Assembly: GCF_014334325.1 (NCBI RefSeq)
Contig: NZ_JACSET010000010.1
Location: 26,533-90,532 of the forward strand
Direction: 5' to 3'
Length of the DNA: 64,000 nt
Source: Treponema sp. Marseille-Q4130
GTDB taxonomy: Bacteria; Spirochaetota; Spirochaetia; Treponematales; Treponemataceae
The notes under the pieces were generated by a model, which ran no database searches, was not told the DNA's origin, and was given only the letters and a program-made list of their open reading frames with translations. Shown here piece by piece: positions 1 to 64,000 of this stretch (the first letter of the stretch is position 1; each line of letters starts with the position of its first letter). A program made the translations under genes and the position numbers.

Positions 1-2075
1 TCGGTGTCAATATGCTGCGTACACAGCGGCGTACACTTGCCCACGGGCTTTCCGAACGCGTCGATATGCTCCTCGAAAGTTTGACGTCAAGTACGCGCAT
101 CTATATGTCGACGCAGAATATCCTTGAGATGAATTACCTCCCCGATCAAATGTCGTCGCTCGAAGAAGCCCGGTACGTAACGATTACCGGCTATCCGTCG
201 AACAACGCGAATTCGAGCCTTGCGTACGTGTGGGCGACGAACGACCCCGATATTTTGCATAAGATTGGAAATTCGACGCTTACCTACGGTGCATCGGAAA
301 TCACGGATGCAGCCGTCCAAGAGATCGCGATGAGATGTGAAAAGCTCAATGAAACTGCTGCAAAAGAGGCGGGCGGCATTGCAGCGGATATAGCGGAACT
401 CAACGCGGAAGGCATTTCGCTCGCGCTTCGAACCGACAGGCGCTCGGTAGCCCGCCGTGAAGAGATCGCACGGATTACGGCACAGCTTTCGACAAAGCTG
501 ACCGTCGCGCTGAACGAGCTTGGCGAAAACGGAAGCGGATCCGTTCCGCCTTATGACGATATGCATTTCGACCCTGTAAACACCGATTATCTTTTTTACC
601 GGCCCGTACTGTACCGGCACGGTACGTCACAGGAGTATGTACGGGGCATTGTCCTCGTTCAAGTGTCTACGAAAAATATCGTTGCTGAAGTCTACAATGC
701 GCGTCGCAGCGTATTTTTGGCTGCCGTCATCATCGGAGCCTTTGCCGTTTTGATCGGTGCCGCCGGTTCCTTCGTTTTGGCGTCGATCATCGTAGCGCCC
801 ATTCGGGAGCTTGCACGCCATGTGCAGATCATCGGTGAGACGAGCGACAAGATGAAGCTTGCCGGCCGCGATATAAAAATCAAAGGACGCGATGAAATCG
901 GACAGCTCGGAGAGAGCGTAAATGAAATGACACACGGACTTATCCGCGCGGCCAAAGACGAGCGGCTGCTTATGGACGGCAGAGTCGTGCAACAAACCTT
1001 CCTTCCGCTTGTGACAGGTGCAGACGGCGTAAAAGAAACGGTCGCAAAACTCGACGAAGCAAACCTCCAGTGTTTCGGCTATTACGAAGGCGCGACGGGA
1101 GTTTCGGGAGATTATTTCGATTACAAAAAACTCGACGAACGTTGGTATGTTTTAATAAAATGCGACGCGTCGGGACACGGCGTTCCTGCAGCCCTTCTCA
1201 TGACGATCGTCGCGACGCTCTTCCGTACGTATTTCGCAAACTGGTCGTATGAAAAAAACGGTACGCAGATAGACACGGCCGTTTCTCAGATAAACGATTT
1301 TATCGAATCGCTCGGCATCAAGGGAAAATTCGCAACGATCATCATCTGTCTTTTCGATACGCATTCGGGCGACGTCTATATGTGCAATGCGGGCGACAAT
1401 ATCGTCCACCTGTACGACAATATGGCGCAGAAAGAAACGGAGCTGACGCTCTTCGAAACGCCTGCGGCGGGTCCGCTTTCGTCAGCGCTCGTCGCTTCGA
1501 AAGGCGGGTTTAAAGTCGAAAAAGCACACTTACAAAAGGGAGACGTGCTCTTTCTCTATACCGACGGAATCGAAGAGGCGACGCGGAAATTCCGCTCTCC
1601 GTCGTTTGCCGTTATGCACTGTGCCGAGCAGGGTCTGCATCCGGGAGATATTCACGGCAATCACAAAGTCGGAGAGGATTCCGAACAGTTGGAAACCCGC
1701 CGCGTCGGTGAAATCATCGAATCGGTGTTCGCTCGCCGCGCTTACACGCTTAAAAAATTTCACAATCCGATCCCCGATGAAGATCTCGTGTTCGATTTTT
1801 CGACGTGCAAAGGTACGATCGAAGAAGCCGTCATTGCGCTCGTATCGATCGAAAAAGTGTTCCGCATGTATAAGTCTCCCGACGTGACGGCAGCCGATAT
1901 CGTGCGCGTCGATAAAAAAATCGATGCATTCCTTGAAAAGCATTTCAATCGATATAATTATTATTGCGGCGTAAAACGGGAAAGTGCGGAAGGGCAGAAC
2001 TATTTCGAATACGTGTATCTCCGCGAAGACGAACAGCTCGACGATTTGACGCTGCTCGCCGTCCGCCGTCCGTAA
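1..2075 (+). CDS. Membrane-bound SpoIIE/PP2C-type Ser/Thr phosphatase with HAMP domain (5' end outside window)
   Basis: The frame is open to the first base of the window, so the true start lies upstream; the first ATG is at 12. The visible protein has an extracytoplasmic sensor-like part (about residues 1-230), one membrane helix (about 232-258), a HAMP linker, and a C-terminal SpoIIE-type PP2C phosphatase. Metal-binding motifs are visible as VSGDYFDY, KCDASGHGVPAALL, GDN and YTDGIEEA, and the protein ends in the typical DDLTLLAVRR. Such proteins dephosphorylate anti-anti-sigma (STAS) proteins in partner-switching pathways. A roughly 110-residue insertion sits inside the phosphatase domain after the TDG motif. 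No STAS or anti-sigma partner is seen nearby. Family assignment is secure; the ligand and target are unknown. Confidence 0.9.
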   Translation, partial: GVNMLRTQRRTLAHGLSERVDMLLESLTSSTRIYMSTQNILEMNYLPDQMSSLEEARYVTITGYPSNNANSSLAYVWATNDPDILHKIGNSTLTYGASEITDAAVQEIAMRCEKLNETAAKEAGGIAADIAELNAEGISLALRTDRRSVARREEIARITAQLSTKLTVALNELGENGSGSVPPYDDMHFDPVNTDYLFYRPVLYRHGTSQEYVRGIVLVQVSTKNIVAEVYNARRSVFLAAVIIGAFAVLIGAAGSFVLASIIVAPIRELARHVQIIGETSDKMKLAGRDIKIKGRDEIGQLGESVNEMTHGLIRAAKDERLLMDGRVVQQTFLPLVTGADGVKETVAKLDEANLQCFGYYEGATGVSGDYFDYKKLDERWYVLIKCDASGHGVPAALLMTIVATLFRTYFANWSYEKNGTQIDTAVSQINDFIESLGIKGKFATIIICLFDTHSGDVYMCNAGDNIVHLYDNMAQKETELTLFETPAAGPLSSALVASKGGFKVEKAHLQKGDVLFLYTDGIEEATRKFRSPSFAVMHCAEQGLHPGDIHGNHKVGEDSEQLETRRVGEIIESVFARRAYTLKKFHNPIPDEDLVFDFSTCKGTIEEAVIALVSIEKVFRMYKSPDVTAADIVRVDKKIDAFLEKHFNRYNYYCGVKRESAEGQNYFEYVYLREDEQLDDLTLLAVRRP

Positions 2076-2081
2076 AACCTT

Positions 2082-2110
2082 TTGCAAAACCGGCGATTTG
2101 TGTGTATATT
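2082..2110 (+). promoter_or_regulatory. Sigma-70-type promoter of the small helical protein gene
   Basis: TTGCAA at 2082-2087, 17-bp spacer, TATATT at 2105-2110. It starts 6 bp after the phosphatase stop codon, so the next gene can be transcribed independently. The leader is about 19 nt and carries the SD GGGAGG. Confidence 0.6.
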
Positions 2111-2135
2111 ATAGGGGAATGTGCAGGGAGGTTGT

Positions 2136-2492
2136 ATGGCTATCGGTGATAAAATCAAACGGTATTTCGACAAAGGCGTCGCAGTGTCCAAGACGGCATT
2201 CGACAAAGGCATGGAAGTCTCCAAAACCGCGTTCAACAAAGCGAGCAGCGCCGTTCAGGATTTCAGCGACAAAAGCGTCGTCCGTATAGAAAAACATCAG
2301 TTCGAAACGAAAAAAGAAGAAGAGCTGCTTGCGCTCGGGAAAAAAGTTTTCGAAAAATTCTCAGGCGATGCGGCATCTGCAGTTCGCGCCGACGATGCGG
2401 ATATCGCGCCGATCATTGCGGAAGTAAAGCACTGTGACGAAGAGATTGCAAAGCGCGAAGAAGCTCTTGCTCAAAAGTCGAAGCAGGACTGA
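2136..2492 (+). CDS. Small helical, lysine-rich cytoplasmic protein of unknown function
   Basis: 118 residues. The ATG at 2136 is preferred over a GTG at 2121 because GGGAGG lies 4-9 nt before it. No signal peptide or membrane segment. The N-terminal half has two imperfect 11-residue repeats (DKGVAVSKTAF, DKGMEVSKTAF) followed by a third degenerate one, which would form an amphipathic helix; the C-terminal part is an acidic/basic heptad-rich helix (EEIAKREEALAQK). The 11-residue period resembles lipid- or filament-binding helices, but that is inference only. I do not recognise the family. It is followed directly by the tandem hairpin array. Confidence 0.75.
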   Translation: MAIGDKIKRYFDKGVAVSKTAFDKGMEVSKTAFNKASSAVQDFSDKSVVRIEKHQFETKKEEELLALGKKVFEKFSGDAASAVRADDADIAPIIAEVKHCDEEIAKREEALAQKSKQD

Positions 2493-2494
2493 AC

Positions 2495-3114
2495 GTTTAA
2501 AAGCGCCGCTGAAATAGCGCGGCGCTTTTAACTTCGAGTTTCCTCTCGAAAACTCGCGGATATACGTGTGCGCTTCCGCGCACGAATTGCACGGCTCCTA
2601 AATCCGAAGATTTACTCGCTGTGCAATTTTAAGGAAGGTTTAAAAGTGCCGCTGAAATGGCGCGGCGCTTTTAACTTCAAGTTTGCAAGGCAAACCGTTT
2701 TCTTTCGAAAACTCGCGGATGTACGTGTGAGCTCGTGCGCACTAATGCGTCATTTTCGGAAGTTGACACTTCCTGCAATGCCGCATTTTAAGGAAGGTTT
2801 AAAAGCGCCGCTGAAATAGCGCGGCACTTTTAACTTCAAGTTTGCAAGGCAAACCGTTTTCTTCCGAAAACTCGCGGATGTACGTGTGCGCTCTCGCGCA
2901 CTAATGCGTCATTTTCGGAAGTTGATACTTCCTGCAATGCCGCATTTTAAGGAACGTTTAAAAGCGCCGCTGAAATAGCGCGGCACTTTTAACTTCAAGT
3001 TTGCAAGGCAAACCGTTTTCTTCCGAAAACTCGCGGATGTACGTGTGCGCTCTCGCGCACCAATGCGGCATTTTCGAAAGTTGACACTTCCTGCAATGCC
3101 GCATTTTAAGGAAC
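2495..3114. repeat. Four tandem copies of a modular multi-hairpin repeat (family A), 159-bp period
   Basis: Units begin at GTTTAAAAG: 2495-2637 (143 bp, variant), 2638-2796, 2797-2955 and 2956-3114 (159 bp each). Each unit carries hairpin h1 (GCGCCGCTGAAATAGCGCGGCGC type), an AACTTCAAG linker, h2 around CGAAAACTCGCGG, h3 (GTGTGCGCTCTCGCGCAC), and h4 flanking TTCGGAAGTTGACACTTCC, ending in ATTTTAAGGAA. No coding sequence is credible here. The array fills the 740 bp between the convergent small-protein and flavoprotein genes. Related single copies lie at 23341-23505, 47836-47938 and, inverted, 56557-56724. Confidence 0.9.
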
Positions 3115-3234
3115 GGATTTTTACTGTACCTGCCGTTCGGAGCAAGAGCGCCGGAAGGTAAAACAAACGGCGGGCTTTATACATGCCCGCCGTTCGATCA
3201 TTTAATTATTAATAATTTTTTGTCGGCATTTAAT

Positions 3235-5007
3235 TCAGCGCGATGCCGCCGTTTTACCCGCCGTTTTTCCGAATACCATGCAGTCTGCGATCGCGTTCCC
3301 GCCGAGCCGGTTCGAACCGTGAATGCCGCCGGTAACTTCACCGCAGGCGTATAAGCCCGGAACGGGTTTTCCGTCCGCGCCGAGCACTTCCGCATTCGTG
3401 TTGATTTGAATGCCGCCCATCGTGTGATGCACGGTCGGAACTTTTTTGCACGCGTACCACGGACCCGCATCGAGCGTTTTGTCATCCGGGCTGTTTGACG
3501 TAAATCCGAGTTCGTCTTTTTCGACTTCTTTTGAAACGACGGAGTTGTACTGTGCGACCGACGCTTTCAGATCGTCTGCGTTCATCTTTGTCTTTTGCGC
3601 AAGTTCGTCGAGCGTTGCAGCTTCGATGACGGAACCCTGTGCGACCATATTTGCGATCGTCGCGCCGTTGTTGTCGACGAAATCCCGTGAGGGATAGCGC
3701 ACGGAATTGACGACGATCCAGTACGTGCTGCCGTCCTGCGCGAAAATCGCTTTGCACAAAGTATCACGAGCGGCGTTTTCGTTTACGAATCGTTTACCCG
3801 AAGCGTTGACGAAGATGCGGTTTTTGCCGGACGTGCGGATGTTTTCCATGAGACCGGTTCCCGGCGTGCCGCAGGGATGGAGCTGGATATCGGGCATGCC
3901 GACGACGTTTGCGCCCGCGCTTTCGGCGAGCGTAATGCCGTCGCCCTGCGCGCACAGGTACATATTCGTCGTACCGATCGAATTGTCGAGCTTCACTTCT
4001 TTCCAAACGCCCGTGTTCACTTTTTGGCGGAGCGCGACGTTCGCACCGAATCCGCCGGTTGCGATGATGACGCCTTTGGAAGCGTTGACCGTGATTTTCC
4101 TGCCTTTGTTTTCTCCGACCGCGCCTGAAACTCTGTCGCCTTTTTTAATAAGCGACGTCGCTTTCGTGTCCGTGATGACAGTGATGTTCGGATGTTTTGC
4201 CGCGTACGCTTCGAATACTCTGATGTAGCTGTTGCCGGACGGCGTTTTCGGATAGTGGCTGCGCTGACCGAGCGAACCCGTCGCGGAGCCGACTTTGTCT
4301 TTAAACTGTACGCCGATCGATTCGAGCCATTCGACTGCGGGATAAGCGTTGCTCGTCATATAGCGCACGAGAGAAGGGGTGCCGGTGTTGTGCCCGCCCG
4401 TCAGCGTCGCATTGTAAAAGGTTTCGACGGAATCGGTGATACCCTGCGGCACTTGGCGCTTGGGATCGACCGCGTTGAGCGCACCTTCGGAAACGTTCGT
4501 GCTTCCGCCGAGCAAGCCGATTTTTTCCATGACGATGACTTTTGCGCCGTTCTGTTCTGCGGAGATGGCCGCTGCAAGACCTGCGCCTCCTCCTCCGATG
4601 ACGAGCACGTCCGTGTCGTAGGTTTCATCTTTAAGCTGTTTCGCTTTTTTCGGCTGTGTCCATTTTTTAATGTCGGCTCCCGACTGCACGAGACAGTCGC
4701 GCACCGCAGCGATGAGCGAACGGCTCGAAATGCTTGCACCGGTGACGACATCGACGGCGAGCGATTGGTTGTCGATGATCCTCGCGGCGACCGTTTCGAG
4801 CGCTTTTTTTCCGACGCCGATCGTTTCAAGGTTTTTCGAATAATCGATGTCGGTGATCTTTCCGTTGCTTATCGTGACCGATACGGTCATCGGCGCGTTG
4901 TGTCCCGAAATCGTTTTCGAATAAGTTTGCGATTGCGCTTTTTTTGCAGCGGTTGCCGCACCTGCGAGCAATGCGGCCGCACACAAAAACAATGCGATTT
5001 TTTTCAT
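3235..5007 (-). CDS. Periplasmic flavinylated fumarate reductase-like flavoprotein (FMN_bind + FAD_binding_2)
   Basis: 591 residues. The start at 5007 begins a signal peptide (MKKIALFLCAAALLAG) and has an upstream GAGAGG SD; in-frame codons upstream are not preferred. An FMN-binding domain with the covalent flavinylation motif TGAS near residue 92 is followed by an FAD domain (VIGGGGAGLAAA, near 122). All four residues known to be catalytic in Shewanella Fcc3 have counterparts: His in IQLHP, Arg in NENAARD, His in VHHTMGG and Arg in HGSNRLGG. This favours fumarate (or a close 2-enoate) reduction in the periplasm. It lacks a haem domain, so electrons must come from a membrane flavin or redox partner not seen here, and an ApbE flavin transferase is needed in trans. 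It is the second gene of a two-gene operon, 13 bp after its paralogue. Confidence 0.9.
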   Translation of the reverse strand: MKKIALFLCAAALLAGAATAAKKAQSQTYSKTISGHNAPMTVSVTISNGKITDIDYSKNLETIGVGKKALETVAARIIDNQSLAVDVVTGASISSRSLIAAVRDCLVQSGADIKKWTQPKKAKQLKDETYDTDVLVIGGGGAGLAAAISAEQNGAKVIVMEKIGLLGGSTNVSEGALNAVDPKRQVPQGITDSVETFYNATLTGGHNTGTPSLVRYMTSNAYPAVEWLESIGVQFKDKVGSATGSLGQRSHYPKTPSGNSYIRVFEAYAAKHPNITVITDTKATSLIKKGDRVSGAVGENKGRKITVNASKGVIIATGGFGANVALRQKVNTGVWKEVKLDNSIGTTNMYLCAQGDGITLAESAGANVVGMPDIQLHPCGTPGTGLMENIRTSGKNRIFVNASGKRFVNENAARDTLCKAIFAQDGSTYWIVVNSVRYPSRDFVDNNGATIANMVAQGSVIEAATLDELAQKTKMNADDLKASVAQYNSVVSKEVEKDELGFTSNSPDDKTLDAGPWYACKKVPTVHHTMGGIQINTNAEVLGADGKPVPGLYACGEVTGGIHGSNRLGGNAIADCMVFGKTAGKTAASR

Positions 5008-5020
5008 GTCATACCTCTCG

Positions 5021-6991
5021 TTATTTTGCATCCGCAACGACGGTTTCGCCTGCGAGTTTGCCGAATACGACCGTGTCTACGACGGCGTTACCGCCGAGAC
5101 GGTTCGCACCGTGGATGTCGCCGGTAACTTCGCCCGCCGCGTACAGACCGGGGATCGCTTTGCCGTTCGTGCCGAGCACGCGTGCATCGGTGTCGATGGC
5201 GACACCGCCCATCGTGTGGTGGATGCACGCCTTGCGGGGTGTTGCGATCCACGGACCGTGCTCAAGTTTTACCGAATAGAGCGTCCGTCCGAACTCGTCG
5301 TGTCCCGAAGCGACGCTTTCGTTGAACGCATCGACGGTCGCTTTGAGAACCGAGGCTTTCATGCCGAGTTTTGCAGCCAGCGCGTCAAGCGTGTCGGCCT
5401 TATACATAAAGCCGTTTTTTTCGCAATAGTCGAACGTAAAGCCGTCAGCGCTCCGCCACGACGGATCGTTGATGTCTTTGTATTTATCGCCGTCGGCGCA
5501 TTCGAGGACGTAGTAGAACTGTTCGGGCTGATTGAAAACTGCGAGACAAATGTTGTCGCGGCGGCCGCCTTCGTTCGTAAAGCGTTTACCTTCTTTGTTC
5601 ACGAAGATGATCTGATCGGTGCCGTTTGCCGCGCGCAGCGTGTATTTCGAAATCTGACCGTCCTGCAAGTTGCCGAGGTACAGAAGCTGGATCTGTTCCA
5701 TGTCCGCGAGAGCGGCTCCCGCGGCGGTCGCCATGGTTATGCCGTCGCCCTGTGAAGCGGAAAAGCGGTTCGTCGTTCCGACTTTGCTCAAATCGCTCCA
5801 TTTGCCGGAGGTGTTGTACTTCTGCACCATTTTGCTGTTTGCACCGAAACCGCCGGTTGCAAGGATAACGCCGTCTTTTGCGGAAATCGTAAATTTATTT
5901 CCGTATCTGTCCGCACAGACGACGCCGGTAATTCTGCCGTTTTCTTTGACGAGCGCTTTCGCCGTCGTTTCGACCATGAGCGAAACGTTGTTCATCTTTT
6001 CGATATTGTCGATATAGGTCGAAAGAAAACCCGTACCGAGTTTCATAACGCTCGTATGGGTGCGCTGCCACAGAGACCCTGCGCCCTGTGCGATCTTGTC
6101 GGAAAAGCGCATGCCGAGTCCTTCGATCCACTTTAATCCGCTGTATGCGTTGTATGTCAGCGTTTTGACGAGGTCGAGGTTTGCGGCTTTATCTCCGCCG
6201 TTCCACGTTTGCAGCGCGTACCATTCTTTCGAGTCGAAGAGATCCGTACGTCCGCTTGCTTTGTATGCATCCCACTGGGCGCGCACCGCCGCCTGAAGAG
6301 CCGCGTGTTCGTCGCTTGTCGGATTTTCCGCGAGAGCTTTTTCGATCGTCGGTTTTACCGAATCGGACATCGTAACTTTTTTTTGCAGCGCTTCATCGGC
6401 AGCGTTGTAGATGGCGCCGCACACGAGCGTGTCGCCGCCCACTTCGCCGGTCTTTTCCACGATGATGACCGATTTGCCTTTTTGGCCGGCTGCGATTGCA
6501 GCTGCCAATCCCGCGCCGCCGCCGCCTACAACGACGACATCCGCGCTCGCGTTTGAAGGAGCTGCCGCCGGTTTTTGCTTTTTGCTCCAGTCGGCAAGAT
6601 TGGCGCCGGCTTGCTGTAAGCACTTGGTTACCGCGGCCGTGATTGCACGGGAAGTGATCGTAGCGCCGGTTACGACATCGACGTTGACGCTTTGATTTTC
6701 GACGATCCGCTGAGGAATGACATCCACCGGCGAAAGTCCGCCGGCCGTTACAACCTTACCGTTGATGTCTTTTAAGCGCGTACCGATTCCGGGCGTTTCC
6801 GCTTCTTTCGTCACTTCGACTTGCGTGATCTTTTTGCCCTTGATCGTAACGCTTACTTCGACGTCGCCGTTCATACCGCCGACCGCAGCTTTGTATGTGC
6901 CGTTTTTAACGGATTTTCCGCCGGCACCGAACAGGAATGTAGTTGCAAAAAGCGCATACGCCGCCGTTTGCAAAAGCCGAATCTTTTTCAT
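5021..6991 (-). CDS. Periplasmic flavinylated 2-enoate reductase-like flavoprotein, substrate uncertain
   Basis: 656 residues, starting at the ATG at 6991 with GGAGG upstream. N-terminal signal peptide, FMN_bind domain with TGAT flavinylation site (about residue 112), then FAD domain (VVGGGGAGLAAA). It is homologous to the gene just downstream but carries an extra segment of about 80 residues after the FAD-binding motif. Three Fcc3 catalytic positions are kept (Arg in NEGGRRD, His in IHHTMGG, Arg in HGANRLGG), but the first His is replaced: the motif reads IQLLYLG instead of IQLHP. Replacement at this position is known in urocanate and other non-fumarate reductases, so I infer a different enoate substrate. 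It is first in the operon and has its own sigma-70-type promoter at 7109-7137 with a leader of about 110 nt. Confidence 0.88.
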   Translation of the reverse strand: MKKIRLLQTAAYALFATTFLFGAGGKSVKNGTYKAAVGGMNGDVEVSVTIKGKKITQVEVTKEAETPGIGTRLKDINGKVVTAGGLSPVDVIPQRIVENQSVNVDVVTGATITSRAITAAVTKCLQQAGANLADWSKKQKPAAAPSNASADVVVVGGGGAGLAAAIAAGQKGKSVIIVEKTGEVGGDTLVCGAIYNAADEALQKKVTMSDSVKPTIEKALAENPTSDEHAALQAAVRAQWDAYKASGRTDLFDSKEWYALQTWNGGDKAANLDLVKTLTYNAYSGLKWIEGLGMRFSDKIAQGAGSLWQRTHTSVMKLGTGFLSTYIDNIEKMNNVSLMVETTAKALVKENGRITGVVCADRYGNKFTISAKDGVILATGGFGANSKMVQKYNTSGKWSDLSKVGTTNRFSASQGDGITMATAAGAALADMEQIQLLYLGNLQDGQISKYTLRAANGTDQIIFVNKEGKRFTNEGGRRDNICLAVFNQPEQFYYVLECADGDKYKDINDPSWRSADGFTFDYCEKNGFMYKADTLDALAAKLGMKASVLKATVDAFNESVASGHDEFGRTLYSVKLEHGPWIATPRKACIHHTMGGVAIDTDARVLGTNGKAIPGLYAAGEVTGDIHGANRLGGNAVVDTVVFGKLAGETVVADAK

Positions 6992-7108
6992 ATATCCTCC
7001 ATAAAAATGATATAAAATGATTCCGATATGAAAGCTATGCCGAGAAATTTCCAACCGCTTTACGGTTCAAGTGAATGACGAGATTTTGAAAAGCGTTCAT
7101 TGCAGTCG

Positions 7109-7137
7109 AATATAACAAAATATTTAAAACTATTCAA
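7109..7137 (-). promoter_or_regulatory. Promoter of the flavoprotein operon
   Basis: On the minus strand TTGAAT (7132-7137), 17-bp spacer, TATATT (7109-7114). It implies a leader of about 110 nt before the ATG at 6991; the leader includes a small ACCG-CGGT hairpin and no riboswitch I recognise. Confidence 0.55.
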
Positions 7138-7250
7138 TGTAAAATGCCGTTTTGAAGGACTTTTGTGTGTAACCTTTTTTGTATGATCGCTGTTTGAGAA
7201 GCGAATGCAAGAGCAAACGTAATCTGATTTGCTTTCTCCTCTCCTTTCTG

Positions 7251-7281
7251 GAGTCCTGCCGTCGGCAGGGCTCCTTTTTTT
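7251..7281 (+). terminator. Strong intrinsic terminator without an upstream gene
   Basis: A 10-bp stem (GAGTCCTGCC / GGCAGGGCTC, one G:U) with a 3-nt loop and seven T. It faces rightward, yet the only gene to its left is on the minus strand, so it must end an untranslated transcript or act as a leader attenuator; a TATGAT at 7182-7187 could be the -10. The whole 6992-7306 gap otherwise holds only the flavoprotein leader and promoter. Confidence 0.6.
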
Positions 7282-7294
7282 ATTTCATTTACTA

Positions 7295-7300
7295 TATACT
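7295..7300 (+). promoter_or_regulatory. -10 element of a predicted leaderless transcript
   Basis: TATACT ends 6 nt before the ATG at 7307 and no SD precedes that ATG. The -35 region falls in the T-tract of the terminator and is weak. Confidence 0.45.
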
Positions 7301-7306
7301 GACGGT

Positions 7307-7756
7307 ATGCATCGTATTTTATTTATCTGCCACGGAAACATTTGCCGCTCTCCGATGGCGGAATTCGTTATGAAAGATTTGGTAAGACAGGCCGGACGGG
7401 AACGCGATTTCGTTATCGAATCGGCGGCGACGAGCAACGAAGAAATCGGGAACGACATCCACCCGGGTACGCGAAAAAAGCTCGACGATATGGGAGTGGC
7501 GCATGAGACGCGCGCGGCGCGGAGGATCGTGCGTGCCGATTACGACGCATACGATTTTTTGATCGGCATGGACGACGAAAACCTGTACTATATGCGGAAA
7601 ACGTTCGGAGAAGACCGCGAGCATAAAATGAGCAAACTGCTCGAGTGGTGCGGCGTGTATCGCGATGTTGCCGACCCGTGGTATACGGGAAACTTCGATG
7701 CGACGTGGGACGACGTGCTTGCAGGCTGCCGCGCGATTTCGGCAAAGCTTTCGTAA
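7307..7756 (+). CDS. Low-molecular-weight protein tyrosine phosphatase
   Basis: 149 residues, the usual size for the family. The P-loop CHGNICRSP (the CX5R signature with nucleophilic Cys and phosphate-binding Arg) lies at residues 8-16, and the general-acid Asp is in DPWYTG near the C-terminus (family form DPxY). The start at 7307 is chosen because the P-loop of this family always lies about 8 residues from the N-terminus. There is no SD; a -10 hexamer lies 6 nt upstream. Possible roles are dephosphorylation of tyrosine-phosphorylated proteins or arsenate reduction; the sequence cannot separate them. No tyrosine kinase is visible nearby. Confidence 0.93.
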   Translation: MHRILFICHGNICRSPMAEFVMKDLVRQAGRERDFVIESAATSNEEIGNDIHPGTRKKLDDMGVAHETRAARRIVRADYDAYDFLIGMDDENLYYMRKTFGEDREHKMSKLLEWCGVYRDVADPWYTGNFDATWDDVLAGCRAISAKLS

Positions 7757-7811
7757 GCGTTCCGCTGTTCCGCTCGGCCGTCGCGCATACATACATCGGG
7801 AATGCGCGTAA

Positions 7812-7840
7812 TTGCGTGAGCGTTATTATTCTGCTATAAT
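7812..7840 (+). promoter_or_regulatory. gltX promoter, predicted leaderless or near-leaderless
   Basis: TTGCGT (7812-7817), 17-bp spacer, perfect TATAAT (7835-7840). The start codon is 9 nt downstream of the -10, so transcription should begin within about 3 nt of the ATG. No SD is present. Confidence 0.7.
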
Positions 7841-7849
7841 CGATTCGTT

Positions 7850-9424
7850 ATGGAAAACGAAGTACGTGTTCGCTACGCTCCCTCTCCGACGGGGATGCAG
7901 CATATCGGCGGTGTGCGCACCGCGCTGTTCAATTATCTTTTTGCGCGTTCGCAGGGCGGCAAATTTGTTTTGCGCCTCGAAGACACCGACCGCACGCGCT
8001 ACGATGAAAAATTTGTTAAGAATTTGTACGACACGATGGCATGGCTCGGCATCGATTGGGACGAGGGCGGCGATAAAGGCGGTCCTTACGGCCCTTACGT
8101 GCAGAGCGAACGTTTCGATCTCTATAAAAAATATGCCGAAGAACTCGTTGCAAAGGGCGAAGCGTATTACTGTTTTTGCGACGAAGAGCGCCTCGCGCGC
8201 ATCCGAAAAATCCAAACGGAAAATAAAATGGCACCGGGTTACGACCGCCATTGCCGTATGCTGACCTCTGAAGAAGTGCGGGAAAATATCGCTGCGGGAA
8301 AACCGCACGTCATCCGCCTCAAAGTGCCCCTCGAAGGCGAAACGGAATTTCACGATTATCTGCTCGGAAAGATCACGTGGAAAAACGAAGATATCAGCCC
8401 GGATCCCGTTTTGCTCAAAAGCGACGGTTTTCCGACCTACCACTTGGCGAATATCGTCGACGATCACTTTATGCATATTTCTCACGTGATGCGCGCACAG
8501 GAGTGGATACCGTCGACGCCGCTGCACGTACAGATGTACCGCGCTTTCGGCTGGAAGCATCCCGAATTCTGTCACTTGCCCATGGTCAACGGTAAAGACG
8601 GTCAAAAGCTTTCGAAGCGGCACGGCGCGACGAGCGTCGATGAATTCCGTGCGCGCGGTTATCTTCCCGAAGCGATTATCAATTACGTTGCGATGCTCGG
8701 CTGTTCGTACGAAGACGGCAGGGATCTGTATTCGCTTGACGAACTGTGCCGCTTATTTAAAATCGAACATCTCAATAAATCGCCTGCGGTATTCGATTAT
8801 AAAAAACTCGAATGGTATAACGGTCAGTATATCCGCATGCTTTCGGACGAAGCGCTTTACCGCATGACGCTCCCGTTTATCACGGGGACGGGCGATGCCG
8901 CGCTTCCGATTCATTCCGACGGTGAATTGCCGCCTCCGCGCGTGGGTTCGGAATATTCGGGCATCGCGCTCGGAAGCGACGGCGAACCGGTTTGCGTTGA
9001 CGCTTCCATGCAGATGACAAGCGCCGATGTAAAAGCCGCCCTTATGCGCCTCATGCCGCTTATTAAAGAGCGGCTCCACTATTTGACCGACGCCGCGGAG
9101 ATGGTGCGCTTTTTGTTTACCGAACCGGTCGTGCCTCCCGTCGAAGAGATCGTTCCGAAAAAACTCGACGCGGCGAAAACGAAAGAGATATTGCTTCGCG
9201 CGAAAAATTTCGTCGATGCGGCTTTCGCTATGAGCCATGAAGAAGCGGAAAATCTTGCGAGGACGGAAGCGGAAGTGCTCGGCGTAAAACTCGGAGATTT
9301 TATGATGCCCGTGCGCATGGCGGTAACCGGCAGCAGAATAAGTCCTCCGCTTATCGGCTCGATTCTCATCCTCGGAAAAGAGCGGTGTCTTTCGCGGATC
9401 GAAAAGACGCTGGAGAAGTTTTAA
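7850..9424 (+). CDS. gltX: Glutamyl-tRNA synthetase
   Basis: 524 residues. Class I aminoacyl-tRNA synthetase that charges tRNA-Glu (and tRNA-Gln where GlnRS is absent). The N-terminus has YAPSPTGMQHIGG, the family form of HIGH, and the KMSKS equivalent KLSKRHGA is near residue 252. It is longer than the usual 465-490 residues because of a linker of about 40 residues around 345-385 (DAALPIHSDGELPPPR region) between the catalytic and anticodon-binding parts. The start is fixed by the family N-terminus; no SD is seen. A run of nine G follows the stop codon immediately. Confidence 0.97.
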   Translation: MENEVRVRYAPSPTGMQHIGGVRTALFNYLFARSQGGKFVLRLEDTDRTRYDEKFVKNLYDTMAWLGIDWDEGGDKGGPYGPYVQSERFDLYKKYAEELVAKGEAYYCFCDEERLARIRKIQTENKMAPGYDRHCRMLTSEEVRENIAAGKPHVIRLKVPLEGETEFHDYLLGKITWKNEDISPDPVLLKSDGFPTYHLANIVDDHFMHISHVMRAQEWIPSTPLHVQMYRAFGWKHPEFCHLPMVNGKDGQKLSKRHGATSVDEFRARGYLPEAIINYVAMLGCSYEDGRDLYSLDELCRLFKIEHLNKSPAVFDYKKLEWYNGQYIRMLSDEALYRMTLPFITGTGDAALPIHSDGELPPPRVGSEYSGIALGSDGEPVCVDASMQMTSADVKAALMRLMPLIKERLHYLTDAAEMVRFLFTEPVVPPVEEIVPKKLDAAKTKEILLRAKNFVDAAFAMSHEEAENLARTEAEVLGVKLGDFMMPVRMAVTGSRISPPLIGSILILGKERCLSRIEKTLEKF

Positions 9425-9575
9425 GGGGGGGGGTATGCACATCGCGAAAGCGGTGTCCTGCTAACCGGCGGCGGATAGGCTTCAAGAAGTGAGAAAGCCA
9501 TAAGGCTCTTAAGATTTGTCCTCCGCTTAACCTGCATTGCCAAAAGCACTGTCAGGTTGAAGCGGGTGTCATATT
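9425..9575 (+). other. G9 tract followed by a structured non-coding segment
   Basis: Nine G at 9425-9433 directly after the gltX stop, then about 140 bp without a credible ORF. A long hairpin near 9525-9565 pairs CCGCTTAACCTG with CAGGTTGAAGCGG (one bulged G) around an inner TGC-CAAAA-GCA stem. Upstream, GGCTT/AAGCC and GCGGA/TCCGC can pair. It may be a gltX 3'-UTR structure, a small RNA, or the non-coding end of a lost IS200/IS605-type element; I cannot decide. Confidence 0.4.
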
Positions 9576-9578
9576 AAA

Positions 9579-9839
9579 TTATTTTTCATAGTGATACCTA
9601 AAAGAGATAAACACTAACTGTTGCTTTTCTACTTGATATACGATTCTATGTTCATGATTTATTCTCCGTGACCAATATCCGGATAAAGAATATTTTAACG
9701 CCTCCGGTTTTCCCGTACCTGTAAAAGGCGATCTTTCAATCTCTTTTATTAAATCATTTATTTTCGTAAAAATTTTTTTATCTGTATTAAACCAATAGAT
9801 ATAATCCGCCCACGCTTCATCTGTAAAGAGTTTATTCAT
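9579..9839 (-). CDS. yoeB: YoeB-family mRNA interferase toxin
   Basis: 86 residues, matching the family size (84 in E. coli). RelE-superfamily ribosome-dependent endoribonuclease. The conserved block GYWSRRINHEHRIVYQV and the C-terminal catalytic His-Tyr in RYHYEK are present, as is the PFTGTGKPE segment with its conserved Glu. The start at 9839 (MNKLFTDEAW) matches the family N-terminus and overlaps the antitoxin gene by 8 bp, the usual antitoxin-first, translationally coupled layout. It appears intact. Confidence 0.95.
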   Translation of the reverse strand: MNKLFTDEAWADYIYWFNTDKKIFTKINDLIKEIERSPFTGTGKPEALKYSLSGYWSRRINHEHRIVYQVEKQQLVFISFRYHYEK

Positions 9840-10089
9840 CTTGCAACAACTCGTGTTTTTGTAATTTTCCTGCTTTATGCTGTTCAATTGATTTTATTAA
9901 ATGCGCTGCATTTGATTCATTCTTAAGCAAATAATCGGTTTCAATAAGACTATTATACTCATGTACCGATAAAAGAACCACATTTTCCGAATTTTTTCTT
10001 GATATTATCAATGGCTCATAGTCATTGTAAACTTTATCCATATATGCTTTCAAATTGCTGCGTAAATCTGAATATGTAATTGTATCCAT
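9832..10089 (-). CDS. yefM: YefM-family antitoxin (Phd/YefM)
   Basis: 85 residues. The N-terminal Phd/YefM DNA-binding domain (ITYSDLRSNLKAYMDKV) includes the typical PLIISRKNSENVVLLSVHEYNSL block; the C-terminal segment would wrap and neutralise YoeB. First gene of the operon, with SD GAGGT 6-7 nt upstream. The promoter and a perfect palindrome immediately upstream predict autorepression by YefM-YoeB. Confidence 0.95.
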   Translation of the reverse strand: MDTITYSDLRSNLKAYMDKVYNDYEPLIISRKNSENVVLLSVHEYNSLIETDYLLKNESNAAHLIKSIEQHKAGKLQKHELLQDE

Positions 10090-10098
10090 ATCTGACCT

Positions 10099-10138
10099 CT
10101 AACAAGTACAATATATTGTACTTGTTAGAAAAGGTCAA
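10099..10138 (-). promoter_or_regulatory. yefM-yoeB promoter with a perfect 30-bp palindromic operator
   Basis: TTGACC (10133-10138), 17-bp spacer, TATATT (10110-10115). The -10 lies in the centre of a perfect inverted repeat 10099-10128 with 15-bp arms (CTAACAAGTACAATA and its complement), so a bound YefM complex would block RNA polymerase directly. Confidence 0.8.
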
Positions 10139-10161
10139 GTTGTAATTACATTACGTTTTAT

Positions 10162-11628
10162 TTATCCCTCGCATGCAAATCGAAGCGCGTTGTAAGCGCC
10201 GTCATATACGCCCGCTTTTGCGTTTTGCCGTATGTGTTTGATGTACATTTCGAGCAGGTCGTCCGTTTCTATGAGCGTCGCGAGCGTGCGGTGCAAGTCG
10301 GATGTGTTTTCCGTTTCGATCGTGCCGTCGCCCATTTCGCTGCCGCGGATTGCACCCCACGCTTCGTGTTTTCCGACGCGCTGGATAAACAATTTCGGTA
10401 TCGGATAAAACGACAGTTCGCTCGGCTTTGTGATCATGATATCGCTTGCGTGCATCAGCAAATTTGTTAAGTAGACGGCCGCGTAGAATTCGTCGTGTAA
10501 AAATACGTGAACGCCGTATACGTCGTCCGTTTCGGCTTCTTTGACGAAGCGCTTTGTCGCATTCCAATCGGTGTGCATCGTATATGAAACGCCGCTCTTA
10601 TCGAGATCCGCTTTGAGTTCTTTCCATCGTCCGGCGTGATCTCCCATATTTACGAAAAACGCGGCTTTGGCGCTTTCGATAAATGTTTTGCACGTTTCGA
10701 TGATATCCGCAAAACGCCGTGCCTGCGCTCCGGCTCCTCCCATCGTGAGCAAAAAGCGGCGGGGCTTTCCTTCTTTCATGTGTTCTATCCGCCGTTTGCA
10801 GTCTCCTTCGATCGCCGATACTATTTCGTAATCGACGTAGTGACCGGTTTCGAGCAGCGTGTCCGGTTCGAGACAGCGCGTGATTTTGCACTTGCCGTCC
10901 ATCGAAAGGAGCGTACGGTAACCCATGTATGCCGAGGGCGACTGCACAGTGTGACGGCTTCCTTCGACGAGCCAAAATCCCATCGGGTAATTGTCGGGGA
11001 TGATGCTGACGACGTTTTTGACGCCGCCCATGATCGCCGCGTGTCCGACCCACGGGTGCATCGAAAGGAGGGGTACTTCTTCGGGAATCAATTCCAAAAT
11101 CGGTTTGAAAAGCTGCGATAGGATGCGTTCGTTTACCGACGCCGAAAGCGGTCTGTTTTCGACGGATGTCGCTTTTTCCCACACGTGTTTGTTAAACCAT
11201 TTCCAGCGCTGCGAAACGCGGGAGAGCACGTCGTACCAATACTGCAAAAAGCGTATCGATTTTTGCGCCGTGCTTTCGTCGAACGCCGTTAAATCCAAAA
11301 GATAGGGCGTATAGCCGAAGTGCTTCGCCGCGGATGCCATTGCGATTGCGATACGCCAGTGTCCGAATCCCATGCGGATCGTACCGATGATGATCGCGTG
11401 TTTCGATTGTATATCCCGCACTTTTCCTTTCGTTTTGTTTTTGTCGACGATCGTGAGCATGCCGAAATCATTGTACGCTTCCCCTGCGGCGACGGCACCC
11501 GGTTCGACGGGCGTATCGTCCCGAGAAAAAAGAAAACGGCATACGCGGTATTTGAAAAAAGCAAAGCGCACTTCGGACGGCGCAATCGGATTGCCGAACG
11601 CCTGAGTGTAAGAGCCGTGCGGGTTCAT
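10162..11628 (-). CDS. GT-B fold glycosyltransferase-like protein (GT28/MGDG-synthase-like)
   Basis: 488 residues, cytoplasmic or peripheral. After an N-terminal extension of about 70 residues, a first Rossmann half begins with AIIIGTIRMGFGHWRIAIAM, resembling the glycine-rich motif of MurG and diacylglycerol glycosyltransferases. The second half has a GGAGAQ nucleotide-sugar loop and MITKPSELSFYPIP, similar to the TKPGG donor-binding motif. I infer transfer of a sugar from a UDP-sugar to a lipid or other acceptor; substrate is unknown. The start at 11628 is chosen because a -10 element lies 6 nt upstream and no SD precedes it; longer in-frame extension upstream reads as low-complexity sequence. 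No glycolipid genes are adjacent. Confidence 0.65.
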   Translation of the reverse strand: MNPHGSYTQAFGNPIAPSEVRFAFFKYRVCRFLFSRDDTPVEPGAVAAGEAYNDFGMLTIVDKNKTKGKVRDIQSKHAIIIGTIRMGFGHWRIAIAMASAAKHFGYTPYLLDLTAFDESTAQKSIRFLQYWYDVLSRVSQRWKWFNKHVWEKATSVENRPLSASVNERILSQLFKPILELIPEEVPLLSMHPWVGHAAIMGGVKNVVSIIPDNYPMGFWLVEGSRHTVQSPSAYMGYRTLLSMDGKCKITRCLEPDTLLETGHYVDYEIVSAIEGDCKRRIEHMKEGKPRRFLLTMGGAGAQARRFADIIETCKTFIESAKAAFFVNMGDHAGRWKELKADLDKSGVSYTMHTDWNATKRFVKEAETDDVYGVHVFLHDEFYAAVYLTNLLMHASDIMITKPSELSFYPIPKLFIQRVGKHEAWGAIRGSEMGDGTIETENTSDLHRTLATLIETDDLLEMYIKHIRQNAKAGVYDGAYNALRFACEG

Positions 11629-11634
11629 AGTGCT

Positions 11635-11663
11635 ATTGTAATGCAAGGGACGGCGCGGAGCAA
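11635..11663 (-). promoter_or_regulatory. Promoter of the GT28-like gene, predicted leaderless
   Basis: TTGCTC (11658-11663), 17-bp spacer, TACAAT (11635-11640), then 6 nt to the ATG at 11628. Confidence 0.6.
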
Positions 11664-11698
11664 GGCGCGGCTTGGCTGTCGATTGCGGTGAGCGGGAT

Positions 11699-11947
11699 TT
11701 ACAGCTTTTCGACTTCCTCTTTTGTGAGGCCGGTGGCTTCCGCAATGTTTTCAATTGACAACTTGAGAGTGAGCAAATTCTTTGCCGTTTCCCGTGCTTT
11801 TTGATACGACCCCGCGGCAATACCGTCGCGGCGGCCTTGTAGGAGTCCGTCTCTCCTGCCTTTGCGTATCCCCGCAGCAACGCCCCGTTCAAAGCCGATC
11901 TTTTCACCTGCCATGCGTAAATCATCTTCCCGTATATTTAACGACAT
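11699..11947 (-). CDS. Predicted intragenic C-terminal product of the Rpn gene (RpnS-like)
   Basis: Inside the Rpn gene, AGGAG (11955-11959) lies 7 nt before an in-frame ATG at 11947. Translation from it would give an 82-residue protein consisting of only the C-terminal Gly-rich and helical part, without the nuclease domain. This is the architecture of the intragenic antitoxins described for E. coli Rpn genes. It is a prediction from ribosome-site quality and architecture only. Confidence 0.4.
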
Positions 11948-12565
11948 ATACCAGCTCCTGAACTTTTCGTTCCGTTTCGCTTTTTCGACAAGCTCATCGA
12001 TGTGCTGTGTAAAACCGCTCGTCGCCCGCCTCTCGCAAAGATACTTCAACAAGGCGCTCAATTCAGGCTCATCTTCTTTACCGTAGGCACCCACATTATA
12101 AAACACCTTAACGCTTTTGTCATCAAGAAAAAGCGTACCGTCAGCGGTACAGATATTGCGGAATTCGTAGACAGGCAAACCTCTATCGAAGGGATCCTGC
12201 GTACAGATAAAAATGACATAGCTCTCTTTCAGTTCGGCGTAGCTTTGTCCTCTCAAGAGATTATCGACATCCATAAGGCTTTGGTAATAGCGCGTGCGCT
12301 TGGGAAGAGAGGGCGGAATCGACGTTTGTATTTCTATGTCGAAGATGCGCTCGGGGTCTGAGACATAGACGTCGAGGCGTATACCCTTGCTTTCGTAAAA
12401 GGGTGCTATTGTTTTTTGCAGGGAGGGATATTCTATTTTACCGACTTTGATATGCAAAAGGCGCTCCAATACACCCTTACATATAACTTTGTTTTTCATG
12501 ACCGTGCCGAACATAAAGTCATCGGTAAAGGTGAGTTCTTCGACGGGTTTATGGGTATATTCCAT
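11699..12565 (-). CDS. Rpn-family PD-(D/E)XK nuclease (formerly 'transposase')
   Basis: 288 residues, start at 12565 with GAAGG upstream. The N-terminal nuclease domain shows the PD-(D/E)XK pattern as [10 protein letters not shown] followed by FDIEIQTS (Asp, then Glu-x-Gln). The C-terminal quarter has repeated Gly/Arg-rich heptads ([17 protein letters not shown]) ending in a small helical motif [18 protein letters not shown]. Rpn proteins are recombination-promoting nucleases; in E. coli they were shown to be toxic antiphage proteins held in check by a short protein made from the 3' part of the same gene. A matching internal ribosome site is present here. Fragments of this subfamily occur at 16.4 and 17.4 kb. 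Confidence 0.85.
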
Positions 12566-12778
12566 AGCTGCACCTTCGGTTATTGAGATAGTGCGGCAAG
12601 GAAGCCGCTGCAATATATATCGTTTACAAAATGATAAATTACGCGGTTTTTTGTGGAAATAAACGGGAACATCGTTTCCTGTGCGGGGAACTTCGCACTT
12701 CGCATTCCATAACGTATTTTTAAAAATTACCCGTGAAACGAAGGGGAAATAGGGTTGTTTTAGAAACTAAAAAAAGAG

Positions 12779-12807
12779 TTGACATCGACGCCCGTATGTG
12801 CTATATT
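12779..12807 (+). promoter_or_regulatory. Strong consensus promoter and structured leader of the porin gene
   Basis: TTGACA (12779-12784), 17-bp spacer, TATATT (12802-12807). The leader of about 85 nt folds into a nested hairpin at about 12843-12876 (CGGCTG/CAGCCG outside, GGATC/GATCC inside) shortly before the SD TGGAGG, which could stabilise the mRNA. The rest of the 12566-12778 gap shows nothing I can interpret. Confidence 0.75.
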
Positions 12808-12900
12808 CGAATAGAATAGCAGTGGTATTAACTGTTAAATACGGCTGTCATAAAAAGGATCGTCGATCCGGCAGCCGATGCAAAAATGGAGGTTTTTTGT

Positions 12901-14079
12901 ATGAAAAAGATTTTAGGTGTTGTGCTTGCATCCGCACTCGTCGCGGGCGCATTTGCACAAGTTAAAACGGGGGTCGAATTCGACACAAATCTTACCGTCG
13001 CAGACTGGGCAACCGTTAAAGACGGAGATAACACGTCATCGTATTTGGAGCAGAAACACAATGATGATACCAAAATCGGTGTGACGGCTTCTGATGACAA
13101 TGCAGGTGTTACGGCGGAAATCAAGTTCAACTTGAATAATGTGGGTGTTGCTGGCAAGGATCCTGTCGGTGTGGGTACCGTTTACGGATGGTTCACTGTC
13201 AAGGGTTTTAAAGTCTCCGCCGGTAAATTCAACAGCCGCTGGTCACCCCGTTTAAAGAACGCTGCAGACGACGCGATCAACTTATCGATTCTTGAACCGT
13301 ACAAATACGGCTCAGCAATAAAGGAATTCCAGGATGCGAGTACGCCGCCTAATAAGTATAAAAATCCGGGTTTTGATATCGACAATATGACGAACGGTGC
13401 AAAACTTGCTATGATCGGCGACTATACGTTTGCGATCGGCGAATCGAAGCTCCTCGTAAAGGGTTCTATCTTTGATTCCGATCCTAAATTCTCGCACCTT
13501 AAGAGCGGCTACGCTTTCGAAGCCGGATTCCAGACCAAACTCTTCTGGATCGATGCTGTCGTAAAAGTACCGTATAAAGACACGGTAGCGGCGGGCGCGT
13601 TCTTTTACATGAAGCCTCTGGATATGCTGACTTTCGTCGTGGGCGGTACATTTGCATTTGATAATCGTATTGCAAACACAGATATTAGTATCATCGCTTT
13701 CGATGCACGTGCACGTGTGAAGCCGCTCGATGCGCTTGCGATTACGGTTATGGGTAACTACTCTCTTGCGACTGCAAAACCCTCGTCTGGTGATAAAAGC
13801 TATGTTGACGGTAAATACGCGGCAGTCAATGCCGAATATATGCTGAACGATATGTTTACGATTTTCGGCGAAGTCGGATACTTTGATACTGAAGCAGCAG
13901 TAACGGCTGGTGATTCTTATGCCAACATGAAAGTGCAGGCCGGTACGATCATCAAACCGGTTGAAAAGGTATCAGTTGCTGCAGCGTTGCAGCTCAGACT
14001 CAATGTTGAAGACAAGGTTGGCACGGGTGCTGAACAGGTCGGATTCGGAATTCCTGTTGCATTGCAGATCGCGTTCTAA
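12901..14079 (+). CDS. Outer-membrane beta-barrel protein (treponemal porin-like)
   Basis: 392 residues with a cleavable signal peptide (MKKILGVVLASALVAGAFAQ). The mature part is an alternating pattern of short amphipathic beta strands (for example GWFTVKGFKVSAGKF, TFAIGESKLLVKGSIF, DMFTIFGEVGYF), and the last residues ALQIAF end in Phe, the signal recognised by the BAM complex. It has a near-consensus promoter, a structured leader, an AGGAGG-like SD and a terminator hairpin, so it is probably abundant. It is not obviously the Msp/Tpr family; it could be a porin or a structural outer-membrane protein. Exact family not identified. Confidence 0.8.
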   Translation: MKKILGVVLASALVAGAFAQVKTGVEFDTNLTVADWATVKDGDNTSSYLEQKHNDDTKIGVTASDDNAGVTAEIKFNLNNVGVAGKDPVGVGTVYGWFTVKGFKVSAGKFNSRWSPRLKNAADDAINLSILEPYKYGSAIKEFQDASTPPNKYKNPGFDIDNMTNGAKLAMIGDYTFAIGESKLLVKGSIFDSDPKFSHLKSGYAFEAGFQTKLFWIDAVVKVPYKDTVAAGAFFYMKPLDMLTFVVGGTFAFDNRIANTDISIIAFDARARVKPLDALAITVMGNYSLATAKPSSGDKSYVDGKYAAVNAEYMLNDMFTIFGEVGYFDTEAAVTAGDSYANMKVQAGTIIKPVEKVSVAAALQLRLNVEDKVGTGAEQVGFGIPVALQIAF

Positions 14080-14128
14080 GCTGAACTTCATTTGATGTAA
14101 CCCGTGCTTTTGTACGGGTAAGGTAAAA

Positions 14129-14274
14129 GGGGCTGTCCAAAAACTTCAGTTTTTGAACAGCTTCCTTGATTTTATATGCGATGTTTAAAATTAAGTCCTT
14201 GCAATATAAAGACTTAATTTTAAACTCGACGGGCTGTCGAAAAAGTAACCAACTTTTGAGACAGCCCCTTTTTT
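14129..14274. repeat. MITE-like palindromic element, copy 1; right end also a terminator
   Basis: About 140 bp bounded by terminal inverted repeats GGGGCTGTCC... (14129) and ...GAGACAGCCCC (14258-14268), typical of IS ends, with internal inverted arms (AAATTAAGTC / GACTTAATTT). A second copy in the opposite orientation is at 40615-40736. The stem GGGCTGTC/GACAGCCC plus T6 (14231-14274) can terminate porin transcription on the plus strand. Confidence 0.75.
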
Positions 14275-14543
14275 ATGGTGCCTACGCGTGCGGGGCGAGC
14301 GAGGTATACGTGTTGCACGGAATCAACAACCCCGACGGAAGCGTCGGGGTATTAAACCCTCCGCACGAATAGGTGTGCGCTCGTTTAGAAGCGATAGGCG
14401 GGGCGAGCGGGCAAACGTGTATGCGGCAATTGCCGGAATGCGGGGGCGATGTGGGGCGTGCGCTTGAGAAAAAGCGGGGCAGGGGTGAACTGCGGACTTG
14501 AGCAAGCGAGGTGTGCGTCCCGCGTTTTGCGGAAAGCGCTGCC
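14275..14543. other. Intergenic remnant with an 8-bp hairpin and a repeat family B copy
   Basis: No gene is supported. A perfect CCCCGACG/CGTCGGGG hairpin (14330-14349) lies next to a minus-strand copy of the short dispersed word ATTCGTGCGGAGGGTTTAAT (about 14350-14371), which recurs at 31532 and, diverged, at 28147. The rest is G+C-rich, featureless sequence, possibly eroded Rpn-region DNA. Confidence 0.5.
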
Positions 14544-14813
14544 TTACAGCTTTTCGATTTCCGCTTCGGAGAGGCCGCAGATTTTACAAATATCTTCCAG
14601 CGGATAGTGCATAGCGAGCATGGTTTTTGCCGTTTCAAGCGCCTTTTGATATGAGCCATCGGAAAAGCCTTCCAGTTTTCCCTGTGCGATACCCAGCGAA
14701 AAACCTTTCGCTTCGCCTTGTGCGATACCTTCCTGCAGTGCGATTTCTCTTTCTTCTTCTCGTTGTACTGCGATATCGACGTCGTAATCGTATTCGGCTA
14801 TAAGCATATTCAT
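14544..14813 (-). CDS. Free-standing duplicate of an Rpn C-terminal segment (RpnS-like)
   Basis: 89 residues beginning MNMLIAEYDYDVDIAVQ, nearly identical to the C-terminal part of the Rpn gene directly upstream (14843-15730) but with a 12-residue insertion (EAKGFSLGIAQG) and a different final helix (EDICKICGLSEAEIEKL). It has an SD (AGAGGTG) in the same position as the internal ribosome site of the full-length gene, and alternative starts GTG 14816 or ATG 14807. No nuclease domain is present. It could be a decaying duplicate, or a separate antitoxin that binds Rpn. The intact frame and kept SD favour expression. Confidence 0.6.
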   Translation of the reverse strand: MNMLIAEYDYDVDIAVQREEEREIALQEGIAQGEAKGFSLGIAQGKLEGFSDGSYQKALETAKTMLAMHYPLEDICKICGLSEAEIEKL

Positions 14814-14842
14814 CACCTCTATAAGACTTTTTGCAGAAAGTT

Positions 14843-15067
14843 TCAGCTCTTGATTTCCGCTTCGGAGAGGCCGGTAGCTTGCGCAATGTTTTTAATCGAT
14901 AACCCCATGCCGAGTAAGTTTTTTGCCGTTTCAAGCTTAGCTTGGTATGAGCCATCGGAAAAGCCTTCCAGTTTTCCCTGTGCGATACCCTCCTGCAGTG
15001 CGATTTCCCGTTCTTCTTCCCGCTGTACGGCTATGTCCACATCGTAATCGTATTCGGCTGTAAGCAT
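14843..15067 (-). CDS. Predicted intragenic C-terminal product of the second Rpn gene
   Basis: A near-perfect SD, GGGAGGTG at 15074-15081, sits inside the nuclease gene with ATG at 15073 (spacing short) and 15067 (optimal). The product, MLTAEYDYDVDIAVQ..., would be about 74 residues and equal to the region duplicated as a separate ORF just downstream. A consensus SD at an in-frame ATG by chance is unlikely, and the duplicate copy keeps it. Confidence 0.5.
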   Translation of the reverse strand: MLTAEYDYDVDIAVQREEEREIALQEGIAQGKLEGFSDGSYQAKLETAKNLLGMGLSIKNIAQATGLSEAEIKS

Positions 15068-15730
15068 ATTCATCACCTCCCGCGATTTTCGCTGTAAGTA
15101 TTCCCGTAAGATGTCGTTTTGTATGCACTCTTTGATCGCGTTTTGAAAGCCGTTTTCAGGATCGAGCTTCGTGTGTCTTCGTACGGCGTCTATGAACAGA
15201 GTGTACTCTTTTAACGGTTTACACGTATGCAAGATTTTACTTCCCTTAGTATAATTGATATTCATCACGCTGACAACAAGTTCGAGAGCAGGTCTTTCGG
15301 GTATCGTCATAAAGGCGTCGGAGAGGCGTAACGTTACGTTTTCCAGATAGTCATCTTCGCCGTTATAGAACACGTAGAACTCAGGCGTAGGGATTTTTTT
15401 CAGCCTACGGAGATAACGATCGCGTGGGTTTTCGATGCGTTCGTAAAGCCGCGCCGCATATTGCAAAAAGCGCAGCGGCATGTTTTCGTTTACCGTAGAC
15501 TGGTGCTCGATCAATAGGATGATTTTACCGTCGATGAGGCAGGCCACGTCGTTGCGAAAGGCCATGTACATCACCTGTTCGAGCCGAAGCGGTTCGAGAT
15601 TGGTCGATGCATCGAGTTCTGTCCCATGCAATGCGTTGTAGAGGGCGAGGAAGTTCGCTTTTGCGTTTTTGTCTTCGCCGAAAAAATCGACGAAAACCGA
15701 ATCTTTATACCGACGATTATGTTTTGCCAT
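14843..15730 (-). CDS. Rpn-family PD-(D/E)XK nuclease, second subfamily
   Basis: 295 residues; start at 15730 (MAKHNRRYKD) with AGAGG upstream. The nuclease core is seen as NDVACLIDGKIILLIEHQST (Asp ... Glu-x-Gln), typical of the Rpn/YhgA group. The C-terminus has the short Gln/Glu/Gly repeats (REEEREIALQEGIAQGKLEG) followed by a small helical end, as in the other Rpn of this window, though the N-terminal domains are only distantly related. Inside, GGGAGGTG (15074-15081) precedes ATG codons at 15073 and 15067, so a 74-76 residue C-terminal product is predicted. The leader carries the TGCAAAAG...AGAGG element shared with other genes. Confidence 0.85.
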   Translation of the reverse strand: MAKHNRRYKDSVFVDFFGEDKNAKANFLALYNALHGTELDASTNLEPLRLEQVMYMAFRNDVACLIDGKIILLIEHQSTVNENMPLRFLQYAARLYERIENPRDRYLRRLKKIPTPEFYVFYNGEDDYLENVTLRLSDAFMTIPERPALELVVSVMNINYTKGSKILHTCKPLKEYTLFIDAVRRHTKLDPENGFQNAIKECIQNDILREYLQRKSREVMNMLTAEYDYDVDIAVQREEEREIALQEGIAQGKLEGFSDGSYQAKLETAKNLLGMGLSIKNIAQATGLSEAEIKS

Positions 15731-16392
15731 AAGACCTCTCAAAAAACTTTTGCAGGAAGTTGTAACTTCCGAAAAAGTTTTTTCTGTGCGCGCGAGCGCA
15801 CATGTTCAATAGTTGAGTTTGTAACGCAACATCGAGATAAGAACGCTGCGATTTCGAGCAATGCGCAGAAATCGCGAGTGTCTCCTACAAAAGAAAAACG
15901 CTCGGCGTTTTTCGTCTCCGGACTTTAGCGGAGGCGCTATTTCAGCCGATGCTTTTTATCGACCTCCGGGATAACCGCACCGGAAATGGGTACTTAGAAA
16001 AGAAGCGCATACTTACATAAAAAAGGCGGAACGCGAGGCAGCGGAACTGCCGCCGAGCCGCTTAGACCGATGGCAAGCAATCTCTTTGTAAAAAGAGATT
16101 GCGCAGTCCGATTCCGATTACGGTCTGCCGCGGCACTTGCAACGAGCGTGGAGCGCGAAGTTCCCCGCGCAAACGGCAGGGCTGCTGCCGGGAGTGCAGC
16201 CGATTTTTTATGTTATACGCTATTTTTTAGGAATACAATTTTCGGTGCGGTTATTCTGATAATACTTCACTAGATATATATCGCGGAAATGTTGCGATTT
16301 CGGAGTTTTTTTGAAGCAATTTTTGGAAAATATCTGCGGAACCGCCGTTCGTGATAGTTCTGTTTATTTTTACAAATGAAAACTCGCGGATA
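15731..16392. other. Intergenic region: leader element, hairpin repeats, no gene
   Basis: 15733-15795 holds the Rpn leader, with a long stem (AAAAACTTTT/AAAAGTTTT enclosing GGAAGTT/AACTTCC) and a GTGCGCTCGCGCGCAC hairpin. Around 15925-15950 is a fragment of the repeat A loop (GCGCTATTTCAGC). 16130-16165 shares GAAGTTCCCCGCGCAA with 21971. No ORF with a start signal or recognisable product is present. Confidence 0.6.
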
Positions 16393-16447
16393 TATCCGTT
16401 TTATGAAAGCAAGGTATACGCCGCGGGATTTCTTTATGGCGGAAATG
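16393..16447 (+). repeat. Rpn-derived direct repeat, left copy
   Basis: The segment reads TCCGTTTTATGAAAGCAAGG..., matching the part of the Rpn gene at 11699-12565 that encodes [12 protein letters not shown], then runs into GGATTTCTTTATGGCGGAA. The same 55 bp recurs at 17382-17438 in the same direction, on either side of the small toxin-antitoxin gene group. It is a relic of an Rpn gene on the plus strand. Confidence 0.7.
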
Positions 16448-16536
16448 TTGAGTTCTGCCAGTTATTTAAACATTGGAAGATTTTGAGTTTTCGCAGACTC
16501 GAAATTACGCTATCGTATTCAAAATTAAAAATGCGA

Positions 16537-16734
16537 CTAAAAAGTGTCCGGTGTGTTTCGGAACGTTACGGCTTTTTTCATTGGCTTCCGGTATTTAAAA
16601 TACCCTCGTGCAAAATCTTCTTCGGTGAGTTCGGGAATATCGTCAAAATTGATTCCTTCCGCTCTGATTGCAGCCACCTTTTCAACCGTAAAATCAGTTA
16701 CCTTATTCTTTATACTTTTTTTTGTTTTTCCCAT
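16537..16734 (-). pseudogene. Truncated BrnA-like antitoxin fragment
   Basis: 65 codons. The sequence NFDDIPELTEEDFARGYFKYRKPMKKAVTFR resembles the middle of BrnA/DUF4415-type antitoxins, which continue into a ribbon-helix-helix DNA-binding domain; here the frame ends after TFRNTPDTF, so that domain is missing. No BrnT toxin is adjacent. It starts 8 bp after the HTH gene stop, in the same direction. I regard it as a broken remnant, although a short expressed peptide cannot be excluded. Confidence 0.5.
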
Positions 16735-16742
16735 TCTTCCGT

Positions 16743-17099
16743 TTATAAAAAATTTTGATACTTTGTGCCGAATATTTCGCCGAGTTTCCGAGCCATACGG
16801 GGACTTATCGTTCTATGCCCTGTTTCCATTCCGGAAACGTGTTGTGCGGGAATCCCTAATTTTTTTGCCAAAGCCGCTTGCGTCAGATTATCGCGATAGC
16901 GAAACAGCTTCAACGTCTTTTGCGGTGTCCGTTCCTTTACAATATTTTTATACCAGTCGGTTTCCATTATCTCCACGTATGCTTCATCATCATCTTCTTC
17001 AACCGTAGCATGAGGATAGCGTTTTTTTACAAACGCAAGTAAGTCTTGCGGTATATCACCTTCAATTTTTATAGGGGGCGTTTTCACGACTACCTGCAT
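16743..17099 (-). CDS. XRE-family HTH antitoxin
   Basis: 118 residues; ATG at 17099 with GGAG upstream. The N-terminal half is acidic (VEEDDDEAYVEIMETDWYKN) and would contact the toxin; the C-terminal half is a Cro/C1-type helix-turn-helix (NLTQAALAKKLGIPAQHVSGMETGHRTISPRMARKLGEIF). Toxin-first gene order and a 38-bp overlap with the upstream RelE-like toxin are typical of HigBA-like modules. The antitoxin looks intact while its toxin partner carries a stop codon. Confidence 0.8.
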   Translation of the reverse strand: MQVVVKTPPIKIEGDIPQDLLAFVKKRYPHATVEEDDDEAYVEIMETDWYKNIVKERTPQKTLKLFRYRDNLTQAALAKKLGIPAQHVSGMETGHRTISPRMARKLGEIFGTKYQNFL

Positions 17100-17331
17100 A
17101 ATATATCTCCAGTTCGATTCCTTTTGTCGTTTCCTTCCAACAGGCAACCCAATGGTATGATAAATGACAGTGGTATTCATCTTTTCCGAGCGTGCTGAAA
17201 TTCGGCCAGCTTTTTTGTATGGGACGGGTTTCCTGCAGATCTTCCAATAAGTATGAAAACAATTTTTATTCCCTCTCAGGCATTTTCAAAACCGCTTTCA
17301 GTATTTTCTTTTTTTGTATTACTCTGTACAT
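17062..17331 (-). pseudogene. RelE/ParE-like toxin interrupted by an in-frame stop
   Basis: Reading from ATG 17331 gives MYRVIQKKKILKAVLKMPERE, then TAA (17266-17268), then in the same frame KLFSYLLEDLQETRPIQKSW and on to a conserved core with YHCHLSYHWVACW and a SRENAPY end. The whole, 89 codons, has the length and pattern of the 'cytotoxic translational repressor' RelE-like family. The stop replaces a position where Gln (CAA to TAA, one base) would fit. Re-initiation is possible at TTG 17262, which has a GAGAGGG SD, giving a 66-residue fragment without the first helix. A TATAAT lies upstream. Probably an inactivated toxin. Confidence 0.7.
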
Positions 17332-17381
17332 CTATCTGCTTATACATTATAACCATATATTGGTTTGTTCGCCAAGTTTTT

Positions 17382-17438
17382 TATCCGTTTTATGAAAGCA
17401 GGGGTATACGCTGCAGGATTTTTTTTATGGCGGAAGAT
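17382..17438 (+). repeat. Rpn-derived direct repeat, right copy
   Basis: Same 55-bp word as 16393-16447 with a few changes. It encodes YPFYESRGIR on the plus strand, the hallmark of the Rpn nuclease core. The DNA up to 17556 shows no further gene. Confidence 0.7.
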
Positions 17439-17556
17439 GACCGGTGTGGGGCGAGCGTGTGTGTTACGGCTTTACGGGGATTACGAAATGCCTGAGGTGG
17501 TTGCATTACGGATCTGAGGCGGATGAAGGGAGTAAATCTCCCTGCCCGATCTTTTA

Positions 17557-18147
17557 TTACAGCGCGATCCTGCCGCGGAAGCTCCGCATCAAAGTCAGCT
17601 TATCGGTGTATTCCAAATCGCCGCCGACGGGAATACCCGATGCGAGACGCGTCACTTTTACGCCGCCGATTTTTGCAAGGAGCTGCTGCACGTACAATGC
17701 CGTCGTATCGCCTTCGACCGTCGGATTCGTCGCAATGATTATCTCTTCGATGCGTTCGTCTTTGACGCGGGAAAGGAGAGAGGCGATGCGCAACTGATCG
17801 GGACCGATGCCGTCGATCGGAGAAATCACACCGCCGAGCACGTGATACAAACCGCTGTATTCATGCGCGCTTTCGATGGTCTGCACGTCCTGCGGCTGTT
17901 CGACAACGCAGATGAGGGTTTTGTCGCGGAGCGGGTTCGAGCAGATAGGACAGGGATCGTCTTCCGTCCACGAACCGCAGATCGAACACTGTTTGATTCT
18001 GTCCTGCAACACCGAAAGCTGTTCTGAAAAACGGTTCACATAGGCGCGATCGGATTTTAATAAATAATGCACGATGCGCGACGCGCTTTTTTTTCCGATG
18101 CCGGGAAGATGTGCAAACGAATCGACGAGTTCTTCGAGCGCGTTCAT
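17557..18147 (-). CDS. recR: Recombination mediator protein RecR
   Basis: 196 residues, normal length. Works with RecF/RecO to load RecA at gapped DNA. Order: helix-hairpin-helix (LPGIGKKSASRIVHYLL), a four-cysteine zinc finger (CSICGSWTEDDPCPIC), a Toprim domain (ICVVEQPQDVQTIESAHEYSG ... LLSRV) and a short C-terminal Walker-B-like end. Its ATG overlaps the ybaB stop (ATGA), so the two are translationally coupled. It closes the conserved dnaX-ybaB-recR operon. Confidence 0.97.
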   Translation of the reverse strand: MNALEELVDSFAHLPGIGKKSASRIVHYLLKSDRAYVNRFSEQLSVLQDRIKQCSICGSWTEDDPCPICSNPLRDKTLICVVEQPQDVQTIESAHEYSGLYHVLGGVISPIDGIGPDQLRIASLLSRVKDERIEEIIIATNPTVEGDTTALYVQQLLAKIGGVKVTRLASGIPVGGDLEYTDKLTLMRSFRGRIAL

Positions 18148-18455
18148 ATATTCAATCCGGGAATATTGAGTCCCTGCAAAAGTGAACCGGTTTTCGCTTT
18201 GATTTGTTCCCGTATATTGACGATCGCATCGTGGTGAGCGGCGACGATCAAATCTTCGAGCATCGCGACATCGCGCTTATCGACGCAAATGGGATCGATG
18301 TGAATCGCAGTCATCTCCATTTTTCCGTTTACGGTAACGGTAACCATTTTGCCGCCGGACGAACCCTCGGCGGATAAAGCGGCGAGCTCGTCCTGCATCT
18401 TTTGCGCTTCTTCTTTGAGCTTTGCCGTATTTTGCAATAATTCAAACGGATTCAT
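18144..18455 (-). CDS. ybaB: YbaB/EbfC nucleoid-associated protein
   Basis: 103 residues, family size. Dimeric DNA-binding protein often encoded between dnaX and recR. The typical N-terminus (MNPFELLQNTAKLKEEAQKMQDELAAL) and the central GGKMVTVTVNGKMEMTAIHIDP strand region are present. The ATG immediately follows the dnaX TAG, with GGGGG about 8 nt upstream inside dnaX; it overlaps recR by 4 bp. Confidence 0.96.
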   Translation of the reverse strand: MNPFELLQNTAKLKEEAQKMQDELAALSAEGSSGGKMVTVTVNGKMEMTAIHIDPICVDKRDVAMLEDLIVAAHHDAIVNIREQIKAKTGSLLQGLNIPGLNI

Positions 18456-20654
18456 CTATATTTTTCCCCCTACTATGCTTCCCTTAAAAAGGCTGCACAG
18501 GATTTTTACCTGCTGCGGTACTTCCGCCGGCCCCGCCGCACTTTCGGCTTCTTTTAAACCGACCGAAAAATCCATGCGCCGTTCGCATACTTTTTCAAGC
18601 GTCCGCAAAATCGCGTCGCGCTGCCGTTCAAGCTGCGCCTTTTGATACGCCGTTGCCGCTTGCGTCGAAATCGCATCGCCTGAAATTTGCCACGGAGTTG
18701 TCGTCATAAGCGCTGCAGCCGTCGGCGCATCGTGTATGCCGAGTTCCGCGATAACGCTCCCGCGAAGCTGGGCAATGGTAATCGTGCGGCCGCCGCCCGT
18801 TACATAGGCTTCGGCTTCATCCGCCGCTTCGCCGGTATGTTCAACGCGCAGCGGGGGAATATATGCCCTTACTTCGGAAGAGTTACTTGCATCCTCATCG
18901 CCTCTGTCATCCCCGTCTTCATCGGATAAGGCTTCATCGCTGTCATCGAAATCGTCGGAGGAAAAGTCATCTCCCCATGAAGGAGCGCTTTGAAACGGAG
19001 GCTGCATTTCCGACGGCATCGCCGCACGCTCGTCGCCTTTCGCCGCCGCTTGTTCAGGCGGCACGGCCCCGCCGTTATAAAAAGGGCTTTCGTTCTCCGG
19101 CGGCTTTTCCGCGAGGGCTGAAAAACGCGGCATTGCTTTAGGCAGTTCTGCACTTACACGGCTTTGCGCCGAAGGGGTAAAAGCGTTTCGAGTCGCGCTT
19201 TGCGGTTGCTCCACCGTTGGATCGGTTTGTGCCGAAGGGGCAAAAGCGTTTTGAGCCGTACTTTGCGAACTTCCTCCGTTTTCGCCGGCAATACCGTCAG
19301 GCACCAAGGGAGAGGCAGTTTGCGTATACGCCGCATTGCCCCCGATCGATTGACGCGCAGCCCGTCCTGCCGCCGCATCGGTTCCGGACGATTGCCCGGC
19401 AGATTGTGCATTCGCCGCATTGCTTTCGATCGATTGATGCGCAACCCGCCCTGCCGCCGCATCGTTTTGTGCAGCGTGTCCCGCGTCTTGCACCGAATGC
19501 GCAGGATGCCCCGCCGTCAACAATGCACGGGCGGAATCGATCGCGGATTTGACTTCGGCGGGCGACACGTACTCGGAAAGCCAACACAAACGCGAAAACG
19601 CAAGTTCGAGCTCATAGCGCGGCGAAAGCGAATAGCGGATGTCGCGGTAGAGCTGCAAAAAGATCGAAAGCGCGCGCTCGACTTGTACCGTATTCCACGC
19701 TTCGATGACGGCGGAACTGTAACGTTCGGCCGAACTGCCGAGCAGCGATTCTTTTGTAATGCCGTTTTTAATCAATAAAAGACTTCGGATATAATTCGTA
19801 CTGTTTGCGATCAGCTGTTCGATCGAAATGCCCGATTCGAGATACGCGTCGAGCACGCCGATCGCGTCGTCGGCTTTGCCCGCCGCACACTTTTCAAATA
19901 ATTCGTTGAGCCTGTCCACGCCGACGAGACCGAGCTTGTCGCGGATCTTATCGTACGTGATGACGCCGTCGCTGAACGCCGCAACCTGATCGAAAAGCGT
20001 ATACGCGTCGCGGATCGAACCGGTCGCCTCTCGTGCAATCCAATAGAGCGCTTCGTCGTCGGCTTGGATCGACAATTCACGTACCGCATCGGCAAGCAAA
20101 TCCTTTATCTTTTCTGCGGAAACGAGACGAAAATTGAATTGCTGACAGCGGCTTTTGATCGTAGCCGGAACTTTTTGCAGCTCCGTCGTCGCAAAGATAA
20201 ATACGACGTAAGGCGGCGGCTCTTCGATCGTTTTTAAAAGCGCGTTGAATGCACTCGTCGAAAGCATGTGCACTTCGTCGATGATATAGATTTTATAGCG
20301 AGACGAATTCGGCGGGAACATCACTTCGTCTTTGATTTGGCGCACGTCGTTCACGCTCGTATTCGACGCACCGTCTATTTCGATAACGTCGAGACTCGCG
20401 CCTTTCGTGATTTCCGTACAATGCGCGCAAGTGCCGCACGGAGCAGGCGTCGGCCCGTTTTCGCAGTTGAGCGCTTTTGCGAGGATGCGCGCCGTAGACG
20501 TTTTGCCGCAGCCGCGCGGACCGGAAAACAAATACGCATGAGCGATCTGATGCGACGTGATCGAATTTTTCAAAGTTTCCGCAACAAATTCCTGTCCGAC
20601 CAAATCGGAAAATTGCTGCGGTCGCCGCCGCGTCGCCGTAACTTCGTAAGCCAT
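18456..20654 (-). CDS. dnaX: DNA polymerase III subunit gamma/tau
   Basis: 732 residues. Clamp-loader ATPase. N-terminal AAA+ domain with Walker A GPRGCGKTST, zinc module (CENGPTPAPCGTCAHC), DEVHMLS Walker B and the sensor region GSIRDAYTLFDQ. The central part (about residues 390-560) is a long low-complexity linker rich in Ala/Gln/Asn with near-repeats (DAAAGRVAHQSIESNAANAQ, DAAAGRAARQSIGGNAAYTQ), followed by an acidic stretch and a C-terminal tau-like domain. The start 20654 (MAYEVTATRRRPQ) fits the family. No obvious A-rich slippery site for a gamma frameshift is seen. The promoter upstream makes the mRNA leaderless. Confidence 0.96.
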   Translation of the reverse strand: MAYEVTATRRRPQQFSDLVGQEFVAETLKNSITSHQIAHAYLFSGPRGCGKTSTARILAKALNCENGPTPAPCGTCAHCTEITKGASLDVIEIDGASNTSVNDVRQIKDEVMFPPNSSRYKIYIIDEVHMLSTSAFNALLKTIEEPPPYVVFIFATTELQKVPATIKSRCQQFNFRLVSAEKIKDLLADAVRELSIQADDEALYWIAREATGSIRDAYTLFDQVAAFSDGVITYDKIRDKLGLVGVDRLNELFEKCAAGKADDAIGVLDAYLESGISIEQLIANSTNYIRSLLLIKNGITKESLLGSSAERYSSAVIEAWNTVQVERALSIFLQLYRDIRYSLSPRYELELAFSRLCWLSEYVSPAEVKSAIDSARALLTAGHPAHSVQDAGHAAQNDAAAGRVAHQSIESNAANAQSAGQSSGTDAAAGRAARQSIGGNAAYTQTASPLVPDGIAGENGGSSQSTAQNAFAPSAQTDPTVEQPQSATRNAFTPSAQSRVSAELPKAMPRFSALAEKPPENESPFYNGGAVPPEQAAAKGDERAAMPSEMQPPFQSAPSWGDDFSSDDFDDSDEALSDEDGDDRGDEDASNSSEVRAYIPPLRVEHTGEAADEAEAYVTGGGRTITIAQLRGSVIAELGIHDAPTAAALMTTTPWQISGDAISTQAATAYQKAQLERQRDAILRTLEKVCERRMDFSVGLKEAESAAGPAEVPQQVKILCSLFKGSIVGGKI

Positions 20655-20660
20655 AAAATG

Positions 20661-20689
20661 AGTGTAATATAAAACGCCGAAATCGGCAA
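20661..20689 (-). promoter_or_regulatory. dnaX promoter, predicted leaderless
   Basis: TTGCCG (20684-20689), 17-bp spacer, TACACT (20661-20666), then 6 nt to the ATG at 20654. No SD. Confidence 0.6.
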
Positions 20690-20818
20690 CGGGAAAGGCG
20701 AAGCGCGTCAATCTAAACGCTACGAATGTCGTCAATCGTTCAGCCGTACGGATCGGTTTACCAGCCGATGCGGGACTGCGGCAAAGACCGTCATTTTCCC
20801 AAGCGCGGAAGCAGGTTT

Positions 20819-20868
20819 TTAATGTGTAATGGGTAATGTGTAATTACCACTACCCATTATCAATTAAA
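20819..20868. repeat. Hairpin TAATGGGTA/TACCCATTA
   Basis: A 9-bp perfect stem around GTGTAATTACCAC at the 3' end of the LRR gene, with near-repeats of AATGTGTAAT. No T-tract follows, so a terminator role is unsupported. Confidence 0.4.
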
Positions 20869-21586
20869 TCTCTTCCTCAGTCCCGTTTGAATAATACTTA
20901 TACATCTTCCAGTTCTTGTCGGTTTTCGCGGTTTCAAAGGCGTTTTTCAGTGCATCAGGTACGGTAAAGTCTGTGTGATTGCCTTCGGGAACGCCGGGGT
21001 GTTCGAAGTAAAGATAACATACTGCATTATCGCCGGCATCCCGCGTCGGTAAATCGTCAAATATCTTTTTAAATGCAGCTGCAGCAAGCTGATTGCAGAC
21101 GCAATCCAGACATTCCAAAGCGGTCAAGCCCTGCACGTTTAGAGTTGCAAGCTGATTTTCGCAGCAATCCAGAGATTCCAAAGCGGAACATCCCCGCACA
21201 TTGAGCGCGATAAGCTTATTTTCGCAGCAGGTCAATTCGGTAATCTTGCCTTTTAGAATCACGGTTGTACCGGCTGCGCGCAGTTCGGTTTCGGTGCCGC
21301 TTGTAAGCGTCGCTTTGTCGCAGCCTTCTACCGTAACGGCGGAACTATCGGATGTTGTTACTTTAACTTTGATGTTGGGTTTATCGGAGCTTAAGATGAG
21401 CGAAGCACCGCCTTCGACAAAGGGTGCTTGCGGCGCTCCCGAACCGCTGTCGTTCGAGCAGCTTGTAAAGACGAGCGCTGCGGCAAATAATAAAGCGCCC
21501 GCCGCTGTAATCGGTATCTTTTTTTAAAGGGTTTTACCGAGCCCCCCCCCTATACAAACATGTAGGCGTGATTTTGTTTTGTTCAT
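20864..21586 (-). pseudogene. TpLRR-type leucine-rich-repeat lipoprotein, currently interrupted (possible phase-OFF state)
   Basis: From ATG 21586 (strong SD AGGAGGT at 21591-21597) the frame reads MNKTKSRLHVCIGGGLGKTL, then TAA (21524-21526), then in the same frame KKIPITAAGALLFAAALVF and a lipobox TSC, followed by about 200 residues. The mature part has treponemal LRRs (LTCCENKLIALNVRGCSALE, LDCCENQLATLNVQGL) of the type found in surface proteins. The start region holds a G9 tract (21542-21550 as C on plus) and an A7 tract at the stop. G8 with A8 would restore one open frame into the lipoprotein signal. As read, no ordinary start codon is available between the stop and the signal peptide; a shorter product from GTG 21262 would lack the signal peptide. 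Confidence 0.7.
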
Positions 21587-21900
21587 GCGAACCTCCTCTA
21601 AAAACTTTTGCAGGATGCTAGAGCCTCCGGCTCGTTCTGCAAAGAACTGATTCTACGTGTCCGCTTTCGCGGACTTCGAATCAATTTTCGAAAAAGTTTT
21701 TAGCCGTGCGCGTGCGCGCACACGTCGAATTTGCAAAATACAGTGTATCGTACTCATTCGATTTTTATCGAAACGATACGTATACACATCTTTCGCAAAC
21801 ATCCGCGCAAACTCGAGATCCGAAGCGACGGCGCCATTTCAGACGGCGCTTTGGATCATCCCTCCTATAAAAACTTTTGCAAGATGCTTCGGCATCTTAT
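21587..21900. repeat. Leader element (two copies) and repeat A fragments
   Basis: On the minus strand the word TGCAAAAGTTTTT followed by an SD occurs at about 21593-21615 (leading into the LRR gene) and again at about 21858-21885 (ATAGGAGGG, leading into no gene). Between them lie a TCCGC/GCGGA hairpin, a GTGCGCGTGCGCGCAC hairpin and an h1-type stem (GGCGCCATTTCAGACGGCGC, 21828-21847). No coding sequence is supported between 21587 and 22240. Confidence 0.6.
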
Positions 21901-22240
21901 CAATATTATAACATATTTTTCACAGTTTTCAACGCAGTTGCGCAGCAAAGCGGGGCATCGAGCGAAGTTCCCCGCGCAACCTTGCAACGAGCGCGAAGCG
22001 CGACATCCGACTTTTCCTTCCTTGAGATGCGGCATTGTAGCGTCTCGCTTAAACGTTCCGGCCTATGCCCGCGTGGAGCGCCGCGAAGCGTTCCCGCCGT
22101 ATTAAAGAAAGTATTGAGGCGGCGGGAATGAGGGTTACCGAAGCGCGGAAGGCGGGATGGCAAAACGGTGTCATCCGAATGACGACTTTATGTTCGGCAA
22201 AGATTCATCCGTGTACGAGTTTCGCAATATCCGTACCTTT

Positions 22241-22297
22241 AAAAAACAAAAAAGCCGCTCCGCCGCGTTCGATTTCGGACGCATGGAGCAGCTTTAG
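22241..22297 (-). terminator. flaB terminator
   Basis: A long stem on the minus strand (AAGCTGCTCC...GGAGCGGCTT with inner GCGTCCGA/TCGAACGC pairs) followed by T6, located 30-80 bp after the flaB stop. Confidence 0.8.
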
Positions 22298-22325
22298 GTA
22301 TCAACTTCTGCCGTTTACGACGATT

Positions 22326-23186
22326 TCACCGAAGTAAGCTCAGCACATTTTGGCTTGATTGATTCGCTTGTGCGATCATAGCCGTGCCTGCCTGTGAGAG
22401 AACGCTGTCTCTCGTGAAGTTAACCGTTTCTTTTGCCATGTCGGCGTCGCGGATGCGGCTCTCGGATGCCTGGAGGTTTTCCGCACCGATATCGAGACCG
22501 ACCACCGTCTTTTCAAGACGGTTCTGATATGCACCGAGGTCGGCGCGCTGCTTGTTGATTTTTTTGATCGCTTCGTCGAGCGTACCGATCGCACGGTTCG
22601 CTTCATCCGGCGTTTCGAGAGTCATGATCGATTCGTCGCCGACGTTGCGGAGACCGAGTGCCATAGCGGACATCGTGCCGATGTAAACTTGCGTGCGCTG
22701 ATCCATGTTCGCCCCGATGTGGAACCACATCGAACCGGTGACCGTGTTTTCTCCCGTCGGACGGGCAAAGCGGCCGGTGAGCATATTCATGCCGTTGAAC
22801 TGCGCTGCGCTTGCAACGCGGTCGACTTCCGCAATGAGCGAAGAAACTTCGACTTGGATCATCATGCGGTCTTCAGCGCTGTAAATACCGTTGGATGCCT
22901 GAACGGCCAGTTCACGGATGCGCTGGATAATGTCGGTCGTTTCCTGCAGATAACCTTCCGTCGTCTGAATGAACGAAATGCCGTTTTGCGCGTTCGTCGA
23001 TGCCTGATTCAAGCCGCGAATCTGGCTGCGCATTTTTTCCGAAACGGCGAGGCCGGAAGCATCGTCTCCTGCACGGTTTATTCTCATACCAGAGGACAGC
23101 TTTTCCATGTCTTTCTGTTGGGAAACCTCCGTGAGTCCCTCAGCGCGAGTTGCAAACATAGCGCTCATATTGTGATTGATAACCAT
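22326..23186 (-). CDS. flaB: Periplasmic flagellar core protein FlaB (flagellin)
   Basis: 286 residues, the usual size for spirochaetal FlaB core flagellins, which lack the variable D2/D3 domains. The N-terminus [15 protein letters not shown] and the [20 protein letters not shown] block, and the C-terminal helix [21 protein letters not shown], are diagnostic. It forms the core of the endoflagella in the periplasm. SD AGGAG precedes ATG 23186. A sigma-28-type promoter lies 75-100 bp upstream and a strong terminator follows, so it is monocistronic. Treponemes carry several flaB copies; which one this is cannot be told. Confidence 0.97.
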
Positions 23187-23259
23187 AGTAATCTCCTTCA
23201 GCTTTGGTATCAGACAAACCGTACTCGGCTTGTTTTGGTTTTATCACCTTACATACTAA

Positions 23260-23286
23260 TCATCGGAATTCGGCAAAAAGACATTA
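23260..23286 (-). promoter_or_regulatory. Sigma-28 (FliA)-type promoter of flaB
   Basis: On the minus strand TAAT (23283-23286), 15-bp spacer, TCCGATGA (23260-23267), against the consensus TAAA-N15-GCCGATAA. The leader would be about 65 nt. Confidence 0.65.
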
Positions 23287-23340
23287 GCATTTTTTTTATT
23301 TTTTTTAGGAAGCGCGCAAACAACTGTGCATGAAATCCTT

Positions 23341-23505
23341 GAATTTTAAGGAAGGTTTAAATTGAACGTCTGACATTGCGCCGTTCAATTTAACTTCGAG
23401 TTTCGGACGAAGCCGAAACATCGCTTATTAACTGTGCGCTTCCGCGCACGAATTCAACATTCTCCAAAATTGATATTTTGTTCGACTGTTGAATTCTAAA
23501 GAATG
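23341..23505. repeat. Family A hairpin repeat, single copy
   Basis: Same module order as the 2.5-kb array: TTTTAAGGAAGGTTTAAA, h1 (TTGAACG ... CGTTCAA), AACTTCGAG, h2, h3 (GTGCGCTTCCGCGCAC), h4 (GAATTCAACA ... TGTTGAATTC). The h1 and h4 stem sequences differ from the array but still pair. The right arm of h4 contains the -35 of the next gene. Confidence 0.8.
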
Positions 23506-23518
23506 TTGGTGCTATACT
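23489..23518 (+). promoter_or_regulatory. Promoter of the YchJ-like gene, predicted leaderless
   Basis: TTGAAT (23489-23494) lies inside the repeat; 18-bp spacer, TATACT (23513-23518), then 6 nt to the ATG at 23525. No SD. Confidence 0.55.
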
Positions 23519-23524
23519 CCTGTT

Positions 23525-24028
23525 ATGGTTAACGAAAACATTGATATGTGCCCGTGCGGTTCCGGCAAAAAATATGCGGACTGCTGCGGACCCGTCATCA
23601 CCGGTAAAACAAAGGCCGCTACGGCCGAAGCCCTCATGCGCGCGCGGTACACGGCCTACGTCGTACATGAAATCGACTTTATCGTAAACACGTGCAAAGA
23701 GGGTGAAGGTCGAGGCGATATAGACCGCAAAGCGACGGAGGATTGGAGCAAGCAGTCCGTGTGGCACGGCTTGAAAATTCTGCGTACCGAAAAAGGCACG
23801 GCAGGCGATACGGAAGGCATCGTCGAATTCGAAGCCGATTATACGCGTCACGGGCTTCGCGACAAGCATCACGAAACCGCAGCGTTCGAAAAATCCGACG
23901 GCGAATGGCTGTATACGACGGGCAATCTCAAAACAACGACGATCCGGCGGGAAGGCAAAAAAATCGGGCGAAACGATCCCTGTCCCTGCGGCAGCGGGAA
24001 AAAATACAAACAATGCTGCGGACGGTAG
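23525..24028 (+). CDS. YchJ/UPF0225-family protein with two SEC-C zinc motifs
   Basis: 167 residues. SEC-C motifs ([13 protein letters not shown] and [13 protein letters not shown]) lie at both ends, enclosing the YchJ middle domain ([21 protein letters not shown]...TW-like segment...VEFEADY). SEC-C motifs bind zinc and, in SecA, contact SecB and ribosomes; the function of YchJ is not established. The start is set by the first SEC-C motif and by the -10 element 6 nt upstream. The stop lies 12 bp before rlmB, so the two form an operon. Confidence 0.92.
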
Positions 24029-24040
24029 TCGCGGTGCGAT

Positions 24041-24973
24041 ATGGCTGAACGGATCGTCACGGGCTTTCACGCAATCGAAGAGCGCATACGAAGCGCTTCG
24101 CTCGGCGAAAAGCGTATGCGCATTCTCTGGAGTAAAGCGGGGCCTCGCGCAAAAAAAATCATCGCGCTTGCAAAGCGGGAAGACATCCCGTGCGAACAGA
24201 CCGACGACGATGCCCTCGTTTCGCTTGTTGCACCGCTTTCCGAAACGGCGCGCGACCACCGCGGCATCGTGCTCTGCGTTTCGGGTGAATCGGAGGGCAC
24301 GCACAATATCGTCGATTTTGACGAATGGATCGCTTCTCTTCCGCCTCATCCCGAAGTTTCATCGACGCAAGCCGCATCATTGCAAAACGGCGCAGTGAAA
24401 AACGCTGTCGCCCAAGCCGGTACGCAAAACGCTTTCGTAGAAAATGCCGCGCCGCAGTCGGCAGTAGATATCGGCTCATTACAAAATGCTTCCGTGCGAA
24501 ACGACGCGCCGTATATGACGGTGCTCGTACTCGATTCCGTGACCGATCCGCATAACGTCGGAGCGATCATCCGAAGCTGCGATCAGTTCGGCGTCTCCCT
24601 CGTCATCCTGCCGCAGGCTAGGAGCGCAAACGACATTGCCCACAGCGAAGTGATCGCCCGTTCCAGCGCGGGAGCTGCAGCGTGGGTTCCCGTGAGCATC
24701 GTACCGAATGCGGTGCGAGCCGTGCAGCGATTGAAAGACGCGGGTTTTTGGGTGTACGGCGCAGATGCGGGAGGAGAGGCGCTCGGCTCCGTCGACTTTG
24801 CACGGAAAACGGTCATCGTCATGGGAAGTGAAGGAAAGGGGATTTCACCGCTCCTTGCAAAGCAGTGCGATGCGATCGTATCTGTTCCGACGTGCGGAAA
24901 GATCGACAGTTTGAACGTGTCTGTCGCTGCCGGCATTTTGCTGTATGAACGTTACCGGCGTTTCGGAACATAA
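24041..24973 (+). CDS. rlmB: TrmH/SpoU-family 23S rRNA (Gm2251) 2'-O-methyltransferase RlmB-like
   Basis: 310 residues against about 245 for the family. The N-terminal substrate-binding domain (VTGFHAIEERIRSA) and the C-terminal SPOUT knot with motifs DSVTDPHNVGAIIRSCDQFGV, VMGSEGKGISPLL and VPTCGKIDSLNVSVAAGIL are intact. The extra length is a low-complexity insertion at about residues 106-160 (SLQNGAVKNAVAQAGTQNAF...), just before the knot domain; similar Asn/Gln/Ala-rich words occur in dnaX of this window. RlmB versus another TrmH-family enzyme cannot be fully separated. Confidence 0.88.
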   Translation: MAERIVTGFHAIEERIRSASLGEKRMRILWSKAGPRAKKIIALAKREDIPCEQTDDDALVSLVAPLSETARDHRGIVLCVSGESEGTHNIVDFDEWIASLPPHPEVSSTQAASLQNGAVKNAVAQAGTQNAFVENAAPQSAVDIGSLQNASVRNDAPYMTVLVLDSVTDPHNVGAIIRSCDQFGVSLVILPQARSANDIAHSEVIARSSAGAAAWVPVSIVPNAVRAVQRLKDAGFWVYGADAGGEALGSVDFARKTVIVMGSEGKGISPLLAKQCDAIVSVPTCGKIDSLNVSVAAGILLYERYRRFGT

Positions 24974-25138
24974 AAATATCATGTAAAAAAAACGCGTACT
25001 TCCTTGTCGTGGACGTCCGTTCGGTTCCTTTGTTTTGATTTGTCCGCGCCGTTGTACATGACACGGCGCCTCGTCGCATATTGCGTCATTGTTATTATCG
25101 ATTTTTATTTTGTTAATAATTATCGCACGGTAACCGCA

Positions 25139-25167
25139 TTGACATCGCCGTCAATTCTTTGTATTAT
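25139..25167 (+). promoter_or_regulatory. ppdK promoter
   Basis: TTGACA (25139-25144), 17-bp spacer, TATTAT (25162-25167); leader about 34 nt with GGAG SD. The 24974-25138 stretch shows no feature. Confidence 0.65.
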
Positions 25168-25207
25168 TTTATTATCTTATCTCTCAATCCTTGTATGGAG
25201 TTATTAC

Positions 25208-28078
25208 ATGGCAAAGACAAAACTCGTTTATTTTTTCGGTAACAAAAAAGCCGAGGGCAACGCCGATATGCGCGCGGAACTCGGAGGCAAAGGTGCGAAC
25301 CTTGCCGAAATGACGAACATTGGTGTTCCGGTTCCGCCGGGATTCACCATTTCAACCGATGTGTGCAAGATGTACTACGATAATGACAGAAAGTATCCGA
25401 AAGAACTGTATTCCGACGTCGCGACGAATCTTGCAAAGCTCGAACGTGCGTTCGGCAAAAAACTCGGCGCAGAGGACGATCCGCTGCTCGTTTCCGTCCG
25501 CTCGGGCGCTGCGAGTTCCATGCCCGGTATGATGGACACGATCCTTAACCTCGGCCTCAACGACAAATCGGTGCTCGGTCTTGCGAAAAAGACGAACAAC
25601 CCGCGCTTTGCGTGGGATGCATACCGCCGCTTTATTCAGATGTTCGGCGACGTCGCGATGGGCGTTCCGCACGAGGAATTCGAAAAAATCCTTTCGGAAG
25701 CGAAAGCTCGTGCAGGCAAAAAACTCGACAACGAACTCGATACGTCCGAGCTTCAGGAAATCGTCGCAAAATACAAAGCGCTGTATCAAAAGACGACGGG
25801 AACGGAATTCCCGCAGGATCCGGAAAAGCAGATGTGGCACGCGATCAACGCGGTTTTCGGTTCGTGGATGAACGCACGCGCCATCAAGTACCGCGAACTC
25901 AACAATATTAAAGGCTTGAAAGGAACGGCCGTCACGGTTATGGCGATGGTGTTCGGCAATATGGGCAACGATTCCGGTACGGGTGTATGCTTCAGCCGCA
26001 GTCCTTCGACCGGTGAAAATAAATTCTTCGGCGAATATTTGATAAACGCGCAGGGCGAAGACGTCGTTGCCGGTATCCGCACGCCTGAGGAAATCAGTCA
26101 GCTGAAAAAAGACAATCCGAAAATATACGACGAACTTATCAAAATCCGCAACAACCTCGAAAAGCACTATCACGATATGCAGGACATGGAATTCACCGTT
26201 CAGCAGGGCAAGCTTTATATGCTTCAGTGCCGCAACGGTAAACGCACCGGTCCCGCCGCTGTCAAGATGGCAGTCGATATGGTCGGCGAAAAGCTTATTA
26301 CAAAGGAAGAGGCGATTCTCCGCGTCGAAGCGGATCAGATCGACCAGCTGCTCCACCCGATGATCGACAAAGACGCGGCGAAGCAGGCCGGTGTCATCGC
26401 GAGCGGCTTGAACGCTTCTCCGGGTGCGGGCTGCGGTAAAATCGTGTTTACCGCCGACGAAGCTGAAAAGCTTGCTAAAGCGGGAGAAAAAGTGCTGCTC
26501 GTCCGCAAAGAGACGAGTCCGGACGATATCGCCGGTATGGCGGCAGCTCAGGGCATCCTCACCGCAACGGGCGGACGCACATCGCACGCGGCTGTCGTCG
26601 CGCGCCAGATGGGCAAGCCCTGCGTTTCGGGTGTTGAAGCGATTCAATTTTCCAACGGCGCCATTACCGTCAACGGCAAATCGTACAAACAGGGCGAATG
26701 GCTTACGATCGACGGTTCAACGGGCAACGTATACGCCGGACAGATCCCGACAAAAGAACCGCAGATCACCGGCGACTTCGGCACCTTTATGAAATGGTGC
26801 GATGAAATCCGCAACGGATCAGTCCGCAAAGTCGGCAAATCGACGATCAAAGGTTTCGGTGTCCGCGCAAATGCCGACCAGCCCGATCAGGCGCAGGCTG
26901 CGTTCAACTTCGGTGCGGAAGGCGTCGGACTGTGCCGCACGGAACACATGTTCTTCGATCCCGCAAAACTCGTATACTTCCAGGCGATGATAGCATCCGA
27001 TACGACTGCTGCGCGCGAAAAAGCGCTTGCGAAAATTATGCCGCTGCAGAAAAAAGATTTTTCCGGCATCTTCGACGCGATGAAGGGCAAGCCCGTCATC
27101 ATCCGCTTCCTTGATCCGCCGCTCCACGAATTTATTCCGAAGGACGAAGAGGGAACGCGCAAAGTGCAGCAAGTGCTGAAAGAAGAAGGCATCGACGTGT
27201 CGGTTGAAACGCTCACCGCACGCTTCAACTCGCTCAAAGAATTCAACCCCATGCTCGGTCACCGCGGTTGCCGTCTTACGATCACCTATCCCGAAATCTA
27301 CAAAATGCAGACGGAAGCCGTTACGCTTGCCGCAATCGAATGCAAAAAACGCGGCATTTCCGTCCGCCCGATGATCATGATCCCGATCGTGTGCGAACCG
27401 ACAGAGCTTGCGACGATCCGCAACGAATGCGAAGCAGTCATCACGAAGATCGAAAAAGAAAGCGGCATGAAAGTCGCAATCGAAATCGGTACGATGATCG
27501 AGGTTCCGCGCGCGGCGCTCCTTTCCGGAGAGATCGCAAAAGTTGCGGATTTCTACAGCTTCGGCTCGAACGATTTGACTCAGCTGACTTTCGGCTTCAG
27601 CCGCGACGATGCGGGAAAATTTCTCGATGCGTACTACCATCGCAACATCCTCGGCGACGATCCGTTCAAGACGCTCGATGAAAAGGGTGTCGGTAAGCTC
27701 ATGGATATGGCGGTTACGGCTGCGCGCGAAGTGAAACCGGAAATGCACATCGGCATCTGCGGCGAACACGGAGGCGATCCTGCAACGATCGACTTCTGCT
27801 ATCGCGTCGGTCTCGATTACGTTTCGTGCTCGCCCTACCGCGTACCGATCGCGCGCCTTTCGGCGGCACAAGCGGTCATCCGCGCGGCAAAAGCGAAAAA
27901 AGCCGCCGCTAAGAAAACGGCTGCAAAAAAAGCTCCGGCAAAAAAGCCTGCCGTAAAAACGGTGAAAAAAGCAGCACAGAAAAAAGTTGCGGCAAAAGCG
28001 ACAAAGAAAGCTCCGGCAAAAAAAGCCGCTGCTAAAAAGCCTGCTGCAACGAAAACCGCGAAGAAAGCAAAAAAATAA
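25208..28078 (+). CDS. ppdK: Pyruvate, phosphate dikinase with a histone H1-like C-terminal tail
   Basis: 956 residues, start at 25208 by the family N-terminus (KLVYFFGNKKAEG) and a GGAG SD. Interconverts pyruvate, ATP and Pi with PEP, AMP and PPi. ATP-grasp domain first, then the phosphohistidine domain (GGRTSHAAVVARQMGKPC, His near residue 459), then the PEP/pyruvate barrel with the catalytic Cys in ICGEHGGDP. After the normal end (SCSPYRVPIARLSAAQAV) follow about 65 residues made only of Lys, Ala, Pro and a few Thr/Val (KAPAKKPA-type repeats), like bacterial Hc1/H1 histones. The tail is in frame and ends at a clear stop and terminator. It may bind nucleic acid, polyphosphate or an acidic partner. 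Confidence 0.96.
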   Translation: MAKTKLVYFFGNKKAEGNADMRAELGGKGANLAEMTNIGVPVPPGFTISTDVCKMYYDNDRKYPKELYSDVATNLAKLERAFGKKLGAEDDPLLVSVRSGAASSMPGMMDTILNLGLNDKSVLGLAKKTNNPRFAWDAYRRFIQMFGDVAMGVPHEEFEKILSEAKARAGKKLDNELDTSELQEIVAKYKALYQKTTGTEFPQDPEKQMWHAINAVFGSWMNARAIKYRELNNIKGLKGTAVTVMAMVFGNMGNDSGTGVCFSRSPSTGENKFFGEYLINAQGEDVVAGIRTPEEISQLKKDNPKIYDELIKIRNNLEKHYHDMQDMEFTVQQGKLYMLQCRNGKRTGPAAVKMAVDMVGEKLITKEEAILRVEADQIDQLLHPMIDKDAAKQAGVIASGLNASPGAGCGKIVFTADEAEKLAKAGEKVLLVRKETSPDDIAGMAAAQGILTATGGRTSHAAVVARQMGKPCVSGVEAIQFSNGAITVNGKSYKQGEWLTIDGSTGNVYAGQIPTKEPQITGDFGTFMKWCDEIRNGSVRKVGKSTIKGFGVRANADQPDQAQAAFNFGAEGVGLCRTEHMFFDPAKLVYFQAMIASDTTAAREKALAKIMPLQKKDFSGIFDAMKGKPVIIRFLDPPLHEFIPKDEEGTRKVQQVLKEEGIDVSVETLTARFNSLKEFNPMLGHRGCRLTITYPEIYKMQTEAVTLAAIECKKRGISVRPMIMIPIVCEPTELATIRNECEAVITKIEKESGMKVAIEIGTMIEVPRAALLSGEIAKVADFYSFGSNDLTQLTFGFSRDDAGKFLDAYYHRNILGDDPFKTLDEKGVGKLMDMAVTAAREVKPEMHIGICGEHGGDPATIDFCYRVGLDYVSCSPYRVPIARLSAAQAVIRAAKAKKAAAKKTAAKKAPAKKPAVKTVKKAAQKKVAAKATKKAPAKKAAAKKPAATKTAKKAKK

Positions 28079-28100
28079 TGTAAGCTGCATGTGACAGCGA

Positions 28101-28148
28101 AAACCGTCCGACAAACGCGAGAGCGAAATGTCGGACGGTTTTTTTTAT
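28101..28148 (+). terminator. ppdK terminator
   Basis: AAACCGTCCGACA pairs with TGTCGGACGGTTT across a 16-nt loop, followed by a T-run; A-run on the other side makes it potentially bidirectional. Confidence 0.9.
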
Positions 28149-28200
28149 TCCTGCGGAGGGTTATCTCACATACCGCGTCGTATAAAGCCGACTGCATCGA
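28147..28200 (+). repeat. Family B repeat, diverged copy
   Basis: Shares CTGCGGAGGGTT ... CCG-CG-CGTATAAAGCC-GACTGCA with 31532-31590; a minus-strand copy of the first half is at about 14350-14371. The rest of 28200-28288 holds a CCTGCGG/CGCTGCAGG-type hairpin. Confidence 0.5.
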
Positions 28201-28288
28201 CAGTCTGCGTCGGGAGTATCGCCTGCGGTGTTTTACAATACCGCGCTGCAGGGCATGGTATCTTCACCGTGCAGAGATACGCGAATTA

Positions 28289-30145
28289 TTAAATTTTAAA
28301 TTTTCCGACTTCTTCCGTTAAGTTTTGAATACTGTATTTGTTTTTTTGCGTAATCGTGTTTACATCCTGTACAGCATTATTGATCTGTACGGCACCGGCG
28401 GCCATCTCGTTCATGCTGTCGGTTATGATGCGGGTAAGATTGCCGAGCTTTTGCATCTCCGAAGCGGCTCCTTCGCCGCCTTTCAGCATTTCTTCCGATC
28501 CCGCTTGCACTTCCGTTGTCACCGTATTGATGCTTTTTATCGCGTTTAAAACTTCTTTACTGCCGTTTTCCTGTTCCCGCATGGAATCCGTGAGCCGATC
28601 GCTCATCGCTTTTACCTGTTCGGCCAGAGTAAAAATCGTATTGAATTTTTCTTCGACCGTTTTTGAAGCTGCGGAAAGCGTTTCGATTTCACCCGACAGA
28701 GTTTTAAGCGTTGACGTTATGGTTTTGCCTTGAGCTGCAGAATCTTCTGCAAGTTTTCGTATCTCGTCCGCGACAACCGCGAATCCCTTGCCTGCTTCTC
28801 CCGCGTGCGCAGCTTCGATCGCAGCGTTCATTGCGAGCAGGTTTGTCTGGCTTGCTATGTGCTCGATAACGCTCGAAGCTTCCAAAAGACTTCCCGATTC
28901 TTCGGCAATTTTTTGCGTAACGGTATTCGACATTGCAAGCGTATCTTTCCCGTCTGCGGTAGCACTTGCAAGTGTTTTAATAACGTCATCCGTTTTTCCG
29001 AGCGTCTGTCCGATCGAATCGATATTTGCAACCATCTGTTCCACTGCGGAAGAGGATTCGGCGACGCTTGCCGCTTGCGTTTCGATACTGGCGTTGAGCT
29101 GTTTTATCGTACGTACGATTTCTTCAATAGCAGCTGCGGTTTGGGTAACGCTTGCAGCCTGCGTGAGCGCCTGCTGTTTTACGCCGTCGATATTCGCGCT
29201 GATTTGGTGTACGGCGCTTGCGGTTGCCGTCATATTGGAAACGAGTTCGTCGCCGACATCGTTCATTATATTGCCGTTGGTATGAACCGCTTGCAATGCA
29301 CTGTGCATTTTATCGAGCGTCTGATTGAAGTATTTTGAAAAATCGGTGATTTCGCTGTTTCCGCTCAACGGTAAGCGGGCGGTTAAATCCCCTTCGCCTA
29401 CATCGTGTAAAATACCGATCATTCCCGAAATAGGACGAACGACCGCTCGTTTTACGACGGCGGCACTCGCTGCCGTTATGATGAACAAACCGATAACCGA
29501 CAGCGTAATAATCGTGATAAGGATTTTATTCAGACTCGTCCGAACGCTTTCCTTCGCTTCGGTTATCGTTATGCCGCAAAATAAAAGATACTGTATGGCA
29601 CCGTTTTCTACCACCGGTCGGTATTCGGTGAGGAACAGTTCGCCCAGTATATCGGCGCTTCCCTTATACGCTTTATTTTGCATTACGGTATCGTATGCTT
29701 CGCCTCTTGCCAAATAAGTTCCTACCGCTCTCTTACCGTCTTTCAGTTTTACCGTAGAAAGGATGCTTTTAAATTCACCGTTTTCGAGTGAAAACAGAGT
29801 GACTGCCGTTCCGAGCTGGCGGGAAATATTGTCGATGACATCCTGCGTAACGACTTTTTCCGTTCCTCGAAATGTATCGCCCTGAACGCGAAGATGTCCG
29901 TATAAAGTTTCAAGATAGCTTTGCAGCGTATTCAAAGCGCTGTCTATGTGTTTGCCTGCCGTTATGTTTACGGCATTTTGCGATGTTGTCTTAATAATGC
30001 GGACGGTGATCGGAAGCATGATCCCGACGAATAACAGTGTTGCGCAAAAAAATATGCCGCCGATTTGAAAGCCCAAAGTTCTCCGACGTGCCGTCGTTTT
30101 GACGTCAGTATTTTTTTTCTGCGGGATAAAAGACGTATTGTCCAT
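28289..30145 (-). CDS. Methyl-accepting chemotaxis protein
   Basis: 618 residues. N-terminal membrane helix (about 24-48), a periplasmic Cache-like sensor (about 50-205), second helix (about 208-232), HAMP domain, and a long cytoplasmic signalling coiled coil with the invariant hairpin [29 protein letters not shown]. It senses an unidentified ligand and signals to CheA/CheW. The C-terminus ends in VGKFKI, with no pentapeptide tether. SD GGAGC precedes ATG 30145. It is alone, with no chemotaxis genes beside it. Confidence 0.95.
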
Positions 30146-30266
30146 TTCAATGCTCCTATATTAAATAATTATAACATAAAAAATATATGTGTCCAACACG
30201 ACCGAAACATAACAAGCTTTCATAATAAATAATAATTTTCCGCTGGCATTATCGGTAAAATCCTGC

Positions 30267-30272
30267 TATACT
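30267..30272 (+). promoter_or_regulatory. -10 element of the MFS gene, predicted leaderless
   Basis: TATACT, then six T, then the ATG at 30279. CTGGCA at 30243-30248 could serve as -35 (18-bp spacer). No SD. Confidence 0.5.
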
Positions 30273-30278
30273 TTTTTT

Positions 30279-31514
30279 ATGTTTTACGTGCTGCTCGCCG
30301 TCATCTATATTGCCTTTATCAGCCTCGGTTTGCCGGATGCGCTGCTCGGCTCCGCCTGGCCCGTTATGTACCGCGAATTCGGCGTAAATGTTTCTTGCGC
30401 CGGCATCATTTCTATGATCATCGCTTTCGGAACGGTTGTTTCGAGTTTGCAGAGCGATCGACTGACGAAAAGATTCGGAACCGGACGGGTGACCGCCGCG
30501 AGCGTTGCACTGACCGCGTTTGCGCTTTTCGGTTTTTCGCTCGCGCACTCGTTTTATGCGCTCGTCTTTTTAGCGCTCCCGTACGGGCTCGGTGCGGGCA
30601 GCGTAGATGCGTCGCTGAACAATTACGTCGCGCTGCATTACAAAAGCCGCCACATGAGCTGGCTGCACTGTATGTGGGGAGTGGGTGCCGCACTCGGTCC
30701 CTATGTTATGGGTTTTGCGCTCATGCACGGGCACACGTGGAATATGGGCTATCGCGCGATCGCAGTGCTGCAGATTGTCTTGACGGCGCTTCTCGTTTTC
30801 AGTTTGCCGCTTTGGAAGCGAAACGATAGAGGTGGAAGCGATAGGCGTTCAGTCGATGCGCAATCTTCCGTACCGAAGACGACGGAGCCTTTCACATTCG
30901 ACTCTGAGTATACCCGTCCGCTTTCGCTTAAAGAAATTATTAATTTACCCGGCGCAAAAACGGTGATGCTTTCGTTTTTTTGTTATTCTGCAGTGGAGCA
31001 GACGAGCGGTCTTTGGGCGGCTAGTTATGCGGTTTTGCAGGGCGGCGTTTCCGCGGACGTCGCGGCGCGCTATGCGAGCCTCGTCTACCTCGGTATCACC
31101 GCCGGCCGCGCGCTCGGCGGTTTTATTTCGATGTATTTGAACGATACGCAGATGGTGCGCTTCGGTGAAATCGTTATCCTTGCCGGAGTGATATTGCTCT
31201 TTTTACCCTTTGGAAACGCGTTCACGCTTTTAGGTTTTGCGCTCATAGGGCTCGGCTGCGCGCCCGTTTTTCCGAGCCTCATACACGCGACGCCGCATCA
31301 TTTCGGGGCGGATAAGTCGCAGGCGGTCATCGGCGTACAGATGGCAAGCGCGTATATAGGCACTTGCGCTCTGCCGCCGCTCTTCGGTTTTATCGCCGAC
31401 AGATTCGGCATCTCTCTTTTGCCCGCATACGTGCTGCTGTTTTGCGTTCTCATGATTGCGTCTCACGAGCGGCTCGTACGGCTGACAAAACGGCGGCCCG
31501 AATCGATTGTGTGA
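30279..31514 (+). CDS. Major facilitator superfamily transporter (FucP/YbjJ-like)
   Basis: 411 residues with 12 predicted membrane helices and the inter-helix 2/3 MFS motif visible as SDRLTKRFGTGRVT. The helix 1 region (AFISLGLPDALLGSAWPVM) resembles the fucose-permease/YbjJ subgroup, suggesting sugar or small-metabolite transport by proton symport. A hydrophilic central loop (about 180-215) separates the two six-helix halves. Monocistronic, no catabolic neighbours, so the substrate is unknown. Confidence 0.88.
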   Translation: MFYVLLAVIYIAFISLGLPDALLGSAWPVMYREFGVNVSCAGIISMIIAFGTVVSSLQSDRLTKRFGTGRVTAASVALTAFALFGFSLAHSFYALVFLALPYGLGAGSVDASLNNYVALHYKSRHMSWLHCMWGVGAALGPYVMGFALMHGHTWNMGYRAIAVLQIVLTALLVFSLPLWKRNDRGGSDRRSVDAQSSVPKTTEPFTFDSEYTRPLSLKEIINLPGAKTVMLSFFCYSAVEQTSGLWAASYAVLQGGVSADVAARYASLVYLGITAGRALGGFISMYLNDTQMVRFGEIVILAGVILLFLPFGNAFTLLGFALIGLGCAPVFPSLIHATPHHFGADKSQAVIGVQMASAYIGTCALPPLFGFIADRFGISLLPAYVLLFCVLMIASHERLVRLTKRRPESIV

Positions 31515-31531
31515 AAATCAGCTTAATAATT

Positions 31532-31590
31532 TATTCGTGCGGAGGGTTTAATATCCCGGCGCTCTGGGCCGTATAAAGCCCGACTGCAAC
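31532..31590 (+). repeat. Family B repeat
   Basis: ATTCGTGCGGAGGGTTTAATA, then CCCGGCG...CGTATAAAGCCCGACTGCA. The remaining 31591-31689 DNA holds nothing recognisable. Confidence 0.5.
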
Positions 31591-31689
31591 GCCTTATGAG
31601 AACATACGGTACGAAACGTTGAGCACTGTACCCGATGCCGCTTGAATCTTCGCTGCGAGGCTGCGTCGGGTTTGTTGATTTGATACTAT

Positions 31690-32370
31690 CTATTTATCTT
31701 TGTATCGTTCTGCAAAGTCCTGAACGCACATATAGTTGTATCTTTTATGCGTCCCGCAGCCGATACCGACGTGCGTAAAAGCACGGCTCAAAATAGTTTT
31801 CCGGTGTTCGCGTCCCGGCACTTTATCGTCTTCCAAAAGTTGGATGACGATTTTTCTTGCATCGTTATAGCCGTAAGAGATGTTTTCGCTGTAATAACCG
31901 AAATAACAATATTTTGCCAAACGTACCCGCAAATTCATATCGTGCCCGATATATTCACTCGGCCCTTGCAAGCGAACCCACTCTTGCGCCGCAAGTGCTA
32001 GTCCTTTGCCGGGTTGCAGCGCTTTTAGTGCTTTCGTATTTTTCATTTCAATGATGCATTCTTTTATTGCCGCGCTTGCGCTGCCGTCTTTAACAGAGGG
32101 CAGCAAATACAGCGCGGCATAGGCACGCGGATCGGTACGAGCTTTATTGATTTCAAGAAGGACATCTTTTTCCAAATCAGAAAGATAATCTACCGTACGG
32201 GCGGTATCGACGGTATTTAAGTTCCATGCAGTTGCTTCATCATAGGTTCCCAAATCATCAAAATTATATTCCGCTATATTCCCGCACGATACCGATATCG
32301 CCGCGAGCAGCAAAGCGGCGGCGGAGATTTTAATAATTTTTACGATATGTTTCATTTTCTGATTTTTCAT
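31690..32370 (-). CDS. CAP/SCP-domain (CRISP-like) lipoprotein
   Basis: 226 residues; ATG 32370 with AGAGGT upstream. Signal peptide with lipobox ISVSC near residue 28, then a CAP domain: an N-terminal helix (LSDLEKDVLLEINKARTDP), SENISYGY with the conserved Glu, and the PGREHRKTILSRAFTHVGIGC motif with its His. Bacterial CAP lipoproteins are surface or periplasmic and of unclear biochemical function; some bind lipids or peptides. It follows a small membrane protein gene by 14 bp in the same operon. Confidence 0.88.
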   Translation of the reverse strand: MKNQKMKHIVKIIKISAAALLLAAISVSCGNIAEYNFDDLGTYDEATAWNLNTVDTARTVDYLSDLEKDVLLEINKARTDPRAYAALYLLPSVKDGSASAAIKECIIEMKNTKALKALQPGKGLALAAQEWVRLQGPSEYIGHDMNLRVRLAKYCYFGYYSENISYGYNDARKIVIQLLEDDKVPGREHRKTILSRAFTHVGIGCGTHKRYNYMCVQDFAERYKDK

Positions 32371-32384
32371 ATATGTACCTCTGT

Positions 32385-32687
32385 CTATTTGTTTTTCGCT
32401 TTTGCGGCGATCATTGCACCGCATGCGAGTAAGAATAAAAGCGCAAGATAGATGACGACGATGTATGCCGCCGCATCGGGTGCGACAAAAAACATGATGC
32501 CCGTTGCAAGCGTGAGAACGCCGAGTGCGAACGATGCGCTCCCGGTAGCTTTTCCGAGCCGCTTTTTGTCACCGAGGGACGCGAGGTATTTTTTCGAAAG
32601 CATATAGGCTCCGGTTACCGTAAACGCCGAGCCCGCTCCGATAAAGAGCACGAAGAGCAGGAGCAGTTTTGTGTGCGTTATGATCAT
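32385..32687 (-). CDS. Small membrane protein, unknown function
   Basis: 100 residues. Helices at about 8-30, 46-70 (ASFALGVLTLATGIMFFVAP) and 72-94 (YIVVIYLALLFLLACGAMI), with a short cytoplasmic KKRLGK loop; resembles DUF3784-type small membrane proteins but not securely. ATG 32687 chosen because a TATAGT -10 lies 6 nt upstream and no SD is seen. First gene of a two-gene operon with the CAP lipoprotein. Confidence 0.65.
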   Translation of the reverse strand: MIITHTKLLLLFVLFIGAGSAFTVTGAYMLSKKYLASLGDKKRLGKATGSASFALGVLTLATGIMFFVAPDAAAYIVVIYLALLFLLACGAMIAAKAKNK

Positions 32688-32715
32688 ACTGCAACTATAC
32701 CGTATTTTCGGCGGC

Positions 32716-32876
32716 AGTACCACAGGGAGCAGTACCACAGGGATGCATTTGCACCGCTTGCATCCGAACACATTTGCGTTCCATAGCGACATGCTCTTTT
32801 CCGTAGCGGCTTGCCGAATTTTCTCCGTTGGGTGTCATCGTCATACTGCGGGTGGCAGAAAATCTTTGTTATCCAC
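32716..32876. other. Tandem 15-bp repeat and a degenerate copy of the res 3' region
   Basis: GCAGTACCACAGGGA occurs twice in tandem (32715-32744). From about 32766 to 32810 the DNA matches the inside of the adjacent res gene (32966-33012), including 19 identical bases CATGCTCTTTTCCGTAGCG; on the minus strand both encode RYGKEH. It looks like the decayed end of a second res-like gene. Confidence 0.55.
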
Positions 32877-35666
32877 TCAGTAAGGGCAATACAATTGCTC
32901 AAAGGATTTATTAAATCTCCGTTTCATTTCTATGTCTTCGGTATTAAAAAACGGTAAACCAATTAACACATAAGAACTGTTCCGTTCTATAACGGCATGC
33001 TCTTTTCCGTAGCGTTTAGCGATCTCTTCCAGAAAATCTTGTTTCCAACCGTCGTTGTCATCTCCCGCAAGAAACCTGCCTTTCGGTTCGATAAAGACCT
33101 GATAATATGCATTGGGATTACCGGTTTTTCCGTGCAGAAATAATAAAAAATCCGGTTGAAAACCGCGGCCGGTATCAAAGTCAAAAATCTTATATACTTC
33201 TTCATTTCGGAGCAACTGAAAAGAATCGTAATTCGCAAGTAAATTTGATTTTCTGTCTTTTATAAATTGAATTAAGTTGCGTTCTTCGCTTGTACCCCAA
33301 AATGCATCAAGTGCATACCAATCTGCGGTTTGTAATTCTTTCTCCAATGTTTTGTTTTCCTGTGTTTCCGATGCTTGTTCATCGATAAAAATGAGTTTTT
33401 CTTTAGTAAAACATACCTTCCCTTTTTGCTGATTGAATGAAAACATATCCGAAAATTTTACTAATCGGAAATCAGTTCCTTTATATGGATTATCAAATTT
33501 TTCCAATTTACTTTGCAGATTAGTAAAAAAATTTTCACACATTTCCAGCATTTTTTTATTCGGAATATTCTCATATTTGTCTGTATCATGCGTGAGCATA
33601 ATTCTTACATCTTTTATAAAATCAAAAAACTCTTCCATACTCTGAACATTAAATCGTCGGAGTATATTTTCAAAACTATAGTAGGAAGCGGCATTTGCAT
33701 TAAGGCGATGAATGGCTTTATATTTTATATGAATCGGAATATCGAAAAAAATTAATGATTTTGTATTGAAGTGCCCGCTTGCAACTGCGAGATATGCATC
33801 GTCTTTTTGAAAATCAACTGTCCGTATTTCAGAATACGGATTTGTAGTGATTCTATACTCAAACGGCGGAAGATTTTGAAAATCATCCGGCAGCTTTTTT
33901 AATCTGCGCTCGGAGTTTTCTATGCGGTCATTCACAAATAAATACATTCCGTTCAGCATTTGTTGTTGCTTCGGTTTTACAGGAAATATTTTTTGTGTTC
34001 GTTTTTCCGTCATCAATCCTTTATTTTTAAGCTCATTCGATAACTCATTGATATAGCGATGATCTTCGTCGGAATGAAAATAGAATTCTTCCAAAATACG
34101 CAGCTCATTTCGGATATCATCATCGAACTTACGGCGGCTAACCGGCATATCGTTATAGGCAAACGGATAATAACGAACGCCGCGACCTATCAGCTGAACT
34201 TCACTTGTTGTGCTTGTACCGGCTTTATGTTTTTTTGTATCCGTATCGCGTCCCGTATACAATCGAACAATGTCGTATAGGTTCAGTACATCCCAGCCTT
34301 CGGTAAGACGTTGTACAGTAAAAATTGCTCTAATATGATTATCATAATCTTCAAGACTGTTTAAAAGCCGGTCAATTTCGGAATCGGTTTTTTCTTTTTT
34401 GGTTTTATTTGTCTTACTGTTCGTGATGATGATAGTACGCTCTTGAAAATTTTCACGGATATAATCAACAATATTTTCAAAAGAATATTCATCCTCTTTT
34501 AGATATACCAAAATCCGCTCAAAGATATTGCCGTCCACGGTATATAATGACGGAATTGAATCATCAGCCGGTATAGTTATTTTTGAAAGATTATGAATAA
34601 AATTAAAGTCGGAAGCTGTTACGGATTTGCATAATGCAATAAACTTTCCGCAATCTGCTTTTGAATCTTCAATTGTTTTGCTTCTAAAAAGAATAACTGG
34701 TTTAAAATTCGGAATTCCCGCTTTTAGCGCAATGCGATAACGGTACCAATGTAACAGCAATGCCTGTAAAATTCTTTCTTTTAATGTAAGATTGGATCGA
34801 ACAAGGCGGATATGTTTTGTACAACCGGCTTCTACGAAGTCTTTCAATTCAAATTTGATAATTATTTTATCTTCATACTTTTGTAAAACTTCAGGCGTAT
34901 TCGGAACCGTTGCAGTAAATTCCAAAAGCGCGTTATTATTTTTGTTTTGATTTTTACCGTCTTTGTTTAAAATACAATGACAAACGGTATGTTCCCAAGA
35001 ACGTTCAATATCTTCTTCTTTCGCAGAATCTTTTAATTCTCCGATAAAAGAAATATCATCTGAAAGAGTGGTTTGTTTTTTCTTTATCGTACTTGCATTT
35101 AAGTGATGCGCTTCATCCCCGAACAGAATAATATCACGTTTTTGCAAGTCCGAAAGTAATACGGAGTTTTCACTTTCTTTATAAATATCATTATGCAGTT
35201 TTTGAATTGTCGTAAATTTTATCTGTATATCATCGCAGAAATCCGAAAACATATCGACTTCTCGAAATACAACCCGTCTGCAGTCAATGACGACATTTTC
35301 TTTGAATAAGTATTTAGTATGCTTTGTGTCGATAAAGTTTGCCTGTGTCTTTCCGAGAATGGCATTTTGATTGACAAAAAATATGAAATTCCTATACCCT
35401 TGTTTATAATAATATAAAATCAATGCAGCCATAACGAGCGTCTTACCGCTTCCAGTAGCCATATTGAACATAAGATGATTCGGCAAAAGCATTTCACTTT
35501 TTTTAAGCTGTTTTGAACGCTGTTTTTCATTGATGAGAAAATTTTCCAAAGCTGTGCGTTGCCAGTCATATAGCGGATATTTTAAGTTATCCGTAATGTA
35601 TGAAGGAATTGCATAATCGCTTTCATCGAGAATTTCTTTTTGAATTTTAATTTTATCGACTAGCAT
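32877..35666 (-). CDS. res: Type III restriction enzyme, Res subunit
   Basis: 929 residues. Superfamily 2 helicase with Walker A MATGSGKTLV, DEAH box GDEAHHLN, motif VI-like LIGRGVRYYP, then a C-terminal PD-(D/E)XK nuclease (GFQPDFLLF ... VFIEPKGRFL). It cleaves unmodified phage DNA together with Mod, after ATP-driven communication between sites. The ATG overlaps the mod stop by 1 bp (TAATG). Base composition is clearly more A+T-rich than the flanks, pointing to acquisition. No truncation is seen. Confidence 0.95.
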   Translation of the reverse strand: MLVDKIKIQKEILDESDYAIPSYITDNLKYPLYDWQRTALENFLINEKQRSKQLKKSEMLLPNHLMFNMATGSGKTLVMAALILYYYKQGYRNFIFFVNQNAILGKTQANFIDTKHTKYLFKENVVIDCRRVVFREVDMFSDFCDDIQIKFTTIQKLHNDIYKESENSVLLSDLQKRDIILFGDEAHHLNASTIKKKQTTLSDDISFIGELKDSAKEEDIERSWEHTVCHCILNKDGKNQNKNNNALLEFTATVPNTPEVLQKYEDKIIIKFELKDFVEAGCTKHIRLVRSNLTLKERILQALLLHWYRYRIALKAGIPNFKPVILFRSKTIEDSKADCGKFIALCKSVTASDFNFIHNLSKITIPADDSIPSLYTVDGNIFERILVYLKEDEYSFENIVDYIRENFQERTIIITNSKTNKTKKEKTDSEIDRLLNSLEDYDNHIRAIFTVQRLTEGWDVLNLYDIVRLYTGRDTDTKKHKAGTSTTSEVQLIGRGVRYYPFAYNDMPVSRRKFDDDIRNELRILEEFYFHSDEDHRYINELSNELKNKGLMTEKRTQKIFPVKPKQQQMLNGMYLFVNDRIENSERRLKKLPDDFQNLPPFEYRITTNPYSEIRTVDFQKDDAYLAVASGHFNTKSLIFFDIPIHIKYKAIHRLNANAASYYSFENILRRFNVQSMEEFFDFIKDVRIMLTHDTDKYENIPNKKMLEMCENFFTNLQSKLEKFDNPYKGTDFRLVKFSDMFSFNQQKGKVCFTKEKLIFIDEQASETQENKTLEKELQTADWYALDAFWGTSEERNLIQFIKDRKSNLLANYDSFQLLRNEEVYKIFDFDTGRGFQPDFLLFLHGKTGNPNAYYQVFIEPKGRFLAGDDNDGWKQDFLEEIAKRYGKEHAVIERNSSYVLIGLPFFNTEDIEMKRRFNKSFEQLYCPY

Positions 35667-37759
35667 TACTTATTTCCCTCATCATTACCACGTAGCCGGT
35701 AAAAATCTTCCGTAATTGCAACGTCGTTCATGCCGAGTCCAGAGTTATCGTCGTGCCGGTCGTCCGCATTAATGTAGAGCTGATTTAAATCGAGCATACG
35801 GCAAAATATCTCTTTTTGTTCTTTCAATGTGAGCGATTGAAAACGATCGGTTTTTACTTCTTCATGAAATTTCTTTATACGGACGTTGTAGTGTAAAAAA
35901 TATTTGTTGCGCAGTTCGTCGAATATGGAAATAAGCTCTTCAAGATTTTTACAAGCGGAAATAAGCCGTACCGCCTGTTCGTTTTTTTGGGCAAGCTCCA
36001 TGTAAACAAAAGAACCGCCGCCGTGCCAGTTCTCAAGTTTAGAGATTCCGCCCTGTTCACCCTTGATGACTTTTTTAAGCCGCTCTATCGTAACCGTATC
36101 GATATAATCCATTTGCTCTACGCCGATATATTGTCGATTCATTTTATGCGCAACGGCAGCAGTCGTACCGGATCCGAGATGGTAGTCGAGAACGATATCG
36201 TTTTGATCGGTCGTAGTATAAGATAATAATTCAAAAATAAGCCCCTCCGGTTTTGAATAGTTAAATGGTACTTTTCCAAAAAGTTGTTTCATGTGTTTGT
36301 TTGATTGAGTATTTGAATATTTTTCTATAATTCCGGTTGGCTGAATCATTCTTTTTTTTATGTTTCCATTTTCATCACAATTCAAATATTGTTTTGTATA
36401 AACATTTCCATTTGAAAAAACAATAAAATCATTTTCCAATCCCCAGAGGTATTTATCTTTACTCCACCTCCATCCCCAATCTTTAATACCGGCGCCTCCA
36501 TTTTGCCTATCCTTCCACTTTTCTTTATCACCGCCGGCATAATAAATCTTACCTTCAAATTCAATAGGATAGTCAAGACTCTTTACCCACCCTAAACTGC
36601 CACTGTCTAATTTTATTAATTGATATTTTCCCCGTGTTTCAACATACTGATCTTCAAGTTTGTATCTATCGATATCTTCGATATCTTTTGGATTAATAAC
36701 GGCATATTTTTTATTTTTAGCAAAGCATAATATATATTCGTGTTTTTGCCTAAAATGCGTGCTATCACTTTTTCCGCCACCTTCTTTATTAAGCCATACT
36801 AAAGTTGTCAAAGAATTTTCATAACCGAATACCTCACTCATCAAAACGTGTAATTTTGAAAATTCATTATTATCTATACTTATAAAGATTATGCCGTCCT
36901 CTTTCAGTAACTCCCGTGCAATTTCAAGCCGGTTTTTCATAAAGGTGAGCCAACTTGAATGATTAAAATTATCGTTGTACGCAAAACTGTCTTTTCCCGT
37001 ATTGTACGGCGGATCTATGTAAATGAGCTTTACCTTGCCTGCAAATTCTTCTTTAAGCGAATGAAGCGCAAGTAAATTATTTCCTTTGATAATCAAATTA
37101 TCGGTGATGGTATCTTCCGGAAGCCCACGTTTTTTGTTCAGCTCCGCATCACGGTTTAATTTTTTACAAAGAGAAGATTTTCCCGATTCATAACGCTTTG
37201 CGTTGCAAAATGCTTTCGGGGAAAACAAACTGTCTATTTCATCGCGGGCGAGTACCTCATTGTAAAACACCTCTCGACGTTTGCTCTTTTTTTTCGTATA
37301 TTGCTGCTCTTTGTCATCATATTCAAAATAGGTATCCAAACCGTCTTCTTTACGCTGACCGCCTTCCAGTACGCAATCTTTGAACGGAAAATTCAAAACA
37401 ACTTCGCTCCGGTCAATCAATGGAATGTCTCCCATATACAAGCCGATTTTTTGTCCGAGGTATTTTGAATATGAATTGCAGGCAGAAGAATATTCTAAAA
37501 ATTCTTTAAATTTCGCTGTATTAAAAATGAAACTGTCCAAAACCGGAGTAAAAAAAGCTTTTTTTACGGTAGGATTTTTGAGCAAGGGGGCGAGCAGTTT
37601 TATGTCGCCGCGTTCTGCACAATCCTTTATCACATTAATTTTCAATTTCGGTTTTTGTTTTTTATCGACAGCCGGTTCTACAAAATCAGGCACTGTGGCA
37701 AGTACGGTTTCAATATGTTGTTTAAGCGAATTTGTTTCAGGTGTTTCGGTATACGGCAT
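35666..37759 (-). CDS. mod: Type III DNA methyltransferase, Mod subunit (N6-adenine)
   Basis: 697 residues. Beta-class order: catalytic motif IV (YIDPPYNTGKDSF) near residue 247 precedes the AdoMet motif I (YHLGSGTTAAVAHKMNRQYIGVE) near 560, with a target-recognition region between. It methylates adenine in an asymmetric site and gives Res its specificity. SD GGAG lies 6 nt before ATG 37759. Unlike many pathogen Mod genes, I see no simple-sequence repeat that would make it phase-variable. A+T-rich like res. Divergent from the HTH controller gene, with mirrored operators between them. Confidence 0.95.
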   Translation of the reverse strand: MPYTETPETNSLKQHIETVLATVPDFVEPAVDKKQKPKLKINVIKDCAERGDIKLLAPLLKNPTVKKAFFTPVLDSFIFNTAKFKEFLEYSSACNSYSKYLGQKIGLYMGDIPLIDRSEVVLNFPFKDCVLEGGQRKEDGLDTYFEYDDKEQQYTKKKSKRREVFYNEVLARDEIDSLFSPKAFCNAKRYESGKSSLCKKLNRDAELNKKRGLPEDTITDNLIIKGNNLLALHSLKEEFAGKVKLIYIDPPYNTGKDSFAYNDNFNHSSWLTFMKNRLEIARELLKEDGIIFISIDNNEFSKLHVLMSEVFGYENSLTTLVWLNKEGGGKSDSTHFRQKHEYILCFAKNKKYAVINPKDIEDIDRYKLEDQYVETRGKYQLIKLDSGSLGWVKSLDYPIEFEGKIYYAGGDKEKWKDRQNGGAGIKDWGWRWSKDKYLWGLENDFIVFSNGNVYTKQYLNCDENGNIKKRMIQPTGIIEKYSNTQSNKHMKQLFGKVPFNYSKPEGLIFELLSYTTTDQNDIVLDYHLGSGTTAAVAHKMNRQYIGVEQMDYIDTVTIERLKKVIKGEQGGISKLENWHGGGSFVYMELAQKNEQAVRLISACKNLEELISIFDELRNKYFLHYNVRIKKFHEEVKTDRFQSLTLKEQKEIFCRMLDLNQLYINADDRHDDNSGLGMNDVAITEDFYRLRGNDEGNK

Positions 37760-37770
37760 AACAGCTCCAT

Positions 37771-37904
37771 TTGCTATTTGTAAGAAATTTTAACGAAAAG
37801 AAAATAATATATCCCATAAATAACTATTCGCTATTATTATCGGCGTATCGACTTAAATTTATAGCAATTTGCATATTCTTTCTAACAAATAGCAACTTTA
37901 TAAT
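37771..37904. promoter_or_regulatory. Mirrored 17-bp operators between mod and the controller gene
   Basis: TTGCTATTTGTAAGAAA (37771-37787) and the inverted TTTCTAACAAATAGCAA (37879-37895) match at 16 of 17 positions. One lies 11 bp before the mod ATG, the other 15 bp before the controller ATG and next to its -10 (TATAAT, 37899-37904). Binding of the controller to both would coordinate the two divergent promoters. Confidence 0.7.
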
Positions 37905-37910
37905 AAGAAT

Positions 37911-38234
37911 ATGAACGAGAGTGAATTGATACGATTATATTCGGAAAATATCAGACGTTTTAGGTTATCAAAAAAGCTGACACAGGAACGGCTTGCCGAA
38001 CGTGCCGGCATAACAAGCGCATATGTAAGCGAAATTGAAAATCAAAAAAAAGTCGGTAAATTTGAAACGATTGCTTCGCTTGCAAATGCGCTTGAAGTTG
38101 AACCGTATGAGCTTTTCCTGGAACTGGGCACCGTACAAGCCTACAACGGCAAACGAACAAAAGCATTGATGAATCGTCTTCGTAACAATTTCAACGAACT
38201 TGTAGATACGATAGAAGAGTTTTTAACGGAATAA
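37911..38234 (+). CDS. XRE-family HTH regulator, probable controller of the R-M genes
   Basis: 107 residues. N-terminal Cro/C1-type HTH (FRLSKKLTQERLAERAGITSAYVSEIENQKK) as in restriction-modification C proteins, with a C-terminal helical extension (RLRNNFNELVDTIEEFL) for dimerisation. TATAAT ends 6 nt before the ATG and there is no SD, so the mRNA should be leaderless, as is common for C-protein genes. Divergent from mod; operators described separately. The 3' two-thirds of the gene is duplicated at 39184-39422. Confidence 0.88.
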   Translation: MNESELIRLYSENIRRFRLSKKLTQERLAERAGITSAYVSEIENQKKVGKFETIASLANALEVEPYELFLELGTVQAYNGKRTKALMNRLRNNFNELVDTIEEFLTE

Positions 38235-38325
38235 CAGCTTTGTTTCCATTCATTAGACTTAGGAAAATACTGATAGGCTTACGAGCGAATTATTAAACGA
38301 AGCTTGCGCGCCCTTCGGCAAGGAA

Positions 38326-38742
38326 TTATACGGAGAATTGTGCAAATACATCCAAAAATTGACGCGGGGTTACGACAAAGGTTTTTGCAGGAAAATGTTT
38401 TATATTACCCGTAATCAAATAGGTTTCAAATTGCTTCCGTGCATTTAACGTAACTGCATAAAAAACAATATCTTTCGGATCGGGTATCGGTTCTGTTATG
38501 TTTGTGCCGTCTATTTTTAAGCCTATTTGTTGTATCGCATTCACTGCAATATCGACTGATTCCGTCGGAAAGCAAAATTTCGGACGATGCAGCACAGCGG
38601 AATATTCGTTGATGATTTCCTCGTTGTAGACAGGGATAATCTTTCCGGCGTACATATAATTAATAATATAGCGGGGAACGGAGTTTTCTTTTAAAAATGC
38701 GGAAACGAGAACATTCGTATCGATGACGGCGTACAAAGGCAT
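38326..38742 (-). CDS. PIN-domain toxin (putative VapC-like RNase)
   Basis: 138 residues, start 38742 (MPLYAVIDTNVLVSAFL). PIN acidic residues are visible as VIDTN, the Glu in EEIINEYSAVL, and DPKD; the late Asp position appears as LITGNIKHF, where many PIN proteins have TGDxxHF, so one acidic residue is Asn here. It belongs to the 'putative toxin component, PIN family' group with YNEEIINEY, probably an RNase. It lies 4 bp after the RelB-like antitoxin gene, forming a PIN/RelB module. Activity may be altered by the Asn change. Confidence 0.88.
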   Translation of the reverse strand: MPLYAVIDTNVLVSAFLKENSVPRYIINYMYAGKIIPVYNEEIINEYSAVLHRPKFCFPTESVDIAVNAIQQIGLKIDGTNITEPIPDPKDIVFYAVTLNARKQFETYLITGNIKHFPAKTFVVTPRQFLDVFAQFSV

Positions 38743-38746
38743 CCCA

Positions 38747-39055
38747 TTACCGCTTGCGAACGGCATCGATTTCGGTATTGATCTCTTCAAGGCTCATGTC
38801 GGAAATACCGTTCGAAGCCGCGCTTTGAGACATTGCCTGCATTGCCGACAGAACATCTTGCGGAATCCGTGCTTTTACAGTGTCCCGATCGGAGTTTCCC
38901 AATCTCATGCTGAACGGAATACCGTTTTCGGCGACGCTGCGCTTAAAAAAGATACGTACTGCAGTCGATAAATCCAAACCGAGATCTTCATAAACGGTAG
39001 CCGCATCGTCCTTCAGTTTTTCGTCAACGCGGATTTGAACCAAAGTACTTGCCAT
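38747..39055 (-). CDS. RelB/DinJ-family antitoxin
   Basis: 102 residues, ATG 39055 with AGAGGT upstream. N-terminal ribbon-helix-helix (TLVQIRVDEKLKDDAATVYEDLGLDLSTAVRIFFKRSV) typical of RelB/DinJ, followed by the usual GIPF segment and a helical tail that would bind the PIN toxin. Pairing of a RelB-type antitoxin with this PIN group is common. Inverted repeats upstream predict autoregulation. Confidence 0.92.
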   Translation of the reverse strand: MASTLVQIRVDEKLKDDAATVYEDLGLDLSTAVRIFFKRSVAENGIPFSMRLGNSDRDTVKARIPQDVLSAMQAMSQSAASNGISDMSLEEINTEIDAVRKR

Positions 39056-39071
39056 ACTCAACCTCTATCGC

Positions 39072-39130
39072 AATATTATACTACAAAGTAATATTTTTGC
39101 AAGTGTATTATAATTACAATATGTTGTAAT
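39072..39130 (-). promoter_or_regulatory. Inverted repeats upstream of the RelB/PIN module
   Basis: AATATTA/TAATATT (39072-39078 and 39089-39095) and ATTACAA-tatg-TTGTAAT (39113-39130). RelB-type proteins bind such palindromes; which is the real operator is not known. Confidence 0.5.
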
Positions 39131-39183
39131 GATAGTTCTGTTAAAACTTCGCTTAAATTATTTTTATCTGCTTTATCCGACAT

Positions 39184-39406
39184 AACCAAGCGCATATGTA
39201 AGTGAAATTGAAAATCGAAAGAAGTCGGTAAATTCGAAACGATTGCTTCGCTTGCGGCGGCACTTGAAGTTGAACCTTATGAACTTTTCCTGGAATCAGG
39301 CACTGTACAAGCCTACAACGACAAACGAACAAAAGCATTGATGAATCGTCTTCGTAACAATTTCAACGAACTTGTAGATATGATAGAAGAGTTTTTAACG
39401 GAATAA
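39184..39406 (+). pseudogene. Truncated, frameshifted copy of the R-M controller gene
   Basis: Matches 38008-38234 at about 90% but lacks the first 32 or so codons, and one base is missing in the A-run (CGAAAGAA against C followed by eight A), which shifts the frame. The match continues past the stop codon (AACAGCTTTGTTTCCAT) to 39420. The PIN/RelB module lies between the two copies. Confidence 0.88.
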
Positions 39407-39452
39407 CAGCTTTGTTTCCATAAAAATGTGGCTGTTTTATCGAAAACGATTC

Positions 39453-39579
39453 AAGGGGGGAAGTCTCCCCCTCGCTCCCGTCCTTTTCGCTCCACAAGTG
39501 TAAAACTGTCGTTTTCCCCTTGCTCCGTTCATACGGCCGTTCGCTTCCCCCTCTGCGGGGACACCCCGCAACGCCCCGT
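39453..39579. repeat. Family C hairpin repeat, copy 1
   Basis: GGGGGGAAGTCTCCCCC stem-loop, variable middle, then GCGGGGACACCCCGC stem-loop and AACGCCCCG. Copies 2 and 3 are at 45371-45448 and 60508-60584, whose middle hairpin is GCGCGCA/TGCGCGC. Confidence 0.85.
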
Positions 39580-39590
39580 ACGCTCGACGG

Positions 39591-39630
39591 CAAGAAAATT
39601 TCTTGACTTTTGAAAAAACCGATGTATAAT
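39591..39630 (+). promoter_or_regulatory. Promoter and palindromic operator of the sugar ABC operon
   Basis: TTGACT (39603-39608), 16-bp spacer, TATAAT (39625-39630). The palindrome CAAGAAA-A-TTTCTTG (39591-39605) overlaps the -35 and is a plausible repressor site. Leader about 12 nt with AAGGAGG. Confidence 0.65.
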
Positions 39631-39648
39631 GCGGTAAAGGAGGCGCAC

Positions 39649-40602
39649 ATGAAAAAAACACTAAGTGCAATAATGATTTTATTTTTTGCGGCAGCAGGTA
39701 TTTTTGCGATGGGTTCAGGTGATTCAAGCTCTGCAGACGGAAAGAAGCATTACAAATTCGGCTTTACCTGTATGGATCAGTCAAATCCGTTTTTTGTGCT
39801 CATTGAAAAGACGATCCGGCAGGAGGTCGAAGCTCGCGGCGATCAGCTTATCTCCGTCGACCCTGCGAATAACGTTACCCGTCAGATCCAGCAGGTGGAA
39901 GATGTCATCGCGCAAAAAATCGACGGCATATTTTTAAATCCCGCAGAAGCCGAAGGTATCATTCCTGCGCTCGATCAGCTCAAAGCGGCCGGTATTCCGA
40001 TCGTCAATTTCGATACGGAAGTTGCGGATATGAGCTATGTTGCGACATACACCGGTTCCGATAATTACAATGCCGGTAAAGTGTGCGGCGACGATCTCGT
40101 AAAAAAATGTCCGAATGGCGGTAATATCATCATTTTGGATTCTCCGACGATGAATTCCGTCGTCGATCGTACAAACGGTTTCCTCGACGCGATCAAAGGG
40201 CACGGATTTAAAATCGTCGGTCAACAGGATGCAAAGGGCAATTTGCAGGTTTCAATGGGTATTGCGGAAGATTTGCTGCAAGCGCATCCGGAAGTCGTCG
40301 CCATCTTCGGCGGTAATGATCCTACCGCGCTCGGTGCTCTCGCGGCGGCAAACGCAGCAGGTATTAAAAAAGCGTTGATTTACGGTGTCGACGGTTCTCC
40401 CGACATAAAAAAAGAGATAGCGACGAAAGGTTCGCTGATCGAGGGATCGGGCGCTCAGTCTCCCGTCAACATCGCAAAAAAATCGGTCGAACTTATGTAT
40501 AAAATCATGGCCGGCGAAAAAGTCGACGCGCGTTATCCCGTTCCGACATTCTTGATTACAAGCGACAACGTAGCGAAATACGGTACGACAGGCTGGCAGT
40601 AA
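39649..40602 (+). CDS. Periplasmic sugar-binding protein (RbsB-like)
   Basis: 317 residues. ATG 39649 has AAGGAGG upstream and begins a signal peptide (MKKTLSAIMILFFAAAGIFA); there is no lipobox Cys. The mature protein has the type I periplasmic-binding fold of the ribose/galactose group (FGFTCMDQSNPFFVLIEKTI, then DPANN, VNFDTEV, GTYTGSDN-like, IFGGNDPTALGALAAANAAG, YGVDGSPDIKKEI). It delivers sugar to the RbsA/RbsC-type importer encoded downstream. A MITE copy separates it from the ATPase gene and may lower downstream expression. Confidence 0.93.
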   Translation: MKKTLSAIMILFFAAAGIFAMGSGDSSSADGKKHYKFGFTCMDQSNPFFVLIEKTIRQEVEARGDQLISVDPANNVTRQIQQVEDVIAQKIDGIFLNPAEAEGIIPALDQLKAAGIPIVNFDTEVADMSYVATYTGSDNYNAGKVCGDDLVKKCPNGGNIIILDSPTMNSVVDRTNGFLDAIKGHGFKIVGQQDAKGNLQVSMGIAEDLLQAHPEVVAIFGGNDPTALGALAAANAAGIKKALIYGVDGSPDIKKEIATKGSLIEGSGAQSPVNIAKKSVELMYKIMAGEKVDARYPVPTFLITSDNVAKYGTTGWQ

Positions 40603-40614
40603 TCGGATAAACGC

Positions 40615-40736
40615 AAAGGGGCTGCCTCAAAAGTCGGTTACTTTTTCGACAGCCCGTCGAGTTTAAAATCAAGTCTTTGTATTGTACTGACTTAATTTTA
40701 AACAGTGCATCTAAAATCAAGGAAGCTGTCTGAAAA
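40615..40736. repeat. MITE-like element, copy 2 (inverted relative to copy 1)
   Basis: Its complement matches 14160-14268 closely, including ACAGCTTCCTTGATTTTA, GTTTAAAATTAAGTC, GACGGGCTGTCGAAAAAGTA and a GGGGCTG end. The outer hairpin of copy 1 is missing on one side. It sits between the binding-protein and ATPase genes. No other feature is clear in 40737-40899. Confidence 0.75.
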
Positions 40737-40899
40737 TCATTTGTTACTGCGTGGTAATACGGCGGCAGTACGGTTATAGCAGCCGTATCGCGTGCGGTAT
40801 GATACTGTTTCGGACAGTCGCTTTCAAAGTTATACGTCAGAGTGCTTCAAAAAGCTCGGTTTTTAGAGGTTCTCTCTGATCAAACGGGTCCCGTTTCTT

Positions 40900-42384
40900 A
40901 TGGATGAAAATTTATTGCTTCAAATGAAAAACATCCATAAACGCTTTCCGGGCGTTTATGCGCTGAATGATGTCAATTTTGAATTACGCGCGGGAGAAGT
41001 GCACGCGCTGATCGGCGAAAACGGCGCCGGTAAATCTACGCTTATAAAAGTTTTGGGAGGAATCATCAAAGCGGATGAAGGCGAGATTTACATCGACGGT
41101 AAGAAAGTCGATATCGGCAGCGTGTTCGATTCTCAAAAAAACGGCGTAGCGATTATCCACCAAGAGCTCGTGCTTGTACCGCACATGACCGTCGCGGAAA
41201 ACATCTATCTCGGTAGAGAACCGATGAAAGGTAAATTCATCGACAAAGCGGCGATGAATTCGGAAACCGATAAACTGCTGCGCCAATACAATGCCAATTT
41301 TTCCGCGCAGACGCTCATCGTCAATTTAACGATCGCGCAGCAGCAGATGGTGGAAATAATAAAAGCGATTTCATATAACTCTAAAATTCTCGTTATGGAC
41401 GAACCGACTTCTTCCATATCCGACAGAGAAGTCGAATTTTTGTTCGATATCATGCGGACGCTCGTAAAGCGCGGTGTCGGGATCATCTATATTTCTCATA
41501 AGATGAGTGAGTTGTGGGAAATCTGCGACAGGGTCACGGTACTCCGCGACGGCTGTTTCGCCGGAATTTCGGACGTTGACAAAATAACGCGCGACGAACT
41601 CATCGCGATGATGGTTGGACGGACGCTGGAACAGTATTATACGCGCGATTTTCAAGCCGCCGGTGAAACGGTTTTGCGCGTCGAACATCTGTGCGATAAC
41701 GATATGGTACAGGATGTTTCGTTCGAGCTTCGAAAGGGCGAAATCCTCGGTTTTGCAGGGCTTATCGGTGCGGGGCGAAGCGAAGCGATGCAGGCTATAT
41801 TCGGCTTGAAGAAAAAATACGGCGGTAAAATAACGCTGTTCGGAAAAGACGTTCATTTTACTTCTGCTGTAGACGCGCTTGACAGCGGTATGGCCTTTGT
41901 TCCCGAAGACAGAAAGCTCGAAGGCTTGTATCACGTGCAAAGTGTAAAATACAATGCGACGATCGAAGTATTAAAAGAATTTATTAAAGGATTTGTTTTT
42001 AATAAAAAAAAGGAGATCGACATTGCGGATAAATATACGGCGATGATGAAAACAAAGACGCCGTCGCTCGAACAGCGGATCGGAAATCTTTCCGGCGGAA
42101 ATCAGCAAAAGGTAATGATCGGACGCTGGCTTGCGGTAAATCCGTCGATCCTCATACTCGACGAGCCGACGAGAGGCGTCGATGTCGGAGCGAAAGCGGA
42201 AATTTATGCCATAATGAACGAGCTCGTCAAAGAGGGCATATCGATCATCATGATTTCTTCGGAACTGCCGGAAATCATCAATATGAGCGACCGCGTATAT
42301 GTCATGGCGAACGGCAGAGTAAAAGCGTGTTTGCCGCATGCTGAAGTATCGCAGGAATCGATTATGCGGTTTGCTGCAGAATAA
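40900..42384 (+). CDS. Sugar ABC transporter ATP-binding protein (RbsA/MglA-like)
   Basis: 494 residues with two ABC domains, as in all RbsA-type ATPases. First: Walker A GENGAGKSTLIK, Q-loop, Walker B LVMDEPTSS. Second: degenerate Walker A GLIGAGRSEAMQ, signature LSGGNQQKVMIGRW, Walker B LILDEPTRGVDVG. Start 40900 has no clear SD; ATG 40924 is an alternative. Part of the five-gene import and catabolism operon. Confidence 0.94.
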   Translation: MDENLLLQMKNIHKRFPGVYALNDVNFELRAGEVHALIGENGAGKSTLIKVLGGIIKADEGEIYIDGKKVDIGSVFDSQKNGVAIIHQELVLVPHMTVAENIYLGREPMKGKFIDKAAMNSETDKLLRQYNANFSAQTLIVNLTIAQQQMVEIIKAISYNSKILVMDEPTSSISDREVEFLFDIMRTLVKRGVGIIYISHKMSELWEICDRVTVLRDGCFAGISDVDKITRDELIAMMVGRTLEQYYTRDFQAAGETVLRVEHLCDNDMVQDVSFELRKGEILGFAGLIGAGRSEAMQAIFGLKKKYGGKITLFGKDVHFTSAVDALDSGMAFVPEDRKLEGLYHVQSVKYNATIEVLKEFIKGFVFNKKKEIDIADKYTAMMKTKTPSLEQRIGNLSGGNQQKVMIGRWLAVNPSILILDEPTRGVDVGAKAEIYAIMNELVKEGISIIMISSELPEIINMSDRVYVMANGRVKACLPHAEVSQESIMRFAAE

Positions 42385-42401
42385 GGGATTGGGGGATTAC
42401 A

Positions 42402-43388
42402 ATGAATAACGATACGGCAAAACAGTTGGTGATGAAGCAGGGATTCGTACGATATTTTAAGGAGAACCTGGGGATTATCGCGGCGTTTATCGTTTTATTT
42501 TTATTTTTGTCGTTGAATCCGAGCACATCCCGCGCCTTTGTGACGCGGCAGAATATGTTCAATGTGCTCCGGCAAATTTCAACGAATATGTATTTGGCGT
42601 GCGGCATGACGATGGTCATCATCCTCGGCGGCATCGATCTGTCCGTCGGATCGATCATCGCGCTTTCGGGCTGCGTCGCGGCTGCATGTGTCGCGCGCTA
42701 CGGATTGGCGATCCCCGTTGCACTTATCATCGGAACCGTTATCGGTGTCGTATTCGGAATGTTTAACGGATTTGTCATTTCAAAGACGACGATCCCGCCG
42801 TTTATCGTCACGCTCGCCACGATGAATATCGCGCGCGGTTTTGCTTATGTGTATACCGGCGGTTCGCCCGTGCGCGTTGTGACAAAGGCGTGGCAGTTTA
42901 TCGGCGCGGGATATATCGGCATATTTCCCGTTCCCGTTATCATAATGATCGTCGTGCTTATCATAACCGGATTGCTTATGAATAATGCAAAGCTCGGCCG
43001 GCACATCTATGCGGTAGGCGGAAACGTACAAGCCGCCGTTTTTTCCGGCATTTCCGTAACCCGCGTAAAATTTTGGGTGTACGCATATTCCGGTTTAATG
43101 GCGGGTATTGCGGGTATTGTGCTCGCATCCCGCATGTATTCCGGCCAGCCGACGGCCGGCGACGGGGCGGAAATGGATGCGATCGCGGCCGTCGTTGTCG
43201 GCGGAACTTCCATGGCCGGCGGTTCCGGTAAAATCGGCGGTACGATAATCGGTGCGCTGATTATCGGATTTTTGAACAACGGTTTGAACTTGATGAACGT
43301 CAATTCGTTTTGGCAGTATGTCGTAAAGGGTTTGGTCATTTTGCTCGCCGTGTTCCTCGACTTTATCCGCAACAGAAACAAACGCTAA
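42402..43388 (+). CDS. Sugar ABC transporter permease (RbsC-like)
   Basis: 328 residues, about 8-10 membrane helices, with the family signature GGIDLSVGSIIALSG and the cytoplasmic coupling segment YAVGGNVQAAVFSGI. SD GGGG about 8 nt before ATG 42402, 17 bp after the ATPase gene. Homodimer permease of the importer. Confidence 0.94.
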   Translation: MNNDTAKQLVMKQGFVRYFKENLGIIAAFIVLFLFLSLNPSTSRAFVTRQNMFNVLRQISTNMYLACGMTMVIILGGIDLSVGSIIALSGCVAAACVARYGLAIPVALIIGTVIGVVFGMFNGFVISKTTIPPFIVTLATMNIARGFAYVYTGGSPVRVVTKAWQFIGAGYIGIFPVPVIIMIVVLIITGLLMNNAKLGRHIYAVGGNVQAAVFSGISVTRVKFWVYAYSGLMAGIAGIVLASRMYSGQPTAGDGAEMDAIAAVVVGGTSMAGGSGKIGGTIIGALIIGFLNNGLNLMNVNSFWQYVVKGLVILLAVFLDFIRNRNKR

Positions 43389-43416
43389 TTATTAATTTTA
43401 AGATGATGGGGGTTGT

Positions 43417-44301
43417 ATGCTTGTATCGCTGCATGATGTTATGAAAATCGCCGAACGCGATAAAATTGCGATCGGCGCCTTCAACGTTCCGAACTGGGAA
43501 TCCGCTGCCGCGATTATCGGAGCGGCGGAAGAGACGGATATGCCGGTCGTTTTGCAATATGCGCCCGTTCATGCGCAGTTTTTGAGTATGGAAGACGCTG
43601 CGGAGATTATGCTGTACTTTGCGAAAAAAACAAAAGTTCCCGTATGCGTACATCTCGATCACGGCGACGGTTTTGAACGCTGTATGCAGGCGATCCGGAT
43701 CGGCTTTACATCGGTTATGATAGACGCATCGGCCCGTCCCTACGAAGAAAACGTCGCAACGACTGCAGAAGTCGTACGGGCATCTCATGCAGTCGGCGTT
43801 TCCGTAGAAGCGGAAGTCGGTCATATTTTCACATCCGTTACGGGGAGCGCCGAGGGGCCTGCAAAAATCGAAACGAAAGATTCGTTTGCCGACGTAGACG
43901 ATGTATATACGCGTCCCGAAACCGCAAAAGATTTTAAAGAAAAAACGAACGTCGATGCACTCGCGATAGCGTTCGGCACTTCTCACGGTATTTATGTTGC
44001 AAAGCCGGTACTCGATCTTGACAGGATCACCGCAATAAAAAAAGCGGTCGATATGCCCTTTGTCATGCACGGCGGATCCGGTTTGAGCAAAGAAGAATTC
44101 CAAACTGCAATACGCAACGGCATCAGAAAGATCAATTATTATACGTATATGACGATGAGCGGCGGAAAAGCGGTCAAAGCGCAAACGGATAGGATCAAAG
44201 CCGATGATCACGTCTTTTTTCATGACATCCCCGGTATTGCGACACAAGCGATGAAAGAAGACGTAAAGCAGGCGATACGTATTTTCAACAATACCTTATA
44301 A
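43417..44301 (+). CDS. Class II (zinc) ketose-bisphosphate aldolase (GatY/KbaY/FbaA family)
   Basis: 294 residues. Zinc-binding and catalytic residues are visible in VHLDHGDGFE (Asp and His), VEAEVGHI, AFGTSHGIY and MHGGSGL. It splits a phosphorylated ketose into DHAP and an aldehyde. Divergent enough from glycolytic FbaA (VGHIFTSVTGSAEG in place of the usual GxxEDG segment) to suggest a dedicated sugar. SD GGGGGT before ATG 43417. Between the permease and the kinase genes, so it should act on the kinase product. Confidence 0.9.
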   Translation: MLVSLHDVMKIAERDKIAIGAFNVPNWESAAAIIGAAEETDMPVVLQYAPVHAQFLSMEDAAEIMLYFAKKTKVPVCVHLDHGDGFERCMQAIRIGFTSVMIDASARPYEENVATTAEVVRASHAVGVSVEAEVGHIFTSVTGSAEGPAKIETKDSFADVDDVYTRPETAKDFKEKTNVDALAIAFGTSHGIYVAKPVLDLDRITAIKKAVDMPFVMHGGSGLSKEEFQTAIRNGIRKINYYTYMTMSGGKAVKAQTDRIKADDHVFFHDIPGIATQAMKEDVKQAIRIFNNTL

Positions 44302-44312
44302 ACGGGTACACT

Positions 44313-45338
44313 ATGCAAAAAGGTATCATCGTTGCGGGGCCGCTCATCCTCGATCGGCATTATGCGGTCGATACGTTTCCCGATGAAGGCCGGCTCGTAA
44401 GCGTACACGACATCCATGAGGACGTCGGCGGTACGGGCAATTTAATAATCGATTTGGCAAAAATCGACGCGGCGCTTCCGGTACGGGTGAGCACGGTTCT
44501 CGGCCGCGGCAGTGCGGGACGCAGCATTATTAAAGCGCTCGACGCATATCCGAACATCGACAAAAGCGGCATCGTAAAAAGCGATGAAGGGCATACGCCG
44601 CTGACGATCGTCATCGATGCGGACGATACGCATCAGCGCACGTTCTTCTATTATGCGGGCGTATCCGACACTTACGGCGAACGGCATATCGACTGGGATT
44701 CGCTTGAAGGCGATATCTTTCAGCTCGAATATCTTTTGCTTACAAAGGGTATTGATGCGCCCGACGACGAATACGGCACGCATGCGGCGCGGATCCTCGC
44801 ACAAGCGCGCCGGCGCGGCATGAAAACTTCCATCGATATCGTTTCCAAAAAAGGCGCGTACGTCAAAGATATCGTTTGTCCATCGCTCAAATATACCGAC
44901 TACTGCACAATCAACGAGCTTGAAGCGCAGGAAGTGACGGGGATCCCGCTTGAATCGGACGGAAAGATTATTAAAGATGCGATGCGTCCCGTTTTGGAAA
45001 AAATTGCCGAATACGGCGTGTCCCGATGGATCATCATCCATGCCGCTTCGTGCAGCTTCGGTATGGATTGTACGACGGGTGCGTGTTTTACAATGCCGAG
45101 CCTTCGGTTTCCGCACGAAAAGATCAAAGGCAAAACGGGTGCCGGTGATGCATATTGCTCCGGCGTTTTATATGCGGCGTACCGCGGGCAATCGATCATC
45201 GATGCGATGAAGCTCGGTACCGCCTGTGCGACGTGTTCACTTTCCGAAATAAACGGTACCGACGGCATGCGTGCATACGGCGAAGCGCTTGCCTTATACG
45301 ATGCGTACAAAGATCCCGTCGAATTTGAAAAACTGTAA
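44313..45338 (+). CDS. PfkB-family carbohydrate kinase
   Basis: 341 residues. Ribokinase-fold enzyme with the first PfkB signature region (DVGGTGNLIIDLAKI) and the ATP/anion-hole motif KGKTGAGDAYCSGVLY with the catalytic Asp. It phosphorylates the imported sugar, which the aldolase then cleaves. Starts 11 bp after the aldolase stop. No isomerase is encoded, so the imported sugar is probably already a ketose, or isomerisation occurs elsewhere. Confidence 0.92.
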   Translation: MQKGIIVAGPLILDRHYAVDTFPDEGRLVSVHDIHEDVGGTGNLIIDLAKIDAALPVRVSTVLGRGSAGRSIIKALDAYPNIDKSGIVKSDEGHTPLTIVIDADDTHQRTFFYYAGVSDTYGERHIDWDSLEGDIFQLEYLLLTKGIDAPDDEYGTHAARILAQARRRGMKTSIDIVSKKGAYVKDIVCPSLKYTDYCTINELEAQEVTGIPLESDGKIIKDAMRPVLEKIAEYGVSRWIIIHAASCSFGMDCTTGACFTMPSLRFPHEKIKGKTGAGDAYCSGVLYAAYRGQSIIDAMKLGTACATCSLSEINGTDGMRAYGEALALYDAYKDPVEFEKL

Positions 45339-45355
45339 GCCGTTGCCGGCTTTTT
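45337..45355 (+). terminator. Terminator of the sugar operon
   Basis: AAGCCG-TTGC-CGGCTT followed by T-run; the stem begins within the kinase stop codon. Confidence 0.75.
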
Positions 45356-45370
45356 GCAAAAAAAATTATT

Positions 45371-45448
45371 AAGAGGGGGGAAGTCTCCCCCTCGCGCGCA
45401 CTTCGTTGCGCGCTGCCCCCTCTGCGGGGACACCCCGCAACGCCCCGT
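45371..45448. repeat. Family C hairpin repeat, copy 2
   Basis: Three stem-loops in a row: GGGGGGAAGTCTCCCCC, GCGCGCACTTCGTTGCGCGC and GCGGGGACACCCCGC. It lies between the convergent kinase and rhomboid genes. Confidence 0.88.
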
Positions 45449-45466
45449 GCGGCACGCCGAATTCGC

Positions 45467-46261
45467 TTACCGGCTCTTTGCGGTTTTCGCGCTCTTCGTG
45501 TTTTTTTTCGCTTTTTTTGTTTCGGTCCGCCTATCGCTTTTGCCGTTCGTCTGCGTGTTGTCGCCGTTCTTTTGCTCTCTCGCCGAACCGTTTTGCTTTG
45601 CCGCCGTATCGTTTTGCTTTACCTCTTTTACGCCTTCTGCGGGAGCCGGAAATTTTTGCGGCGTGAGTAAAAACGCGAAGAGGCTTCCGCACAATCCTCC
45701 TGCTATGTGAGCGGCGACCGAAATACCGTTATGCTGCAGCGTGTCGAAATTAAAAAACTGTCCGCCGATGTATAAAATAAACACGAGGATAAACGACAGC
45801 GGTATTTCGTTTTTTGCAAACGACGTAAATGACGCGAGCATGATCATCATAAATACGACGTCGCTTGCACCCATTTCCGGATGTGTGATCAAGCACGCGT
45901 TGATGACGCCGGTGACGAACGCGGTTATCGTTATGACGAGCGCGAGGACGCGGGAACCGTAGCGGCTTTCGATGATCGGGCCGAGCAATATGACGAGCGA
46001 CATATTCGAAATGAGGTGCTGCCAATCGGCATGCCCGAACACGTGCGAAAAGAGGCGGAAATAGTCGAGCGGCGCTTTCCAATCGAACGGATGGCTGCTG
46101 TACTTTCCGCCCGGTATGATAAAAAGCGCCGCCGCAAGGTGCCGGTCGAACACGTAACTGTCGAGCAGCATAATTACCGTACAGATGACGACAAAGGTAA
46201 GCGTAACGGGCGCGTTGTAGGTTACGCGGATTTTTCGACGTACTTCGGTATATTTCTGCAT
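45467..46261 (-). CDS. Rhomboid-family intramembrane serine protease
   Basis: 264 residues, six predicted helices. Catalytic Ser in MGASDVVFMMI (family GASG; here the last Gly is Asp) and His in SVAAHIAGGLCGS; the HLISNM motif of helix 2 is present. A charged Lys/Asn-rich tail of about 60 residues follows the last helix. Start 46261 is preferred because a consensus promoter places its -10 6 nt before this ATG and the upstream in-frame sequence is repetitive. It cleaves membrane-protein substrates; none is known. Confidence 0.88.
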   Translation of the reverse strand: MQKYTEVRRKIRVTYNAPVTLTFVVICTVIMLLDSYVFDRHLAAALFIIPGGKYSSHPFDWKAPLDYFRLFSHVFGHADWQHLISNMSLVILLGPIIESRYGSRVLALVITITAFVTGVINACLITHPEMGASDVVFMMIMLASFTSFAKNEIPLSFILVFILYIGGQFFNFDTLQHNGISVAAHIAGGLCGSLFAFLLTPQKFPAPAEGVKEVKQNDTAAKQNGSAREQKNGDNTQTNGKSDRRTETKKAKKNTKSAKTAKSR

Positions 46262-46267
46262 GGCGAC

Positions 46268-46296
46268 AGTATAATGGAACGAACGTCGCACCTCAA
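46268..46296 (-). promoter_or_regulatory. Rhomboid promoter, predicted leaderless
   Basis: TTGAGG (46291-46296), 17-bp spacer, TATACT (46268-46273), 6 nt to the ATG. The same -35 region word (CCTCAAGCGATTTTTGCGTAT on plus) recurs at 48122. Confidence 0.65.
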
Positions 46297-46428
46297 GCGA
46301 TTTTTGCGTATATGATAGGGTAGGGATACCGGAGACTTCGTACACATAGTAAATGCCGCTGTTTCGCGTTCCGCTTCTTTTCCGCGTATGCATTTCCGCT
46401 GGATTCCCTATGTATGTAAAAATTTCAC

Positions 46429-46457
46429 TTGCCGATACACGGAAACCGTGATATAAT
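46429..46457 (+). promoter_or_regulatory. Promoter of a tiny ORF, predicted leaderless
   Basis: TTGCCG (46429-46434), 17-bp spacer, TATAAT (46452-46457), 6 nt to the ATG at 46464. Confidence 0.6.
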
Positions 46458-46463
46458 CGACGT

Positions 46464-46613
46464 ATGGAAAGAGTGCGTATCGGCTGCAGGCAAAGCGAAA
46501 AATATTTAAAAAATTTGCCCAAATCGCTTGACAAAGATTGGGGCGCGCTTATAATTTCGCAACTCGCAACTCGCAACTCGCAACTCGCAACTCGCAACTC
46601 GCAACTCGCTTAG
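46464..46613 (+). CDS. Tiny ORF ending in heptanucleotide repeats
   Basis: 49 codons. The first 31 or so residues (MERVRIGCRQSEKYLKNLPK...) look like real protein with a good promoter directly upstream. Codons after that come from (AACTCGC)7, giving QLATRNSQLATRNSQLA and then TAG. As 7 is not a multiple of 3, gain or loss of one repeat shifts the frame past this stop. I do not recognise the N-terminal sequence; it may be the remains of a longer gene or a short regulatory peptide. Confidence 0.4.
   Translation: MERVRIGCRQSEKYLKNLPKSLDKDWGALIISQLATRNSQLATRNSQLA
46528..46555 (+). promoter_or_regulatory. Second promoter directly before the heptamer repeats
   Basis: TTGACA (46528-46533), 16-bp spacer, TATAAT (46550-46555). 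Transcription would begin at about 46562, inside the first repeat. Confidence 0.55.
46561..46609. repeat. Heptanucleotide tandem repeat (AACTCGC)7
   Basis: Seven perfect copies of a 7-bp unit. Perfect short tandem repeats of this kind are prone to slipped-strand change. Confidence 0.97.
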
Positions 46614-46665
46614 GCGTACTCCGTTCTCAATATTTTTTTCAAAACAATACAATCGCCGCTTGTAC

Positions 46666-46698
46666 ACCGCACAGGGAATTTTTCTCTGCGCGGTTTTT
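46666..46698 (+). terminator. Terminator after the heptamer-repeat transcript
   Basis: ACCGCACAGGG pairs with CTCTGCGCGGT (mismatches in the middle), then T5. With the promoter at 46528 it delimits an RNA of about 135 nt. 46699-46896 holds no gene; it is the upstream region of the next lipoprotein. Confidence 0.65.
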
Positions 46699-46896
46699 AT
46701 ATTTGTCCTATCCATACCCGTGCGCTTTGAAAAAATCTGCGGCGCAGAACATACATAAGGTTTTAGACGAGGGTAAGCGCGCGGCTTAGGCTGCATCGCT
46801 CACAGAGTACGCGGGTATCGCTGCCGGCATTGCCGGAGATACATATTTTGGGAATGAAAGTTCCTGCAATTACAAGTCTTTATACAGGAGGAAACG

Positions 46897-47808
46897 ATGA
46901 AGACTACGATTTTTAACCGAAAAGCTCAGGCTTTTTTTGCAGCGGCGGCTGTGCTTGCCGCAGTATTCACAGCGGGTTGCAAAACCGAATCGGACGGAGA
47001 TTCAGGACCGGGATACGTTAAGGTCGACTTCGGTACAAACGGCGACGGCTTAAAAGACTATCTTAAAACAAAGGCATCACCTGTCGAAGTAAATTACATC
47101 GAAATAACGGGCCTTGCAAAGGAGGACTTAAAAGGTGCAACCTCCCCCAGTACGGCAAGCAGGCTCGGAAAAATACTGAGCAACAACGATACAATAGACG
47201 TCGCTCTTAAATTCGGAGAAATACCGGATCTTACCGATATGTCACGCTGTTTTTACGAGTGTAAAAATCTCGTAAAGGCTCCCGAAATACCTGAAAGCGT
47301 TACGGATCTGGATTTCTGTTTTTGCGGGTGCGAAAGGCTGATACGGGCGCCTTCGGTTATACCTAAAAACGTTCGGACTATGTATGGTTGTTTTTCCGAG
47401 TGTAAAAAACTCATGCAGGCTCCGGTAATATCCGAAGGCGTTACTGATATGAAAACCTGCTTTTCCCGCTGTGAAAGTTTGACAAAAGTTCCTGCGATCC
47501 CTGACAGTGTTAAAGAGATGGCTGTTTGCTTTTCCGGCTGCAAAAAGCTGGCGGAAGTTCCTGCGATCCCTAAAAACGTTGAATTCTTGAGGCAATGCTT
47601 TTATCAGTGCGGAAGCCTTAAAGCCGTTACGCTTAAGTGCGATTACAATCCTGCAACCATTCTTGGCAACCAGGCTTTTGCCGCCGCCTTTTACGGCTGT
47701 ACAAGCTTAACGGCGGGCAGCATAAAGGTTCCGTCGGGACAGCTGGCAACGTATACGGCTGCCGCCGCCACAATGTCTGCGCAGGCGGAGTGGTTCGCAG
47801 CGGAATAA
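46897..47808 (+). CDS. Surface/periplasmic lipoprotein with Cys-rich leucine-rich-like repeats
   Basis: 303 residues; AGGAGG SD 5-6 nt before ATG 46897. Signal peptide with lipobox FTAGC. After about 110 residues come six repeats of about 23 residues, consensus MxxCFxxCxxLxxAPxIPxxVxx (for example MKTCFSRCESLTKVPAIPDSV), each with a CFxxC pair. This resembles BspA-like LRR proteins, but the paired cysteines are unusual and could give ladder-like disulphides or bind metal. The C-terminal segment (AGSIKVPSGQLATYTAAAA) is typical of treponemal LRR lipoproteins. A strong terminator follows at 47890. Confidence 0.85.
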   Translation: MKTTIFNRKAQAFFAAAAVLAAVFTAGCKTESDGDSGPGYVKVDFGTNGDGLKDYLKTKASPVEVNYIEITGLAKEDLKGATSPSTASRLGKILSNNDTIDVALKFGEIPDLTDMSRCFYECKNLVKAPEIPESVTDLDFCFCGCERLIRAPSVIPKNVRTMYGCFSECKKLMQAPVISEGVTDMKTCFSRCESLTKVPAIPDSVKEMAVCFSGCKKLAEVPAIPKNVEFLRQCFYQCGSLKAVTLKCDYNPATILGNQAFAAAFYGCTSLTAGSIKVPSGQLATYTAAAATMSAQAEWFAAE

Positions 47809-47835
47809 GCTGCAGCGCAGGCTGAAATTTTTAAA

Positions 47836-47938
47836 ATCGAGTTTTCTTTTGAAAACTCGCTACTATACGCATGCGCTTGCGTACATTGATTGTACGGCTT
47901 CAAAATCTGAAGATTTAGTCGCCGTACAATTTTTTTTT
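47836..47938 (+). terminator. Lipoprotein terminator formed by a family A-like hairpin repeat
   Basis: CGAGTTTTC/GAAAACTCG hairpin, then ACGCATGCGCTTGCGT, then TTGTACGGC (47890-47898) pairing with GCCGTACAA (47921-47929) followed by T-run. The order matches h2-h3-h4 of repeat family A. The following 47939-48235 has no feature I can support. Confidence 0.75.
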
Positions 47939-48235
47939 GAAAATAATGCGCAAACGAAAAACCGCGGCAATAATACGCGAAAAAACGCTGCATACGCGTC
48001 TTCCAAAATACGTTCGGCGCGCAATCATAATGCCCGAAGCGCAAGGAGAAGTGTGCAGTGCATCGTGCATAGACGACACGTCGTGCACGCCGCCGTTTAA
48101 AACGACGGAACGGACGCCGCGCCTCAAGCGATTTTTGCGTATTTGCTGCCATTAAGCGAAAATTTTCGGATTTGCACATATCCGTTTCCACAGTATTGAT
48201 TTTTTAAAGTTTCTAAAGATATTGGACAAAAGCTA

Positions 48236-48264
48236 TTGGAATAACGGCAAAAATTCTGTATATT
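48236..48264 (+). promoter_or_regulatory. clpS promoter, predicted leaderless
   Basis: TTGGAA (48236-48241), 17-bp spacer, TATATT (48259-48264), 6 nt to the ATG at 48271. No SD. Confidence 0.65.
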
Positions 48265-48270
48265 ATAAGC

Positions 48271-48591
48271 ATGGCTGACAGCGATACGTTCGGAAACGGC
48301 GAGTTTTCGATCGAAGCGGTCGATGCCGTCGATTACGATATTCCGCCGAACGGCCGCGTCGTTTTTTTTAACGACGACTATACGACGAAGGATTTTGTCG
48401 TCGACGTGCTTATGTCCGTTTTTCATAAATCGGAACACGACGCGTGCATCATCATGGAATCCGTACACAAAACGGGTTCCGGTATTGTCGGCGTGTACGC
48501 CTTCGATATAGCGGCGACGCGGGCTTCGATAACCGTGCACCGTGCGCGAGAAGAGGGCTTCCCGCTGAAAGTTGAAGTGCAGGAAGTGTAG
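48271..48591 (+). CDS. clpS: ATP-dependent Clp protease adaptor ClpS
   Basis: 106 residues, normal size. N-recognin that delivers proteins with destabilising N-terminal residues to ClpA. Family signature VVFFNDDYTTKDFVVDVLMSVF, with the Asn-Asp pair that lines the N-degron pocket, then a Met gate region (IIMESVHKTGSG) and the C-terminal GFPLKVEVQEV. First gene of clpS-clpA-aat; its 131-bp gap to clpA carries a separate SD. Confidence 0.96.
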   Translation: MADSDTFGNGEFSIEAVDAVDYDIPPNGRVVFFNDDYTTKDFVVDVLMSVFHKSEHDACIIMESVHKTGSGIVGVYAFDIAATRASITVHRAREEGFPLKVEVQEV

Positions 48592-48722
48592 GCGATATCG
48601 ATTGATCGAAAAAAAATTAATCGATAGCTGCCTTATAATAATCGATGGGAATTGCACTCGCGTGCGATTTTTGTTCGGCTCCGAATTGTGCCGCCTACTG
48701 CGGTGAGCAGGAGTAATAAAAT

Positions 48723-51122
48723 ATGGAAATAAGTCCGCAGCTGCGAAAGATATTATCGGTTTCGTTTTCCGATGCGAAATACGCACGACACGAATTTTTT
48801 ACGCCGGAGCATCTGCTCAGTTCTGCGCTCGCGTTCGATTCGGTACACGATCTGCTCGAATCGTGCGGCGCGGATGTGGCGACTATTCGCGATTATGTAA
48901 ACGAATACATTAAAAAAAATGTGCCGGTGTCCGCAGTGCAGGGAAACGGGCAGATCGCCGAACCCGTTGAAACGCAGGGCTTTCAGGAAGTGATGAACCG
49001 AGCCGTGTTCCACTGCGCGTCGAGCGACAGGCAGATACTCGACATCACCGATGTGCTCGTCAGCATGATCGAAGAAAAACGTAATTATTGTGCGTATTCG
49101 TTGCGTATGGGCGGCGTCGACAAGCTCCGTCTCATCGAAGCGATCGGCGCACAAAAATTGACGGATGAAAATCAATTTTTTTTGGACGGCGGCGATGGGC
49201 AGCAAAAATTCATGCCGGGTATGCAGACGGGAGACGACGCGCGCCATGAAAATCCACGCGGAACAAAACCGACGGCGCTCGAAAAATTTTGCGTCGATTT
49301 GACGGCGGAGGCAAAGCAGGGTAAAATCGATGCGCTCATCGGGCGGACGGATGAAATCGACCGCACGATCCAGATCTTGTGCCGCCGCACGAAAAACAAT
49401 CCGCTTTACGTCGGAGACGCGGGCGTCGGAAAGACGGCGCTCGCAAACGGGCTCGCGCTCAGGATCGCGCAAAACGACGTGCCGGATGCGATCAACGATT
49501 TTTCCATCTACAGCCTCGATATGGGTTTGCTGCTCGCCGGTACGAAATTCCGCGGCGATTTTGAAGACCGTCTCAGAAAGATCACCGACGAACTGATGAA
49601 AAAAAAGCACGCGATTTTATTTATCGATGAGATCCACATGATCATGGGCGCCGGTACGAGCGGCAACAGTACGATGGATGCGGCGAATTTGTTAAAACCG
49701 GTACTGTCGTCGGGAAAGATCCGCTGCATCGGTTCGACGACGCACGAAGAGTATGCGAAAAATTTCGAAAAAGACAGGGCGCTCGCGCGCCGTTTCCAAA
49801 AGATCGATATCAAAGAACCGTCGCCGGAAGACACGCTGGCGATTTTAAAAGGACTCCGCGATAAATACGAAAGTTACCACGGAGTGGTGTACAGCGATAC
49901 GGCGCTGAAACTTGCGGTCGACTTGTCGGTGCAGTATTTGCCGGACAGACGGCTTCCCGATAAAGCCATCGACATTATCGACGAAGCGGGTTCATACTTG
50001 AAGATCAAAGCGAAGGGCGGATTCGCCCGCATACGCAAAGCTCCCGCGCCCGAAAGCGATGCTGCATATACGCAGGAAGTATCGCATACGAACGCGCTTT
50101 CGAAAAAGCCCGTCGTATCGACTTCCGTTATTAAAATGGTGACGGCGAAGATGGCGCGCGTACCGCTTGAATCGGTGACGAGCGGAGAAAAAGAAAAGCT
50201 CCGCGACCTCGCCGACACGATGCGCTCGGAAATCTTCGGGCAGGATGAAGCGGTCGCTGCGGTAACGAAGGCGGTAAAAAGGGCGCGCGCGGGATTCAAC
50301 AATCCCGAACGGCCGGAAGCGAGTTTTTTGTTCGTCGGACCGACGGGCGTCGGTAAAACGGAGCTCGCCCGCGCTCTTTCCCGTACGCTCGGCGAAACGC
50401 TCTTGCGTTACGATATGAGCGAATATCAGGAAGAGTATACGGTGAGTCGTCTCATCGGTTCGGCGCCCGGTTACGTCGGCTATGAAGAGGGCGGTCAGCT
50501 TACCGAAGACGTGCGCAAAAATCCGCATTCGATCGTGCTCTTCGACGAAATCGAAAAGGCGCATCCGAAAATTTACAATGTGCTGCTTCAAGTTATGGAC
50601 TACGGATTTCTCACCGACAATCAGGGACGCAAAGCCGATTTCCGAAACTGCATCATCATCATGACGAGCAATGCCGGCGCGCGTGAAATGGAAAAGAGCA
50701 AAGTCGGGTTCGGCGCCGAAAACGCTTCGGACGAGGGAGACGCTCTCAGCGAAGCGGTCGAAAAAGCTTTTTCTCCGGAATTCCGCAACAGGCTCGATGG
50801 TGTTATCGCATTTTCTCATTTGGGAAAAGAAATCGTCGACGATATCGCGAAAAAAGAAGTCGCAAAGCTCGCCGCCCGCCTCGCGCAAAAAAAAGTCAAG
50901 CTGGAAACGACCGCGCACGCGATCGCCTACCTTTCGGAAAAAGGCTATTCGCGCGAATTCGGAGCGAGAAATATGGCGCGCACCGTCGAAGAAGAAATCG
51001 CATCACCGCTTACCGATGAAGTGCTCTTCGGAAAACTTTCCGCAGGCGGCGAAGTGCACGTCGACGTATCGTCCGGAAGCGACGGCACGGAAACATTGAC
51101 CTTCGATTATGGAAAGCATTGA
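48723..51122 (+). CDS. clpA: ATP-dependent Clp protease ATP-binding subunit ClpA
   Basis: 799 residues. Clp-N domain (residues 1-145), first AAA+ (Walker A VGDAGVGKTALA, near 236), second AAA+ (GPTGVGKTELAR, near 540), Walker B FIDEI and LFDEIEKAHP, and sensor-2 region GAREM-containing C-terminal domain. It unfolds substrates for ClpP. A linker of about 40 extra residues (FARIRKAPAPESDAAYTQEVS) lies before the second ring. SD AGGAG 10 nt before ATG. The aat start lies within its last codons. Confidence 0.95.
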   Translation: MEISPQLRKILSVSFSDAKYARHEFFTPEHLLSSALAFDSVHDLLESCGADVATIRDYVNEYIKKNVPVSAVQGNGQIAEPVETQGFQEVMNRAVFHCASSDRQILDITDVLVSMIEEKRNYCAYSLRMGGVDKLRLIEAIGAQKLTDENQFFLDGGDGQQKFMPGMQTGDDARHENPRGTKPTALEKFCVDLTAEAKQGKIDALIGRTDEIDRTIQILCRRTKNNPLYVGDAGVGKTALANGLALRIAQNDVPDAINDFSIYSLDMGLLLAGTKFRGDFEDRLRKITDELMKKKHAILFIDEIHMIMGAGTSGNSTMDAANLLKPVLSSGKIRCIGSTTHEEYAKNFEKDRALARRFQKIDIKEPSPEDTLAILKGLRDKYESYHGVVYSDTALKLAVDLSVQYLPDRRLPDKAIDIIDEAGSYLKIKAKGGFARIRKAPAPESDAAYTQEVSHTNALSKKPVVSTSVIKMVTAKMARVPLESVTSGEKEKLRDLADTMRSEIFGQDEAVAAVTKAVKRARAGFNNPERPEASFLFVGPTGVGKTELARALSRTLGETLLRYDMSEYQEEYTVSRLIGSAPGYVGYEEGGQLTEDVRKNPHSIVLFDEIEKAHPKIYNVLLQVMDYGFLTDNQGRKADFRNCIIIMTSNAGAREMEKSKVGFGAENASDEGDALSEAVEKAFSPEFRNRLDGVIAFSHLGKEIVDDIAKKEVAKLAARLAQKKVKLETTAHAIAYLSEKGYSREFGARNMARTVEEEIASPLTDEVLFGKLSAGGEVHVDVSSGSDGTETLTFDYGKH

Positions 51123-51894
51123 TTGGCGGAAAAAGCTCGGCGCAGAACGTTTCGGAAGCGATTTTGAATACACGCATTTTTTCGTACGCGACGCAGGACG
51201 CAACGGTTTGCTCGGCTATACGGAAACCCTGACACCCGAGCTTGTGTTTTCGGCATATCTGCAGGGGATTTTCCCGTGGTACGACGAAAGCTCGGGCGAT
51301 CCCGTTCTGTGGTGGAGTCCCGATCCGCGTTTCGTGCTTCCCGTAAATGAAATCCGTTTTCCGCGCAGCGCCGTAAAATTTTTAAAACACAGCCCGTATA
51401 CGTATACCATCGATGCCGCCTTTTCCCGCGTAATCGAAAATTGCGCGCACGTACATCGCGCGGGTCAGGACGGCACGTGGATAGGAAATCGCATGATCGA
51501 TATCTACTGCGCGCTGCACGAACGCGGCATTGCACATTCGGTCGAAGCGTGGCACGGAAACGAGCTTGCGGGCGGACTTTACGGAGTGCTCATCGGAAAA
51601 GTATTTTGCGGCGAGTCGATGTTTACGCTTCAGTCGAACGCCGGCAAAAGCGCGTTTATGCTTTTCGCAAAAGCGTTTGAAAGATGCGGCGGCGTTTTGA
51701 TCGATTCGCAAGTGTATACGGAAAACATCGCGCGATACGGCGGCCGCAACATAAGCCGAGCGGCGTTTTTGCGCATGGAAAGCGAACTCTTGCCGCAAAA
51801 ACTTTCAGACGACTTGGGCAGGGTTTTCGGCGAAATAGCCGCGGAAACCGTACGTACATCCCGGCTTCATGCGGAAAGCGCTTCGAATCGCTGA
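51109..51894 (+). CDS. aat: Leucyl/phenylalanyl-tRNA-protein transferase
   Basis: 261 residues. Adds Leu or Phe from aminoacyl-tRNA to N-terminal Lys/Arg, creating N-degrons read by ClpS. Family motifs LQGIFPWYDE, LWWSPDPRFVL, TWIGNRMIDIYCALHERGIAHSVEAW and GGLYGVLIGKVFCGESMFT are present. It overlaps clpA by 14 bp, so translation is coupled. Clustering with clpS and clpA links the whole pathway. Confidence 0.95.
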   Translation: MESIDWRKKLGAERFGSDFEYTHFFVRDAGRNGLLGYTETLTPELVFSAYLQGIFPWYDESSGDPVLWWSPDPRFVLPVNEIRFPRSAVKFLKHSPYTYTIDAAFSRVIENCAHVHRAGQDGTWIGNRMIDIYCALHERGIAHSVEAWHGNELAGGLYGVLIGKVFCGESMFTLQSNAGKSAFMLFAKAFERCGGVLIDSQVYTENIARYGGRNISRAAFLRMESELLPQKLSDDLGRVFGEIAAETVRTSRLHAESASNR

Positions 51895-52018
51895 GTGAGA
51901 CCGCGCTGAAAACTTCACGCTTAATGTACGTGTGCGCTCCTGTGCACAAATTGCAAAATAACCGGTCTCACCGAGAAAGAAGTCGGGCAGCTGTAAACGC
52001 ATTTTTTCGCTATATTGC

Positions 52019-52819
52019 TTATCTCTTTAATTCGGCGAGCGCGGTTTGAAGGGCTGCGATGCCGTAGAGGGCGGCGGTTTCGCATCGCAAAATATTTCCC
52101 GCAAAGTGAACGGATGCAAATCCCGCATTTCGAAGCGCCGCCATTTCATCAGGGCTTATGCCGCCTTCACATCCGACGGCGAGCGCCGCGTGCGTAACGC
52201 CTGCAAAAAGCGCATCCGAAAACGGCACGCAAAAATCATTCCGCTCCGAGAGGACGACGGCTGCCGACGTGTTTCGCGCTTTTTCGCTCATCCGTCTCCA
52301 CACTTCACATGCTCCTCGAACATCCGCGGTTTCGGCGACTGAGGTTTCCACGGGAGAGCCGCTCTGCTCGCGAGCTTCTTTGATGATCCGCGCAAAGCGT
52401 TCGGCTTTCCCTGCCAGAGAAGCGATGCTGCCCTTTTGCGAATACTCGCCTGCGACGGGAACTATCGTTTTTACTCCGCACTCGCAAGCTTGTCGGACAA
52501 TGAGTTCCATCTTTTGCGGCTTCGCGATGAATTGAAAGAGCGTATATTCGACGGCACGGCGATCCTTATCGATATCGGCGGCGCCGACACCGCGCGAGAC
52601 AGAGGTTTCTCCCTGTCCGCACTTTTGCAATACGGCAATACCCCGAACGTCGTCGATGCGTGCGACGGTCATGGAAAAAAGAGAGCCTCCGGGAATCCGC
52701 ACGTCGAACATATCGCCCGGCTTTGCGCGGAGGACGCGGCACAGATGTGTAAAATCTTTTCCCGAAACGGAGAGCAGCCCCTTTTCATCGGGAGCTACAG
52801 CGGAGAGAAACTGCCGCAC
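52019..52819 (-). CDS. rsmE: 16S rRNA (uracil-1498-N3)-methyltransferase RsmE
   Basis: 266 residues with GTG start 3 bp after the ctp stop. N-terminal PUA-like domain (FTHLCRVLRAKPGDMFDV), then SPOUT methyltransferase with the knot motif AVGCEGGISPDEMAAL and ILRCETAALYGIAAL. Co-transcribed with ctp. Confidence 0.92.
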   Translation of the reverse strand: MRQFLSAVAPDEKGLLSVSGKDFTHLCRVLRAKPGDMFDVRIPGGSLFSMTVARIDDVRGIAVLQKCGQGETSVSRGVGAADIDKDRRAVEYTLFQFIAKPQKMELIVRQACECGVKTIVPVAGEYSQKGSIASLAGKAERFARIIKEAREQSGSPVETSVAETADVRGACEVWRRMSEKARNTSAAVVLSERNDFCVPFSDALFAGVTHAALAVGCEGGISPDEMAALRNAGFASVHFAGNILRCETAALYGIAALQTALAELKR

Positions 52820-52822
52820 GCT

Positions 52823-54301
52823 TTAAGTTCCCGACTTCTTTTTCGCTTCGGCTTCATCCTGCAGCTCTTTGAGCGTTTTCGCGGATTTGACAAGATTTTT
52901 AAAATCGCTCGATTTTAAAATTTCGATCGCAGCGTTCAGCTGAATGTCGTAATCCGAATCGTAGAGCATCGCGGGCTTTAAACGGTTTACGCGGACACGA
53001 ATGAGACGCCGAAGCAAAGCCGCGCCAAGCGGATATTTTTTTTGCAATACGAGCGCGTAAGAGGCGATATCGCGTTCGGTCATACCGCTGTGAGAATCGA
53101 CGTAGGATGCGATCGCATTCGATTTGATCAATTCCGCATACGTTTTTTCTTCCGCCTCGCTCAATTCGGGATAGAGCACTTCTCTGTCGGGAGGAATGCC
53201 GACTTTGTCGATATTCGTGTCGCTCGGCGTATAGTAGCGCGCCATTGTAATTTTAAAACCGTCGGAAGCGCTGAGCGGGATCACCTGCTGAACGGAACCC
53301 TTACCGTAAGTACGCTGACCGACGAGGTATGCGAGGTGATTGTCTTTGAGCGCTCCCGCCAGAATTTCCGATGCGGACGCCGAACCGCGATTTATGAGCA
53401 CGACAATCGGAAGACCTGCCGAAACAGTCGTTTTTTTTGCGTTCGCGGTAAAGACTTTATTTTCAAACGAAAGGCGGCTCTTCGTCGAAACGAGCGTTCC
53501 CGAATCGATGAATTTATCCGCAACGTCTGCGACACTCGTGATAAGCCCTCCGGGGTTGTCGCGCAGATCGATTATTAAATTTTTATAATTCGCTTTTGCA
53601 AACGAATCGAGCGCTTCCTGCACGCGCTTGGGCGTATCGGGCGTAAATTCGATGATGCGGAGATAGCCCGTCGCACTTATCATGCCGTACTTTACCGTCG
53701 GCACTTCGATGAGCGCTCTGACGAGCGTTACGTCGAATCTGATGTCTTTGCCTCGCAAAATCGAAACGGTAACCGGCGTGCCCGCTTTACCGCGCAAATG
53801 ATTGAGCACTTCTTCCATCGTCATAGGAGCCGTGGCTTCCCCGTCGATCGCCGTGATATAATCGCCCGACAGGATGCCCGCTTTGGCGCCCGGCGTATCT
53901 TCGATCGGAGAAGCGACTTCAACGTAGGCGGGCTTTTCGGAAGACGATTCGATAGGCTTGCTGATGGAAAGTCCGACACCGCCGAAATTGCCGGCCGTCG
54001 TATCGGAGAGCGGGCGCATCGTATTTTGATCGAGGTACTGCGTATACGGATCTTTCAACGAGTCGAGCATCCCCTTGAGCGCTCCTTCGTAGAGCACTTT
54101 CGGATCGATCTCGTCGACATAATTCTGCTGCACAAAATCGAATACCGCAGAGATTTTTTTCATGTATTGAAAATTCGAAACGGATTCGCCGCCGGCGGGC
54201 GACTCGGCAAAACACTGGGATGCCGCAGCGGAAACGATAAAGGTGCATATAACGGAAACGGCGAAACGGATTGCTTTATTGCGTATTTTAATGACAGCCA
54301 T
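52823..54301 (-). CDS. C-terminal processing peptidase (S41, tail-specific protease)
   Basis: 492 residues. Start 54301 (MAVIKIRN...) is chosen over 54310 because a promoter places its -10 7 nt upstream. Signal peptide or anchor, PDZ domain (GGVGLSISK...GDYITAIDGEAT), then the S41 protease with catalytic Ser in NRGSASASEILAGALK and Lys in RTYGKGSVQ. It trims C-termini of exported proteins. Proximal gene of the ctp-rsmE operon. Confidence 0.94.
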   Translation of the reverse strand: MAVIKIRNKAIRFAVSVICTFIVSAAASQCFAESPAGGESVSNFQYMKKISAVFDFVQQNYVDEIDPKVLYEGALKGMLDSLKDPYTQYLDQNTMRPLSDTTAGNFGGVGLSISKPIESSSEKPAYVEVASPIEDTPGAKAGILSGDYITAIDGEATAPMTMEEVLNHLRGKAGTPVTVSILRGKDIRFDVTLVRALIEVPTVKYGMISATGYLRIIEFTPDTPKRVQEALDSFAKANYKNLIIDLRDNPGGLITSVADVADKFIDSGTLVSTKSRLSFENKVFTANAKKTTVSAGLPIVVLINRGSASASEILAGALKDNHLAYLVGQRTYGKGSVQQVIPLSASDGFKITMARYYTPSDTNIDKVGIPPDREVLYPELSEAEEKTYAELIKSNAIASYVDSHSGMTERDIASYALVLQKKYPLGAALLRRLIRVRVNRLKPAMLYDSDYDIQLNAAIEILKSSDFKNLVKSAKTLKELQDEAEAKKKSGT

Positions 54302-54308
54302 GTGTATC

Positions 54309-54337
54309 ATTGTATGACGGGAAGCTGAAAATTGCAA
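54309..54337 (-). promoter_or_regulatory. ctp promoter, predicted leaderless
   Basis: TTGCAA (54332-54337), 17-bp spacer, TACAAT (54309-54314), 7 nt to the ATG at 54301. Confidence 0.6.
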
Positions 54338-54355
54338 CATACCGAATTCCCCTCA

Positions 54356-54384
54356 TTGACAGAACACCCGACAAAGCATATTCT
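54356..54384 (+). promoter_or_regulatory. mscL promoter
   Basis: TTGACA (54356-54361), 17-bp spacer, TATTCT (54379-54384). Leader about 34 nt with GAGGAG; divergent from ctp. Confidence 0.65.
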
Positions 54385-54424
54385 GATGCTGTCATATTCA
54401 CCAAGCAATCCAGAGGAGTATCTC

Positions 54425-54862
54425 ATGAGTGAAAACAATTCGGAAAGCAAGTTCAATTTGAAAGGCGGGTTTTCCGCAGCATCAAAAGAAGCGACGGCTT
54501 TCAAAAAATTCATTTCGCGCGGCAATGTCGTCGATATGGCGGTCGGTGTCATCATCGGCGGTGCGTTCGGCAAAATCATTTCGAGCCTTGTCAACGACAT
54601 AATCATGCCGCTTATCGGTCTGTTGATCGGGGGCATCGACTTTACGAACTTAAGCGTAAAGATCGGCGAAGCGACGGTTGCATACGGCAATTTCATTCAA
54701 ACCGTCGTCGATTTTTTAATCGTCGCGATCTGTATCTTTGCCGTCGTGAGGATCTTCGAGCGCTTTAAGAAAAAGGAAGAAAAAGAAGAAGCGCCCGCAG
54801 CCAAACCCGCCGATATCGTGCTGCTGGAAGAAATCCGCGATATATTAAAAAATAAAAATTAA
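54425..54862 (+). CDS. mscL: Large-conductance mechanosensitive channel MscL
   Basis: 145 residues, family size. N-terminal amphipathic helix and TM1 ([20 protein letters not shown]), TM2 ([21 protein letters not shown]), and a charged cytoplasmic helix ([10 protein letters not shown] ... [10 protein letters not shown]). Releases solutes on osmotic down-shock. ATG 54425 has GAGGAG upstream. An N-terminal extension of about 20 polar residues precedes the usual start of the family. Confidence 0.96.
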
Positions 54863-54954
54863 TCGGTTGAATGACGAGTGTCGAAAGTATAAGCTGATAA
54901 AGCTGTACTTTCGGCGAGGACTTCGTTTACTGCGCTCACGCCGTTCGCTGCGCT

Positions 54955-54980
54955 CCGATGCCCCGCATCGGTTTTTTTTT
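54955..54980 (+). terminator. mscL terminator
   Basis: CCGATGC-CCC-GCATCGG followed by nine T. Upstream, 54883-54930 carries a short imperfect palindrome (GAAAGTATAAGC...TACTTTC) also seen at 57660-57705. Confidence 0.85.
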
Positions 54981-55059
54981 CGGCACACACAAGCGGAGAC
55001 CGGCGTCTGCGCTTTCGACGGCGCAAAGTTTACACAACCCGCAAATATTCTATCGTATG

Positions 55060-56385
55060 TTACGCCCACACAAACCACAGCGCAGCAGCAGCGGCGGCAG
55101 TCGTTAAAATCGTAAAGGGCGCTCCTGTTTTAAGCCAACCGGCAAAATCGACCGGATATCCTTCTCGTTTGAGGATACCCATCGCAACGACATTTGCGCT
55201 CGCTCCGAACGGCGTCAAATTGCCGCCGAGACAGGAACCGATGAGGAGCGCAAACATATACAATTCGGCGGCGAGATTCATCCGGGAAGCGAGCGTCTGC
55301 GCGACAGGCAGCATGACGATGATATACGGCACGTTGTCGACAAAGCCGGAAATCACAACCGATACGACGAGGATCAGCATAAAGCCGACGAAGACATTGC
55401 CGCCGGTAATGCGTGCAAGGGTATGAGCAAAATCGGAAAGCAGTCCCGTTTCCGAAATTGCACCGACGACGATAAATATGCCGATCAAAAACGCGATCGT
55501 TTCCCAATCGAGTCCTTTGATAAGCAGCCACGTTTCTCGCGGCGGTCGACGCTGTACAAATCGGAACCACAGCACACCCGCAATGCCGAGTGTAAGCACG
55601 TACAGTCCCGACAAAAATTCACAATCGAAATGTAAAAACGAAATCGCAGCCAGACCGAAGATCATCGCAAGCAGGAGAAAGAACGGAAGAGGCGAAATCA
55701 CTTCGCTTTTATCCAAATCGGGTTTTTCTTTTTGCTTTGCAAAGAACAGATAAAAATACAGGCAGCCGGTAATCATACCCGTTTGGATAAAGAAAAAAAT
55801 AGACGGCTTTGCCGCGTGCACGAAAAAATCGTTGAATGTATAGCCCGCGTAACTTGCAAAGATCATCGACGGCGGATCTCCGACGAGCGTCGCGGTTCCT
55901 TCAAGATTCGACATGACGGCAAGTCCTATCATAAAATACGTCGGATCGATTTTAAGCTTTTTGCACAGTGCAAGCGCTATCGGCGCCATGACGAGTACTG
56001 TCGCAACGTTTTCGACGAAGATCGAAATAATCCCTGTCATCGCGAGGATGAGCACGATTGCGATTCCGGTGTTCGGCGCTTTTTCCACCATGATGTCCGC
56101 AATATACGCGGGCATCCGCGAATAGATAAAGAGCGCGGCTATTATCATGCTCCCCACATAGATCATGAGTACGTTCCAGTTGACGAGCGATGTGAACGCG
56201 TGTATGAAAGGATAGGCGCGAAGCGGAACGCCGCCGGAGGAAAAAATGCTTTCCGGGAATATCACACCCAGCAGCAGAATGACGAGCGCCGACGCCGAGG
56301 TAAATACTATTTTTTTGTGCTGCACGATGATGACGAGCGCATACATCATAACGGCAAGCGTGAGCACGACCCATTTCATTTCCAT
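55060..56385 (-). CDS. ArsB/NhaD-type (ion transporter superfamily) membrane permease
   Basis: 441 residues, about 11-12 helices. Two related halves with the superfamily motif seen in FVENVATVLVMAPIALAL (residues about 125) and GFVDNVPYIIVMLPVAQTL in the second half, the latter typical of ArsB/NhaD/YbiR proteins. It may move an anion (arsenite, dicarboxylate) or exchange Na+ and H+; the sequence does not decide. Starts at ATG 56385, or 56379; TATACT lies 9 nt before the first. Confidence 0.82.
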   Translation of the reverse strand: MEMKWVVLTLAVMMYALVIIVQHKKIVFTSASALVILLLGVIFPESIFSSGGVPLRAYPFIHAFTSLVNWNVLMIYVGSMIIAALFIYSRMPAYIADIMVEKAPNTGIAIVLILAMTGIISIFVENVATVLVMAPIALALCKKLKIDPTYFMIGLAVMSNLEGTATLVGDPPSMIFASYAGYTFNDFFVHAAKPSIFFFIQTGMITGCLYFYLFFAKQKEKPDLDKSEVISPLPFFLLLAMIFGLAAISFLHFDCEFLSGLYVLTLGIAGVLWFRFVQRRPPRETWLLIKGLDWETIAFLIGIFIVVGAISETGLLSDFAHTLARITGGNVFVGFMLILVVSVVISGFVDNVPYIIVMLPVAQTLASRMNLAAELYMFALLIGSCLGGNLTPFGASANVVAMGILKREGYPVDFAGWLKTGAPFTILTTAAAAAALWFVWA

Positions 56386-56394
56386 AGTTAAAAA

Positions 56395-56423
56395 AGTATA
56401 CAGAAAAAAAAGCCGCAGGTAAA
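56395..56423 (-). promoter_or_regulatory. Promoter of the permease gene
   Basis: TTTACC (56418-56423), 17-bp spacer, TATACT (56395-56400), 9 nt to the ATG; leader at most 2-3 nt. Confidence 0.5.
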
Positions 56424-56556
56424 TGCGATGTCTGATATGTCAATCTCTGATGCGTGCTACCGGTGTAATGCAGGGAGGCAGCGCCGAAAACCTATGTAGA
56501 GGTATAATTACTTCATTATACCTAAGGCGGGGTTTCGGCGGTAGATCCGTTTCCGG

Positions 56557-56724
56557 CGTTCAATTTAAACCTTCCTTAAAATTCAACAGTCGAACAAAAT
56601 ATCAATTTTGGAGAATGTTGAATTCGTGCGCGCAAGCGCACAGTTAATAAGCTATGTTTCGAGTTCGTCCGAAACTCGAAGTTAAATTGAACGGCGCCAT
56701 TTCAGACGTTCAATTTAAACCTTC
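56557..56724. repeat. Family A hairpin repeat, inverted copy
   Basis: Reverse complement of the 23341-23505 copy with more than 80% match, including GTTCAATTTAAACCTTCC, the GTGCGCGCAAGCGCAC hairpin and a CGGCGCCATTTCAGACG loop. Its end abuts the stop codon of the GerMN gene and could serve as terminator for it. The DNA between 56424 and 56556 is featureless. Confidence 0.85.
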
Positions 56725-57608
56725 TAAAAACTCGAACGCGAAAGCGGCGAGCCTATCCACGTGCCTTCGCTTCCGAGATAATCTTCGCGCTGCCCTTCGA
56801 TGATAAACTGCACGCTGTTGACGGTGCTGAACGAAGTCGCCGTGTAGACGATCTGCATCAGCTGTGCGAGATAGCCCTGTACGCCGACGCTGTTGAATGA
56901 AAAAGCTTCGCTGAAATTGAGCGTTGCGATGCCGTTTTTTACCGAAGCGCCGAGAAGCTTTGTGCCCGAAGGGATCAGCGTCATCGTATTGCGCGCTTTT
57001 TCTTCCGCGCTCGGTCCGGCTAAAAGAGAGTTCAGCGTATCGGTGAGCGGAGAATCCGACTTCGGTAATTTGCGCGTTACGATTTGACGGCTCACCGACC
57101 CGTCGGATCCGATGACGACGAAGCAGAGCGGCACGTTTATCGTTGCTGCAGGCTGCAGTACGCTTTTCGGACTTTGCGTTTTATCGGCGTTCCGTGTATC
57201 CGTTTTCGGCTTTTCCTCCGCCTTTGTTTCACCGCTTTTTTCGGCATTTGACCGATCGGCAGGTTTTTGTGCGTCGGGTACCGATGCCGGTTTTTGTGCA
57301 GTGCTTTCGTTTTGCTTTGCAAGGTTCGAGCGGTTATTTTCGGTGACTGAGGGTTCGGTCGAATTCGCTTCGGGTAAAATATCTATTTGAAAGGCGTCGC
57401 CGCCGCTTTTCGGATTTTGTTTTTGTTCGTGGTTTTGAACGAACTCCGGCGTCTTTCCGAACACGCGACCGAAAAAATCGGTGTTTTGCAGGTTTGAAAG
57501 TATGGTATCTTTTTTAACAAAAAAGAATACGAGCAGAATAAGCGCGACGAGCAGCCAACACGCAAATGCAAATCCCGTATTCTTCTTTTTTGTATTCCGT
57601 TCAGCCAT
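56724..57608 (-). CDS. Membrane-anchored GerMN-domain protein
   Basis: 294 residues, ATG 57608. A basic N-terminus and one membrane helix (FAFACWLLVALILLVFFFV, about 13-31), a low-complexity Lys/Pro/Gln/Asn linker (about 60-150), then a C-terminal GerMN domain (DTLNSLLAGPSAEEKARNTMTLIPSGTKLLGASVKNGIATLNFSE). GerMN is named after spore germination protein GerM but is common in non-spore-formers, usually in the envelope near cell-wall enzymes; its ligand is unknown. No SD is evident. Confidence 0.82.
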   Translation of the reverse strand: MAERNTKKKNTGFAFACWLLVALILLVFFFVKKDTILSNLQNTDFFGRVFGKTPEFVQNHEQKQNPKSGGDAFQIDILPEANSTEPSVTENNRSNLAKQNESTAQKPASVPDAQKPADRSNAEKSGETKAEEKPKTDTRNADKTQSPKSVLQPAATINVPLCFVVIGSDGSVSRQIVTRKLPKSDSPLTDTLNSLLAGPSAEEKARNTMTLIPSGTKLLGASVKNGIATLNFSEAFSFNSVGVQGYLAQLMQIVYTATSFSTVNSVQFIIEGQREDYLGSEGTWIGSPLSRSSF

Positions 57609-57974
57609 ATCTATAGTATCGGTAGCATTTGCCCGCACTATTAGGGCGAATGTCAAGTTCCGAAACTATCAGCGGATAACGCTATGTTTCCGGCGAGGAC
57701 GGCTACGGTACAATTGTCCGTAAGCGTGTACAAGTGCGGCTCTCACAGCGGACGCTGCGTGTAAAAGTACAACCGTTCCGTAGATACAGCGAGTTTGCGA
57801 CGCAAACTCGGTAGTGAGGCGAATCCGAACGTCGCTTCCGCAAGCTGAACGCACAAAGTCGCACGCGGGTCTCCCGCTGTTGCGCCGCATCGTGTACGCT
57901 TGCAGCCGTTTCGGCACGCAGCCGAAACTCCGCTTTCGAAATCCGGCAGCAGCCCTGCCGTTTCGCATGATCCG
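57609..57974. other. Intergenic region with hairpins, no gene
   Basis: 57660-57705 is a short imperfect palindrome shared with 54883-54930. A hairpin CGAGTTTGC-GAC-GCAAACTCG lies at about 57788-57808 and GGCAG-CAGCC-type pairs at 57942-57960. No start signal or product is recognisable. Confidence 0.5.
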
Positions 57975-59492
57975 TCAGCCGGCCAGATATTCGTTTATGC
58001 TCGCAGCCGCTTTTCTGCCTTCGCCCATGGCGAGGATGACCGTTGCCGCTCCGAGTACGATGTCGCCGCCCGCCCATACTTTCGTTTTGCTCGTCGCCTG
58101 TTTGTCGTCGACGACGATGTGACCGTGTTTATCCGCATCGAGACCGGGCGTCGTGCGAACGAGCAGGGGATTGCTGCCGTTGCCGAGGGCGACGATGACC
58201 GCATCGCACGGGATTTCGTGTTCGCTTCCCGGAATCGCGACGGGGCTCCGTCTGCCCGATGCGTCGGGTTCGCCGAGTTCGTATCGCAGCGCTTTGATAC
58301 CGCGCACGCGGCCGTTCAGCGCTTTGTCTTCGCTTTCGATGCCGAGCACTTCGATCGGGTTTTCGAGGAATCGGAATTCGACGCCCTCTTCTTCCGCGTG
58401 ACCGACTTCTTCTTTTCGAGCGGGCATTTCATCGCGCGTTCTGCGGTACACGATGCTGACGTGTTCCGCGCCGAGCCTGAGCGCCATGCGTGCAGCGTCC
58501 ATAGCGACGTTTCCGCCGCCCACGACGATGACGTTTTTCGCTTCGTAATACGGCGTATCGGCAGTACCCTTCATATACGCCTTCATCAGATTGGCACGCG
58601 AAAGGTATTCGTTTGCGCTGAATACGCCGATGAGATTTTCTCCCGGAATATTGAGGAATTTCGGAAGCCCCGCGCCCGTGCCGATAAAGGCGGCGTCGAA
58701 ACCCTTTTCCGTTAAAAGCTGATCGAGCGTGTCGGTGCGTCCGACGAGAAAGTTCATTTCGAATTTGACGCCCATCTTTTTCAGATTTTCGACTTCCTTT
58801 GCAACGATGTCTTTCGGAAGACGGAATTCGGGAATGCCGTAAAGCATGACGCCGCCGGCTTTGTGGAACGCGTCGAATACGGTAACGTCGTGACCCGCTC
58901 TCGCGCAGTCGGCCGCGACCGTAAGCCCTGCGGGACCAGATCCGACGACAGCGACTTTTTTGCCCGTCGCTTTTGCGACCGTCGGCAGCGTCGTTTTATT
59001 GTTCGTGCGTTCCCAATCCGCGACGAACCGTTCGAGCCGTCCGATCGAAACCGCTTTGTCGACCGTTTTATGAATCTTTCCGACCGTGCACTCTTTTTGG
59101 CACTGTTTTTCCTGCGGACACACGCGGCCGCAGATAGCCGGCAAAAGGTTCGTCAATTTAATCGTATCGACTGCAGATTTGAAATCTCCCTTTTGAATTT
59201 CTCCAATAAACTGCGGGATCGCGATGCCGACGGGACAGCCCGCGACACAGGGTTCGTTTTTGCACTGGAGACAGCGGTTCGCTTCGTTGATCGCCATCTC
59301 TTTCGTATAGCCGAGCGCTACTTCGCCCATTTCGCGCGCGCGTTTTTTCGGCTCCGCGACAGGCATTTCCTGAAGCGGAATCGCCATGCGGTCTTTCGGA
59401 GAAAGAGGTGCCGCTTTTATCTTCTGTTCGATTTCGTCGAATTCTTTTTTCGCCTGCGCTTCCAATTCATTTGCTGAAATATATTCCGTCAT
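57975..59492 (-). CDS. nfnB: NfnB/GltA-type NADPH-dependent flavoprotein (large subunit)
   Basis: 505 residues. Two N-terminal [4Fe-4S] sites (CLQCKNEPCVAGCPVG and CGRVCPQEKQCQKEC), an FAD-binding GSGPAGLTVAADCARAG (near 175), and an NADPH-binding GGGNVAMDAARMALRLGAEHV. These fit the large subunit of NADH-dependent reduced ferredoxin:NADP oxidoreductase or the small subunit of glutamate synthase. The FNR-like gene just upstream and the absence of a glutamate synthase large subunit favour Nfn (or sulfide dehydrogenase-like). The leader carries the TGCAAAAG...AGAGG element. Confidence 0.9.
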   Translation of the reverse strand: MTEYISANELEAQAKKEFDEIEQKIKAAPLSPKDRMAIPLQEMPVAEPKKRAREMGEVALGYTKEMAINEANRCLQCKNEPCVAGCPVGIAIPQFIGEIQKGDFKSAVDTIKLTNLLPAICGRVCPQEKQCQKECTVGKIHKTVDKAVSIGRLERFVADWERTNNKTTLPTVAKATGKKVAVVGSGPAGLTVAADCARAGHDVTVFDAFHKAGGVMLYGIPEFRLPKDIVAKEVENLKKMGVKFEMNFLVGRTDTLDQLLTEKGFDAAFIGTGAGLPKFLNIPGENLIGVFSANEYLSRANLMKAYMKGTADTPYYEAKNVIVVGGGNVAMDAARMALRLGAEHVSIVYRRTRDEMPARKEEVGHAEEEGVEFRFLENPIEVLGIESEDKALNGRVRGIKALRYELGEPDASGRRSPVAIPGSEHEIPCDAVIVALGNGSNPLLVRTTPGLDADKHGHIVVDDKQATSKTKVWAGGDIVLGAATVILAMGEGRKAAASINEYLAG

Positions 59493-59536
59493 GATTATCG
59501 TCCTCTATAAAACTTTTGCAGGAAATTATTAAAAAA

Positions 59537-60394
59537 TTACGATTGAGCTTTTTGCTCGATCGCGCTTTCCAATTTGCATTTGTGGAAATCTTCCTGTTCC
59601 TGCGCTTTGAACGTGCCCATGCGCATCATCATATTGTCCCAATCGACTTTATGCGCGTCGAAATCAGGTCCGTCCACGCACACGAATTTCGTTTCATCGC
59701 CGACCGTAACGCGGCAGCCGCCGCACATACCGGTACCGTCGATCATAATCGTGTTGAGCGACACCACCGTCGGGATATTGTATTTTTCCGTCGTCTTTGC
59801 GGCGAACTTCATCATAATGGGAGGTCCGATCGCGATGACTTCCGCAGGCGGCGTCTGGGATTTGCAGAGCTCATCGAGCGGTACCGTGACAAGCCCCTGC
59901 CTGCCCGCGCTTCCGTCGTCGGTCATGACGATAACTTCGTCCGCAACCTTTTTCATCTCATCGACGAAAATGAGCAAATCTTTATTGCGCGCGCCTATGA
60001 TCATAATCACTTTATTGCCGACCGCTTTAAGCGCCTGCACGATCGGATAACACGGCGCAACTCCGAAACCGCCGCCTACAACGACGACCGGCCCGTCGCG
60101 CTTTTCGATAACCGACGGATTTCCGAGCGGGCCGAGCACCGCAGCGATGGAATCCCCCGTCTTTTTTTGCGCGAGTTTATACGTCGTCGCTCCGACCGCC
60201 TGAAAGACGAGCACGACCCAGCCTTCTTCCGCATTCGCATCCGCGATCGTCAGCGGAACGCGTTCTCCGTAATCCGTGTCGAGCTGCACGATGACGAATT
60301 GTCCCGCTTTGCGGTTGCGCGCAATTTCGGGAGCTTCGAATTTCATGTAGTAGACGCCGGCGGAAATTTCTCTCTTTTCAAGAATTTTGAACAT
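59537..60394 (-). CDS. nfnA: NfnA-type ferredoxin-NADP+ reductase subunit alpha
   Basis: 285 residues. FNR-like FAD domain (RKAGQFVIVQLDTDYGERVPLTI), NAD(H)-binding VVVGGGFGVAPCYPI and a C-terminal [2Fe-2S] site (GTGMCGGCRVTVGDETKFVCVDGP). Together with the next gene it forms an electron-bifurcating complex that balances NADH, NADPH and ferredoxin in anaerobes. GAAGG SD before ATG 60394. Proximal gene of the operon, 44 bp from nfnB. Confidence 0.9.
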   Translation of the reverse strand: MFKILEKREISAGVYYMKFEAPEIARNRKAGQFVIVQLDTDYGERVPLTIADANAEEGWVVLVFQAVGATTYKLAQKKTGDSIAAVLGPLGNPSVIEKRDGPVVVVGGGFGVAPCYPIVQALKAVGNKVIMIIGARNKDLLIFVDEMKKVADEVIVMTDDGSAGRQGLVTVPLDELCKSQTPPAEVIAIGPPIMMKFAAKTTEKYNIPTVVSLNTIMIDGTGMCGGCRVTVGDETKFVCVDGPDFDAHKVDWDNMMMRMGTFKAQEQEDFHKCKLESAIEQKAQS

Positions 60395-60507
60395 AGCATA
60401 CCTTCGATAGAATAGATACTTATTATTGTATAGGAAAAAGGGAAAAAAGTAAATCGAATTAAAATTTTGAAAAATTATTTATCGACTAAGATCTTTTTAC
60501 GGGATTT

Positions 60508-60584
60508 AAGGGGGGAAGTCTCCCCCTCGCGCGCACTCCGTTGCGCGCTGCCCCCTCCTGCGGGGACACCCCGCAACGCCCCGA
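60508..60584. repeat. Family C hairpin repeat, copy 3
   Basis: Near-identical to copy 2 (GGGGGGAAGTCTCCCCC, GCGCGCACTCCGTTGCGCGC, GCGGGGACACCCCGC). It separates the 3' end of tex from the nfn promoter region. Confidence 0.88.
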
Positions 60585-60596
60585 AACCCCGCTTCA

Positions 60597-62996
60597 TCAA
60601 TTTTTCAGCAGATCCGCAAAGGGATTGTACGTCATACCGTCGTTCCGCACGCCGCCCGCTTTTACGCCTGAGCTTTGGCGGTTTTTGCCGTCGCTCTTCT
60701 GCCGCGTGCCGTCTGCATTTTTCGAAAGCGCTTTTACGACGACCGCTCTCTTTACGCCCCCGTTCGCTTTTTTTTCATGCGGTGACCCGCCGCCTCCCTT
60801 GTCGCCGGATTTCGCTTCCGGCGGATTGAGCGCGCGCGATGCTGCGTCGCTTTTCAGCGACAGGCTGATACGTTTTCTGTCGGGATCGAGCGCGAGAATT
60901 GTAAATTCTTTGACGTCGCCGACCTTGACGATTTCCATCGGCTCTTTGACGAAATTGTCCGAAAGCTCGCTGATGTGGATGAGTCCCGTTTCGTGCAAAC
61001 CGAGATCGACGAAAGCGCCGAAGTCCACGACGTTTTTGATTTTGCCTGTAACTTTCATGCCCGGCTTCAAATCTTCGAACTGAACGACGCCTTTTTGCAT
61101 GATCGGAGCGGGGTAGTCGTCGCGCGGATCGCGGTTCGGCTTTTTCAATTCTTCTGCGATATCCGAAATCGTCGTTTCCCCGATGCCGTATTTTTCTTCG
61201 AGTTTCTTTTTCAATTCGCCGGAAACTTCGCCGCCCGATTTGATGACGGCAAAAAGCTCGCGCGCCGCTTCGTAGTTTTCGGGATGCACCCACGTGTTGT
61301 CGAGCGGTTCTCCGCTTTCGGGAATTTTTAAAAATCCCGCGCACTGCTCGAAGGTTTTCGGGCCGAGTCCGCTCACTTTTTTCAAATCGTCGCGGCTTGT
61401 GATCTTTCCGTTTGCATCGCGGTATGCGACGATCTTTTTCGCCGTCGCGGGCGTAATGCCCGAAACGTATTTTAAAAGCGAACTGCTCGCTGTATTCAAA
61501 TTGACGCCGACTTTGTTTACGACGGAACCCACCACTTCGTCGAGCATGTCGGAAAGTTTTTTTTGATTGACGTCGTGCTGATAAAGTCCGACGCCGATCG
61601 CTTTCGGATCGATTTTGACGAGTTCGGCAAGCGGATCCTGCAGCCGCCGTCCCATACTCACCGCTCCGCGGATCGTCAAATCCAAGTCGGGAAACTCTTC
61701 GCGCGCGATGTCGCTTGCGGAATACACCGACGCACCGCTTTCGTCTACGACCGTATAGCGCACGTCGGGATAGTTTTCGCTTATGACGCGGCTTACGAGT
61801 TCGCGCACTTCGGGACTTCCCGTTCCGTTTCCGACGGCGACGACTTGAATATCGTATTTTTTGATCGCAGCTTTAAGCGCTTCGTAGGAACCCGAAACGT
61901 CTGCGACCTGCTTTATTAAAAAGCTTCCGAGATATTTTCCCGTTTCGTCGAGAGCGGCGCACTTCGTTCCGGTGCGTATGCCCGGATCGACGCCGAGCAC
62001 GCGGCTGCCTTTGATCGGCTGCGTCATCAAAAGGTTTCTGAGGTTTTCGCTGAATATGCCGATACCGTGTTCGTCCGCTTTATCCGTTTCGTCGCTGCGG
62101 ATTTCGCGCACGACGGCAGGCGAAAGGAGACGCACGACGCCGTCTTTGATCGCGTCCGCGTGATACGCGTTGTTGATCGTTTGGCGCTTTTGCAGCATAT
62201 CTACGGCCGCATCGACGTCCACGTTTACGGTAACTTCGAGCGCTTCTTCCCGTTCTCCGCGGTTTATCGCGAGAATGCGGTGCGGCTTTATCTGATTGAG
62301 CGGCTCCGTGTAATCCCAATACATCTGATATGTCGACGTTTTTTGCTTTTCTTCGTCTCCGATACCTTTCGAAACGATCGAGCCGGTCGCCATATAGAGG
62401 TCGTACACCGCTTTGCGGTTCGCGCTGTCCTGAGCCGTCCTTTCCGCGATGATGTCTTTCGCACCCGCGATCGCATCCTCTGCAGTCGGAACTGAAAGTT
62501 CGGGGTTGTCGTCATTTATTTTAATAAATTCTTCCGCCTTTTTTTCGATTGCAGTATCGTCGAGCGTGAGCATCGCATCCGCAAGCGCTTCGAGCCCGCG
62601 TTCGATCGCGATCATGCCGCGCGTTTTCTTTTTCTTTTTAAACGGCGCCCATAAGTCTTCAAGCGCCGTGAGCGTAAGCGCGCTCATTACCGCGTCGTAC
62701 AGAGATTCGGTGAGCTTCCCTTGAGCAAAAATACCCCTCGCGATTTCGAGGCGGCGTTCTTCGAGATTTTTATGCGATTTGAACAGGCGGTCGCAGTCGC
62801 GTATCTGCATTTCGTCGAGCGAACCGTGTTTTTCTTTTCGATAGCGTGCGATAAACGGAACCGTGCAGCCTTCGTTTACGAGGTCGATGACGGCGCGCAC
62901 CTGCGTTTCGCGGATGCCGATTTCCGCCGCGATTTTTTGTACGATGAGCGCTTCATCGATTGCGAGCGCGTCCATTGTGTCTTGAGTAAATTCCAT
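60597..62996 (-). CDS. tex: Tex-family RNA-binding transcription accessory protein
   Basis: 799 residues. N-terminal helical region (VRAVIDLVNEGCTVPFIARYRKE), a YqgF-like RNase H fold (VLGVDPGIRTGTKCAALDETG), helix-hairpin-helix repeats (VSGITPATAKKIVAYRD, VSGLGPKTFEQCAGFL) and a C-terminal S1 domain (VTGKIKNVVDFGAFVDLGLHETGLIHIS), then a basic tail of about 75 residues. Binds RNA and is tied to transcription control in several pathogens. ATG 62996 is 9 nt after a TACAAT -10. Confidence 0.95.
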   Translation of the reverse strand: MEFTQDTMDALAIDEALIVQKIAAEIGIRETQVRAVIDLVNEGCTVPFIARYRKEKHGSLDEMQIRDCDRLFKSHKNLEERRLEIARGIFAQGKLTESLYDAVMSALTLTALEDLWAPFKKKKKTRGMIAIERGLEALADAMLTLDDTAIEKKAEEFIKINDDNPELSVPTAEDAIAGAKDIIAERTAQDSANRKAVYDLYMATGSIVSKGIGDEEKQKTSTYQMYWDYTEPLNQIKPHRILAINRGEREEALEVTVNVDVDAAVDMLQKRQTINNAYHADAIKDGVVRLLSPAVVREIRSDETDKADEHGIGIFSENLRNLLMTQPIKGSRVLGVDPGIRTGTKCAALDETGKYLGSFLIKQVADVSGSYEALKAAIKKYDIQVVAVGNGTGSPEVRELVSRVISENYPDVRYTVVDESGASVYSASDIAREEFPDLDLTIRGAVSMGRRLQDPLAELVKIDPKAIGVGLYQHDVNQKKLSDMLDEVVGSVVNKVGVNLNTASSSLLKYVSGITPATAKKIVAYRDANGKITSRDDLKKVSGLGPKTFEQCAGFLKIPESGEPLDNTWVHPENYEAARELFAVIKSGGEVSGELKKKLEEKYGIGETTISDIAEELKKPNRDPRDDYPAPIMQKGVVQFEDLKPGMKVTGKIKNVVDFGAFVDLGLHETGLIHISELSDNFVKEPMEIVKVGDVKEFTILALDPDRKRISLSLKSDAASRALNPPEAKSGDKGGGGSPHEKKANGGVKRAVVVKALSKNADGTRQKSDGKNRQSSGVKAGGVRNDGMTYNPFADLLKN

Positions 62997-63034
62997 ATAG
63001 GCGCTATTGTACGGAAAAGGACGGTGCGTGGCAA
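62982..63034. promoter_or_regulatory. Overlapping divergent promoters of tex and the TPR lipoprotein
   Basis: Minus strand: TTGCCA (63029-63034), 17-bp spacer, TACAAT (63006-63011). Plus strand: TTGAGT (62982-62987), 17-bp spacer, TATTGT (63005-63010). The two -10 elements occupy the same bases on opposite strands, so only one polymerase can bind at a time. Confidence 0.6.
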
Positions 63035-63039
63035 GGAAG

Positions 63040-63927
63040 ATGAAAAATATATGTGTGATGTTTTTTTATACGGTATTGTTATGCACTGTTTTTGCCTGTA
63101 GTTCTGTTCCTATGAATCGGACTACGGAAAAAGATAATTTGTTGATATTCAGGCTTAACCTTCGAGTCTACGAGAAAAAAATACGGAAAGATCCCGGTAA
63201 TTATCGGCTGTATTATGAACGGGGAAATTATTATTGTTTGTCGGGATACTATAATGCGGCGCTGTCGGATATAAATAAAGCTCTGCAAATACAGCCGTCT
63301 TATGAGGAAGCGCTTTTATTAAGGGGAATGATTTTTATTTGTAAGGCGCAATATAAGGATGCGCTTGCCGATTTCGACGAAGCACTTGTATTGATTCCCG
63401 ACGATGACAGAGTATACAATAACAGAGCATGCCTCTATATACAGTTGGGAGATCTGGAAAAAGCACTTCGTGATATCGATACCGCTATAGAGTTGAATCC
63501 GAAGTGTGACTTACATTTTAAAAATAAAGGACAAATCCGTTATCGAATGAATGATTATGAAAATGCGGTTTTAAATTATTCTCATGCGATAAGGCTGAAT
63601 CCTAAAAATGCGGAAACCTATTTTGATCGGGGTGCGGCATATGAAATGCTGCGACGATATGATGCGGCCTTGAGCGATTACCGTAAAGCCGCAACATTAA
63701 AATACCGCGTTTCGGATGTGTATTTTCATATAGGCGTTTGCTGTTACCGTTTGCAAAAATACGGTGATGCTCTCGATGCGTTTACCGAAGCGATTAAAAT
63801 CGATGATGCAAATTATGTATTCTATGAATGGCGAGGTAATACAAATCTTGCATTAGAAAGACGTAACAAAGCGGAGGCGGATTTTGATACGGTGAAGCGG
63901 CTTATGGCAAACGCTTCGTTGCAGTAA
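63040..63927 (+). CDS. TPR-repeat lipoprotein
   Basis: 295 residues. AAGGAAG SD just before ATG 63040. Signal peptide with lipobox VFAC near residue 21. Then about seven TPR units (for example YYNAALSDINKALQIQPSY, DLEKALRDIDTAIELNPKC, YENAVLNYSHAIRLNPKN). It likely scaffolds protein contacts in the periplasm. More A+T-rich than its neighbours. The last 70 bp of the window have only a short GCGG-CTC-CCGC stem with T6 (63967-63983), a possible terminator. Confidence 0.88.
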   Translation: MKNICVMFFYTVLLCTVFACSSVPMNRTTEKDNLLIFRLNLRVYEKKIRKDPGNYRLYYERGNYYCLSGYYNAALSDINKALQIQPSYEEALLLRGMIFICKAQYKDALADFDEALVLIPDDDRVYNNRACLYIQLGDLEKALRDIDTAIELNPKCDLHFKNKGQIRYRMNDYENAVLNYSHAIRLNPKNAETYFDRGAAYEMLRRYDAALSDYRKAATLKYRVSDVYFHIGVCCYRLQKYGDALDAFTEAIKIDDANYVFYEWRGNTNLALERRNKAEADFDTVKRLMANASLQ

Positions 63928-64000
63928 TTTTGAAAAACGATATTGCAAGTTATTCTTTGAAATTATGCGGCTCCCGCTTTTTTGTTTTCATACATCATAC

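Follow-up and report, generated by a model that had tools for sequence, protein, structure and literature searches.

The locus described here lies on the minus strand of a 64,000-nucleotide stretch of DNA from Treponema sp. Marseille-Q4130 (the whole stretch analysed, called the window below). It holds a full-length Rpn gene with a putative antitoxin encoded within its 3′ end and, directly downstream, a short gene resembling that 3′ end. The following features were assigned (positions in the window):

15735..15842, minus strand: TD-1-like RNA leader of the full-length gene (RF03155, 44.3 bits, E 2e-5; E 6.1e-6 genome-wide)
15730-14843, minus strand: full-length Rpn gene (RpnL), 295 amino acids (TIGR01784 and PF04754 above cut-offs)
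15067..15080, minus strand: internal Shine-Dalgarno (SD) sequence GGGAGGTG and start codons ATG 15073 and ATG 15067 of the predicted embedded RpnS (GGAGG/ATG conserved in representatives)
14843..15067, minus strand: predicted embedded RpnS segment, 74 amino acids from ATG 15067
14815..14842, minus strand: intergenic 28 nt similar to a TD-1 leader 3′ end, in which the free copy has its SD (L129 TD-1 end: 24 of 28 positions identical)
14813-14544, minus strand: predicted free-standing RpnS gene, 89 amino acids, or 87 from the second ATG (alignment to the embedded copy; match to RpnA-S 7TH0)
14695..14730, minus strand: 36-bp insertion of the free copy, absent from the embedded one, 12 residues or three 4-residue repeats (alignment columns 111-146)
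14638..14747, minus strand: 110 nt of the free copy, mainly repeat array, shared unchanged with the single rpn gene of the sister subspecies, L062 (alignment)
14398..14543, no strand assigned: 3′ flank of the free copy, common to the sister's single rpn gene (alignment)

The long protein belongs to the Rpn/Transposase_31 nuclease family, as an earlier note on this DNA had proposed. It scored 68.2 bits against TIGR01784 (curated cut-off 52.1) and 29.6 bits against PF04754 (curated cut-off 21); PF12784 (PDDEXK_2) stayed at 20.1 bits, below its cut-off of 27.4. The ND..EHQ stretch of Rpn long proteins is conserved (alignment A2) and would contain the catalytic residues of a putative PD-(D/E)XK nuclease fold. 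A Foldseek search of the PDB with the AlphaFold model of the long protein, a weak model (pLDDT 67, pTM 0.61), gave no match at E <= 0.001. The models of both the long and the short protein (pLDDT 67 and 60.5) were set aside as evidence, their key parts being too poor. PADLOC-DB (2023) contained zero matches to the long protein and a single weak match to the short one, a putative invertase (E 1.8e-4). Among the named genomes, the Treponema socranskii subspecies are the closest relatives, followed by T. lecithinolyticum and T. parvum. The window also carries a second, divergent Rpn-family gene on the same strand 2 kb away (11699-12565; TIGR01784, 107.5 bits) and a type III restriction-modification pair inside a low-GC stretch (32877-37759).

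Initiation at the in-frame ATG codons 15073 and 15067 behind GGGAGGTG would give products of 76 or 74 amino acids, in line with the C-terminal protein of about 75 residues predicted previously from the same, correctly placed codons. Codons at the C-terminal boundary were compared across loci taken from matches in 25 of the 39 genomes searched and from named genomes. Clustering of 70 full ORFs at 80% identity in the toxin part yielded 37 representatives alignable at the boundary, with L049 and L106 excluded. GGAGG lies within three codons before the start in 25 of the 37, against 2.4 expected from codon use for the same amino acids (P 2.7e-25, a statistic that ignores kinship), and an ATG occupies the start position in 34 of 37. 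At other places in the same genes GGAGG occurs 25 times per 34,083 nt. Conservation so far above codon chance supports an internal translation start, which we regard as well supported for the long Rpn gene. Internal starts in rpn are reported by Zhong et al. (2023; PMC10327210) from experiments in E. coli and with one C. difficile gene. A candidate internal promoter was dropped, as the one sigma-70-like site (15276-15248) compares with an average of 1.7 in shuffled sequences.

The separate ORF of 89 codons that had been pointed out downstream is indeed present, 29 bp separating the stop of the long gene from its start. Its DNA similarity to the embedded copy begins at GAGGTGATGAATATG, i.e. at the SD sequence, and runs to the end. 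Thus, the SD reported as retained is held in position, but its letters differ (AGAGGTG in the free copy, GGGAGGTG inside the long gene). Nor is the ORF the exact copy it was described as: its first 18 codons differ from those starting at ATG 15067 by seven synonymous and one nonsynonymous change, it carries the 36-bp insertion, and its tail has diverged from the end of the embedded copy. The first ~25 residues are identical save one. A change of specificity through the 12 extra residues, which form additional repeats, is plausible.

In a phmmer search of the PDB with the short protein, the crystal structure of RpnA-S (7TH0) was the sole sequence match at E <= 10 (E 0.0022); TIGR01784 matched it with its C-terminal part only, under the cut-off (31.6 bits, E 1.4e-7). 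The resemblance of the short ORF to RpnS is well beyond chance because the alignment is full-length and 7TH0 is the only PDB match. The RpnS-like segments (S) carry 4-residue repeats in helix 1 and measure 55, 63, 67, 71, 75, 79 or 87 residues in 19 of 21 cases, i.e. steps of four; both exceptions, the embedded segment of the window (74) and C7 (88), deviate at the very end. The locus therefore resembles the intragenic RpnL/RpnS system (RpnA-E, RpnP2) in family, in an internal SD and start at the boundary of a variable C-terminal domain, in 4-residue repeats early in S and in the match to RpnA-S. It differs in having a second S gene with another repeat number, and its activity is a prediction.

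TD-1-like leaders

The leader of the long gene matches RF03155 over model positions 1-120, yet scores below the gathering cut-off of 64.5 bits, hence "TD-1-like". With 150 of 358 candidates scored, the genome of the window has at least 73 matches to RF03155 at E <= 0.01, and six of these pass the cut-off; none were found in 14 control genomes. The 28 nt between the two genes scored 36 against a TD-1 end, and the maximum over 1000 shuffles was 28. Free-standing rpnS has a TD-1-like leader before it at C5, C10, C16 (where the S frame contains a stop) and L071 of T. socranskii subsp. paredis as well. At C5 and C10 of genome G000 (L114 and L115), the toxin frame stops at the internal SD and is followed by a TD-1-like leader and then an open rpnS; judged by its sequence, this layout is a split form of the overlapping gene. 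An origin of free copies by deletion between two SD sequences was considered and is superseded, as the leader is a TD-1-like repeat found genome-wide.

Some properties of these leaders are recorded in their own right. Across G000 they sit directly before the SD of many unrelated genes, and base changes in their 3′ hairpin compensate each other (GGAAGTT/AACTTCC, GGATGTT/AACATCC, GAAAGTT/AACTTTC). Upstream of many TD-1 leaders (L113-L142, L186-L215) lies a hairpin that starts with GGAGG, resembling an SD, and a brief frame reading (M or T)IKSAV-stop or similar; the frame was counted in 23 of 30 copies with a pattern set after examples had been seen. Its first codon is often ACG, so that its status as a leader peptide is uncertain.

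Mosaic structure and repeat mismatch in Treponema

In T. socranskii subsp. socranskii, here called the sister (L062, genome G040), the same locus holds a single rpn gene that lacks the first ~47 residues. Near the boundary this gene resembles the long gene of the window and then runs into the 110 nt of the free copy (14747-14638). Its tail is unlike that of the free copy, whose flank is matched again past the stop; further along, a neighbouring gene is similar to window positions 13382-14128 (69% identical). Such a state could result from the loss, in one step, of the DNA between two copies or from an insertion by which a resident S was displaced downstream, and because the sister toxin lacks its first ~47 residues and the tails differ, L062 is compatible with change in both directions between one and two genes. 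Elsewhere, in genome G001, the last 36 residues are the same in the free L056 copy and the embedded L073 copy, which points to exchange between loci. Taken from sequence comparison, the arrangement looks like cassette exchange that could run to the one-gene state as well.

These data bear on the idea that the antitoxin portion had been copied out of the neighbouring gene to become a gene of its own. A free-standing RpnS is there, but it is not clearly the neighbour's copy, because 110 nt of its array match the array of L062 exactly and its first 18 codons are nearest to those of C2_full (seven differences, all synonymous, compared with eight to its own neighbour). Simple in-place duplication is weakened by the sister mosaic and slightly by this codon comparison. 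At C5, C10, C7, L071 and L062 the toxin is broken, missing or shortened and the S frame open. The notion that the antitoxin outlasts decay of the toxin was nevertheless rejected, given the stop in the S frame of C16 and the longer survival by chance of a short frame. Close to the locus, positions 14125-14274 belong to an interspersed repeat of ~140 bp, of which T. socranskii subsp. paredis has at least 18 copies at 89-97% identity; the ends of the repeat, GGGGCTGTC/GACAGCCCC, are inverted and resemble those of a small mobile repeat.

The earlier note had suggested a search of related genomes for Rpn genes followed by C-terminal-only ORFs, and such ORFs do recur. Fifty-eight distinct full-length Rpn genes had 400 bp or more of sequence downstream; 13 of them are followed within 400 bp on the same strand by a C-terminal-type ORF, 11 after two longer proteins (286 and 116 amino acids) are dropped; the loci were drawn from better matches, so that the rate is biased. 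Two such ORFs stand in tandem at L038 and L095. The repeat region was compared in 15 pairs of a free and an embedded copy, not every pair being independent; 14 pairs come from Treponema and its order, and the remaining one, with the free copy upstream, from a record labelled Marvinbryantia metagenome bin (L069). Ten pairs differ clearly, two are equal (L033, L056) and three are unclear cases (L038b, L095a, L095b), in which length differences fall in the tail or are not placeable. The clear differences amount to +12 residues in the window and at L092, +4 at L055, −4 at L076, −8 at C13 and L069, −12 at L034 and L096, and −16 at L073; L038a is the tenth clear case. The comparison leaves aside L047, where the toxin part stops short of S, and one partial copy in L069, the longer of the two there.

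In RpnC, one added 4-residue repeat in RpnC-S abolished its effect on the toxin and matched repeats restored it, a rule demonstrated by Zhong et al. (PMC10327210) for RpnC alone. Other Rpn pairs may tolerate a mismatch. Under this rule, frequent mismatch speaks against a free RpnS that merely serves its neighbour as antitoxin. The pooled nonsynonymous-to-synonymous ratio is 0.107 among nine embedded copies, 0.074 between six free and the nine embedded copies and 0.055 among the free ones, in pools that leave aside T. lecithinolyticum, T. parvum, L062, L066, L068 and L070. The synonymous-only changes in the first 18 codons of the window's free copy speak for constraint, but could date from before its free state.

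The parallel in E. coli

Intragenic RpnS antitoxins are described by Zhong et al. 2023 (PMC10327210), who also report rpnS genes standing alone behind rpn in E. coli. Hence, the passage from overlapping genes to two separate ones that had been put forward for the window is not new. In rpnE-ypaA, and in rpnC with its downstream rpnCS, an rpn gene with an internal start is followed by a free RpnS ORF on the same strand, as in the window, where the downstream copy likewise begins at the SD (GAGGTG). The ypaA copy of K-12 also begins at the SD (AAAAGGAGAGATTAATG in both places), contains extra repeat sequence and has a diverged end, its single additional 4-residue repeat (4 residues) comparing with 12 extra residues in the window. 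The window differs in belonging to another phylum, in the TD-1-like leader end within its gap and in being mosaic with a sister subspecies.

The segment was located at 8486 places in 5371 genomes. A sample of 60 rows spread across the 5371 E. coli records contained 35 rows with two segment places and 25 with one, which we took as the two-gene and one-gene states. Twenty-three strains chosen for varied lengths were examined, 18 of the former and five of the latter state. The repeat number differs between free and embedded copy in all 17 measured two-gene strains of the 18, representing 10 distinct combinations; L233 was omitted, the anchor motif being absent from its second ORF, and the free ORF of L223 exceeds the fetched stretch beyond the anchor. 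Shuffling of the 10 distinct combinations led to 0.80 expected matches against none observed (P 0.42). Free and embedded repeat numbers thus behave as independent, matching being neither kept nor avoided. We therefore rejected avoidance of equal repeat numbers, and mismatch as a selected trait lacks support.

All five one-gene strains examined, including BL21 and ATCC 25922, carry the ypaA-type (distal) tail on rpnE. Like the sister L062, in which one gene unites toxin-side DNA of the window's kind with the array and 3′ flank of the free copy, these tails do not fit a one-way step to two genes. Loss of rpnS by deletion, or its fusion to the N-terminal domain, is mentioned by Zhong et al. (PMC10327210), and the preprint text, to the extent covered here, holds no discussion of the mismatch or of the tail type of one-gene strains. 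A search of the open-licence PMC literature found no paper on free-standing rpnS in Treponema or with TD-1. In all 18 two-gene E. coli records (L185, L216-L219, L223-L234, L237) the free rpnS is annotated as a pseudogene or as incomplete with its N-terminus missing, so that the free-standing gene is easily overlooked. RefSeq labels RpnE of K-12 as inactive.

Possible role of the free-standing RpnS

Both ORFs and the internal SD and start can be read directly in the DNA; translation and toxicity are presumed. The last ~74 residues of the RpnL toxin would also be made separately from the internal start and serve as its matched antitoxin, and the downstream gene, probably on the same transcript, would supply a second, free-standing RpnS. 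On balance, we lean towards an RpnS of different specificity that exchanges by recombination with the toxin's own RpnS. The repeat mismatch is likewise visible in the sequence: the predicted dimer-forming helix of the free RpnS is three repeats longer and its end is different, which most likely makes it a poor neutraliser of the neighbouring RpnL, cross-inhibition being presumably absent. In this reading it would be a spare antitoxin cassette of another specificity. If the near-identical starts of the two RpnS segments recombined, the intervening stretch would be deleted and the spare fused to the toxin, and such a fusion would change toxin and embedded antitoxin together. The one-gene state of the sister and the E. 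coli parallel are plain observations; the direction and the selective value of the exchange are presumed.

A second cognate antitoxin, adding to the RpnS available against the toxin next to it, is what two genes adjoining on one strand 29 bp apart, with ~25 initial residues identical but one, would suggest, and of the 15 comparisons two show equal lengths and three are unclear. We nevertheless consider this unlikely in view of the clear repeat-region differences in the 10 other comparisons and in 17 of 17 measured E. coli strains, the differing end helices and, from Zhong et al. (PMC10327210), the abolition of inhibition by an extra repeat in RpnC.

Somewhat less probable again is that recombination at a fast-changing locus has left the ORF behind without a function. 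Against the mosaic sequence, the rearrangement and the pseudogene or incomplete annotation of the free copy in 18 of 18 two-gene E. coli strains stand a preserved SD, start and frame, almost exclusively synonymous changes in the first 18 codons and S lengths that step by four residues; moreover, the E. coli counterpart ypaA yields detectable tagged protein according to Zhong et al. (PMC10327210).

That the Rpn gene is transposase-like and the downstream ORF a truncated remnant without a toxin-antitoxin role is very improbable: it accords with the family names in Pfam and NCBIfam (putative transposase), but the internal start is conserved far past codon chance, and Zhong et al. (PMC10327210) oppose transposition and report toxin-antitoxin behaviour.

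Returning to the free ORF as an exchanging RpnS of different specificity, a broader proposal is possible, though we hold it as doubtful. Free rpnS genes might form a store of mismatched specificities that permits a one-step C-terminal swap without an antitoxin gap; meanwhile, they might protect against sibling RpnL types, like displaced orphan immunity modules, with SD-bearing TD-1-like leaders helping free S segments.

In summary, the locus comprises an RpnL/RpnS gene and a second, free-standing RpnS, an assignment well supported by sequence comparison and a layout already known from E. coli. The rpnE-ypaA arrangement of E. coli thus recurs in Treponema and its order. That the two antitoxins so often differ in repeat number is not predicted by a simple backup-antitoxin model and suggests a swappable spare instead. 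Together with the signs of exchange, this mismatch makes the spare-cassette reading worth testing.
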